Source: Deltaproteobacteria bacterium
GTDB taxonomy: Bacteria > Desulfobacterota > Syntrophia > Syntrophales > UBA2210
Assembly (NCBI GenBank): GCA_016933215.1
Contig: JAFGBH010000083.1
Span: forward strand, 1 to 40,954
DNA: 40,954 nucleotides
Direction of reading: 5' to 3'
Shown piece by piece: positions 1-40,954 of this stretch. A model generated the notes under the pieces. That model searched no databases and had not been told where the DNA came from. It worked only from the letters and a program-made list of their open reading frames with translations. The position numbers were made by a program, and so were the translations under genes. Position 1 is the first letter of the stretch. The number at the start of each line of letters is the position of its first letter.

Positions 1-137
1 ATCTCCGACTGTTAAGGAAAATTTTATTTTTTATTCGCTCGCTAACCCCGCTGCAAGCAACGGGGAATGCGCTCGCTGTTCAGTTCACTCGCTAACCCCG
101 CCGCATAAAGCGTGGTCTGCTCGCTTTTCAATTCAAT
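1..137 (+). repeat. Interspersed two-hairpin repeat, family A copy 1 (cut by window edge)
   Basis: The sequence starts inside the element, at the ATCTCCGACTGTTAAGGAAAA part that follows hairpin 1 in other copies. Hairpin 2 has a CCCCG...CGGGG stem with CTGCAAGCAA between, and is flanked by direct CGCTCGCT octamers. The unit ends at GTTCAGTTCA (position 86). A second, decayed hairpin-2 unit follows directly (87-137: CTCGCTAACCCCGCCGC ... TTTTCAATTCA). The same element recurs near 2135, 9125 and 35846, always in this orientation. It resembles REP-type palindromic elements mobilised by RAYT transposases, but no transposase lies in the window. Confidence 0.8.
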
Positions 138-302
138 TATTGCCCCTCTTCGACCATCACGGTAAATGAGAGAGACAATACTACATAGTTGTCATTTTAT
201 CCAATATTAATTACGACAATGTATCATTTATTTTGCGGTTCATTAAGCGATACAACTACTTTTTACATTTAATATCAATAGCATATAAATATTAGTATCA
301 TA
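138..302. other. AT-rich gene-free stretch upstream of amtB
   Basis: No coding sequence is seen. The stretch holds repeated GACAA/TTGTC words (174-178, 189-193, 215-219), two of which could pair, and a TGTATC/GATACA inverted pair around 219-253. An activator for the sigma-54 promoter downstream would be expected to bind here, but I see no match to the NtrC consensus GCAC-N5-GTGC, so the enhancer is unidentified. Confidence 0.4.
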
Positions 303-318
303 TGGCACAGATATTGAT
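303..318 (+). promoter_or_regulatory. Candidate sigma-54 promoter of amtB-glnB
   Basis: TGGCAC-AGATA-TTGAT matches the -24/-12 consensus TGGCAC-N5-TTGCW with exact spacing. The only important mismatch is A for C in the -12 GC pair. Transcription would start near 329, about 40 bases before the amtB start codon. Sigma-54 control is the usual arrangement for amtB-glnK/glnB operons, which raises confidence in spite of the mismatch. Confidence 0.6.
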
Positions 319-340
319 GGACACTGGTACGTAGGAAATA

Positions 341-354
341 CTAAGAATTCTTAG
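341..354. promoter_or_regulatory. Perfect 14-bp palindrome next to the amtB ribosome binding site
   Basis: CTAAGAATTCTTAG is fully self-complementary. It lies between the predicted start of transcription and the Shine-Dalgarno GCGGAGG (354-360), overlapping its first base. It could be an operator, or form a short RNA stem limiting ribosome access. Neither role can be told from sequence alone. Confidence 0.4.
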
Positions 355-367
355 CGGAGGTTTTACA

Positions 368-1597
368 ATGAACAGTGGTGATACCGCATGGATAATGATC
401 TGTGCCGCTCTCGTTTTAATCATGACGCCGGGCGTTGCCCTCTTTTACGGTGGGCTGGCCCGAAGGAAGAACATGCTCTCTGTACTGATGCAGTGTTACT
501 TTATTATGTGTCTCATGAGCCTGCAATGGGTGCTTTTTGGTTATTCTCTCGCCTTTGGACCGGACGTGGGACACGGAATTATCGGAAGTCTCGAGTGGGT
601 GGGGTTGAAAGGTGTAGGATTCGAACCGAATGCCGATTACGCAAGCACAATTCCCCATCTGGTATTTATGATATTTCAGGCCATGTTTGCCATTATCACA
701 CCGGCCCTGATGGTCGGCGCCTTTGCGGAGAGAATCAAGTTTTCCGCCTTTGTAGTGCTGATGCTCTTATGGACAACCTTTGTGTATGACCCGATCGCTC
801 ATTGGGTCTGGGGAGGTGGATGGCTGAGTAATCTCGGGGCACTCGATTTCGCCGGGGGAATCGTCGTCCATGTCAGTTCCGGAGTTTCTGCACTCCTGAT
901 AGCAATCCTTATCGGGAAACGGTTACGCATCAATAACCATGGTTTCGCACCTCACAATCTGACTTTGACGGTTCTGGGAGGCGCGCTCCTCTGGTTCGGA
1001 TGGTTCGGATTTAATGCGGGCAGTGCATTGGGAGCAGGAGGCCTCGCAGCAAACGCCTTCGTTACCACTAATTCAGCCACAGCCGCGGCCGGCCTTACCT
1101 GGGCACTGATTGAATGGCAGCGGCACGGAGCCCCTACTACACTTGGTATCGTAACCGGTGCGCTCGCTGGCCTCGTTGCCATCACACCTGCCTGCGGATT
1201 CGTCAGTCCTCTCTCATCAATCGCAATCGGAGTAATAGCAGGGATGGTCTGCTATATGGCAGTAACCGCAATAAAGTCAAAATTTAGATATGACGACGCA
1301 TTCGATGTTTTTGGTGTCCATGGTGTAGGGGGAATGTGGGGCACTCTCGCTACAGGACTCTTCGCTGAAAAGATTATAAACGAGGCTGGAGCGAATGGCC
1401 TTCTTTTCGGCAATATTAAACTTTTCCTCATTCAGGGATTTTACCTCGTCGCATGTATTGCTTATGCGCTCATTGTGACATGGATTCTCTATAAGTTTGT
1501 TGATGCCCTCTTCGGCATGAGGGTCGAGAAGGATGATGAACTGGTTGGACTTGACCTGACCCAGCACCATGAGTCAGCATACACCGTCTTAGAATAG
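368..1597 (+). CDS. amtB: Ammonium transporter AmtB
   Basis: Amt/Rh-family channel that carries ammonium across the inner membrane as a trimer. At 409 residues it has the usual family length, with about eleven membrane helices. The hallmark residues fall at the E. coli mature-protein numbers: pore histidines H168 and H318, Phe gate F107/F215, recruitment-site W148 and S219, and structural D160. The N-terminus begins in the first helix with no cleavable signal peptide, unlike E. coli. The ATG follows GCGGAGG by seven bases, and an in-frame stop at 332-334 excludes a longer start. glnB follows after ten bases, so the pair is an operon in which PII would plug the channel when nitrogen is ample. 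A sigma-54-type promoter precedes it. Confidence 0.97.
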   Translation: MNSGDTAWIMICAALVLIMTPGVALFYGGLARRKNMLSVLMQCYFIMCLMSLQWVLFGYSLAFGPDVGHGIIGSLEWVGLKGVGFEPNADYASTIPHLVFMIFQAMFAIITPALMVGAFAERIKFSAFVVLMLLWTTFVYDPIAHWVWGGGWLSNLGALDFAGGIVVHVSSGVSALLIAILIGKRLRINNHGFAPHNLTLTVLGGALLWFGWFGFNAGSALGAGGLAANAFVTTNSATAAAGLTWALIEWQRHGAPTTLGIVTGALAGLVAITPACGFVSPLSSIAIGVIAGMVCYMAVTAIKSKFRYDDAFDVFGVHGVGGMWGTLATGLFAEKIINEAGANGLLFGNIKLFLIQGFYLVACIAYALIVTWILYKFVDALFGMRVEKDDELVGLDLTQHHESAYTVLE

Positions 1598-1607
1598 GAG
1601 AATAATT

Positions 1608-1946
1608 ATGAAATATATCGTCGCGATCATACAGCCGCATAAACTTGATGAGGTAAGAAGGGAACTTGAAAATGTTGAGGTCAATTTGCTTACCGTTTCC
1701 AATGTTCTGGGAAGAGGAAGACAAAAGGGCTACACCGAGGTTTACCGGGGCATCCAGGAGATTGGTCTCCTCAAAAAAACGAAATTGGAGATTGCTGTGA
1801 ACGAAGATTTTGTAGAACCCACCATTAACGCAATTACAAAGGGTGCACACACCGGGAATCCCGGAGATGGAAAGATTTTTGTCCTTGATCTTAATGATGT
1901 GGTCAGGATCGGAACCAGCGAGCGGGGCGGAGTGGCAATCGGATAA
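1608..1946 (+). CDS. glnB: PII nitrogen regulatory protein (GlnB/GlnK family) lacking Tyr51
   Basis: Trimeric signal protein that binds ATP/ADP and 2-oxoglutarate and, when next to amtB, normally blocks the transporter. It is 112 residues, the family length. The T-loop region GRGRQKGYTEVYRG and the nucleotide-binding GDGKIFV are conserved, and the protein ends in VVRIGTSERG. Aligned without gaps to E. coli GlnB, position 51 (the uridylylated tyrosine) is glutamate; only the neighbouring Y46 (VYRG) is present. Uridylylation by GlnD is therefore unlikely and regulation is probably by ligands alone. GGAG precedes the ATG. The exact subfamily (GlnB, GlnK or other) cannot be settled from sequence alone. 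Confidence 0.93.
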   Translation: MKYIVAIIQPHKLDEVRRELENVEVNLLTVSNVLGRGRQKGYTEVYRGIQEIGLLKKTKLEIAVNEDFVEPTINAITKGAHTGNPGDGKIFVLDLNDVVRIGTSERGGVAIG

Positions 1947-2158
1947 AGAAGGAGACAATCTTCTCTGAACTGCTGGAAACATCAACCGGCCTTGATGTGC
2001 CAAAAACAATAAAAGAGCGGGACAGCAGGAAGGGCAAAGAAATAAGCGTCGCAAAATGGCAGAAATGGGGGAGAACGATCGTGAAGGCTCTCCCTCTTTT
2101 CCACTTTACAAGAAGTTTCGCACAACTAATACGTGAAACTCCCCGCAATCCCGTATAA
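1943..2158 (+). other. Open frame with ribosome binding site but no start codon; possible gene remnant
   Basis: Just after glnB, AAGAAGGAG (1948-1953) is a good Shine-Dalgarno, yet the codon at normal spacing is ATC, not ATG. The frame stays open for 71 codons and reads like protein: acidic FSELLETSTGLDVPKTIKER, then a basic, amphipathic part with WQKWGRTIVKALPLFHF. It ends at a TAA inside the following repeat, which may have replaced its original 3' end. I do not recognise the product. It may be a third amtB-glnB operon gene that lost its start, or a chance open frame. Confidence 0.3.
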
Positions 2159-2340
2159 CTCCGACACGTTGCGGGGAATCTCCGATTGTTTGGTACGTTA
2201 GAATTTATTTTCTGTGTTTTCTGGCAGAAAATAAATTCGTTAACGCACTTATCCCGATTATCGGGTTTAAGAAAGAATATATTTGTTATTCTCGCATCCT
2301 CCGCCGCATAAAGCGGGGAATGCGCTCGCTTCTCAGTTCA
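2135..2340 (+). repeat. Interspersed repeat, family A copy 2, expanded by extra hairpins
   Basis: Hairpin 1 has the CCCCGCAA...TTGCGGGG stem with a longer loop than copy 3. The AT-rich middle is replaced by a perfect 14-bp inverted repeat (2201-2214 with 2225-2238) and a short CCCGA-TTA-TCGGG hairpin (2253-2265). Hairpin 2 (CCGCATAAAGCGGGG) and the terminal CGCTCGCT...CAGTTCA follow. The copy lies between the converging ends of the glnB region and the flavoprotein-rhodanese gene, and could double as a transcription end for either side. Confidence 0.7.
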
Positions 2341-2348
2341 GAACAGCT

Positions 2349-4055
2349 CTATTTTTCACGGGCATAGGGCCAGGCCATGATGCCGCCTTCCATCACCTTC
2401 ACGTTGTTCCAGCCGTTGGCTTCCAACACAATGGCCGCTTCATATCCCCTGAGCGATATCTTGCAAAAGGTAATGATCTCCTTGTCCTTGTCCTCAGGGA
2501 GTTCGTGAAGTCTCTTTCGCAGTGCCCCGAGGGGGATAAGCGTCTCTCCGATGCCGAGACGCATCTCTTCATACTCGTCAGGTCCTCTCACATCGAGGAG
2601 TAATGTATCGTTGCCACTTTTGGGGATATTTCTTACTTCCATTGCCGTAATGCTCTTCATTCTCCCCTTCATCTTGTTCTGCATTATATGGGCGGTGGCA
2701 ATGAAGTGATCGATGGCAAGCGAAAACGGGGGCGCATAGGGAAGATCGGAATTGACAATATCTTCAACGGTAAGTTTCCCCTGGATGGCCATCGCCCACT
2801 GAGCGATCTGTCTGCTCACGTTACCGGGACCGATACACTGCGCACCGAGAATCCTGCCGCTCTTACTGTCTGCAACGAGCTTTGTCACAAGAAGGAGCCC
2901 GTCCATAAAGTTCGGTTTATCGGGACTCGCGTTGATAACCGTGATGATATCTTCATACCCGAGCTTTCGTGCCATAGACTCAGAGAGGCCCGTCGCACCC
3001 GCTGAATAGTCAAATACCTTGCAGATTCCCGTCTGAATCGTACCGGGGAATTTCACGTTATTTTTATCAGAGGCAGCATTTTCGCCGGCTACACGCCCCT
3101 GGAGATTGGCGAGGTCCCCGTAGGGAGCATGCACATTCTTCCCCGTAATAAGGTTCAGTACTTCAACGCAGTCACCAACAGCATAAATATCGGGATCGGA
3201 GGTCTGCATGTATTCATTCACCGCAATCCCTCCCCTTTCACCTATTGTTATTCCCGCTTCCTTTGCAAGACGGACATTGGGCCTCACACCGATGGCAACC
3301 ACGGCAAGCTCGCAGGGGAGTTCCGTCCCGTTCTGGAGCTTAACGCCGGTAAGTGTACCATTCTCACCGAGAAAACCGGCGATGCCGTTTCCGGTGATTA
3401 CATTCGCCGATTTGCTTTTGACATGACTCTCAACGAGCTTCGCCAGTTCCCAGTCAAGAAAGGTGAGGAGCTGGGGCAAAAGCTCGATCACTGTAATCTC
3501 GATCCCCGCCAGCTGGAGGGCCTCGCAGGTCTCAATTCCGATCAGTCCTCCACCAACGACGACCGCCTTTTTTATCGTCTGTTCTTCACGAATTCCCCTC
3601 AGAAAATCGGCGTCTTTCATCGATTGAAGGGTGGTAATGCCTTCAAGGTCGGTTCCCGGGACGGGGGGAAGCTGCGGAATGGATCCGGTTGCAATGATCA
3701 ACTTGTCATATTCCATCGTGCCCGTTTCATCTGTCAAGAGATTCCTAAACGTGACTGTATGATTTTTCCTGTCGATGGAGGTTACTTCCGTATTCGTCCG
3801 CGCATCGATTGCCTTGGCGTTAAGATAAAACTGTGGATCTCTGGTGACACCGGTAGAGGTTGAAAGAAGCATATTTCTGTCATCAAAGTATCCGCCCACA
3901 TAGTAGGGATATCCGCAGGAGGCCATGGAAAGATCAGCATCTTTCTGAAGGATAATGACATCCGCATCGTCATCGATTCGCCGTGCCTTTGCCGCGGCCT
4001 TCGGTCCCGCTGCTGAACCGCCGATCACCACAATTCTTTTCTTTTTTTTGCTCAT
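2349..4055 (-). CDS. CoA-disulfide/persulfide reductase with C-terminal rhodanese domain
   Basis: FAD- and NAD(P)H-dependent pyridine nucleotide-disulfide oxidoreductase fused to a rhodanese domain, the architecture of the Npsr/CoADR-Rhd enzymes that reduce CoA disulfides, persulfides or polysulfide. It has 568 residues. The N-terminal FAD loop is GGSAAG (12-17), the redox cysteine is C47 in SCGYPYY, the NAD loop is VVGGGLIG (about 167), and a second FAD motif is AVGDC. The rhodanese domain (about 470-568) keeps its catalytic cysteine C531 in CKISLR. AGGAG precedes the ATG. The gene stands alone, and an FNR-like box lies about 250 bases upstream. The true sulfur substrate is not evident from sequence. 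Confidence 0.9.
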   Translation of the reverse strand: MSKKKKRIVVIGGSAAGPKAAAKARRIDDDADVIILQKDADLSMASCGYPYYVGGYFDDRNMLLSTSTGVTRDPQFYLNAKAIDARTNTEVTSIDRKNHTVTFRNLLTDETGTMEYDKLIIATGSIPQLPPVPGTDLEGITTLQSMKDADFLRGIREEQTIKKAVVVGGGLIGIETCEALQLAGIEITVIELLPQLLTFLDWELAKLVESHVKSKSANVITGNGIAGFLGENGTLTGVKLQNGTELPCELAVVAIGVRPNVRLAKEAGITIGERGGIAVNEYMQTSDPDIYAVGDCVEVLNLITGKNVHAPYGDLANLQGRVAGENAASDKNNVKFPGTIQTGICKVFDYSAGATGLSESMARKLGYEDIITVINASPDKPNFMDGLLLVTKLVADSKSGRILGAQCIGPGNVSRQIAQWAMAIQGKLTVEDIVNSDLPYAPPFSLAIDHFIATAHIMQNKMKGRMKSITAMEVRNIPKSGNDTLLLDVRGPDEYEEMRLGIGETLIPLGALRKRLHELPEDKDKEIITFCKISLRGYEAAIVLEANGWNNVKVMEGGIMAWPYAREK

Positions 4056-4470
4056 TTTGCGTCTCCTTGCTTTTTTTTATTGAAACTGTCTTCCTTTACA
4101 TAATTGCGATCAGACACACGAATACCCGCGCTTCAGGTCATTGCAGAACAGTTCGGTCGAAGCTAGTGAAGAGGCGTGACAATCTCATGATGATTCGATG
4201 GAGGGCGTAATGGGTCCACCCTGATAAGATCGGATTTTGCAATGACATTATAGGTATTGTGAAAAATCCAGAAGCGGTGCTACTACACCAGCATTACCTC
4301 TATTTCATTGACATATATCAATGTATTTAACGATTTTTTCTCGCCCTTCGTCGGCCACAATCATTACCGTAGCGGCCCCGAAACAACCAAAGAACGAGTA
4401 TTTCCTGTTGAGTTGTCATTAATCGTTCCGGCCCAGTCGGTTCTGTCCGGCACATAGTGCGTGGAAGTGT
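4056..4470. other. Gene-free upstream region of the flavoprotein-rhodanese gene
   Basis: I see no coding sequence here on either strand. The only clear signal is the FNR-like box at 4308-4321. Promoter elements for the minus-strand gene are not obvious. The right end is bounded by the terminator of the next gene. Confidence 0.4.
4308..4321. promoter_or_regulatory. FNR-like box, one mismatch
   Basis: TTGAC-ATAT-ATCAA differs from the FNR consensus TTGAT-N4-ATCAA at one base. It lies about 250 bases upstream of the flavoprotein-rhodanese start. A perfect copy of the same site stands in front of the FNR-type regulator gene 1.7 kb away, so both may belong to one regulon. The distance to the start codon implies a long leader or a distal site. 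Confidence 0.45.
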
Positions 4471-4529
4471 AAAAAAAGAGGGCTGTTTTTTCATTCGACC
4501 TTCTAATTACCAGAAAAAGCAGCCCTTTA
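4471..4529 (-). terminator. Rho-independent terminator after the second flavoprotein gene
   Basis: Read on the minus strand, a long stem AAAGGGCTGCTTTTTC / GAAAAAACAGCCCT is followed by TTTTTTT. It begins 12 bases past the stop codon of the flavoprotein gene ending at 4541. The stem has a single mismatch or wobble pair. Confidence 0.85.
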
Positions 4530-4540
4530 CCTTGAAATAA

Positions 4541-5902
4541 TTAATGAACGCTCACCTGCTTGCCTCTCAGGGGTATAACCGCCTTACACGCCGCATTCAC
4601 AATCGGATACACTATCGGCGATGATGTGAGAGCTGGATGGGTCCCCATCTGGAACTTCACGATATCATCGGCGGTCATCTTGTGCATAATACAGGCGCTG
4701 ATGACGTTGATCATTTCACCCACCGGTTTTCCTCCCGATATCGCTCCTCCAATTAGCGTCCCGGTATCTTTAGTAAATATCAGTTTTACCTTTGTGGGAG
4801 TGGAATTGGGCATGCCGCCCGGATGTGTATCGGGGGCCGCCGCTTCCGTCACGATATAGGACGTCCCTGCCTGCCTTACAAACCTCTCGGTGACACCTGC
4901 GACACCGAAGGCTCTATCGTTAATTACCGTGGAAAATACACTGATTGCCCCACAGTTCTGATGCGTCGGAGAGTACAGATTAGCTCCGGCGATCCTCGCC
5001 TCGGACGTCGCGATTGAAGCAAGCATGACACCGCTCGGCCGTCCGTCGAAAAAGGAAACCTTCTCGGCACAGTCTCCGCAGGCGTAAACATCGGGATCGG
5101 TATAGGTCTGCATATAGCGGTCAACCCTGATCGTATTTCTAAAACCAAGTTCAAGCCCTGCTTTTTCCGCAAGTTCCGTATTCGGAACCGCCCCGATTCC
5201 CAGGATTATCATATCGGCCTTCAGTTCTTTTCCGCTCGCCAGTTTTACTCCACTGACCGCGCCATCGCCGAGTATGGACTCCACCTTCTCATTAACCAGG
5301 ACCTTTACCCCCGTTTCTTCCAGTTTGGCCTTTGCATCTTCGCAGAACTCATCATCCATCGCCATCTGGAGACAGTGAGGCATCGCCTCGACAACGGTAA
5401 TATTGACATCCCTCCCCTTTCTGCACTCATCGGCGAACTCCATCCCGATAAATCCTCCCCCGATGATAACGATGTCTTTGACACCATTCATACAATTCAT
5501 CAGATACGACAGGTAGTCGAACTCCTTCTTCACAGGAAATACGTTTTCCTTGTCGATTCCGGGAATCGGCGGCACCATGGGGCTTGACCCCGTGGCGAAT
5601 ACAAGCTTATCATATTTCACCTTCTCCCCGTCTTTGAGCGTTATAATTTTTTTCTCCCGGTCAACATCGACGGCCTCTCCCTTTAACAGTTCAATCCCGT
5701 TATTTTCCAGAAGCCCGTCAGGTATAACGTTATTTTCCGGGCCACCCACCGTGCCGTAGATATACGGGATTCCGCATGGCACGAGAACGGTGCCCTCCTT
5801 CCTGATCAGTAATACCTTTTTGTCAGGGTAATGCCTCCTGCTGCTGATGCCTGCCGTAATACCTGACAATCCTCCCAACACCGCCACATCTGTCTCTCTC
5901 AT
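4541..5902 (-). CDS. FAD-dependent NAD(P)H oxidoreductase, CoA-disulfide reductase/NADH oxidase type
   Basis: A 453-residue pyridine nucleotide-disulfide oxidoreductase related to the preceding fusion but without rhodanese. Redox cysteine C43 lies in VPCGIPYI, the NAD loop is IIGGGFIG (about 146), the second FAD motif is ACGDCAE, and a dimerisation domain follows. Oddly, the N-terminal dinucleotide loop reads GGLSG-IT, one residue shorter than the GGSAAG of its neighbour. It is transcribed away from the FNR-type regulator, and the shared 150-base region holds a perfect FNR box, suggesting control by that regulator. AAGGAAG lies upstream of the ATG. Substrate unknown: oxygen, CoA disulfide or persulfide are possible. 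Confidence 0.85.
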   Translation of the reverse strand: MRETDVAVLGGLSGITAGISSRRHYPDKKVLLIRKEGTVLVPCGIPYIYGTVGGPENNVIPDGLLENNGIELLKGEAVDVDREKKIITLKDGEKVKYDKLVFATGSSPMVPPIPGIDKENVFPVKKEFDYLSYLMNCMNGVKDIVIIGGGFIGMEFADECRKGRDVNITVVEAMPHCLQMAMDDEFCEDAKAKLEETGVKVLVNEKVESILGDGAVSGVKLASGKELKADMIILGIGAVPNTELAEKAGLELGFRNTIRVDRYMQTYTDPDVYACGDCAEKVSFFDGRPSGVMLASIATSEARIAGANLYSPTHQNCGAISVFSTVINDRAFGVAGVTERFVRQAGTSYIVTEAAAPDTHPGGMPNSTPTKVKLIFTKDTGTLIGGAISGGKPVGEMINVISACIMHKMTADDIVKFQMGTHPALTSSPIVYPIVNAACKAVIPLRGKQVSVH

Positions 5903-6016
5903 AGCTTCTTCCTTTCCACCCTCTGGTTCTGTTGAATTTCATTTTCGGCTTATTTGAAAAAAACAAAACATTACTTATATATACTAATTCTCTGATTTTA
6001 TCGTTGATATGAGTCA

Positions 6017-6030
6017 TTGATATACATCAA
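6017..6030. promoter_or_regulatory. Perfect FNR box in the divergent promoter region
   Basis: TTGAT-ATAC-ATCAA matches the FNR/DNR consensus exactly. A further TTGAT half site lies at 6004-6008, so GTTGAT (6003) and ATCAAC (6031) also form an outer inverted pair. The site sits 25 bases before the regulator start and about 115 bases before the divergent flavoprotein, fitting autoregulation plus control of the flavoprotein. It argues against a TTG start at 6017, which would put the box inside the gene. Confidence 0.7.
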
Positions 6031-6055
6031 CTTTTCGAGTAGTATAGGATACATG

Positions 6056-6733
6056 ATGGATATAGTATCGTTTTTACGAACCACCCCCCTTTCAAGGAAT
6101 CTTTCAGAAGATCAGCTGGAAATCCTCGCACAATCGGCACGTGAAAAAAGATGCAGAGCGGGCCAACTTATCATCGGCGAGAAGAAAGAGACCCGTACCT
6201 TTTTCATCGTCGCGGAGGGCAGGGTAAAGATGTTCAAGAGTTCTTCCGACGGAAAGGAACAGACCCTCTATCTCCTCGGACCGGGTGAGATGTTCGGTAT
6301 GTGCGCCGCCTTTTCGGATTCCATATTTCCCGCAAATGTTATAACAATGGAAGAAACGACGCTCCTCATTCTCCCCGGTACAGTCATTGAAGATCTCGCG
6401 AAGAAAGATTCAACGGTTCTCTTCAACCTGATCTTCATCCTCTCAGGGAGACTGAAGGAATCGATGTCGCTCATTGAATCACTGTCGCTGATGGAGACAC
6501 CGCAGCGTGTGGCATCTTTTCTCCTTTTTTCCGGTCTTAAAAAAGACTGCCGCGAAGGCGAGGTCGCCGAACTGACGATAAGCCAGCGGGAGCTGTCAAA
6601 GATTCTGGGCACTACACCGGAAACGCTCTCCCGCATATTGAAAAAGCTGGCCGGGGAGAATATAATAGAAGTCACGGGGAGAAAAATACGTGTCCTTGAC
6701 TGCGAGGCCCTTCAAGAACTCGCAACGGGATGA
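6056..6733 (+). CDS. Crp/Fnr-family transcriptional regulator, FNR/DNR type
   Basis: About 225 residues: a cyclic-nucleotide-binding-like beta barrel (first ~120), a dimerisation helix, and a C-terminal winged helix-turn-helix. The recognition helix reads TPETLSRIL, carrying the E-x-x-S-R pattern by which FNR contacts TTGAT half sites; perfect and near-perfect TTGAT-N4-ATCAA boxes lie near it. The N-terminal cysteine cluster that binds FNR's [4Fe-4S] is absent, so sensing more likely resembles heme- or NO-type DNR/NnrR proteins, which is inference. Start chosen at the second ATG of MMDIV because AGGA (6046-6049) is better spaced to it; ATG 6053 is possible. The aminotransferase gene follows after 23 bases. 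Confidence 0.88.
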   Translation: MDIVSFLRTTPLSRNLSEDQLEILAQSAREKRCRAGQLIIGEKKETRTFFIVAEGRVKMFKSSSDGKEQTLYLLGPGEMFGMCAAFSDSIFPANVITMEETTLLILPGTVIEDLAKKDSTVLFNLIFILSGRLKESMSLIESLSLMETPQRVASFLLFSGLKKDCREGEVAELTISQRELSKILGTTPETLSRILKKLAGENIIEVTGRKIRVLDCEALQELATG

Positions 6734-6756
6734 AAAAAACGCAAAGGGGGGATATC

Positions 6757-8085
6757 ATGAAACATGACAAATGTCAGGATTTGACCAAAAAGTTTAATGC
6801 GATTTTCCCCGGAGGACACAGTAACTTTAGAGTCCCCTTCGAGGCAACGCAGAACAGGATATTCATAACAAAGGCCGAGGGGAGCCATCTCTGGGATGCC
6901 GACGGGAATGAGTACATCGATTACATGGGCGCGATGGGACCGAACATCCTCGGCCATCGACACCCCGACTATATTCAGGCGCTGAAGGAGTATCTTGATG
7001 AGATGTCCTTATCCGTCGGTTCGGGAATACTTTTCACTCCCGCCGACATAGAACTGGGCGAAAAAATCATCAAACATATCCCCTGTGCGGAAAAGGTAAA
7101 ATTCTGCCTTTCGGGCACCGAGGCAGTCCAGATGGCAATACGCCTCGCCCGCGCGTATACGGGGCGGCCTTACTTCATACGATTTGAAAGCCACTATCAC
7201 GGATGGCTCGATAATGTTCTGGGGGGTGTGATCAATCCCGATACCGATACCAAACCTTTCGGTGTCGATAATCCCGATCTCGATCTCGTGACCTATACCC
7301 AGGGGAGAAACCCCAAGGCCCTCGAAGAATCCTTTGTTCTGCCCTGGAATGATGTCGAGCGGCTCGAAGAAGTACTGGAAAAATATGGCGAGGAAGTGGC
7401 GATAATCCACTTCGAGGGAATCGTGTGCAACCACTTCGGGATGATGCCGAAACCTGGCTTTGTTGAGAAGATTCGAGAACTGTGCACAAAATACGGCATC
7501 GTTATGAGTATGGACGAGGTCATCACCGGCTTCAGGCTTGGTCTCGGCGGTGCCCAGGGATATCTCGGCGTGACACCCGATATTGCAACATTCGGGAAGG
7601 CAATGGCCGGTGGCGTCCCCCTTTCCGCCGTTGTGGGAAAGGCCGAAATTCTCAATCAACTTCAGGATGGGACGGTCCTCGGTCCCGGCACCTTTAACGG
7701 AAATCCCTTCGCCGTGAAAGCGTCACTCACCACCCTCTCGATCCTGGAGAGAGATAACGGTGCCTCTTACGATGAAATGTGGCGGGTACAAAATCGCCTG
7801 ATGGATGGCCTGAGAGACCTTGCTCAAAAGTACAGCATCCCCGTTCTGATCCATGGATTGACCGGGGTTTTCCACACCCTCTTCGGTATCACGACAGACG
7901 CCATTTACACCGATGCCGACCTGGAGGACTTCGACCTGAATCTTCTTTACAGTTTCTGGCCTAAAATGCACGAGGAGGGCATCATCGTCATGGCAGGAGG
8001 CAGGTGGTACATGACGATGTCACACACCGATGAGGATGTTGACAGGACGCTCGAAGCCGCCGACAAGACCATGGGCACAATGTAA
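6757..8085 (+). CDS. Class III PLP aminotransferase, glutamate-1-semialdehyde aminomutase-like
   Basis: 442 residues of fold-type I PLP enzyme. It carries SGTEA (phosphate binding), HYHGW, the cofactor aspartate in MDEVITGFR (D253 from this start), the Schiff-base lysine in TFGKAMAGG (K281) and GTFNGNP. These resemble glutamate-1-semialdehyde 2,1-aminomutase, but the N-terminal PGGHSNFRVP differs from the HemL PGGVNSPVR, so it may use another amino donor or acceptor. Start chosen at 6757 because GGGGGG (6746-6751) fits it; the earlier ATG at 6730 overlaps the regulator stop and lacks a ribosome site. It is probably cotranscribed with the regulator. A role in heme or heme d1 synthesis under an FNR-type protein is conceivable but unproven. 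Confidence 0.85.
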   Translation: MKHDKCQDLTKKFNAIFPGGHSNFRVPFEATQNRIFITKAEGSHLWDADGNEYIDYMGAMGPNILGHRHPDYIQALKEYLDEMSLSVGSGILFTPADIELGEKIIKHIPCAEKVKFCLSGTEAVQMAIRLARAYTGRPYFIRFESHYHGWLDNVLGGVINPDTDTKPFGVDNPDLDLVTYTQGRNPKALEESFVLPWNDVERLEEVLEKYGEEVAIIHFEGIVCNHFGMMPKPGFVEKIRELCTKYGIVMSMDEVITGFRLGLGGAQGYLGVTPDIATFGKAMAGGVPLSAVVGKAEILNQLQDGTVLGPGTFNGNPFAVKASLTTLSILERDNGASYDEMWRVQNRLMDGLRDLAQKYSIPVLIHGLTGVFHTLFGITTDAIYTDADLEDFDLNLLYSFWPKMHEEGIIVMAGGRWYMTMSHTDEDVDRTLEAADKTMGTM

Positions 8086-8168
8086 GTTTCGGAAACTATC
8101 TCCTTCCAATACCCTGCCTCGCAGCATGAGAATACTATTTACGGTATTATAGTAAGCGGAGGATATTT

Positions 8169-8810
8169 ATGCCCAGGCGCATCATCGAAGATCACCAGGA
8201 AGATTTTTTCTCGGGCCTCGAAAACGCTCGAAAATATGCAGAAGAGGCAGAAAAATCCTCAAAAATGCGATTCAGGGGTTTCCTGAAGAGACTACTCGAG
8301 AGCAATGTAAAGGGAAGATATCTGGAGGTCGGAGCCGGGTCCGGTATCCTGGCAACGATGATTGCAGAAAATGACAGAGATCTATCAATCACGGCCTTAG
8401 ACATCTCTTCAGACATGGTTTCAGTTGCAGGTGAATATATAGAGAAGAAGGGCCTGCAATCGCAGATACTGCCAATCACGGGAAATATAGAAGATGACGA
8501 ATTTATCCAGTTTCAGGATAAATTCGATTTCATCTACTCAACCTTTTCACTGCACCACTGGAAGAATCCGAAAACTGTCATTCGCAACCTGATGCACCTC
8601 CTAAATGACGGGGGAAAAGTGATGATATACGACCTCAAAAGGGTGTGGTGGCTCTACTGGATACCGATTGAAAACGGTTTTTTCAAATCGATACGGGCCG
8701 CATACCAACCCGACGAGATCGAATCGATATTACGCGAGACGAATGTTACACAATATAAGATTGAGACCATTTCCCCCTTCTTCCTGCAAAATATTACCCT
8801 CTGGAAATAA
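8169..8810 (+). CDS. Class I SAM-dependent methyltransferase
   Basis: 213 residues. SAM-binding motif I is LEVGAGSGILA (about 57-67), the acidic end of strand 2 is ALDISSDM, and motif IV is FDFIYSTFSLHHW, matching the Methyltransf_11/25 group. The substrate cannot be read from sequence. The extended C-terminal part with WWLYWIP suggests a hydrophobic or membrane-proximal acceptor (inference). GCGGAGG precedes the ATG. It is 83 bases downstream of the aminotransferase, so it may be read from the same promoter, and is closed by a strong terminator. Confidence 0.88.
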   Translation: MPRRIIEDHQEDFFSGLENARKYAEEAEKSSKMRFRGFLKRLLESNVKGRYLEVGAGSGILATMIAENDRDLSITALDISSDMVSVAGEYIEKKGLQSQILPITGNIEDDEFIQFQDKFDFIYSTFSLHHWKNPKTVIRNLMHLLNDGGKVMIYDLKRVWWLYWIPIENGFFKSIRAAYQPDEIESILRETNVTQYKIETISPFFLQNITLWK

Positions 8811-8863
8811 TACCAATGAAGTTCAGTGTTTAATAATGGCACTCCCGTTTTTGATTACAAACC

Positions 8864-8917
8864 AAAAAAAAGATCAGATACCGGAAAAAGGAGTTAAACC
8901 GAATCTGATCTTTTTTA
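8864..8917 (+). terminator. Strong symmetrical rho-independent terminator
   Basis: AAAAAAAGATCAGAT pairs with ATCTGATCTTTTTT across a 22-base loop. A-tract and T-tract are symmetrical, so it could act in both directions. It follows the methyltransferase stop by about 50 bases. Confidence 0.9.
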
Positions 8918-9064
8918 AATTACAATCTGTATTGGTTGATATTATATAAAGCAATGTCCATGCCATATTTTTTCACAGAAAGAAGTATATTTATAAGCAA
9001 CTGATATCTATAGTCATTATACCATCTGTTATCGCCGCCAAGAAACCACCCTCAAACATGAAAG

Positions 9065-9081
9065 TGGATACATGGTATCCA
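9065..9081. repeat. Perfect short inverted repeat
   Basis: TGGATAC, ATG, GTATCCA: a 7-bp perfect arm either side of three bases, followed by the related GTGGATATATGTATACAT. It may be an operator or part of a lost element. No gene starts nearby. Confidence 0.35.
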
Positions 9082-9124
9082 GATAGGGTGGATATATGTA
9101 TACATAGTATTCAAGAACGGCCCA

Positions 9125-9240
9125 TTGAAGCTCCCCGCAACTTGTTGCGGGGAATCTCCATTGTTAAGGAAAAAGTTTGTTTTATATTCGCTCGCTAACC
9201 CCGCCGCAAGCAGCTGGGAATGCGCTCGCTGTTCAATTCA
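9125..9240 (+). repeat. Interspersed repeat, family A copy 3 (most compact copy)
   Basis: Begins TTGAAGCTCCCCGC. Hairpin 1 is CCCCGCAAC-TT-GTTGCGGGG, nine perfect pairs (9133-9152). An AT-rich spacer of about 35 bases follows, then CGCTCGCT, hairpin 2 (CCCCGCCGCAAGCAGCTGGG, slightly decayed), CGCTCGCT again and GTTCAATTCA. At about 116 bases this is probably closest to the unexpanded unit. Confidence 0.8.
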
Positions 9241-9766
9241 AATTATCGCCACAGGGAACAACAATGCCTTTATGGCACGCCACGGTCTGTCAAAATGTCA
9301 TTTCAAATGTCATATTGGCATGTAATAAGAATTTGGACTATGGCTCTCAGCTTCGAAATCAAGTCACTCTTGACATTGCGAGATGTCCGTCTTACTATTC
9401 GTTGCACCTTTCGACCGGAGCTTGTCCTTCATGAAACACCTCATTTCAGTGAAGGTCTCACGTCTGCAAGATTGCTCTGAGTCTCTCAGGCAGAGATAAC
9501 AAACGTAAATGCGGGAGCTCTTTGTTACGAATTCTGAGGTCAAATCTTTATCTTTGAAAGCTCGTGCTGTGAGCAAACGTGATCAATTATCATATGAAGT
9601 TTTGCATGCCTTCACCACAATCAGATCCAACGGTTTCAGAAAGTACCCTGTACATGCCATTTAATTCCCTGCCCTCTGAACATTCGCCTCAAATATAGCA
9701 TGAGGCATTACCAGACGATTCTTAACTGATTTAAAACCCATGAAATATCATCGAAGATTGAATTCC

Positions 9767-9828
9767 TGCCAAAGATAAGTGGAAACTTTGGCAATAACTG
9801 AGACATCAGGTCTTGCTAAAAAGGCAAG
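9767..9828 (+). promoter_or_regulatory. Two hairpins in the leader of the S1-domain gene
   Basis: TGCCAAAG pairs perfectly with CTTTGGCA (9767-9774 with 9786-9793). CTTGC pairs with GCAAG (9812-9816 with 9824-9828). They end 60 bases before the start codon of a ribosomal-protein-S1-like gene. E. coli S1 represses its own translation through leader hairpins, so autogenous control is possible here. I do not recognise a known riboswitch. Confidence 0.35.
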
Positions 9829-9887
9829 GGGTGTAGTATGTGACCGCGATGTAATCGTTTCAATTATGATGAGGTGAATAAAAGAAT

Positions 9888-11114
9888 ATGACAGATGAAG
9901 ATAAAAACAACGAAATATCATTTGAAGAACTCCTGAAAGAGAGCAGCACCCTTGAAACCGGGTGGATGGAACCGGGGCAGCGTATGGAAGCCCGAATCGT
10001 TGACATTGCAACCGACTGGATATTTCTTGACCTTGGCGGTAAGAGCGAGGGGTACCTGGACAAAAAAGAATTTCTCGATGAAGACGGCAACTGCACGGTA
10101 GAGATCGGCGATACGGTCACGGCTTATTTCCTGTCGTCGCGCCATAACGAAATGCTTTTTACCACCCGGATTACCAGCAGCGAGGCGGGACGAAACTTTC
10201 TCGAACATGCCTGGCATGGCAAAATCCCCGTTGACGGTCTGGTGGAAAAGGAAATAAAGGGCGGCTTTCAGATAAAAATAGCCGGTGACACCCAAGCCTT
10301 CTGTCCCTTTTCGCTGATGGGACTTCGGCGGGTGGAAGATTCTTCCGAATACATAGGGCAACGCATGTCCTTTTTGATTGCCGAATATAGTGAAGAGGGC
10401 CGAAACATTATCCTTTCACACAGGGCCATCCTGGAAACTGAATTGCGTGTGAAAATAGAGGCACTTAAAGAGGAATTGCAGGAAGGCATGAAGATCACAG
10501 GCACGGTGGCGTCTATCCAGAAATTTGGGGCCTTTCTCGACATCGGTGGCATTCAGGGCCTGCTTCCCATTTCGGAGATCGGGTGGGGACGGGTCGATAA
10601 TGTAAACGATGTTCTCTCCGTCGGCCAGGAGATGGAAGTGATGATCCTGAAACTGGACTGGGAAAATGACCGTATATCCCTCAGTATCAAAGCGACACTC
10701 CCCAATCCCTGGGAAAAGGTCGAAGAAAAATACACCGCAGGATCTTCCCATGTGGGAACGGTGGCACGACTGACAAAATTCGGGGCCTTTGTGACCCTTG
10801 AAGGGGGCGTGGACGGTCTCATTCATATCTCAAAGCTGGGCGCCGGGAAACGCATCAATCATCCCGGTGAAGTCCTGGAGCAGGGACAGTCTCTGGAGGT
10901 GACCGTCGAATCGGTTGACCTGGAGAAGAAACGCCTCTCGCTGAAGCTGGCTCAGGAAGAAAAAGGCGCTGATAAAACAGAAGCGGCCGATACCGAAGAT
11001 TATAAGGCATACATGGGAACAACGCCCGCTTCGATGGGAACGTTCGGCGACATTCTCAAGGAAAAACTCGCCCAGGCGGCTCAAAAGAAGAAGAAAACGA
11101 AGGCAAAAAAGTAG
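9888..11114 (+). CDS. Ribosomal protein S1-like protein with four S1 RNA-binding domains
   Basis: 408 residues with four OB-fold S1 repeats at roughly 27-98, 110-185, 198-273 and 285-358. The third and fourth are canonical, with KFGAFLDIGGIQGLLPISE and KFGAFVTLEGGVDGLIHISK. The second is divergent. A lysine-rich tail (KKKKTKAKK) could bind RNA. It is shorter than the six-domain S1 of E. coli and resembles the four-domain forms of other phyla. It probably binds mRNA and aids translation; whether it is the main ribosomal S1 here cannot be told. GAGGTG lies upstream of the ATG. Confidence 0.88.
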   Translation: MTDEDKNNEISFEELLKESSTLETGWMEPGQRMEARIVDIATDWIFLDLGGKSEGYLDKKEFLDEDGNCTVEIGDTVTAYFLSSRHNEMLFTTRITSSEAGRNFLEHAWHGKIPVDGLVEKEIKGGFQIKIAGDTQAFCPFSLMGLRRVEDSSEYIGQRMSFLIAEYSEEGRNIILSHRAILETELRVKIEALKEELQEGMKITGTVASIQKFGAFLDIGGIQGLLPISEIGWGRVDNVNDVLSVGQEMEVMILKLDWENDRISLSIKATLPNPWEKVEEKYTAGSSHVGTVARLTKFGAFVTLEGGVDGLIHISKLGAGKRINHPGEVLEQGQSLEVTVESVDLEKKRLSLKLAQEEKGADKTEAADTEDYKAYMGTTPASMGTFGDILKEKLAQAAQKKKKTKAKK

Positions 11115-11252
11115 CCCAATCGGATATAATAGTTCCGGAACCTCTGCCGAATATGTATACATTAAATCTCATGAGAACGAAGGGGCGTTTTAGTCCTATG
11201 TCAGTGCATACTTTTATTACAAAGTGAAACAAAAACATGAGAATGTAATGTC

Positions 11253-11879
11253 ATGAAAGAAAAAATCACCACTAATCATTTCGAGAAACTGAGGGTTTTG
11301 GGCGTCGGCGGAAGTCCACGGGCCGGGGGAAATTCGGATGCGCTCGTGAGGCAGATCCTGCAAGGTGTCCGAGAAAAGGATATCGCCACCGAGGCGATTC
11401 ACCTGAGGGATTACTCCTTTGAACCCTGTATCGGATGCGAAAAGTGCAGAAAGGACGAGATCTGCACGGGCCTCAATGACGGAATGCATCTGATCTATCC
11501 GAAGATAGTGGAATCACAGGGCCTCGTTCTGATATCGCCGACTCATAATTATAATATCACCGCCTGGGTCAAGGCCTTCATCGACCGTCTCTACTGTTTT
11601 TATACCTATGACAATAATCGCCCGAGAGGATGGACGAGCCGCCTGAACGGTCAGGGCCGCAAAGCGGTCATCGCGGCAGTATGCGAGCAGGAAACCAAAA
11701 AAGATATGGGAATGACACTGGAGGCGATGCGCCTTCCCCTGGAGGCACTCGGATATGAAATCATCGACGAATTGCCCGTCTTCGGTCTATTTGACAAGGG
11801 GGCCGTCAAAAAGGAAGAGAAAATAATGGCGAAGGCGAGAGCCGTGGGATTGAATCTGGCGTCATCCCTCCTGACATAA
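11253..11879 (+). CDS. Iron-sulfur flavoprotein, NADPH-dependent FMN reductase family
   Basis: 208-residue flavodoxin-like protein. The FMN phosphate loop is GGSPRAGGNSD (19-29). A compact cysteine cluster C59-x2-C62-x2-C65-x5-C71 matches the [4Fe-4S] motif of archaeal and clostridial Isf proteins, and SPTHNYNITAWVKAFIDR is the second flavin-contact region. Isf proteins pass electrons between ferredoxin and small acceptors such as oxygen or peroxide; the partner here is unknown. No clear Shine-Dalgarno precedes the ATG, but an earlier in-phase ATG is followed at once by a stop, so 11253 is the only reasonable start. It lies 138 bases after the S1 gene and 48 before the next gene. Confidence 0.88.
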   Translation: MKEKITTNHFEKLRVLGVGGSPRAGGNSDALVRQILQGVREKDIATEAIHLRDYSFEPCIGCEKCRKDEICTGLNDGMHLIYPKIVESQGLVLISPTHNYNITAWVKAFIDRLYCFYTYDNNRPRGWTSRLNGQGRKAVIAAVCEQETKKDMGMTLEAMRLPLEALGYEIIDELPVFGLFDKGAVKKEEKIMAKARAVGLNLASSLLT

Positions 11880-11927
11880 TATTTTAAGAAAGCTACAACC
11901 GACAAACGTAAGAAGGAGTTTTTAGAG

Positions 11928-12329
11928 ATGATGACGAAAGAAGAAGCGAAAGAGTTTGCCTCGAGATGGCTCCCGGCATGGACGGGAAACGAGCCGGAGA
12001 AGCTGGCAGATTTCTATTCAGACGATGTCTTGTACCTTGATCCCGTCATACCGGACGGCGTAAGGGGTAAGGACCAGCTCATCTCCTATTTTCGGAAGCT
12101 CCTCGCGCAGAATCCCGACTGGGTCTGGACGCAGATCGAGCCGATCCCGATGGAGGGCGGTTTCCTCAACAAGTGGCTGGCAAAAATACCGGTTGGAGAT
12201 AAGGTATTGGAGTTCGTCGGCGTCTGTTTCGTCCAGTTTGATGATGCAGGAAAAATAAAGCGAAACGAAGTCTACTTCGATCGCACGGATCTGGTATCAG
12301 CGATCTATAACTACAAAAACTCTCAATAA
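11928..12329 (+). CDS. NTF2-like (SnoaL-type) small protein
   Basis: 133 residues with the cone-shaped NTF2-like fold pattern: N-terminal helix with WLPAWTGNEPEKLADFYSDDVLYLDP, then the G-K-D/E-Q-L motif (RGKDQLISYF) and a C-terminal sheet with FVGVCFVQFDDAGKI and NEVYFDR. Members include polyketide cyclases, steroid isomerases and many of unknown function. No catalytic residues can be assigned with confidence. AAGGAG precedes tandem ATGs at 11928 and 11931. Its position 48 bases after the iron-sulfur flavoprotein suggests cotranscription. Confidence 0.75.
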   Translation: MMTKEEAKEFASRWLPAWTGNEPEKLADFYSDDVLYLDPVIPDGVRGKDQLISYFRKLLAQNPDWVWTQIEPIPMEGGFLNKWLAKIPVGDKVLEFVGVCFVQFDDAGKIKRNEVYFDRTDLVSAIYNYKNSQ

Positions 12330-12384
12330 ACGGAAACGCGGGCTCGTCCTGCGAAATTCCTGCCGGCGGGCACAGAATGAATGG

Positions 12385-12415
12385 CCGGGGGAGTTAAACA
12401 GACAACTCGCCCCGG
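12385..12415. terminator. GC-rich hairpin between converging genes
   Basis: CCGGGGGAGTT pairs with AACTCGCCCCGG, with one bulged base. It lies between the stops of the NTF2-like gene (+) and citrate synthase (-). There is no long T-run, so termination by this hairpin alone is uncertain. Confidence 0.4.
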
Positions 12416-12465
12416 ACCGTGGTTTCTGATGGAGGCCTCACTCAAACGGGAAAGATCTCCCCTTT

Positions 12466-13767
12466 TTACTTATTTCCCTTTTTTCTTTCGTTGACGGGAA
12501 CATAATCCCTCTTGTCGTGACCCAGATAGACCTGGCGGGGTCGATGAAGCTTGCCCTTGGGATCTTCCCTGCTTTCCTTCCACTGACTGATCCATCCCGG
12601 CAGTCTGCCAATGGCGAACATGACGGTAAACATATTGAGGGGGATTCCAATTGTCCTCAAAAGGATGCCGCTGTAAAAATCGACATTGGGATAAAGCCTG
12701 TTATCGATAAAGAAGCTGTCCTTCAGTGCCACCTCTTCCAATTTCTTTGCAATATCGAGGAGAGGATCGTTAATGTTCTTCTTTTGAAGCAGCTTGTCAC
12801 ACATCTTCTTCATAATCCGACCACGTGGATCGTAGTTTTTGTATACGCTGTGTCCAAACCCCATAAGAAGAAAAGGGTCTTTTTTGTCTTTCGCCCTCGC
12901 CACAAAAGGAGCGGGGTCCCCGCCACTCTCATGGATTACCTGGAACATCTCCACCACTGCCTGATTTGCCCCTCCATGCAGAGGTCCCCAGAGCGCACTG
13001 ATACCTGCAGAAATGGCGGCGTAGAGATTCACTTGGGCGCTCCCCACCAATCGAACAGCCGATGTGGAGCAATTCTGTTCATGGTCCGCATGAAGCACCC
13101 AGAACAGATTGAGGGCCCGAACAAAATCCTCGTCAATCATATACGGACGGACAGGCGTATCAAACATCATATTCAGGAAGTTGGCACAATAGCTGAAAAG
13201 ATATGACGGATACACAACCTTTTGTCCCTGGGATATCCTGTAGGACATGGCCGCCATTGTCCTTAATTTGGAAAGGAGACGTGCCAATGTTTTGTCGATA
13301 TCTTCTTTCTCCGATTCTTCCGGTATCTCCGGATATAAGGCCCTCATGGCATTAACCATCGACGCCAGGATATTCATCGGGTGAGCCCCGCGGGGGAAAT
13401 GCTCAAAAAAGTTGCGCATCTCCTCATGGATAAGAGAATGATTGTTCAGCATGAGAGAAAATTCATTCAGTTCCTCTGCCGTGGGCAAATCGCCATTAAT
13501 GAGCAGATAGGCCGTTTCCACAAAGGTTGAATGCTCTGCAAGCTGCTCTATGGGGATTCCTCTGTATCTCAGAATACCCTCATCGCCGTTCATATATGAG
13601 ATGCTGCTCTCGCAACTCCCTGTATTCCCGTATCCTGGATCAAGCGTTATCAGGCCCGTGTCCTTATGAAGTCTGGAGATATCGAGAGCCATTTCTCCCT
13701 CTCGTCCGACTACAATAGGCAACTCATAGGTTCTTCCATCCACAATCAGTTTCGCTGTCTTTCCCAT
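12466..13767 (-). CDS. gltA: Citrate synthase
   Basis: Condenses acetyl-CoA and oxaloacetate to citrate. 433 residues, the size of the hexameric gram-negative type II enzyme. Catalytic residues H264 (GPLHGGAN), H306 (GFGHSVYKNYDPR) and D363 (NVDFYSG) sit within one residue of the E. coli numbers. AAGGAG precedes the ATG. It is the last of four minus-strand genes here, but 141 bases separate it from the HypE-like gene, so it may have its own promoter. It supplies carbon skeletons for 2-oxoglutarate, the ligand of PII, which fits the nitrogen theme only loosely. Confidence 0.97.
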   Translation of the reverse strand: MGKTAKLIVDGRTYELPIVVGREGEMALDISRLHKDTGLITLDPGYGNTGSCESSISYMNGDEGILRYRGIPIEQLAEHSTFVETAYLLINGDLPTAEELNEFSLMLNNHSLIHEEMRNFFEHFPRGAHPMNILASMVNAMRALYPEIPEESEKEDIDKTLARLLSKLRTMAAMSYRISQGQKVVYPSYLFSYCANFLNMMFDTPVRPYMIDEDFVRALNLFWVLHADHEQNCSTSAVRLVGSAQVNLYAAISAGISALWGPLHGGANQAVVEMFQVIHESGGDPAPFVARAKDKKDPFLLMGFGHSVYKNYDPRGRIMKKMCDKLLQKKNINDPLLDIAKKLEEVALKDSFFIDNRLYPNVDFYSGILLRTIGIPLNMFTVMFAIGRLPGWISQWKESREDPKGKLHRPRQVYLGHDKRDYVPVNERKKGNK

Positions 13768-13908
13768 TTATTTCATACTCCTTTAGACCGAAGATTCAGT
13801 GATGAGAGTCTGTTGTGCACACCTTCTTCTGTTATCTGTAATGTATAAAAACAGGGGGGGTAACTGCTGGCGGCAACCAGACCCTGAAATTCTTTAGCTA
13901 AACGTGTT

Positions 13909-14916
13909 TCATCCGAAGATTCGCGAAAGCTCATCCTGATGATAGACGGGGAGTGGTTTCTCCACCCCATCTTGAATAAGTTTCATCCCCCTTCGCTGAC
14001 TCACCAAAACCCCTATTCGGGTTCCCGCAATACCGGCCGCTTTCAGTTTCGCAATTATTTCCTCCGACGCCGATGGTAATGCGGCAATGAGAAGTGAGCC
14101 CGAGGCAAATGTCCCTATGGCGTTAACTTTATAATAATCGCAGAGTGCCTTAGTTTCCTCGCTTATCGGGATATTGTCACCAAAGACCTCGACGCCGAGG
14201 CCGCTCGCACGAGCCATTTCATATATTCCGGTTGCGATTCCCCCCTCCGTCGGATCATGGAATGCATGGATACCGTCACAACCCGCGAGGGCGGCCACAT
14301 CCTTCACCACACCGATTCCCGGATCATAGAGATAGTTTTGCGCCCGGCTGATAAATGCTTCCGAAAAATGGGCACTCAGTTCCACCTCTTTTTCGCGAGA
14401 GATGATGGCAGTTGCCTCGATAGCGGCGGTTTTCGTCATGATCAGTTCATCGCCCTTCCTCGCCGCAGAGGTCGGCCTGAGTTCATCTTTCCTCGCCTCA
14501 CCCAGCATCTGACCTATCACGATGGGAGTGCCGACACCGGAAGTTACCTCCGTATGGCCGCCGCAGTAGGTTATTCCCAAAGCCTGACAGCTTTGAGATA
14601 TCTGAGAGAATATGTTTTCCAGATCGCCTTTGCTGCTTCCCTCGGGGATGAGGATTGTCGCCAGAAACCAGAGGGGAACTCCCCCCATTGATGCGATATC
14701 ATTGGCATTAATATTAACCGCATAAAAGCCTATCTCATCGGTAGCACAGGTTATCGGATCCGTTTTTGCTATGAGATAGTGATCTCTCATATCGATAACT
14801 GCCGCATCTTCACCAATTCCCGAACCCACAACAACACGATTGTTACTATAGGTATACTTGGCGAGGAGCTTCTCGAGAATGTTCATGTGAACCTTTCCGA
14901 CAGGGAGTTTATCCAT
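13909..14916 (-). CDS. AIR synthase-related protein, HypE-like but without the C-terminal cysteine
   Basis: 335-residue member of the PurM/HypE/ThiL/SelD ATP-binding fold. N-terminal part with GIGEDAAVID (metal-ATP aspartate) and NINANDIASMGGVP; C-terminal part with HDPTEGGIATGIYEMARASG, which matches the HypE pattern DPTRGGLA. True HypE ends in a PRxC tail whose cysteine carries the thiocarbamate or cyano group; this protein ends HQDELSRIFG, so it cannot do that step. It lies six bases downstream of an NCS1-type permease. A ThiL-like kinase role with the permease is one idea, but motifs are nearer HypE. Function unknown. Confidence 0.75.
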   Translation of the reverse strand: MDKLPVGKVHMNILEKLLAKYTYSNNRVVVGSGIGEDAAVIDMRDHYLIAKTDPITCATDEIGFYAVNINANDIASMGGVPLWFLATILIPEGSSKGDLENIFSQISQSCQALGITYCGGHTEVTSGVGTPIVIGQMLGEARKDELRPTSAARKGDELIMTKTAAIEATAIISREKEVELSAHFSEAFISRAQNYLYDPGIGVVKDVAALAGCDGIHAFHDPTEGGIATGIYEMARASGLGVEVFGDNIPISEETKALCDYYKVNAIGTFASGSLLIAALPSASEEIIAKLKAAGIAGTRIGVLVSQRRGMKLIQDGVEKPLPVYHQDELSRIFG

Positions 14917-14922
14917 ACTGCA

Positions 14923-16191
14923 TCACATCGCTTTCTTCCGTGAGGTTATCAAATAATAGAATAACCCGGCAACTACTATGGAGGGAATTGAGCCCCCGAT
15001 GGAGTATTTCATGAGCGCGATAAATTCAAAGGTCGCAAAACCAGCCGCCCAGGATATTATTGCCGCCGGATTAAAGCCCTTGAAGTACCAGTACTCGCCT
15101 CCTTCTTTGAAGAGTTCATCCACATCGAGTGTGCGCTTCCGGATAATGAAATAATCCGTGAGGACGACACCAAAGATGGGCACAAACATGGCCCCTATAA
15201 ACAGAAGGAAGTTTTCGTACTGCGCCATGGGAAAGATGAGGGCAACTATTATCGATACAATACCCGCACTCCACATGATGAGCTTTGGCGAGATCTTCGA
15301 CGATATGTTCATGACGGAACAGGTGGCGGAATAGACATCGGGAAAATCCGACGTGATTGTGGAAAAAATAACCATTATGAGCGCGGGAGCGGCAAATCCT
15401 ATGGCTCCCATCGTGCGAAGTATGAGTCCCCCGGGATCTGTCTCTCCCGTTGCCAGTGTCGCCACGAGTCCCAGTATGTACATCCAGGAAGAGACGAGAA
15501 AATAGCCACACCACGTATTCCAGAAAGCGGTTGATACGCGCTTCGAAAAACGCGAGTAATCGGCCACAAGCGGGAGCCATGATATCGGCATGGCAATCAC
15601 CAGATCAAGACCCGTCATAAAGGGCATCCCTCCTCCGCTTACCGCCGCCGCCGCATGTCCGAATTTTCCGAATGATACGAAACTCATCATCACAATAACC
15701 AGGCCGAGTGCGATAACCGCCACTACCTGCATAATCTTCCAGATCGTTTTCCCCGTGTAGAGGGCCCACAGAAGCGTACCGACTCCGATTAGAATAATCC
15801 AGAAATGGGAAGATGCGGAAACCCATTCAATCGAGTTACCGAGCATAAAACCGGCCTGTCCGGCTATAATGAGCATAATTGATGCCCACCCGATCAATTG
15901 TATGATATTCAAAACAGCAGGAAGACGGGATCCCCTGATACCAAATGATGGCCGTACTGACACCATGGCCATAATGCCGTAATCGGAACCGATGACTCCT
16001 CCCAGGGCCATAAAGGAATTTCCTATAATATGACCGATTATAATGGCCCAGAGCCCCATCCAGAGCCCCATCGGGGCGAGGAAGCCGCCGGCCCAGATCT
16101 CAGCAAGCGATATGGCAACGCCGGCCCATAAGAGAAAATAATAAACACCACCGAGATTTCTCCCGGAAGTTCCAACGGGGGTTATATCCAT
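14923..16191 (-). CDS. NCS1-family nucleobase/hydroxymethylpyrimidine permease, CytX-like
   Basis: 422 residues with about twelve membrane helices in the pattern of the cytosine/purine/uracil/thiamine/allantoin (NCS1) cation symporters. Recognisable parts are GSDYGIMAMVSVRPSFGIRGS near helix 3, WLPLVADYSRFS, and GVVLTDYFIIRKR near helix 10. CytX-type members are predicted to import the thiamine precursor HMP; that substrate is inference, as no TPP riboswitch is present and no thi gene is near. It follows the GAF/PEP-synthase-like gene by 33 bases and the HypE-like gene by six, so all three are probably one transcript. Confidence 0.82.
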   Translation of the reverse strand: MDITPVGTSGRNLGGVYYFLLWAGVAISLAEIWAGGFLAPMGLWMGLWAIIIGHIIGNSFMALGGVIGSDYGIMAMVSVRPSFGIRGSRLPAVLNIIQLIGWASIMLIIAGQAGFMLGNSIEWVSASSHFWIILIGVGTLLWALYTGKTIWKIMQVVAVIALGLVIVMMSFVSFGKFGHAAAAVSGGGMPFMTGLDLVIAMPISWLPLVADYSRFSKRVSTAFWNTWCGYFLVSSWMYILGLVATLATGETDPGGLILRTMGAIGFAAPALIMVIFSTITSDFPDVYSATCSVMNISSKISPKLIMWSAGIVSIIVALIFPMAQYENFLLFIGAMFVPIFGVVLTDYFIIRKRTLDVDELFKEGGEYWYFKGFNPAAIISWAAGFATFEFIALMKYSIGGSIPSIVVAGLFYYLITSRKKAM

Positions 16192-16224
16192 CCAGCAGCT
16201 CCTCCTGAAAAGGATACTCAGCGT

Positions 16225-19200
16225 TTATTGATAACAAATCACCTTTCGTTTAACAACGTCTGCCAGTATCTTCAGATTCTCATCACTACTATCGAATACC
16301 TTCACAACATTTCGGTATTTAGCAAAATCAGGGGCATATTCTTCCAGCTGATTGGGAAACTTTTCCAACCATAAAATATTAAAGGTCACGCCTTTTTCGC
16401 CCGGGAAAATGGCTATATAAAAGATGCCTGTTTCCACAAGATCCTGGAAGAAATGGGTTCCGTAGGAGAGCTCAGGCATAAGATTGCCGTCCGAATAGGC
16501 AATTTCACCCAGTACCGAGATGTTGTTTATCTCGGAAAATCCCACGGGTACTCCGAGTGAGGGTGTTGTTGAACCCCACCTTCCCGGTCCAAGCAACATA
16601 GCATGGCATTCCTCTCTGTTTTCAATCTGTCTGTTTAATCTTCCAACGAGTCTGGCAATTTCATACTTTTCCTGAAGACTTAACTTCGTGTAATGCAGCG
16701 GATCAACATAAATAATCCTGTCAACCGATTCCAAAATTCCGCCGCCGAAAAAATTTCCTTCAAACTGGAAGAGGATATTGTCTTTCTCGATATTCTTCGG
16801 AAATTCAACCCTCTTCCCTTCCCCCTGGACTTGAAGAGGCCGGCACTGTACCAGATTGATCTTAAAATCATCCTCATCGGTAAAATTCACCGTGAATTCT
16901 ATATCAACGGGATACTCGTAGATCGTTTGAAGTTTTTTAAGCATTCTTCGCATGATGTCGGTAAACTGCGTCCCCGAGAAGAAATCATCAAAGGTAAGTA
17001 CCCACGCCTCCTGACCTTTTATTCCTAGTTCGCGTATCCTTTGATCGGTCTCGTAATCTCTGACTCCGATCCTGTCCATCCTGATGTCAAGCCCTTCACC
17101 CGACAGAGTGAGCACCGACTTTGTCTTCAGATCGTTGTGTTCGAGATCGAGCAGGTCGACATCGCGTTGAGAGAATTTTCGGGTATCTTCCATTCCCGCG
17201 TGAGGCTTCAAGAGGGGAAGATCCAATGCAACGATTCTCGGATAATCTCCCTCAACTCTGTTCACCGCTCTCGTTCCAAGTCCGAAAACCAGCCGCAGCA
17301 TACCCGCCTTCGGATCCATTTCCTTATTCCACACAAAAGTATTGTAGGAAATACCTACTCCCGCAAGATCGGGGAAATAATAATTCTTATGATGTGATCC
17401 CGAAACCCGCTGAACGAGAAGGGCCATCTGTTCATCAGCCCTTTCAAGTCCTCTCTGCATACGATAGGTCAGGGCATCCTCATTCATAGCACTCGCATAT
17501 ATTGTGCGGACGGCGTTCTCAAACTGGGCGTATCGCTCTTCGGGAGTTCCCTGATTAACGAGAAAAATGCTCTCATACTTGCCGGCAAAGGCATTTCCGA
17601 AGGAATCTTCCAAAAGGCTGCTTGATCGGACAATAATAGGTGACTGCCCGAAATATTCAAGCATCCTGTAGAACTGCTCCTTCACTTCATCGGGAAAGTG
17701 GCCCTGCTTCATTCTGTCTCTCAGGATTCGGCCTGCCTTGAAGTAGCCCTCTTTCGTCTTCTGCTCCATTCTCAATTTCCACCAGTTATTCTGTACCAGA
17801 TAGGTGTAGAAGACATCGGAACCGATATAAAAGGAGTCATGCTCTTCCAGGAGTGACTTCCAGTCGGAGTTCTTATCGAGTTCAAGAATCTTCCTGGCAA
17901 GGAGCATACCCCCTGTCTTTCCGCCAAGAAAACCGGTACCGATCAATCTCTCTCGTATCCGCAAGAGATCATCGAGAGAAAAATTATCCTTAACGAGAAT
18001 AGTCATTCTGGGTTCCCTGGTAATCATGATCCTGCATATTCGCTCGATCATGTCCTCTTCTTTTTCTGATTCCCAGGGCTTTTCGAGGAGACTTTCAGCC
18101 TCAATAAACAGTTTGTCCCAGTAGTCAAGGCTCCCCTCGCCACGTTCTTTTCTCATCTTTGACATGTCGGAAAACAATTTCGCCGCATCCACGCTGTCTA
18201 TTATAGGAACAAATGCATCCCCCTCCTTCTTGTGGGGAAGAAACATGGTGGGCGAATACCGCTTCCAGACCTTCAGTGGGTGAATATAGATATCTCCCTT
18301 ATCGTTATAGATATCGAGAAGCACCTGTGTTGTCTCACGGATTCGCGCTATCGTCTGGAAGGAGTGACTTCCCCTGATAACGGCAAAGTATGCGATGGTA
18401 TCCAATTCAAAGAGATAGGGACAGGTAATAAGAAAGAAATTTCCCACCATCAAATCGGTGGACCATTCCGAAAGTAAATTGGAAAGACAGTCAAAGACGT
18501 AATAGGCACCTAATCCCTCTTTCGTAATGATGTCGTAGACCTCGGTCGAAAAAGTCTCAAAACCGCTTGCCGGATTCAGGTGATAGGTCACTGCCTTCTG
18601 CTCAGGTTTTACGAGGGGCTCATGATCGGCAAACCTGATATAAATGAGTTTCCTGTTATCTTCGAGGGCCTTCTCGACAAAGAGCTGGACAACATATCGG
18701 TAATCATCGAGATTATCCACCTGCCAGACAACATTATCACCGGCCCTTAGGCTGTTGATAATAGCATCAAGGGATTCGTGGCCCGTACTTACGGGCTGAG
18801 AGCTTATGTAGGACTTTCTTTGAGCGCGCTCCTCCTCCCGAAGCGCAATTTGACGTTCCTCTTCCTCCTGCTGGAGAATACGGACCGCCTGTGCAATCAT
18901 CGATGCGATAATCGTGAGAAGACGGAGATCTTCCTTCAGCGAGACCGATTCATCGAAGAGCCGATCCGCACTCAGCGTCCCTATCACCTCCTGCTGGTTT
19001 CTTATGGGAACACAGATAAATGATATGTCTTTTTTGGGAAGATTTTTACGCACACCCGTTCGATCCAGAAAGAGGGGCTCATCGGAAATCTTTGGTACGA
19101 TCATAGGTCTCCCCGTCTCAACGACCCTACCGACAACACCCTCCCCTATCTTGTATTTTCCCCTTTCTTTCTGTGCCTTCGAAAGGCCGTGGCCGGCCTC

Positions 19201-19392
19201 GATAAAGATCTCCCCTGTTTGCCTGTTAAGCAGGGTAATGAAACCTCGTGACATTCCCATGTATTTATCGAGGGCCCGCAGGATGGGTATTCCAATTTTT
19301 CTGACATCCCTGCCCTCTTCCAGGACCCGACTGACCTCCCAGAGGAGTGATAATTCTTTGGTTCCCCGTATGGCGGTTGATTTCTGACCCAT
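16225..19392 (-). CDS. GAF / KaiC-like / PEP-synthase N-domain protein of unknown function
   Basis: 1055 residues in four parts. (1) GAF sensor, about 10-175, like the NifA N-terminus (LLWEVSRVLEEG), then a coiled Glu/Arg-rich linker to 195. (2) Residues 200-375 look like a KaiC/RecA fold starting GHESLDAII, but the P-loop position reads GDNVVWQVDN without GK[ST]. (3) PPDK/PEP-synthase ATP-grasp domain, about 487-855, with K492 (GGKTGG), R589 (IIVRSSS), AFAGKYES and closing QCRP. (4) Domain 860-1055 with LLGPGRWGS and GTHFFQDL. The swivelling phospho-histidine and PEP-binding barrel domains are absent. ATP binding seems retained; the phosphoryl acceptor is unknown. GGAGGGG precedes the ATG. 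First gene of the unit with the permease and HypE-like protein. Confidence 0.8.
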   Translation of the reverse strand: MGQKSTAIRGTKELSLLWEVSRVLEEGRDVRKIGIPILRALDKYMGMSRGFITLLNRQTGEIFIEAGHGLSKAQKERGKYKIGEGVVGRVVETGRPMIVPKISDEPLFLDRTGVRKNLPKKDISFICVPIRNQQEVIGTLSADRLFDESVSLKEDLRLLTIIASMIAQAVRILQQEEEERQIALREEERAQRKSYISSQPVSTGHESLDAIINSLRAGDNVVWQVDNLDDYRYVVQLFVEKALEDNRKLIYIRFADHEPLVKPEQKAVTYHLNPASGFETFSTEVYDIITKEGLGAYYVFDCLSNLLSEWSTDLMVGNFFLITCPYLFELDTIAYFAVIRGSHSFQTIARIRETTQVLLDIYNDKGDIYIHPLKVWKRYSPTMFLPHKKEGDAFVPIIDSVDAAKLFSDMSKMRKERGEGSLDYWDKLFIEAESLLEKPWESEKEEDMIERICRIMITREPRMTILVKDNFSLDDLLRIRERLIGTGFLGGKTGGMLLARKILELDKNSDWKSLLEEHDSFYIGSDVFYTYLVQNNWWKLRMEQKTKEGYFKAGRILRDRMKQGHFPDEVKEQFYRMLEYFGQSPIIVRSSSLLEDSFGNAFAGKYESIFLVNQGTPEERYAQFENAVRTIYASAMNEDALTYRMQRGLERADEQMALLVQRVSGSHHKNYYFPDLAGVGISYNTFVWNKEMDPKAGMLRLVFGLGTRAVNRVEGDYPRIVALDLPLLKPHAGMEDTRKFSQRDVDLLDLEHNDLKTKSVLTLSGEGLDIRMDRIGVRDYETDQRIRELGIKGQEAWVLTFDDFFSGTQFTDIMRRMLKKLQTIYEYPVDIEFTVNFTDEDDFKINLVQCRPLQVQGEGKRVEFPKNIEKDNILFQFEGNFFGGGILESVDRIIYVDPLHYTKLSLQEKYEIARLVGRLNRQIENREECHAMLLGPGRWGSTTPSLGVPVGFSEINNISVLGEIAYSDGNLMPELSYGTHFFQDLVETGIFYIAIFPGEKGVTFNILWLEKFPNQLEEYAPDFAKYRNVVKVFDSSDENLKILADVVKRKVICYQ

Positions 19393-19460
19393 TTACGCCC
19401 GTCCCCTCCGATATCTAAAGTTATTACTATTGCTTATTTTATATATCAGTATTTGAAAGT

Positions 19461-19557
19461 GAAGCTCCCCACCCACAGGGTGGGGCTTCCCGGTAAGGAA
19501 TAGCTTCTTTATATTGCGCCCCTTGACTCCACCTATAAGGCGGGGTTTACGGGGACG
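19461..19557 (+). repeat. Palindromic repeat, family B copy 1
   Basis: GAAGCTCCCCACCC-ACA-GGGTGGGGCTTC forms a long stem (19461-19489). A weaker hairpin with CCACC-TATAA-GGCGG follows (about 19529-19543). The first part matches the copy at 32171 and shares the GAAGCTCCCC opening of family A. It lies between carB and the GAF protein gene and may end carB transcription, although no T-tract follows on the minus strand. Confidence 0.65.
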
Positions 19558-19562
19558 CCAGA

Positions 19563-22500
19563 TCAATGGTTCTTCTTGTACATCTCTTGCAACGACCGTA
19601 CAGTCAGCCCCCTGTGTCTGAGGGCATCGATGGCGTTCACCATTGCCTTCGCACCGGAAACGGTTGATACAACCGGCAGATTGTGAGCGAGTGCATCGCT
19701 TCGAATCCGTATCTCATCGCGTCTCGGTTTCGGACCGCTCGGTGTGTTTATGAGAAGTTCGACATCCCTGTTCTTGATATAATCCAGAAGATTCGGCCGC
19801 CCCTCATCAAGCCGGGGAAGCTGGGTTACGGGAACACCATTCTCCAGAAGCCTTTGTGCCGTACCTGGTGTTGACAGTATCTCAAACCCAAGATCGACAA
19901 AATTTTTGCCTATAGCAACAATTTTGCTTTTATCATAATCCTTGACACTAATAAATACCTTTCCAGAATCGGGAACTCTCTGTCCTGCCGCAATCTGGCT
20001 CTTCGCGAAGGCCACACCGAGATCGGGGTCTATGCCCATTACCTCTCCCGTGGATTTCATCTCCGGTCCGAGGAGTGTATCGGCTCCATAGAATCTCTTG
20101 AAGGGAAGAACCGATTCTTTTACCGAATAATACATCGGTTCGGGGTCCCTCTCTATACCCTGGTCTCTCAAAGACTGACCGACCATTACCTTTGTGGCTA
20201 TCTTCGCCAGAGGGATACCAGTCGCCTTCGATACGAAAGGAACGGTCCTCGACGCCCGGGGATTCACTTCAAGCACAAAGAGATCCTCGCCTTTAACGGC
20301 ATACTGTATATTGATGAGTCCCTTCACCCCCAGCTCGAGGGCCATACGACTCGTTACATCCTTTATTTCCGAGAGGATTTTCTGACTTATCGAGTAGGAG
20401 GGAATAACCATAGCGCTGTCCCCCGAATGAATCCCGGCATGTTCGATATGTTCCATAATGCCGCCGATGATCACATCCCTTCCGTCGGAAATGGCATCGA
20501 CATCCACCTCAAGAGCATCTTCGAGAAATTTGTCTATCAGTATGGGGTGATTCGGAGATGCCTCAAAGGCTTCATTCACGAATCCCCTGAGATCTTCCCG
20601 AGACCATACCACCACCATGGCCCTTCCACCGAGTACATAGGAAGGTCGAATCAGTACAGGATACCCGATTCTCTCCACTATCTTCTCGGCCTCTTCAAAG
20701 GAGAGCGCCGTGTCGTTTTCAGGCTGTTTGATATCGAGTTTTTCTGCCATTTCCTTGAAGAGTTTTCTGTCTTCGGCACGGTCAATGGCCTCCGGAGACG
20801 TTCCGAGGATTTTTACTCCCCTTCCTGCGAGCGGTATTGCCAGATTGAGCGGTGTCTGACCGCCTAATTGAACGATAACCCCTGACGGTTTTTCCTTTTC
20901 GGCAATGTTGAGGACATCTTCCAGCGTGAGGGGTTCAAAATAGAGTCTGTCTGAAATATCGTAATCGGTGGATACCGTTTCCGGATTGGAATTCACCATG
21001 ATCGTTTCATACCCTGCCTCCCGCAAGGCCATCGAGGCATGAACACAGCAGTAATCGAATTCTATGCCCTGCCCTATCCTGTTCGGACCACCTCCTATTA
21101 TCATCACCTTTTTCGATTCGCCTCCCCTGCTTTCATCCTCTTCCTCATAGGTCGAGTAATAATAGGGTGTATAGGCCTCGAATTCGGCGGCACAGGTATC
21201 GACGAGTTTATAGACCGGCGTTATCCCGTCCTTTTCTCTCATGGCCCGAATGCGGAACTCGTCCATGCCCGTTATGTCACCGATCTGCCGGTCAGAAAAT
21301 CCGAATTTCTTCGCCTTTTTCATAATATCCGGCGGGACGGTGCCTTTGCCTCTGAAGCTCCCGATCGTTCCTTCCATATCGACGATATCTTTGATATTCT
21401 GGAGGAACCACCGATCGATCCCCGAGAGCTCCGCTATCCGGTCGATGGACATGCCCTCTTCTATGGCACACCGTATGTAAAAAAGCCTCTTCTCCGTAGG
21501 ACGGGTAAAAAGCGCATCACTATATTCGCAGTCCTCTCCCCTCTTCCTCTCAAGACCATTCAAACCTGTTTCAAGCCCCCTCAGCCCTTTCTGAAGCGCC
21601 TCTTTGAATGTCCTGCCGATCGCCATTGTCTCCCCTACCGATTTCATCGATATGGTAAGGGTGTCTTCCACGCCTGGAAACTTCTCAAAGGCGAAACGGG
21701 GTATTTTAACAACGCAGTAATCGATGGTCGGTTCAAATGATGCCGGTGTCTGCTTTGTGATATCATTCGGTATCTCATCGAGGCTGTAGCCGACGGCAAG
21801 TTTTGCGGCGATCTTTGCTATGGGAAAGCCCGTTGCCTTCGATGCGAGGGCTGAGGATCTTGAAACTCGGGGATTCATTTCAATAACCACAACACGCCCC
21901 GTTTCGGGATCGACGGCAAATTGAATATTGGACCCACCCGTGGCAACTCCAATTTTTCGAATGACCGCAATGGATGCATTGCGAAGATGTTGATATTCCC
22001 TGTCGGTGAGGGTCTGGGCAGGCGCAACGGTGATAGAATCCCCCGTGTGTACCCCCATGGCATCAAAGTTTTCTATGGAACAGATAATGACCACGTTATC
22101 CCGCTGATCACGCATGACCTCCAGTTCGTATTCCTTCCATCCAAGGACAGATTCCTCAATGAGAATCTCGTTTATCATGCTCTGTTCGATTCCGTTGGCG
22201 GCGAAATCTTCAAATTCCTCGGCATTATAGGCCAGGGCACCACCGTTACCGCCGAGGGTAAAACTGGGACGGATGACAAGGGGAAAACCTATATCGACTG
22301 CGATCTCCCTTGCCTCCTCCATGGAATGGGCAACTTTGCTCCTCGGAACGTCAAGTCCGATCTCCGCCATCGCCACCCGAAATTCGTCCCTGTCTTCCGC
22401 TCTTTTGATCGCCGCAAGATCGGCACCGATCATCTCGACGTTGTATCGTTCAAATATCCCCCGCTCGGCGGCTTCGACAGCCGTATTGAGGGCGGTCTGC

Positions 22501-22775
22501 CCCCCAATGGTGGCAAGGACGGCATCGGGACGCTCCTTCTCAACTATTTTTTCGATTATGTCTGCCGTTATCGGTTCTATATAGGTACGGTCGGCCATTT
22601 CGGGATCTGTCATGATAGTGGCCGGATTTGAATTCAGGAGGACTACCTCGTACCCCTCCTCGACGAGGGCCTTGCAGGCCTGGGTACCGGAATAATCGAA
22701 TTCGCAGGCCTGTCCGATGACGATGGGCCCCGAGCCTATAATCAGAATCTTTTTTATATCAGTACGTTTGTGCAT
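19563..22775 (-). CDS. carB: Carbamoyl-phosphate synthase large subunit
   Basis: Makes carbamoyl phosphate from bicarbonate, two ATP and ammonia channelled from CarA, for pyrimidines and arginine. 1070 residues, full family length: two homologous ATP-grasp halves (start [25 protein letters not shown] split by [20 protein letters not shown] near 560) and a C-terminal MGS-like allosteric domain (about 930-1070). Typical [11 protein letters not shown] and [11 protein letters not shown] motifs are present. It is the last gene of the seven-gene operon, nine bases after guaA; oddly carA is separated from it by guaA. The ribosome site (GTGGGA) overlaps the end of guaA. Confidence 0.97.
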
Positions 22776-22784
22776 AAACGGTAA

Positions 22785-24323
22785 CTATTCCCACTCAATC
22801 GTGCTGGGCGGTTTAGAACTTATGTCATAGACGACACGATTCACGCCCCTTACCTCGTTAATGATCCTCGACGATATATTGCCCAGAACTTCATAGGGGA
22901 GTTTGACCCAGTCGGCCGTCATTGCATCGAGACTCGCCACAATCCTCAGGGCCACCACATTGGCATAAGTCCGCTCGTCACCCATCACACCTACACTCTT
23001 AACGGGGAGGAGAACGGCAAAGGACTGCCAGATATCTCCGTATCCCTCATAGGCCATCACCTCTTCCTGAACGATCACGTCGGCATCTCGAAGCACGGCA
23101 AGGGATTCTTCGGTTACCTCGCCAATGATGCGCACGGCGAGACCCGGGCCGGGAAAGGGCTGCCGCATCAGGAGACTTTCCGGTAATCCCAACTCTCTCC
23201 CAAGGACCCTCACCTCATCTTTAAATAATTCTCTGAGCGGTTCCAGGAGTTCAAAGTTGAGATCTTCGGGCAATCCTCCCACATTATGATGACTCTTGAT
23301 CGTTGAAGAGGGGCCACCATGGGCCGATTGACTTTCCACCACGTCGGGATAGAGCGTTCCCTGAGCAAGAAATCGCGCTGATTCCATATTCGCTGCCTCG
23401 TCGCTAAAGACATCGATAAAGGTCTCACCAATGATCTTTCTCTTTGTTTCGGGATCGGTCACCCCTCGCAGTGCATCGACAAACCTCGCCCTGGCATCGA
23501 CGATACGAAAGTCGAGCTTATAATCTTCGGTAAAGAGGGTGCGAATATCATCCACCTCTCCTTTCCGTAACAGACCGTTATCCACAAAGATGGCCTTCAT
23601 CTGGCTACCAATGGCACTGTTTATGCGTGCGGCGGCAACGGCGGAATCGACACCGCCCGAAAGGCCACAGATCACATTGGCCTCACCCACGGTATCCCTG
23701 ATCCTTTTCACCGATTCTTCCGCGAATCGCCCCATGGTCCAGTCGCCAGTACATCCCGCCACATGAAAGAGAAAGTTTCTAATAATTTCGACTCCTTTCG
23801 GTGTATGAACGACTTCGGGATGAAACTGAATGCCATATCTTTTTCCCCCGTCATCCACCATCGACGCAATCGGACAATCACGGGTGCTCGCCAGCACCTG
23901 AAATCCCTCGGGAACATCAGTCACATGGTCACCATGACTCATCCAGACATGGAGGGGAGATTCCATGTCTTGAAATATACCCGCCGATCTTGTGATCTCG
24001 ATAGAGGCGGGACCGTACTCTCCGCTTCTCCCCTTTTTCACCACACCTCCCTGCATCTGCGCCATGAGCTGCATCCCATAGCATATGCCGAGTATGGGAA
24101 TATCAAGTGAGAGAATTTCGCGGTCCATGGAAGGGTGATCCGGCTCAAGAACGGAGGCAGGACCTCCTGAAAGAACAATGGCGATGGGGTCGAGCTGCAA
24201 CAGCTCGTCTTCGGATATAGTATGCCTCACAATTTCACAGTAGACACCCATCTCCCTGATACGCCTGGCGATGAGCTGGGAGTACTGCGACCCGAAATCA
24301 AATACGGCTACTAATTCTTTCAC
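22785..24323 (-). CDS. guaA: GMP synthase (glutamine-hydrolysing)
   Basis: Converts XMP to GMP using glutamine. 512 residues: class I amidotransferase with catalytic C81 in GICYGMQ and histidine in QFHPEV, then the ATP-pyrophosphatase loop GLSGGVDS (about 220) and the C-terminal dimerisation domain ending RVVYDISSKPPSTIEWE. The start codon is GTG, with GAGGAG eight bases before it. It sits between carA and carB, 17 and nine bases away, so translation is closely coupled with these other glutamine-using enzymes. Confidence 0.97.
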   Translation of the reverse strand: MKELVAVFDFGSQYSQLIARRIREMGVYCEIVRHTISEDELLQLDPIAIVLSGGPASVLEPDHPSMDREILSLDIPILGICYGMQLMAQMQGGVVKKGRSGEYGPASIEITRSAGIFQDMESPLHVWMSHGDHVTDVPEGFQVLASTRDCPIASMVDDGGKRYGIQFHPEVVHTPKGVEIIRNFLFHVAGCTGDWTMGRFAEESVKRIRDTVGEANVICGLSGGVDSAVAAARINSAIGSQMKAIFVDNGLLRKGEVDDIRTLFTEDYKLDFRIVDARARFVDALRGVTDPETKRKIIGETFIDVFSDEAANMESARFLAQGTLYPDVVESQSAHGGPSSTIKSHHNVGGLPEDLNFELLEPLRELFKDEVRVLGRELGLPESLLMRQPFPGPGLAVRIIGEVTEESLAVLRDADVIVQEEVMAYEGYGDIWQSFAVLLPVKSVGVMGDERTYANVVALRIVASLDAMTADWVKLPYEVLGNISSRIINEVRGVNRVVYDISSKPPSTIEWE

Positions 24324-24340
24324 TTTTTATGCTCCTCGTC

Positions 24341-25426
24341 TTATCCCTTTCTTATCATTTCAACAAACCGCTGGAACAGATACCGGGCGTCATGGGGACC
24401 GGGACCCGCCTCGGGATGAAACTGGACGGAAAATGCCTGCAGTTCTCTATGCTCAAAGCCCTCCAGGGTATTATCATTCAGATTAGTATGGGTCATCTCT
24501 ATCGACCTTCCGTCAAGAGAATCGATATCCACGCAAAATCCGTGGTTCTGAACGGTAATATCGATCTTCCCCGTTTTCAGACACTTCACCGGCTGGTTTG
24601 ACCCGTGATGTCCGAATTTCAGCTTATAGGTCCTCCCCCCCAGAGCCAGCGCCAGGATCTGCTGACCCAGACAGATTCCAAAAATCGGAATCGTTCCCAT
24701 CTCGACGAGCCCCTTTGTAGTATCGATCGCATACTTTACCGCATCGGGGTCACCGGGACCATTCGAGAGAAGGACACCACCGGGCTCCCACTCCATAATT
24801 TCATCAAGAGAGGCATGGGCGGGAAGAACGCTCACCCTGCAGCCAACATTCCGGAGCTGATTCACAATGCTCCGTTTCACACCGAAATCCATGACAACGA
24901 CACGCGGTCCGTCCTGCCCGTTCAATTGATAGGGCTTTTCACAGGTCACACTCGAAACGAGATCCCTTCCCTCAAGCCCGGGCGATGCGCATGCCTTTCT
25001 AACGAGAGACTCGACATCGTCATCGATGGTGGATAGAACGGCCTTCATGGCACCTCGAGTTCTGATGTGTTTTGTCAGCGCACGGGTATCGATACCCTGA
25101 ATGCCAATGACACCGTTTTCTTCGAGATAGGTGGCAAGGTCCTTTTGGGATCGCCAGTTGCTGGTGATACTGCTTAATTCTCCAATGACAAATCCCTCGA
25201 GCCAGAGGGAGCGTGATTCCGAATCCTCTTCATTGATGCCGTAATTTCCGATAAGGGGATAGGTCATCGTAACGATCTGACCTTTATAGGAGGGATCCGT
25301 CAGGACCTCCTGATAGCCTGTCATTCCGGTATTGAAAACCACCTCACCATAGCCCTCCCCGGTGGCGCCGAAGGATGTTCCTTCAAAACTTCTTCCATCT
25401 TCCAATACAAGCAATGCCTTCATCAT
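24341..25426 (-). CDS. carA: Carbamoyl-phosphate synthase small subunit
   Basis: Glutaminase subunit that delivers ammonia to CarB. 361 residues: N-terminal domain with FGATGEGYGEVVFNTGMTGYQE, and a class I glutamine amidotransferase domain with the nucleophile in GICLGQQ and the histidine/glutamate in QFHPEAGPGPHD. Tandem ATGs open the gene (25426 and 25423); the upstream ribosome site is weak (CAGGT), which fits translational coupling with aspS ending 13 bases earlier. Fifth gene of the operon. Confidence 0.97.
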   Translation of the reverse strand: MMKALLVLEDGRSFEGTSFGATGEGYGEVVFNTGMTGYQEVLTDPSYKGQIVTMTYPLIGNYGINEEDSESRSLWLEGFVIGELSSITSNWRSQKDLATYLEENGVIGIQGIDTRALTKHIRTRGAMKAVLSTIDDDVESLVRKACASPGLEGRDLVSSVTCEKPYQLNGQDGPRVVVMDFGVKRSIVNQLRNVGCRVSVLPAHASLDEIMEWEPGGVLLSNGPGDPDAVKYAIDTTKGLVEMGTIPIFGICLGQQILALALGGRTYKLKFGHHGSNQPVKCLKTGKIDITVQNHGFCVDIDSLDGRSIEMTHTNLNDNTLEGFEHRELQAFSVQFHPEAGPGPHDARYLFQRFVEMIRKG

Positions 25427-25439
25427 TCAGGACCTGATC

Positions 25440-27284
25440 CTAACCAGTTATAATCTTTTTTCCGTCAACCCACTTACCACTGTCGAGATCGAGTAAACCC
25501 AGGTCGGAGAGCTGTCTGCGCGCGACAGAAGACGGTGCTTCGCTTAATGGACACCCGGCTTTTCGGTTCTTCGGGAAGGCCATGACTTCGCGAATCGATT
25601 CCGTCCCCAGTATCATGGAAATAACCCTGTCCATACCAAGGGCAATCCCCCCGTGAGGCGGAGCTCCATATTCGAGGGCCTTGAGAAAAAATCCGAATTT
25701 TTTCTTCACCTCGCTGTCGCGCAAACCGAGGGCCTGGAATATCTTCTCTTGAAGAGCCCTGTCATGAATTCTGATGCTTCCACCGCCCAGTTCCTCTCCA
25801 TTGACAACCAGATCATAGGCACGGGATTTGAGGGCCAGGAGTTCCTCTCGATCACTGGGATCGAAATCGGGTCTCTCCGGGGCGGTAAAGGGGTGATGAT
25901 TCGAGGTTATCCTTCTTCCTGTCATGGTAAAAAGCGGAAATTCGGTGATCCACAATGGACATACCCCATTTTTCGGAATTAAGTCAAGCCGCTGTGCCAG
26001 ATGCCCTCTCAATTGTGCCAGGACCGATGAAACAACCCTATAGGACCTGTCGGCAATCATTATGATGATATCACCCTCGTCGGCATCGAAACGCTTCCTG
26101 ATATTCATCTTTTCTTCTTCACTGAAAAACTGCACAATGTTGGATTCCAGGGTTCCCCCTGTAGCACGCATCCAGGTCATCCCCTTTGCCCCGAAGGAGG
26201 GAACGATCTTGCCCGCATACTCATTCTGCAGGACATTTTTGCTCAGCCTGTCCGATTGCCCCTTCACGTTGATTCCCTTTATAAAACCGCCCTTTTCAAC
26301 TATCCGGCTGAAGATGCCGTAGGTAGTGTCTTTGAAGATATCGGTGGCATCGATAAAATGGAGTCCGAAACGGGTATCGGGCCGATCCGTTCCCGTCGAA
26401 TCCATGGCCTCATTCCAGGTCATTCGGGGAAAAGGACGGGTGACGGTAATACCACCGACGGCAAACATGCGCACCACAAGTTCTTCCATGAGATCATAGA
26501 TATCTTCTTCCGCGATGAAGGATGCCTCAAGGTCAAGCTGGGTAAATTCAGGCTGTCTGTTCGGTCTCAGATCCTCATCACGAAAGCACCGTGCGATCTG
26601 GAAATACCGTTCTATGCCGCTTACCATGAGAAGCTGCTTGAAAAGCTGTGGAGACTGAGGCAGCGCGTAAAACCGTCTCGGATGGACACGGCTGGGAACG
26701 AGATAATCCCGTGCCCCTTCGGGCGTGCTCTTTGTCAGCATCGGCGTTTCCACCTCAACAAAATCATGCTCATCCAGATAATCGCGGACACATTTGATGA
26801 TGCGGTGCCTCATGACGAGGTTGTTCTGCATGGTGGGACGTCTCAGATCGAGGTAGCGGTATTGAAGTCGCGTATCTTCAGCCACCGAAAAGATACCCCC
26901 AACGGTGGCACCGGCGACCATTGCCTTTTCCGAGATAGGAAAGGGTAAAGGTTTGGAACTGCTGAGGATTTCCAGGTCAGAAGCAACAACTTCGATTGTT
27001 CCCGTCTTTATATTCGGGTTTTCCGTTCCTCTATTCCTTTTTTTTACAAACCCTCTCACTGAAATACAGAACTCACTTCTCAGCGACCGGGCATATTTAT
27101 ACGTTTTTGCAGGCGTATCTTCGGGATTGAATATTACCTGTACGATGCCGCTTCTGTCACGAAGATGAATAAAAAGTACCTCACCATGATCCCTTAAGGC
27201 ATCCACCCATCCCTTCAGATAGACTTCCTTGCCTTTATCGGAAAGACTCAGTCTCCCGCAGTTTGAACGCTTTTCGACTTTCAT
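25440..27284 (-). CDS. aspS: Aspartyl-tRNA synthetase, possibly non-discriminating
   Basis: 614-residue bacterial-type class IIb synthetase: N-terminal OB anticodon-binding domain (1-110), class II core with motif 2 FRDEDLRPNRQPEFTQLD, the GAD insertion (about 290-420), and motif 3 GIALGMDR. In the anticodon domain the loop is RDHGEV with histidine H33, as in the tRNA-Asn-charging enzyme of Pseudomonas; E. coli has leucine there. That suggests it also makes Asp-tRNA-Asn for the GatCAB amidotransferase (inference). Spacing to purF is 19 bases, to carA 13. Confidence 0.96.
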   Translation of the reverse strand: MKVEKRSNCGRLSLSDKGKEVYLKGWVDALRDHGEVLFIHLRDRSGIVQVIFNPEDTPAKTYKYARSLRSEFCISVRGFVKKRNRGTENPNIKTGTIEVVASDLEILSSSKPLPFPISEKAMVAGATVGGIFSVAEDTRLQYRYLDLRRPTMQNNLVMRHRIIKCVRDYLDEHDFVEVETPMLTKSTPEGARDYLVPSRVHPRRFYALPQSPQLFKQLLMVSGIERYFQIARCFRDEDLRPNRQPEFTQLDLEASFIAEEDIYDLMEELVVRMFAVGGITVTRPFPRMTWNEAMDSTGTDRPDTRFGLHFIDATDIFKDTTYGIFSRIVEKGGFIKGINVKGQSDRLSKNVLQNEYAGKIVPSFGAKGMTWMRATGGTLESNIVQFFSEEEKMNIRKRFDADEGDIIIMIADRSYRVVSSVLAQLRGHLAQRLDLIPKNGVCPLWITEFPLFTMTGRRITSNHHPFTAPERPDFDPSDREELLALKSRAYDLVVNGEELGGGSIRIHDRALQEKIFQALGLRDSEVKKKFGFFLKALEYGAPPHGGIALGMDRVISMILGTESIREVMAFPKNRKAGCPLSEAPSSVARRQLSDLGLLDLDSGKWVDGKKIITG

Positions 27285-27303
27285 AATACTTTTCCATTAC
27301 CAG

Positions 27304-28746
27304 TTATTTCTCTGTTGTGCCGCAGTCAGCGGCAAAGAGATCCTTTACGAAGTTTTGGGGAATCTCGGTCGGATAATCTCCCGTGAAACATGCGGTACAC
27401 TGAAGATCTCCCTCGGTAACGGAACTCAGCATTCCTTCAACCGAGAGATAGGCAAGGGAATCGGCCTCGATATGACGGCAGGTTTCTTCCACACAGTGAG
27501 ACGAAGCGATAAGTTCACCACGGCTTGATATGTCTATCCCGTAAAAGCAGGGAGATTTGACCGGCGGAGAACTTACCCGCACATGAACCTTTACGGCACC
27601 GGCACTTCTGATGAGACGAACCAACTGCTTCAGGGTGGTACCGCGAACGATGGAATCCTCCACCACCACAACACGCTTCCCTTTCAATACGCCGGTCACG
27701 GGATTAAACTTCACCTTCACGTCGAGATTTCTCTCTTTCTGGTGGGGTGCAATGAAGGTCCGTCCAACATAGTGATTTCGTATCAGCCCGATTTCAAAAC
27801 GCAATCCCGATGCCTGTGCATACCCGAGGGCGGCCGTATTCGCCGAATCGGGAATTGCGATCACGATATCGGCATCACAGGGTGCTTCTTCCGCCAGCTT
27901 TTTGCCCAGCATGCGCCTCGCCTTGTCAACCTTCTCGCCAAAAATGATGCTGTCGGGCCTCGAAAAGTATATATATTCAAACACACAGAAAGACTTTTGA
28001 GGCCTTGCTTTAAGAAAGCGCGAAGAAATACCGCTATCGTCGATGACGATGAGCTCTCCCGGCTCGACGCTTCGAATATATTCTGCACCGATGATGTCAA
28101 AGGCACATGATTCCGAGGCAACGACGAAAGAATTTTCCGTCTTTCCGATACAGAGTGGCCTGAAGCCCCGAGGGTCCCGTGCTGCGATTAGTTTTGAATT
28201 AGTAAGAAAGACGAAGCAATACGCACCCTCAAGTTGCGACAGGGAATCCTCGATCTTTTCCTCGATCGTTGCTTTTTTCGATCGCGCAATGAGATGAAGG
28301 GCTATCTCGCTATCCGATGTGGTCTGAAATATCGCTCCATTTTCCTCGAGCATGGTGTGAAGTTCGCGGGCGTTGATAAGGTTTCCGTTGTGGGCGGCGG
28401 CAATCTGTTCGCCCCTGGAACGTATCAGAATGGGCTGCGCATTCATGAGGTCCGAGGAACCCGTGGTCGAATATCGATTATGACCGATCGCTTGCATACC
28501 CTCAAGTTCAGGCATAATGGCGGGGTCCTGGAATACTGACCAGACGAGGCCCATCCCCCTGTGGAGTGATATCTGTTTCCCGTCCGATGCCGCGATTCCC
28601 GCGCTCTCCTGTCCTCGATGCTGGAGGGCATAGAGTCCCAGGTAGGTTTTTTCAGCGGCATCGGGATCCCCAAAGATCCCGAAGACACCGCAAAATTCAC
28701 GGGGATGATCTCCCTTTTCTTCTATAATACTAAGATCATAAGACAC
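27304..28746 (-). CDS. purF: Amidophosphoribosyltransferase, [4Fe-4S] type
   Basis: First committed step of purine synthesis: PRPP plus glutamine to phosphoribosylamine. 480 residues. An 18-residue propeptide precedes the nucleophile C19 (FCGVFGIFG), as in the self-processing Bacillus enzyme. Cluster ligands C254, C400, C450 and C453 are all present, indicating an oxygen-labile [4Fe-4S] protein. The PRPP loop is VVVEDSIVRGTT (360-371). The start codon is GTG with AAAGGAG six bases before it. Third gene of the operon, 14 bases after dapL. Confidence 0.97.
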   Translation of the reverse strand: MSYDLSIIEEKGDHPREFCGVFGIFGDPDAAEKTYLGLYALQHRGQESAGIAASDGKQISLHRGMGLVWSVFQDPAIMPELEGMQAIGHNRYSTTGSSDLMNAQPILIRSRGEQIAAAHNGNLINARELHTMLEENGAIFQTTSDSEIALHLIARSKKATIEEKIEDSLSQLEGAYCFVFLTNSKLIAARDPRGFRPLCIGKTENSFVVASESCAFDIIGAEYIRSVEPGELIVIDDSGISSRFLKARPQKSFCVFEYIYFSRPDSIIFGEKVDKARRMLGKKLAEEAPCDADIVIAIPDSANTAALGYAQASGLRFEIGLIRNHYVGRTFIAPHQKERNLDVKVKFNPVTGVLKGKRVVVVEDSIVRGTTLKQLVRLIRSAGAVKVHVRVSSPPVKSPCFYGIDISSRGELIASSHCVEETCRHIEADSLAYLSVEGMLSSVTEGDLQCTACFTGDYPTEIPQNFVKDLFAADCGTTEK

Positions 28747-28760
28747 AAGAGGTCTCCTTT

Positions 28761-29939
28761 TTACGACCAGTCTATATTCACATCTTTCAAACGCTCTATT
28801 GCTTCTACCAGCCTCTTATCCGGTGCGGTGAGGCTCATTCTCACAAAACCCTCACCATGATTTCCAAATCCCACACCGGGAGTACACACAATCCCTGCCT
28901 CTTTGAGGAGGTAGGTGCTGAATTCCATAGAATCGTAACCGGGGGGAACATGGGCCCACACATAGAATGTCGACGGAGGGAGGGGAACATTCCAGCCTGC
29001 CTCATTCAGACTCCTGACGAACATTGTGCGTCTCGAATCAAAGGCAGAACATATCCTTTTTGAATCGGCATCACATTCGATAAGAGCCGAGATCGCAGCC
29101 ATCTGAAGGGGAATAAAGATTCCCGAATCCAGGTTCGTCTTGACCTTTGCAAGGGAGGAAATGGCCTCCTTATTTCCTACGGCAAACCCGATCCGCCATC
29201 CGCACATGCTGAAGCTCTTGGAAAGGGAATGAAACTCGATACCCACCTCTTTGCCCTGCGATGTCTCAAGGAAACTTATCGCTTTTTTCCCGTCGTAGAC
29301 GATCTCTGAATATGCCATGTCATGGCAGAGAAGAATCTCCTTTTCCCTGGCAAATTGAGCGATATCCTCAAAGACATCAACATTGGCAAGGGCTGTCGTG
29401 GGATTGGAGGGATAGTTAAGCCACATCATTTTCGTGCGCGGCGATGTAAGCCTTTCGAGTTCTTCCAAATCGGGGAGAAAATTATTCTCCTCTCTCAGAG
29501 CAAAAAAAAGCGGGACTGCCCCGGCCATAACTGCACCGGCCGTATAGACGGGATAACCGGGATCGGGAACGAGGACCTCATCGCCGGGATTAACCTGTGC
29601 CAGGAAAATGTGTCCGATCCCTTCTTTCGATCCGAGAAGGGGGAGTATCTCCGAGTCGGGATCGAGGGAAACCTGAAATCTTCTTTTAAACCACCCGGCA
29701 AAGGCCTCCCTCAATTCGGAAATCCCGCTGTAGGATGAATAATGATGCACATCATCTTTCCGAACAGATTCGATCAACGATTCAATCACCGCCTCGGGCG
29801 GCCTGAGGTCGGGATCACCGACACCAAGGTCAATCACATCAACACCCGCCTCAACGGCACTCCGTTTTATTTCATCAATTCTGGCAAACAAATATGGAGG
29901 AAGTTGCTGAATCCGCCTCGCCGCAATCTGTTTCGTCAT
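28761..29939 (-). CDS. dapL: LL-diaminopimelate aminotransferase
   Basis: 392-residue class I/II PLP aminotransferase. Motifs: GVGDPDLRPP, substrate-region HHYSSYSG, NYPSNPT, and the PLP lysine K241 in HSLSKSFSMCGWRIGF. DapL makes LL-diaminopimelate directly from tetrahydrodipicolinate with glutamate as donor, bypassing the succinyl/acetyl routes. The assignment over other class I/II enzymes rests on sequence likeness and on dapF starting the same operon six bases upstream. GGAG near the end of dapF serves as ribosome site. Confidence 0.88.
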   Translation of the reverse strand: MTKQIAARRIQQLPPYLFARIDEIKRSAVEAGVDVIDLGVGDPDLRPPEAVIESLIESVRKDDVHHYSSYSGISELREAFAGWFKRRFQVSLDPDSEILPLLGSKEGIGHIFLAQVNPGDEVLVPDPGYPVYTAGAVMAGAVPLFFALREENNFLPDLEELERLTSPRTKMMWLNYPSNPTTALANVDVFEDIAQFAREKEILLCHDMAYSEIVYDGKKAISFLETSQGKEVGIEFHSLSKSFSMCGWRIGFAVGNKEAISSLAKVKTNLDSGIFIPLQMAAISALIECDADSKRICSAFDSRRTMFVRSLNEAGWNVPLPPSTFYVWAHVPPGYDSMEFSTYLLKEAGIVCTPGVGFGNHGEGFVRMSLTAPDKRLVEAIERLKDVNIDWS

Positions 29940-29945
29940 ATCACA

Positions 29946-30791
29946 TTAACTCCAATGAATAATTTCTCCTTTGTATGCCCAGTGAACCTCTCCTTTCAGC
30001 CACACGTCCTTAAACTCATCCCCCTCTTTTTTAAACTCCACCATCAATACACCGCCGGGCATCTGAACAGCTATTGGCGAATCACCGGCATCCCGATACA
30101 AATGACTTACGATTGCCGATGCGACGGCACCCGTCCCACATGCCATCGTTTCCGCTTCCACACCCCTTTCGTAGGTACGAACCCGTATAAGACTCGGCCC
30201 CATGACCTCAACAAAATCGACATTGGTACCTTCAGGATCAAACATGGGGTGGTTGCGAATGAACCGCCCCATTGCAACAACCTCATCGGCAGGCATTTCC
30301 ATGACAAGATCCCTGAAGACGATTGAATGGGGAACCCCGGGATTAATAGCGCATACGTGAAGCAACGTGCCATTTATATCCAGCATAATGTCGCTGTTTA
30401 CAACCTTCGGCTCGGTCAAATGGATAGAAACCATATCTCCCTCTGTTAAGGCTCCGATAATACCTGCCGTCGTCTCGAAGGTCATGTGGGATCCTGCAAT
30501 TCCCCGTACCTCGGCAAACCGTGCGGCACAGCGTGCACCATTTCCACACATCTCGGCCTCACTTCCATCAGAATTGAATATCCGCAATCTAAAGTCGGCC
30601 CTTTCACACGGCTCGACAATAAGAAGCCCGTCGGCACCCACCGAGGTGCGACGAGAACACCATCGTTGAGCACATTCCCTCCAGTCCATCCCTTTCTGTG
30701 CTCCATTACCGTTGATTACGATAAAATCGTTCCCATGTCCGGACATCTTGTAAAAAACGATAGGGTCACCGCCCTTTGAATTTGGTTCCAT
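29946..30791 (-). CDS. dapF: Diaminopimelate epimerase
   Basis: Interconverts LL- and meso-diaminopimelate for lysine and peptidoglycan. 281 residues in two mirrored halves. The catalytic cysteine pair is present: C82 in MCGNGARC and C218 in MACGTGA. The N-terminal KMSGHGNDFIV is typical. GGGGAG precedes the ATG. It is the first gene of a seven-gene operon whose gaps are all between six and 19 bases, and a sigma-54-type promoter lies 70 bases upstream. Confidence 0.97.
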   Translation of the reverse strand: MEPNSKGGDPIVFYKMSGHGNDFIVINGNGAQKGMDWRECAQRWCSRRTSVGADGLLIVEPCERADFRLRIFNSDGSEAEMCGNGARCAARFAEVRGIAGSHMTFETTAGIIGALTEGDMVSIHLTEPKVVNSDIMLDINGTLLHVCAINPGVPHSIVFRDLVMEMPADEVVAMGRFIRNHPMFDPEGTNVDFVEVMGPSLIRVRTYERGVEAETMACGTGAVASAIVSHLYRDAGDSPIAVQMPGGVLMVEFKKEGDEFKDVWLKGEVHWAYKGEIIHWS

Positions 30792-30860
30792 ATCTCTCTC
30801 CCCGTTTCCTCATATTAGGACCCGTTGCCGAAGAGGTACACGAATCCTTGGCATCAATTT

Positions 30861-30876
30861 TGCAATTACGGTGCCA
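30861..30876 (-). promoter_or_regulatory. Near-consensus sigma-54 promoter of the dapF-carB operon
   Basis: Read on the minus strand: TGGCAC-CGTAA-TTGCA, matching the -24/-12 consensus TGGCAC-N5-TTGCW in every conserved base with exact spacing. Transcription would start near 30850, giving a leader of about 60 bases to the dapF start. Nothing else lies between it and dapF. No activator site is recognised in the region up to 31082. Sigma-54 control of a purine/pyrimidine/lysine operon would be unusual. Confidence 0.65.
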
Positions 30877-31082
30877 GAGCACGAGACTGAACTTCAAAAC
30901 CCCGACATATTTGTTATTACTGCAGAATATCTGTCCGGCTTTACCGAATAATGACCTGTAAGATGTTACATATTCGTAGGATTGCATAATGGCATCTACC
31001 GATATGTGCGAAACGTGGTCTCGTAAAACGTAAAGAGGTTTTGTGTTTGATTTTAAAACGAAAGGCAGGTACCATCGCGCCC

Positions 31083-31526
31083 ATGCAAAAGCAGTATGAT
31101 CCACGGATGCATTCGGCAGAACATATCCTCAACCAGACGATGGTGCGGCTCCTCCATACTGACCGTTCTTTCAGCGCCCATATCGAGAAAAAGAAATCAA
31201 AGTGCGACTATCGCTTCGATCGAAAACTTATGGATGAGGAACTCCGCGAAATCGAGCAAAAGGTCAATGAGGTTATCGGGGCAGATATGCCGATAACCGA
31301 AGAGTATCTTTCAAAGAAAGATGCGAAAAAGCTATACTCCCTGAAAAGGCTTCCCGAGGATGCCGATGGCGATATCAGGATAGTGAGCGTTGGTAATTAT
31401 GATGCGTGCCCCTGCATAGGTCCTCATGTGAAATCTACAAAGGAAATAGGCACTTTCTGCATAGTCTCTGCAAGCTTTGGTAATGGAATTCTCAGAATCA
31501 GATACAAACTCTCACAACCCGAATAA
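31083..31526 (+). CDS. Free-standing AlaX-like tRNA-editing (tRNA_SAD) protein
   Basis: 147 residues resembling the second additional domain shared by alanyl- and threonyl-tRNA synthetases. The zinc-site pair is visible: H-x3-H in MHSAEH near the start and C-x3-H in CIGPH about residue 113. Such proteins hydrolyse mischarged tRNA (usually Ser- or Gly-tRNA-Ala), though this one could act on another tRNA or be something else. The ATG at 31083 has no clear ribosome site; a TTG at 31047 with AAGAGG eight bases before is an alternative that adds 12 residues. Divergent from the dapF operon. Confidence 0.75.
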   Translation: MQKQYDPRMHSAEHILNQTMVRLLHTDRSFSAHIEKKKSKCDYRFDRKLMDEELREIEQKVNEVIGADMPITEEYLSKKDAKKLYSLKRLPEDADGDIRIVSVGNYDACPCIGPHVKSTKEIGTFCIVSASFGNGILRIRYKLSQPE

Positions 31527-31599
31527 ACGTATGGTTCAATTCTGCTCAATAATTAAAGCAAAACAAAGTCTCCAAATATCAATTAAACTATTTTTCTTA

Positions 31600-31641
31600 C
31601 TGAAAGAAATAAGTTTTTACGATTTTGCCTGAAAGAAATAA
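31600..31641 (+). promoter_or_regulatory. Direct repeats abutting the cold-shock promoter
   Basis: CTGAAAGAAATAA occurs exactly twice (31600-31612 and 31629-31641), 29 bases apart, the second ending one base before the -35 box. A partial third copy (CTAAAAGAAAT, from 31678) follows the -10. The arrangement suggests an activator or repressor site; the factor is unknown. Confidence 0.4.
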
Positions 31642-31642
31642 C

Positions 31643-31670
31643 TTGACATAAGAAAAAAAACCTATATATT
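31643..31670 (+). promoter_or_regulatory. Sigma-70 promoter of the cold-shock gene
   Basis: TTGACA (31643-31648), 16-base A-rich spacer, TATATT (31665-31670). Start of transcription near 31677 gives a leader of about 160 bases. Confidence 0.75.
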
Positions 31671-31676
31671 ACACCC

Positions 31677-31839
31677 GCTAAAAGAAATCCCTCGCAACGG
31701 AGAGTTGCAGGGTACAGTAAAGTTAGGATTGAAAACATTTTAGAACACGAAATTGAACAGTTGAATTTTCAGTCTTCGGTATTTTTCTCACATGTAGGCG
31801 ATCCAACTTTAGAAAATTTAAGAAAGGAGGATTGCTACA
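31677..31839 (+). promoter_or_regulatory. Long leader of the cold-shock gene
   Basis: About 160 untranslated bases, the length typical of cspA leaders that refold with temperature. A 5' hairpin CCCTCGCAAC / GTTGCAGGG (31689-31712) opens it, and AAAGGAGG (31823-31830) lies nine bases before the ATG. A thermosensor role is inferred from family precedent, not shown. Confidence 0.5.
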
Positions 31840-32040
31840 ATGAGTCAAGGTACCGTTAAGTGGTTCAACGAGAGTAAAGGGTTCGGCTTTATCGAAAACG
31901 ATGAAGGTGGCGACGTGTTTGTGCACTACAGTGCAATTCAGGGCGACGGCTTCAAGGTTCTGTACGAAAATCAGCGCGTTTCATTTGAGATTGAGCAGGG
32001 CAAAAAGGGCCCGTCTGCTACGAACGTCAGCGTTCTGTAA
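31840..32040 (+). CDS. Cold-shock protein, CspA family
   Basis: 66-residue OB-fold nucleic-acid chaperone. RNP1 KGFGFI and RNP2 VFVHY are intact, as is the opening [11 protein letters not shown]. It acts by melting RNA structure in the cytoplasm. The gene is a stand-alone unit with its own promoter, long leader, very strong ribosome site and terminator. It may be cold-induced or a constitutive paralogue. Confidence 0.95.
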
Positions 32041-32060
32041 GCGTTAATCCCTAAAAACCA

Positions 32061-32103
32061 AAAGGCACTCTGTGGTTATATCGACTACAGCGTGCCTTTT
32101 TTT
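32061..32103 (+). terminator. Terminator of the cold-shock gene
   Basis: AAAGGCAC-CTGTGGT pairs with ACTACAG-GTGCCTTT (one mismatch and one bulge), followed by TTTTTTT. It begins 20 bases past the stop codon. Confidence 0.92.
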
Positions 32104-32170
32104 ATCCTTCAGTAAATTCCTTCCTTAAAGTTAAACCACCCGAGATTGTAAAATCCACCCCTCTGGAACA

Positions 32171-32214
32171 GTGAATCTCCCCGCCCACAGAGCGGGGCTT
32201 GCGGGGCGCCCCCG
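32171..32214 (+). repeat. Palindromic repeat, family B copy 2
   Basis: GAATCTCCCCGCCCACAGAG then CGGGGCTT matches the copy at 19461 with a few compensated changes (A:T to G:C in the stem). A GGGGCGCCCC palindrome (32203-32212) follows. It lies between the cold-shock terminator and the RND gene. Confidence 0.6.
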
Positions 32215-32292
32215 GTCAAAATATATTGACTAACTACCGATAATAGTGTCAAATGCTTTCCAATTTGTCACTGGGGAGGGAACCACCAGTTT

Positions 32293-34953
32293 ATGAACAG
32301 GTACATCGATTTCGCGATACGGCGACCGTTCACGGTATTCACTATCCTGGCACTCATCACAATCATCCTTGCTCCCGGCATGCTCAAACTGAAGATCGAC
32401 AACTCCATCGAAACACTGATGCCGAAGCATGATGATAAATACATCTTTTACAACAAGGTAAAGGACACTTACGGCGATAACGGCCAGTTTGTCATCATGT
32501 CCGTCTCCCGCAACGATCTATGGAGTGCGGAAACCATCGGAATGTTCGACGACCTCATTTCGGACATCGAAGAGTTTGAAACCTATGACGAAGAACGAGA
32601 AAGAATACGTATTCAAGGTGTGGACGCGTTTCTTTCGGAGAAAACGACCTCGCGTTCCGCAATACTCAGAGCCTTTGACAGCGATCCGGTCTTCCAAAGA
32701 ACACTAAAGCGAAAGTTCGACAAACTTTTCGGGAGCACAGGCATCCTCGACAGAGGCGACCTGAAAAAGCTCCGTAATGAGCTTCTTCACCTACAGGACC
32801 TGAAAAAGCTCGAACTGATCGACGAAATAGCCTCGCCCCTCACGATGATAGATATTACCGGCGAAGAAGACACACTGGAGGTTTATGATCTCGTCGAGGA
32901 GGATGAAACGGGGAAACGCCTCATACCGCAGACAGAAAAGGAAATTCTGCTTTTTAAAGAACGGCTTCTCAGAAACCCCGCCTTTGAGAGCGCACTGTAC
33001 ACAACCAATACCAAAACGGGTCAAATCACCGATTTCGGTGTCGTTATCAAGTTCATCAATGTGGAAGACCGCGATCCCGTCGCCCGGGAACTCATGGAGA
33101 TTATCAAGTCTCAGAAAGAGCTTAATATCGCATCGACGGGTATGCCGATCGTCTATGTCTGGGCGGTGAATTATATACGTTCCGATTTTATCGTTCTTGT
33201 TCCATTGGTCATGCTTGTAGTTATGTTCATCTTCTATCTCAACTTCCGAACCTTGAGAGGCGTCATCCTGCCCTTCCTGTCACTCAGTCTGGCAGAGTTG
33301 TGGGTTCTCGGTCTTATGGGCCATCTCGGATTTAAGATTACGGTGATGGCATCTTCGCTCCCGACACTGATGATTGCCGTGGGAAGTTCCTACTCTATCC
33401 ACATTCTGAACCAGTACTATGCAGATTTTGATATGATAACGAAGGGTGAAAAGAGAGAGAGACTAAAAGGTTCGATGGCTCATATCTCCCTGACTGTTCT
33501 CCTCGCCGGAATTACGACCTTCATTGCCTTTATGACGTTGGTCACCAGCGAACTTTCCGCCGTCAAGGAATGGGGATTATTTTGCGCCATCGGTGCGCTC
33601 TTTGCCGTTTTTACTTCCAGTTCGCTCATACCGGCAAGCCTGTCTCTTCTGCCACACTCACGCCCCGGCTCATTGTGGCGCAACAACAAATCGGCAAAGA
33701 CCACCGTCGTTGACAGAATAATTGCGATAATGACGAGAGGTGCCACCCATCATTATCGCAAGGTCGTCTTCGTCATCATCGTCATACTGGTTTTTTCTGT
33801 TGGAGGGCTCATGCAGCTCGAAGTTGACACTGCCTATGTAAGTTATTTCAAGAAGAAAAGTCCGGTCAGGCAAAACATCAACACGATCGGAGAAAAATTC
33901 GGCGGTGGATGGGGATTTGATCTCCTCATCAATTCAGGAAGTGTCGATGGTGTGAAATCGCCGGAATTTCTTAATACGCTTGAAAATATCAGGACCTGGC
34001 TCTCTGCCGAAGAGAACAGGGATCTGAAAATCGGAAGAACGGATTCCTTTTCAGATTTTATTAAAACCATGCACATGGCGATGAACAATGACAATCGATC
34101 GCTCTACACGGTTCCGAAAAACAAATCGGACATTATCGACTATCTGGAAATCTACGCCGGTGACGATGACGACTCAGACGGAAGATTTGATGAATTCGAA
34201 CCCTTTGTTGATGAGAACTACCAGACCTGCGATATTCTGACACGATTGTGCCGGAAGGAAGGACAGCCTGTCGGGACGGCCGAAGTTGCTGATATCGTCG
34301 ACAGGATGAGCACCTACCTCGAAACGAATCTGCCCGAGGGATATTCCTACACAATTTCGGGATTCCCCGTCATTGAGGTGCAGGTGTCGCAGTACCTCAT
34401 CAAGGGACAGTTGCAGAGTCTCATTTTATCCCTGATTGTGGTGGATATCATTGCCATACTCCTCTTCGGGCATATTGCCGCCGGTCTTCTGGCGCTTATT
34501 CCCATGACTGTGGCCGTTCTTATCAATTTCGGGATCATGGGATGGCTCGGAATAGCACTCGATATGCCGACCTCCGTCATCGCTGCGGTAACCATCGGCA
34601 TCGGTGTGGACGATACGATACACTTTCTCAATACATTCAGGCATAACAGGGCCAGGGGCCACAGCCTGGACGAAACCATAGCACGGACGCTTGCCGTTTC
34701 GGGAAAGGCTATTATCTTTACTTCTCTTGCCCTTATTTTCGGATTTTTCGTGTTCCTGCTCTCCAGTTTCATTCCCATCATGCTCCTCGGTTTCCTTTTG
34801 GCAGTTACTATGGTCGCAACGACGTTGGGTGCGCTCCTTGTCCTTCCCTCGGTCATCAAGGTAAGCCGGGTCAACCTTGAACAGCCGGAGAGAGAAACAT
34901 GGATGCACCGGTACCTGAATCTGGGAAAGTGGTTCGGACTGGAAGAGGAATAA
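32293..34953 (+). CDS. RND-superfamily (MMPL/COG1033) membrane protein, paralogue 1
   Basis: 886 residues with the RND layout: one N-terminal helix (about 11-31), large periplasmic loop, five helices (about 298-450), linker, helix near 490-508, second periplasmic loop, and a final five-helix block (about 710-860) with GVDDTIHFLNTFRHNRARG. Sterol-sensing-like stretch IAVGSSYSIHILNQYY lies at 361-376. The second loop contains an exact EF-hand-type loop DDDSDGRFDEFE at 625-636. Probably a proton-driven exporter of lipids or hydrophobic compounds; no substrate evident. No outer-membrane or fusion partner is adjacent. Overlapping start region GGGGAGGG. HD-domain gene follows 21 bases later. Confidence 0.85.
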   Translation: MNRYIDFAIRRPFTVFTILALITIILAPGMLKLKIDNSIETLMPKHDDKYIFYNKVKDTYGDNGQFVIMSVSRNDLWSAETIGMFDDLISDIEEFETYDEERERIRIQGVDAFLSEKTTSRSAILRAFDSDPVFQRTLKRKFDKLFGSTGILDRGDLKKLRNELLHLQDLKKLELIDEIASPLTMIDITGEEDTLEVYDLVEEDETGKRLIPQTEKEILLFKERLLRNPAFESALYTTNTKTGQITDFGVVIKFINVEDRDPVARELMEIIKSQKELNIASTGMPIVYVWAVNYIRSDFIVLVPLVMLVVMFIFYLNFRTLRGVILPFLSLSLAELWVLGLMGHLGFKITVMASSLPTLMIAVGSSYSIHILNQYYADFDMITKGEKRERLKGSMAHISLTVLLAGITTFIAFMTLVTSELSAVKEWGLFCAIGALFAVFTSSSLIPASLSLLPHSRPGSLWRNNKSAKTTVVDRIIAIMTRGATHHYRKVVFVIIVILVFSVGGLMQLEVDTAYVSYFKKKSPVRQNINTIGEKFGGGWGFDLLINSGSVDGVKSPEFLNTLENIRTWLSAEENRDLKIGRTDSFSDFIKTMHMAMNNDNRSLYTVPKNKSDIIDYLEIYAGDDDDSDGRFDEFEPFVDENYQTCDILTRLCRKEGQPVGTAEVADIVDRMSTYLETNLPEGYSYTISGFPVIEVQVSQYLIKGQLQSLILSLIVVDIIAILLFGHIAAGLLALIPMTVAVLINFGIMGWLGIALDMPTSVIAAVTIGIGVDDTIHFLNTFRHNRARGHSLDETIARTLAVSGKAIIFTSLALIFGFFVFLLSSFIPIMLLGFLLAVTMVATTLGALLVLPSVIKVSRVNLEQPERETWMHRYLNLGKWFGLEEE

Positions 34954-34974
34954 TAACGAAAAGAGGAAGCATCA

Positions 34975-35748
34975 ATGGAATTCAAGATACCCTTTCGGAA
35001 CAATAAGAAATTGAAAGCCTTGATGAATCGAATCAATGCGGATCGAGAGTTGTTTCAAATCTGGAAGTGTGCAAATATCAATGCCGTCGATCGTTCAGGC
35101 ATCAGTGATCATGGCGAGATACATATCCGTATTATCGCCAATGCCGCCCTGCGCATTCTCCGATTGTTGATAGAAGGGGGTGTCGAACCAAGTGTCGTCA
35201 GGGACCACAAATTGGCAACAGAAGATGCGGAGTTGATTGTGGTGCTCGCGGCCTGCCTGCACGACACGGGAATTTCGGTGCACCGGGATCATCATGAAAA
35301 ATACAGTCTCTTTATCGCCTTTCGAAAGGCACGGGAGTTACTGGAGGAAATCTATGAAGAACCTGACCTGACCACCATGGTGTCCGAAACGCTGCATGCC
35401 GTTGTCGCACATGACGCGAACGAAAAATGCCTTACCATTGAAGCGGGCGTCCTGAAAGTCGCCGATGCGACAGACATGACCGAGGGACGCTCCCGGATTC
35501 CCTTTGAATCGGGAAAAGTCAATATTCATTCCGTGTCTGCACAGGCCGTGGAAGCGGTAAACATTACAAAAGGACAAAAAAAGCCGGTGCGGATTGAAAT
35601 TATACTCGCGAATTCCGCCGGGATCTTTCAGGTTGATGAATTGATGAGGAATAAGTTAAAATATTCTTCTTTGAAACCTTTCGTCGAAGTGACTGCAACA
35701 GTCGTAGGTGAAACAGAACGACGGCTGTTTGACACCTATGAGCTATAG
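34975..35748 (+). CDS. HD-domain phosphohydrolase-like protein
   Basis: 257 residues. The HD metal-site pattern is complete: H46/H50, H96-D97 (CLHDTG), H103-H107 and D164 (VADATDMTEGR). The order H...HD...D fits the HD superfamily (nucleotide or phosphodiester hydrolases), not HD-GYP, as no GYP motif is seen. The C-terminal 80 residues form an uncharacterised domain. It is very likely cotranscribed with RND paralogue 1. The substrate is unknown. AGAGGAAG precedes the ATG. Confidence 0.8.
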   Translation: MEFKIPFRNNKKLKALMNRINADRELFQIWKCANINAVDRSGISDHGEIHIRIIANAALRILRLLIEGGVEPSVVRDHKLATEDAELIVVLAACLHDTGISVHRDHHEKYSLFIAFRKARELLEEIYEEPDLTTMVSETLHAVVAHDANEKCLTIEAGVLKVADATDMTEGRSRIPFESGKVNIHSVSAQAVEAVNITKGQKKPVRIEIILANSAGIFQVDELMRNKLKYSSLKPFVEVTATVVGETERRLFDTYEL

Positions 35749-35845
35749 GAATGATTCTTCACGACCTATCGTAACTCGCCGTTCTGTAACGGTAAGACCA
35801 GTTCCCCGATATGATGCATAATAACCATATAAAATAGTTAATATA

Positions 35846-35994
35846 TTGAAGCTCCCCGCAATCCCGTATAAGCGGGATCTCCGCTTTTGCTCCGACAGTT
35901 GCGGGGAATCTCCGACTGTCAAGGAAAATGTTATTTATTATTTGCTCGCTAGCCCCGCCGCAAGCAACGGGGAATGCGCTCGCTGTTCAGTTCA
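35846..35994 (+). repeat. Interspersed repeat, family A copy 4, with nested hairpin
   Basis: ATTGAAGCTCCCCGCAA ... TTGCGGGGAATCTCCGACTG as in copy 1, but the loop of hairpin 1 contains a second stem, ATCCCG-TATAAG-CGGGAT, and a CTCCGCTTTTGCTCCG part. The AT-rich spacer, CGCT-flanked hairpin 2 (CCCCGCCGCAAGCAACGGGG) and GTTCAGTTCA end follow. It stops six bases before the next start codon. Confidence 0.85.
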
Positions 35995-36000
35995 TAAGAC

Positions 36001-36396
36001 ATGGAAAGAAAACACAAAGTACTCCTTGTAATCGATGGCATCATCAATCTCATCCTGGGATTATTGCTGCTTCTCTTTCCTCTTGGCATAGCTCAAATCC
36101 TGGGGGTTCCGGAATCGGATATCAATTTCTACCCGAGCATCCTCGGCGCCGTCATTTTCGGTATTGGAATTGCGCTAATTATTGAAGTCTATGGTAAACC
36201 CAAGGGTATCCACGGCCTCGGTTTGGGTGGGGCCATTGCAATTAATTTGTGTGGAGCGGGAGTATTGCTCGTCTGGCTCTTGTTGAAACGATTTGAATTT
36301 CCCTTAAGGGGACAAATCATACTCTGGTCTATAGCACTCATCGTTCTACTGGTTGGCATTATAGAACTCATTACTAAATCCTATAAATACAAATAA
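36001..36396 (+). CDS. Small four-helix membrane protein of unknown function
   Basis: 131 residues, mostly hydrophobic, with four predicted helices (about 8-33, 46-64, 75-93, 105-125) and a basic C-terminus (KSYKYK). No motif is recognised. The start codon lies six bases after the end of repeat copy 4, and no Shine-Dalgarno sequence precedes it, so either the repeat supplies the leader, translation is weak, or the true start differs. It is between the HD gene and the second RND gene. Confidence 0.6.
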   Translation: MERKHKVLLVIDGIINLILGLLLLLFPLGIAQILGVPESDINFYPSILGAVIFGIGIALIIEVYGKPKGIHGLGLGGAIAINLCGAGVLLVWLLLKRFEFPLRGQIILWSIALIVLLVGIIELITKSYKYK

Positions 36397-36433
36397 ATCA
36401 CAGGTAAGCTTTTTGGTTTTTCTTTGATTCAGA

Positions 36434-36484
36434 AGATCGGGAGATGCGGTGTAGCTGAACTCCTCCCCGAATGTGACCCGATCT
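36434..36484. terminator. Inverted repeat between converging genes
   Basis: AGATCGGG (36434-36441) pairs perfectly with CCCGATCT (36477-36484) over a 35-base loop. It lies between the small membrane protein (+) and RND paralogue 2 (-), whose stop is 41 bases on. There is no T-run, so a terminator role is tentative. Confidence 0.35.
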
Positions 36485-36524
36485 CTCCAAAACCCAGATT
36501 CCCTGAGTGGAATTGTTTTGTCGA

Positions 36525-39188
36525 TCAGTCTTCCTGTTCCAATCCGAATATCCTGCCGATATTGAGATATCGTCCCAGCCAGTTTTCCGCCTCGACGGTT
36601 TTCAGATCAACTGCCGTGGCCCTAATTACCGAGGGAAGTACAATGAGAGCGCCTATCGTCGTCGCTACCATTGTCATCGCCATGAGAAGTCCGAAGAGGA
36701 TTACCGGGATAAACGAGGATATGGAGAAGACAAGAAATCCGAGGACGAGGGCAAGTGACGTGAAAAAGATCGCCTTCCCGGCGACGGCAAGTGTTCGTTC
36801 TATTGCTTCGTCTATACCAAGTCCCCGGGCCCTGTTATGCCGGAAGGTATTGAGGAAGTGAATCGTGTCGTCCACACCGATCCCAATAGTAATGGCGGCA
36901 ATCAGCGAGGTCACCATATCGAGATTTATCCCCAGCCATCCCATGACGCCGAAATTAAGGATGACGGCAACCGTCATTGGAACCAGGGCGATGGGGCCGG
37001 CCTTTAGCTGGTTGAAAAGAAGGATGACAATGATGCCGACGACAACGAGGCAGAGGAAAAGGCTCATCAGTTGACCCGTAACCACATAATGCACGAGCTT
37101 TATTTCCATCATGGGGAATCCCGTAATTGTAAAGGAAGAAGCCCCCGGCAGTTTTTTATTCAGATAGTCTGTCATTCGTCCCGCGATGTGCTTCGTTTCC
37201 GTCGTTCCCACCGAATGTCCCTTTACCTGCAGCATCCTGGCAAGTATGTTGCAGGTACTGAAATTCGAATCCACAAAGGGTTCAAACTCGTCAAATCTCC
37301 CGTCGGAATCATCATCGTCGCCGGAGTAGATTTCCAGATAGTCCACAATATCTGACCGATGTTGTGGGATTGCGTAAAAGCCCTTATCATCATTGTTCAT
37401 GGCCATGTGCATCGTCTTTATGAAATCGGAAAAGGAATCCGTCCTGCCTATGCACAAATCGCTGTTTTGCTCGGCCACAAGCCAGTTCCTGAAGTCTTCG
37501 ACCACTCCGAGAAATTGGGGGTCCTTCACACCCTCATCACGTCCCGAATCAAGAAGGATCGAGAAGCTTTCGAATCCACCGAACTTATCACTGATAATGT
37601 TTGCGTCGGTCCTCACGGAGTCATCTTCCTTCAGGTAATTAAGGAAGACCGTTTCCACCTTTAGTCTGAAAATGCCCAGTACAGAAAAGAATATCAGAAC
37701 GCCGACAATCGTAAGGACCCATTTGTAGTGAACAATCGCACCCCGTGTCGTAAGAGCAATAATCCTGTCAACAAGGGTTGTTTTCATCTTCTTGTCTTTT
37801 CCGAGAAGAGCGAACGGTATGGCATTCGGAAGGACCGCGAGTCCCGCCGGTAAGAGTGAGCAGGAAATAAAAACGGCAAACATAACACCAATGGCCGAAT
37901 AAAGTCCCCAGTCTCTGATGGCGGTGATCTCGCTGGTGGTGAGCGTCATAAATGCGATAAAGGTGGTCAATCCCGCGAGAAGAACGGTAAGAGAGATGTG
38001 GGACATGGCAAGGTGAAGCCCCGCCCTTTTATCACTTTCCGTGATTGCCTTAAAATCTGAATAATACTGGTTGAGGATATGAATAGAATAGGAACTTCCC
38101 ACGGCAATCATAAGGGGAGGGAGCGACATGTCGACCGATGTTATTTTGTGGCCCAGATATCCCATGAGACCGAGAATCCATAGCTGCGCGACACTCAGAG
38201 TCGTAAAGGGAAGCAGCACCCCCCTGAGGGATCTGAAATTGAAGTAGAAGACAATAACAACTACCAGCATGACGATCGGAACGAGCGTAAAAAGATCACT
38301 GTGCATGTAATTGTGAAAGGTTATGTTGATAACGGGAATTCCCGTAGTAATAATATCGAGACCCTTATGACTGTCGATAAGTTCCTTGATTTCTCGGGCG
38401 ATCGGGTCCTGATCAGTCACGTTCATGAACCTGACGATAATACAGAAATCTGTTATCTCTCCCGTATCTGCATCACGCGCATAGAGACCCCTTTCAAATG
38501 CTGGATTTCTCTCGAGTTTCATCCTGAACTCTTTGAACTCGTGAGCGGAAGAAGGGAGGATACGGATCCCGGCATCATCTTTTTCGATAAGATCGTATGC
38601 CTCCAGCGTATCATTTTCGCCGGTGATATCCTGCATGGTAAAAGGTGAGGCGATCTCGTCAATGATCTCGTTCTGTTTGAAATCCATTGTCTGCAGGATC
38701 TCTTTTCTCAGCTTTCTAAGGTCCCTGCTCCCCAGTTCTTCGACATCTCCGAAGAGCGCTTCCGATTTTCTTTTAAGGTATCGTGCGAAAGGAGGGTCGC
38801 TTTCAAAGTGTGCAACAAGTTTGCCGTAGCCGATTTTTCCCTGAGAAATTACCGAATCGAATTCCGAGAGGCGGGCGTTTTCCCGCTCTTTATCGAAGTC
38901 TTTGTATTCTTCCAGATCGGCAATGAGGCCGTCGATCTTTCGAAAGGTTTCTGCCCCCCAGAGGTCGTCATCGGAAACGGCCATAATGACAAACCGTCCG
39001 TTATCGCCATAGATATCTTTCACCTTTTCGTAGAAGATATACTCGTAATCGCTCTTGGGCATGAAGGCTTCTATTGCATTGTCAAACTTGAGAAGAGCCA
39101 TACCTGGTGCCAGGATAGCCGTTACAAGAAACAGGAAAATCAAAACAGCTATCGGTCTGTGCAACACGAAATCGATGTATCTGTTCAT
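36525..39188 (-). CDS. RND-superfamily (MMPL/COG1033) membrane protein, paralogue 2
   Basis: 887 residues, one more than paralogue 1 on the opposite strand. The first 640 residues align with no gap. Both share the identical stretch 581-600, the helix IAVGSSYSIHILNQYY (361-376), and the EF-hand-type loop DDDSDGRFDEFE at the same 625-636. The layout is the same: twelve helices and two periplasmic loops, with GVDDTIHFLNTFRHNRARG in the last block. The pair arose by duplication and inversion, but has diverged moderately (many 10-residue blocks half identical). AAGGTC lies upstream of the ATG. Substrate unknown. Confidence 0.85.
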   Translation of the reverse strand: MNRYIDFVLHRPIAVLIFLFLVTAILAPGMALLKFDNAIEAFMPKSDYEYIFYEKVKDIYGDNGRFVIMAVSDDDLWGAETFRKIDGLIADLEEYKDFDKERENARLSEFDSVISQGKIGYGKLVAHFESDPPFARYLKRKSEALFGDVEELGSRDLRKLRKEILQTMDFKQNEIIDEIASPFTMQDITGENDTLEAYDLIEKDDAGIRILPSSAHEFKEFRMKLERNPAFERGLYARDADTGEITDFCIIVRFMNVTDQDPIAREIKELIDSHKGLDIITTGIPVINITFHNYMHSDLFTLVPIVMLVVVIVFYFNFRSLRGVLLPFTTLSVAQLWILGLMGYLGHKITSVDMSLPPLMIAVGSSYSIHILNQYYSDFKAITESDKRAGLHLAMSHISLTVLLAGLTTFIAFMTLTTSEITAIRDWGLYSAIGVMFAVFISCSLLPAGLAVLPNAIPFALLGKDKKMKTTLVDRIIALTTRGAIVHYKWVLTIVGVLIFFSVLGIFRLKVETVFLNYLKEDDSVRTDANIISDKFGGFESFSILLDSGRDEGVKDPQFLGVVEDFRNWLVAEQNSDLCIGRTDSFSDFIKTMHMAMNNDDKGFYAIPQHRSDIVDYLEIYSGDDDDSDGRFDEFEPFVDSNFSTCNILARMLQVKGHSVGTTETKHIAGRMTDYLNKKLPGASSFTITGFPMMEIKLVHYVVTGQLMSLFLCLVVVGIIVILLFNQLKAGPIALVPMTVAVILNFGVMGWLGINLDMVTSLIAAITIGIGVDDTIHFLNTFRHNRARGLGIDEAIERTLAVAGKAIFFTSLALVLGFLVFSISSFIPVILFGLLMAMTMVATTIGALIVLPSVIRATAVDLKTVEAENWLGRYLNIGRIFGLEQED

Positions 39189-39727
39189 AATGACCTTCGA
39201 TTATAATGATGTATGATTGAAGCTCCCTCTTAGGTCTCGGCAAGTACACTTCTGAACAAAACCCTCGCCTCAGGGCGCTGGCCCCTGCTTGTTCCGATTG
39301 CTTTTTCGATGTGGGGATTACAAGACGTTTCACAATACGGAAACTCACACGTGGTATTGTATGCCTTAAAGATCGCTATGTGTCAAGATTATCGTTGATA
39401 AATATATGTTTTTTATAAAGAGGGGCTCTCCAAAGGGTATTTTCCGAAGCAATATCATTGCACAGAAAGAGAATAGAAAGAAGTTCTTCCTCCTGAAGTT
39501 GAGAGAATCAAGAGGGAAGAATTTGCAGCAGGTTTCTTTCAGTAATGTTTAATGCTTCGGCTCAGGCGTGACAGATACTCCGTCGCCTGCAACCGGTTGT
39601 TCGGTTATTCATTTAGGCCAAAGAAGGAAAAGGTAAACACCATAAATGCAAGAAGGGCTTCCCCTTCAAACCGTTTGAGTAAGTGTCCAGTGTAAAGCAA
39701 GGGGATCAATACCGCCTCGGGCCGAGT
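39189..39727. other. Gene-free stretch between RND paralogue 2 and the phosphodiesterase
   Basis: ATTGAAGCTCCC (39216-39227) equals the first 12 bases of repeat family A and may be a truncated copy. A sigma-70-like promoter for the RND gene is at 39356-39386. From 39400 to 39727 nothing recognisable is seen. Confidence 0.4.
39356..39386 (-). promoter_or_regulatory. Candidate sigma-70 promoter of RND paralogue 2
   Basis: On the minus strand TTGACA (39386-39381), 19-base spacer, TACAAT (39361-39356). The spacer is at the long end; CATACA at 17 bases is an alternative -10. The leader would be about 160 bases and include the repeat fragment. Confidence 0.4.
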
Positions 39728-40729
39728 TCAACGGATAAGCGAAACAACTTTGTATCGCAGAGTCTGATACAATGCGTATATTCTAGAGGTTCCCCAGACC
39801 CGGTCGGAGATGTCCTTGTGCACAATATAGATCGTATCGTCAAAATCCCAGAACACGATGGTCTTCCCCCTGGGCTTGAACTTGAGCAGGTCATCTATAT
39901 TGCTCAGGTTGGCAACATGCAGCAAGAGGTAGTCCGCCTGGGTATCGCTGATATCCTCGTACAATTTTTTTGTCAGGCTTTCGAAATGCAGATATGTTGA
40001 CGATGTCAGCCAGAACACCTGACCGGTCGGGATATCGGGATACTTTCGGTTTACGTACTTGACCACATCTCCGGAAATGGAGCTTATCAGAATGTCCTTG
40101 TCCCGTTTTCGGGCCCGGATATCAGCTATGATCTCGTCCACCAGGCGTTCGTCTTCCTGACTGTCTCCCGACGACTTAATTTCAATGTTAATTTTCTTTT
40201 TAAGAACAGCGATGGCTTCATCGTAGGCAGCAATTTCTCCGGCTGTTATTTCAGACAGTTCCGCAAATGTCGTATTGCCGATCGTTCTTAAGGTGCCGTA
40301 CAATCTCAGCATCCTTTTGTCATGATAGACAACAATCCTTTTGTCTTTTGAGTACTGGACGTCGAACTCTATGAAGGCATATTTGCTGTTTTTGTCTGCA
40401 GCTATGAGAGCCGCGAGGGTGTTTTCCCTGTACTCCTCTGATGCACCGCGATGGGCACCTGCCGTACATCGGTATCCATAGCGGGCTTCACTGTCATTTC
40501 TCTCCCTTTCAAGAATTTGATCGAGGCTGGTTACGGAGAGTGGCGTTGCACACCCCGTTAACATTGCCGCCAAAAGAATGCCTGCTAAGATGGTAAAAAA
40601 ACGGTCTGCGTAGAAAACACGATTCCCACCGAATAGGAGATGGCGTAAGATAGAAACTAATCTAACGACTGCCGAAGCCCTTTTCACAATCATGACTTTT
40701 CGAAATCGAACATATATGTCCCTTATCAT
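39728..40729 (-). CDS. Glycerophosphodiester phosphodiesterase-family lipoprotein
   Basis: GDPD TIM-barrel enzyme that would hydrolyse glycerophosphodiesters to glycerol-3-phosphate and an alcohol. Motifs: AHRGASEEYRENT, FIEFDVQYSKD, VVYHDKRM and NIEIKSS supply the catalytic histidines and metal-binding acids. A hydrophobic segment (FFTILAGILLAAM) ends in the lipobox LTGC, so it is probably a lipid-anchored envelope protein. The stretch before this signal is unusually long. I chose ATG 40729 (GGGG seven bases before); ATG 40693 is also possible. A TTG start at 40846 seems unlikely. The C-terminus (FWDFDDTIYIVHK) is longer than the minimal domain. Confidence 0.83.
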   Translation of the reverse strand: MIRDIYVRFRKVMIVKRASAVVRLVSILRHLLFGGNRVFYADRFFTILAGILLAAMLTGCATPLSVTSLDQILERERNDSEARYGYRCTAGAHRGASEEYRENTLAALIAADKNSKYAFIEFDVQYSKDKRIVVYHDKRMLRLYGTLRTIGNTTFAELSEITAGEIAAYDEAIAVLKKKINIEIKSSGDSQEDERLVDEIIADIRARKRDKDILISSISGDVVKYVNRKYPDIPTGQVFWLTSSTYLHFESLTKKLYEDISDTQADYLLLHVANLSNIDDLLKFKPRGKTIVFWDFDDTIYIVHKDISDRVWGTSRIYALYQTLRYKVVSLIR

Positions 40730-40954
40730 TTTACCCCATATTGAACAGCGTTGCGATGTCTCCTCCGTTAATTTGTATGGTACTATAATATATTTTTTGA
40801 AGATTAGCAGACAAAAGGGCATAAAAATTATCCAACAGCGGATCAATTCTTCTAAAACTGCTCAGTCCTTCCTGCTATACGTAACAAAATGATAGTTGAC
40901 ATTACATAGGTTAATAGTCATCATCTATCTGTTTTTCCTATTGATTTAGGAAAA

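Follow-up and report, generated by a model that had tools for sequence, protein, structure and literature searches.

The window, a stretch of 40,954 nucleotides from a Deltaproteobacteria bacterium, contains a gene (16225..19392, minus strand) whose product might, with a probability of about 0.48, be a phosphotransferase with a regulatory role that originated from the first half of PEP synthase and acts on glutamate dehydrogenase (GDH) or another target in nitrogen assimilation. Being a single open frame without interruption, the gene encodes 1055 aa in which a GAF domain, a KaiC-like domain and a PPDK_N ATP-grasp domain are followed by a cryptic, putatively swivelling C-terminal domain (CTD). 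Open reading frame, Pfam and structure matches agree with the domain anatomy of the first-pass annotation, a NifA-like GAF sensor and a RecA-like domain ahead of the ATP domain of PEP synthase, while its assumption that a phospho-histidine domain is lacking is probably wrong.

Domain architecture of the fusion protein

Pfam matches in the protein are restricted to GAF (aa 36-170) and PPDK_N (aa 489-869). Relatives in which the domain order matches from residue ~195 through the C-terminus, at 51-68% identity, are found in the window's order, in its phylum and in genomes labelled as Omnitrophota, Planctomycetota, Spirochaetes, Elusimicrobia and others, whereby the phylum labels of some of these records may stem from binning errors.

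The ATP-grasp domain (about aa 452-854; 16831..18039, minus strand) matches the PPDK_N profile (PF01326) with 175.9 bits versus a curated cut-off of 27 (1.7e-51), and the ATP-grasp domain of rifampin phosphotransferase (RPH; 5hv6) aligns with the respective part of the model at Z 22.1, RPH and HpeI being among its top structural matches. Residues K492 (17917-17919, minus strand), R589 (17626-17628, minus strand), E832, Q849 and R851 are invariant in 75/75 relatives, as expected from the early description of an intact ATP-grasp half with K492, R589 and a QCRP motif, and are kept nearly always in a wider set with 23-69% identity. Judged by its residues, the ATP-grasp domain of the main family shows no sign of being dead. 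On the other hand, the PEP synthase equivalog TIGR01418 is matched with 46.3 bits versus 739.75, with the best stretch covering aa 523-668 only, and NCBIfam PEP synthase scores for the ATP-grasp part amount to ~6% of the cut-off. The PEP barrel is missing, as the first reading had claimed: no match to a PEP/pyruvate barrel was found in Pfam and the protein stops after the CTD. The window protein has in common with PEP synthase and PPDK the ATP-grasp domain with its catalytic residues and, in matching order, a putative swivelling domain, whereas the PEP/pyruvate barrel and the GGxTxHA motif of these enzymes are both absent.

The KaiC/RecA-fold domain (aa 195-410; 18163..18810, minus strand) aligns over 193 residues with KaiC (7s65, Z 21.6) upon structure comparison of the model, and FlaH and further KaiC-like proteins match the fold likewise, which identifies residues 200-375, initially singled out for structure prediction, as KaiC-like. 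Unlike in KaiC, there is no Walker A P-loop in the family examined: the P-loop position reads GDNVVWQV in the window protein and a Walker A motif is present in 0/75 relatives, so that the broken P-loop noticed at the outset is a trait of the family as sampled rather than of the window gene itself. All 75 sequences have D301, which occupies the Walker B position. Such a KaiC-like domain devoid of a P-loop, in an architecture rich in sensors, would suit a pseudo-enzyme, an energy sensor whose ATP-grasp domain only binds adenylates and which exerts its effect through binding; with the five ATP-site residues and the CTD histidine invariant in all 75 close relatives and degenerate motifs confined to one divergent paralog (L144_3), this alternative is, however, highly improbable.

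At the N-terminus, the NifA-type GAF domain (aa 36-170; 18883..19287, minus strand; Pfam 6e-16) has its nearest relatives in NifA and nlh1 GAF domains, as initially surmised, with the NCBIfam NifA profile matching aa 13-222 (1.4e-32) and the nlh1 GAF domain 4g3k being the solved structure closest by sequence (3.2e-25). Among the relatives compared, only members of the taxonomic family to which the window belongs carry the GAF domain; ahead of the core, the named-genome relatives inspected have at most ~77 aa of additional frame, which falls short of a GAF domain. In a tree, the fusion GAF domains group among those of NifA-like sigma-54 activators from the same family, five out of six in one clade and the sixth on a long branch set apart, and one or two captures therefore fit. 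The GAF domain is thus apparently a late addition, gained from a NifA-type sigma-54 activator. A NifA-like GAF domain ahead of a phospho-histidine relay tied to nitrogen status is otherwise known from EI-Ntr (PtsP), and this arrangement is shared by the window protein if the proposed relay is accepted. However, EI-Ntr obtains its phosphate from PEP via the barrel and has no ATP-grasp domain, whereas the window protein has kept the ATP half and misses the PEP half; the full layout of GAF followed by EI with histidine domain and PEP barrel is not found, with the EI-Ntr profile NF008283 matching the GAF part alone (17.6 bits versus 583).

The C-terminal domain as a probable phospho-histidine domain

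The CTD (aa 872-1055; 16228..16779, minus strand) spans ~185 aa, for which Pfam has no matching entry. Its two conserved motifs, GPGRWGS (aa 935-941) and GTHFFQDL (aa 978-985), were already recognised in the first-pass annotation and are conserved far beyond chance, GTHFFQDL varying slightly. AlphaFold2 models of the core (pLDDT 86.7, pTM 0.86) and of the CTD alone (pLDDT 86.8, pTM 0.87) place strands, helix, strand, strand, loop, a helix starting from T979-H980, a strand and closing strands in succession, an order which we take to agree with the swivelling domains of PPDK and PEP synthase. Upon VIA re-alignment, the rows for the CTD are mostly proteins with the swivelling beta/beta/alpha fold, several of which presumably are assigned to one SCOP fold. 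PPDK central domains (5jvn, Z 5.0, 3.5 A, 116 residues; 1vbg, 4.8; 1dik, 4.7) sit at Z 5.0-4.5 among many such rows, together with the RPH histidine domain 5fbt (Z 4.5), chaperonin apical domains, cyclase-like hydrolases, RraA and a DRTGG domain at Z 5.9; with Z values of about 5 tied with those of other swivelling-fold proteins, the fold match by itself would prove neither homology nor function. Position is informative in addition. The whole core aligns with PEP synthase (2ols, Z 23.8) over 349 residues, versus 284 for the isolated ATP-grasp domain, and with RPH (5hv3) over 374 residues; as the 2ols alignment covers model residues 259-861, 861 being the model's last, the CTD sits where PEP synthase has its phospho-histidine domain. 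Foldseek retrieved no match below E 0.1 for the CTD alone; the swivelling-fold reading is based on VIA re-alignment together with the alignment of the whole core.

Within the CTD, H980 (16453..16455, minus strand) is located at the N-terminus of a helix in the model and is the proposed phospho-acceptor. It is the sole invariant histidine among 24 diverse members (24/24) down to 23% identity, while in the 75 closer relatives H387, H518 and H980 are the only fully invariant histidines. The GPGRWG motif (aa 935-940; 16573..16590, minus strand) is as invariant as H980 across the superfamily alignment, and E963 and S976 are invariant as well. R938 of GPGRWG as a substitute for the catalytic histidine was considered and dropped, since the model puts H980 at the helix start and GPGRWG in an earlier loop.

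Sequence profiles provide a different view. Searched by HMM against PDB sequences, the CTD had chance matches only, PEP-utilizers (PF00391) yields neither a Pfam match to the CTD nor a significant hhalign profile comparison, and the T/S-x-x-G-G-x-x-x-H motif carried by known swivel domains (PMC12167813) is absent. Based on fold, position and the invariant H980 in the expected place, the CTD is nevertheless probably a diverged phospho-histidine swivelling domain hidden in residues 860-1055; with profiles silent and the swivel motif missing, the assignment is a probable rather than a demonstrated one, and it is from these features that we infer its phospho-histidine function. The same silence of the profiles, together with the lack of a significant Foldseek match and the invariant GPGRWG, E963 and S976, which a plain phosphocarrier leaves unexplained, would favour an ATP-dependent regulator without phospho-histidine chemistry. 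Its ATP-grasp domain would activate a carboxylate or directly phosphorylate a partner, with the CTD serving in its own right for binding or catalysis. As the modelled swivelling fold, the place after the ATP-grasp domain and the lone invariant histidine at a helix N-terminus all match PEP synthase, we consider this possibility unlikely, with perhaps one chance in five.

A core family with interchangeable sensors

The ATP-grasp domain and the CTD form a core which recurs with REC domains in proteins of ~1000 aa, including one paralog in the window's genome (L130), in ~770-aa forms whose N-terminus has no Pfam match, with other N-terminal extensions, and with an added C-terminal nucleotidyltransferase as recognised by Pfam (L136) or by eye (Elusimicrobia L174 and L175). 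Every core architecture has GPGRWG, and G[TS]HFF is missing from a single degenerate paralog only. Proteins with this core make up a family that has yet to be characterised, in which one sensor can replace another (KaiC-like, REC or PAS/GAF-like, or an extra nucleotidyltransferase in their stead) and whose members are listed in databases under general names.

Some members stand out. The degenerate REC-type paralog L144_3 (L144:6070-7656, G002:C188; 982 aa), in which RPSS, LSARP and GFHFF replace conserved motifs, shares its contig with a GAF-fusion gene. The nucleotidyltransferase variants (L136:7014-10229, G290:C175; L174:4941-8162; L175:1530-4730) are located directly downstream of GDH, with core and GDH genes overlapping in L174 and a second GDH-like gene (1199 aa) on the other side of the core gene in L136. 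Besides, the genomes surveyed for PEP-synthase-type loci contain many genes of ~350-400 aa whose similarity to PEP synthase is confined to the ATP-grasp half (for example, G269:C45:15166-16152) and which probably encode split dikinase subunits of the PpsB/HpeI type.

Genomic linkage to glutamate dehydrogenase

A gene-neighbour survey of homologues, as had been suggested at the outset, covered 80 whole genomes from the phylum and located a GDH gene within 5 kb of 66/88 core genes, frequently in operon arrangement, compared with a chance expectation roughly estimated at 0.5%. The proximity holds for the KaiC type (41/56), the ~770-1070 aa type (14/18) and the REC type (11/14). As a control, none of the 119 PEPS/PpsB-type genes in 47 of the same genomes was located within 5 kb of GDH; equally, a core gene was nearby in none of 18 cases of weak ELFV (leucine-dehydrogenase-like) dehydrogenases. 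GDH is present in all 80 core-bearing genomes versus 176/297 of the phylum sample (nominal P 4e-23), whereby P values of this linkage overstate independence as the genomes are related. Linkage across architectures extends to Elusimicrobia in a sample of 16 genomes, with other phyla being represented by single loci. In one genome (G332), two different core genes are each beside their own GDH, and of the directly adjacent core-GDH pairs in loci with gene models, 27/36 are on the same strand, some of them overlapping.

Among 80 named-genome loci, GDH is near the core in 36. Recurring neighbours are GltD, GltB, NrpR-like, GlnA, PII, Amt, PyrG and PurF, named by reading sequences, furthermore CarA/B and GuaA, which like GDH were named also by profiles, and NifA-like genes. 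The window's own copy is an exception to the linkage, with no GDH near it. The fusion gene comes after aspS-carA-guaA-carB on the same strand (19563..27284, minus strand), an order kept in close relatives, one of which (G011) continues with PII, Amt, NifA-like, GlnA and glutamate synthase genes; in terms of gene content, nitrogen is still the theme around the GAF-fusion copy. From the window neighbourhood alone (carA, guaA, carB, a CytX-like transporter and citrate synthase), a function could not be identified.

Two further features of the window may be mentioned. The interval separating carB from the fusion gene contains a GC-rich palindrome, GAAGCTCCCCACCC-ACA-GGGTGGGGCTTC (19461-19489), which could be a terminator or the end of a mobile element, and two MMPL/Patched-like transporters of near-equal size are found in opposite orientation (32293-34953 and 36525-39188).

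Genome linkage to GDH would fit a regulator and a metabolic partner alike. A metabolic enzyme, with ATP-grasp and phospho-histidine domain phosphorylating a small molecule of glutamate/2-oxoglutarate metabolism much as rifampin phosphotransferase or phenylphosphate synthase do with their substrates, would find a suitable pathway step in a GDH operon, and RPH and HpeI as best matches of the ATP domain, along with characterised small-molecule dikinases retaining ATP-grasp and histidine domain (PMC12167813), point in this direction. RPH, the top structural match, and the PpsAB/HpeHI/CreHI dikinases indeed resemble the core protein in combining ATP-grasp and (here putative) swivelling domain without a PEP barrel. 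They differ, however, by a substrate-binding domain for rifampin or aromatics and a canonical histidine motif, and no second substrate domain akin to the RIF-binding or PEP domain has been recognised in the core protein. With the variable sensor-type N-termini (REC, GAF, KaiC-like) and the nucleotidyltransferase of one branch suiting regulation better, a metabolic role appears rather unlikely.

Proposed mechanism and precedents

In the regulatory phosphotransferase that we favour, the ATP-grasp domain would bind ATP and phosphorylate H980 on the highly diverged swivelling domain, which no PEP barrel follows. The phospho-form, or phosphoryl transfer to a partner, would then control GDH or another target in nitrogen assimilation. 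The N-terminal module, KaiC-like, REC or PAS/GAF-like and here with the NifA-type GAF domain in addition, might sense the nitrogen or energy state, with the sensor domains gating the transfer from ATP to H980. What the analysis shows is the sequence anatomy, its conservation, the predicted fold and the genomic linkage to GDH and nitrogen genes, from which we infer that the protein uses ATP and phosphorylates H980; each catalytic and regulatory step, including which way control is exerted and by which ligands, has this inferred status. An ATP-using signalling or regulatory protein with an acceptor left open had been suggested by the first-pass annotation; this reading is supported by the conserved active-site residues and the sensors swapped around one core, although its premise of no phospho-histidine domain is probably false, and for the acceptor, linkage in the gene neighbourhood points to GDH and nitrogen assimilation as the likely target.

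A precedent is VadK (Rv1127c) of mycobacteria, a PPDK-derived kinase for which autophosphorylation on His422, binding of the methylcitrate-cycle enzymes encoded near it and tuning of flux have been reported (PMC13400623). By analogy with this published description, the core protein would be comparable in combining ATP-binding with a (here putative) histidine domain. VadK, derived from PPDK, regulates the methylcitrate cycle, whereas the core protein has sensors attached, is linked to GDH and has a histidine domain unrecognisable by sequence. In the literature searched, with subscription papers incompletely covered, neither the domain combination nor the GDH link nor the CTD as a phospho-histidine domain was found described; equally, no GDH regulator described in Desulfobacterota-type lineages, Omnitrophota, Planctomycetota, Elusimicrobia and others was encountered.

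Implications for nitrogen assimilation

GDH stands between carbon and nitrogen metabolism. Its conserved, operon-linked, sensor-bearing and presumably ATP-dependent partner, in all architectures examined, is a direct and testable candidate GDH regulator, and the occurrence of the core family beside GDH in several phyla suggests hitherto undescribed ATP-driven controllers of nitrogen assimilation. More tentatively still, these proteins might constitute a widespread class of GDH-controlling phosphotransfer systems, in which one ATP-to-histidine core, its histidine domain having escaped recognition, is equipped with lineage-specific sensors and couples nitrogen or energy signals to GDH activity. 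If true, the family would represent, after VadK, a second and apparently independent case of PEP-synthase-type machinery made into a regulator, and would harbour a phospho-histidine domain invisible to sequence searches.
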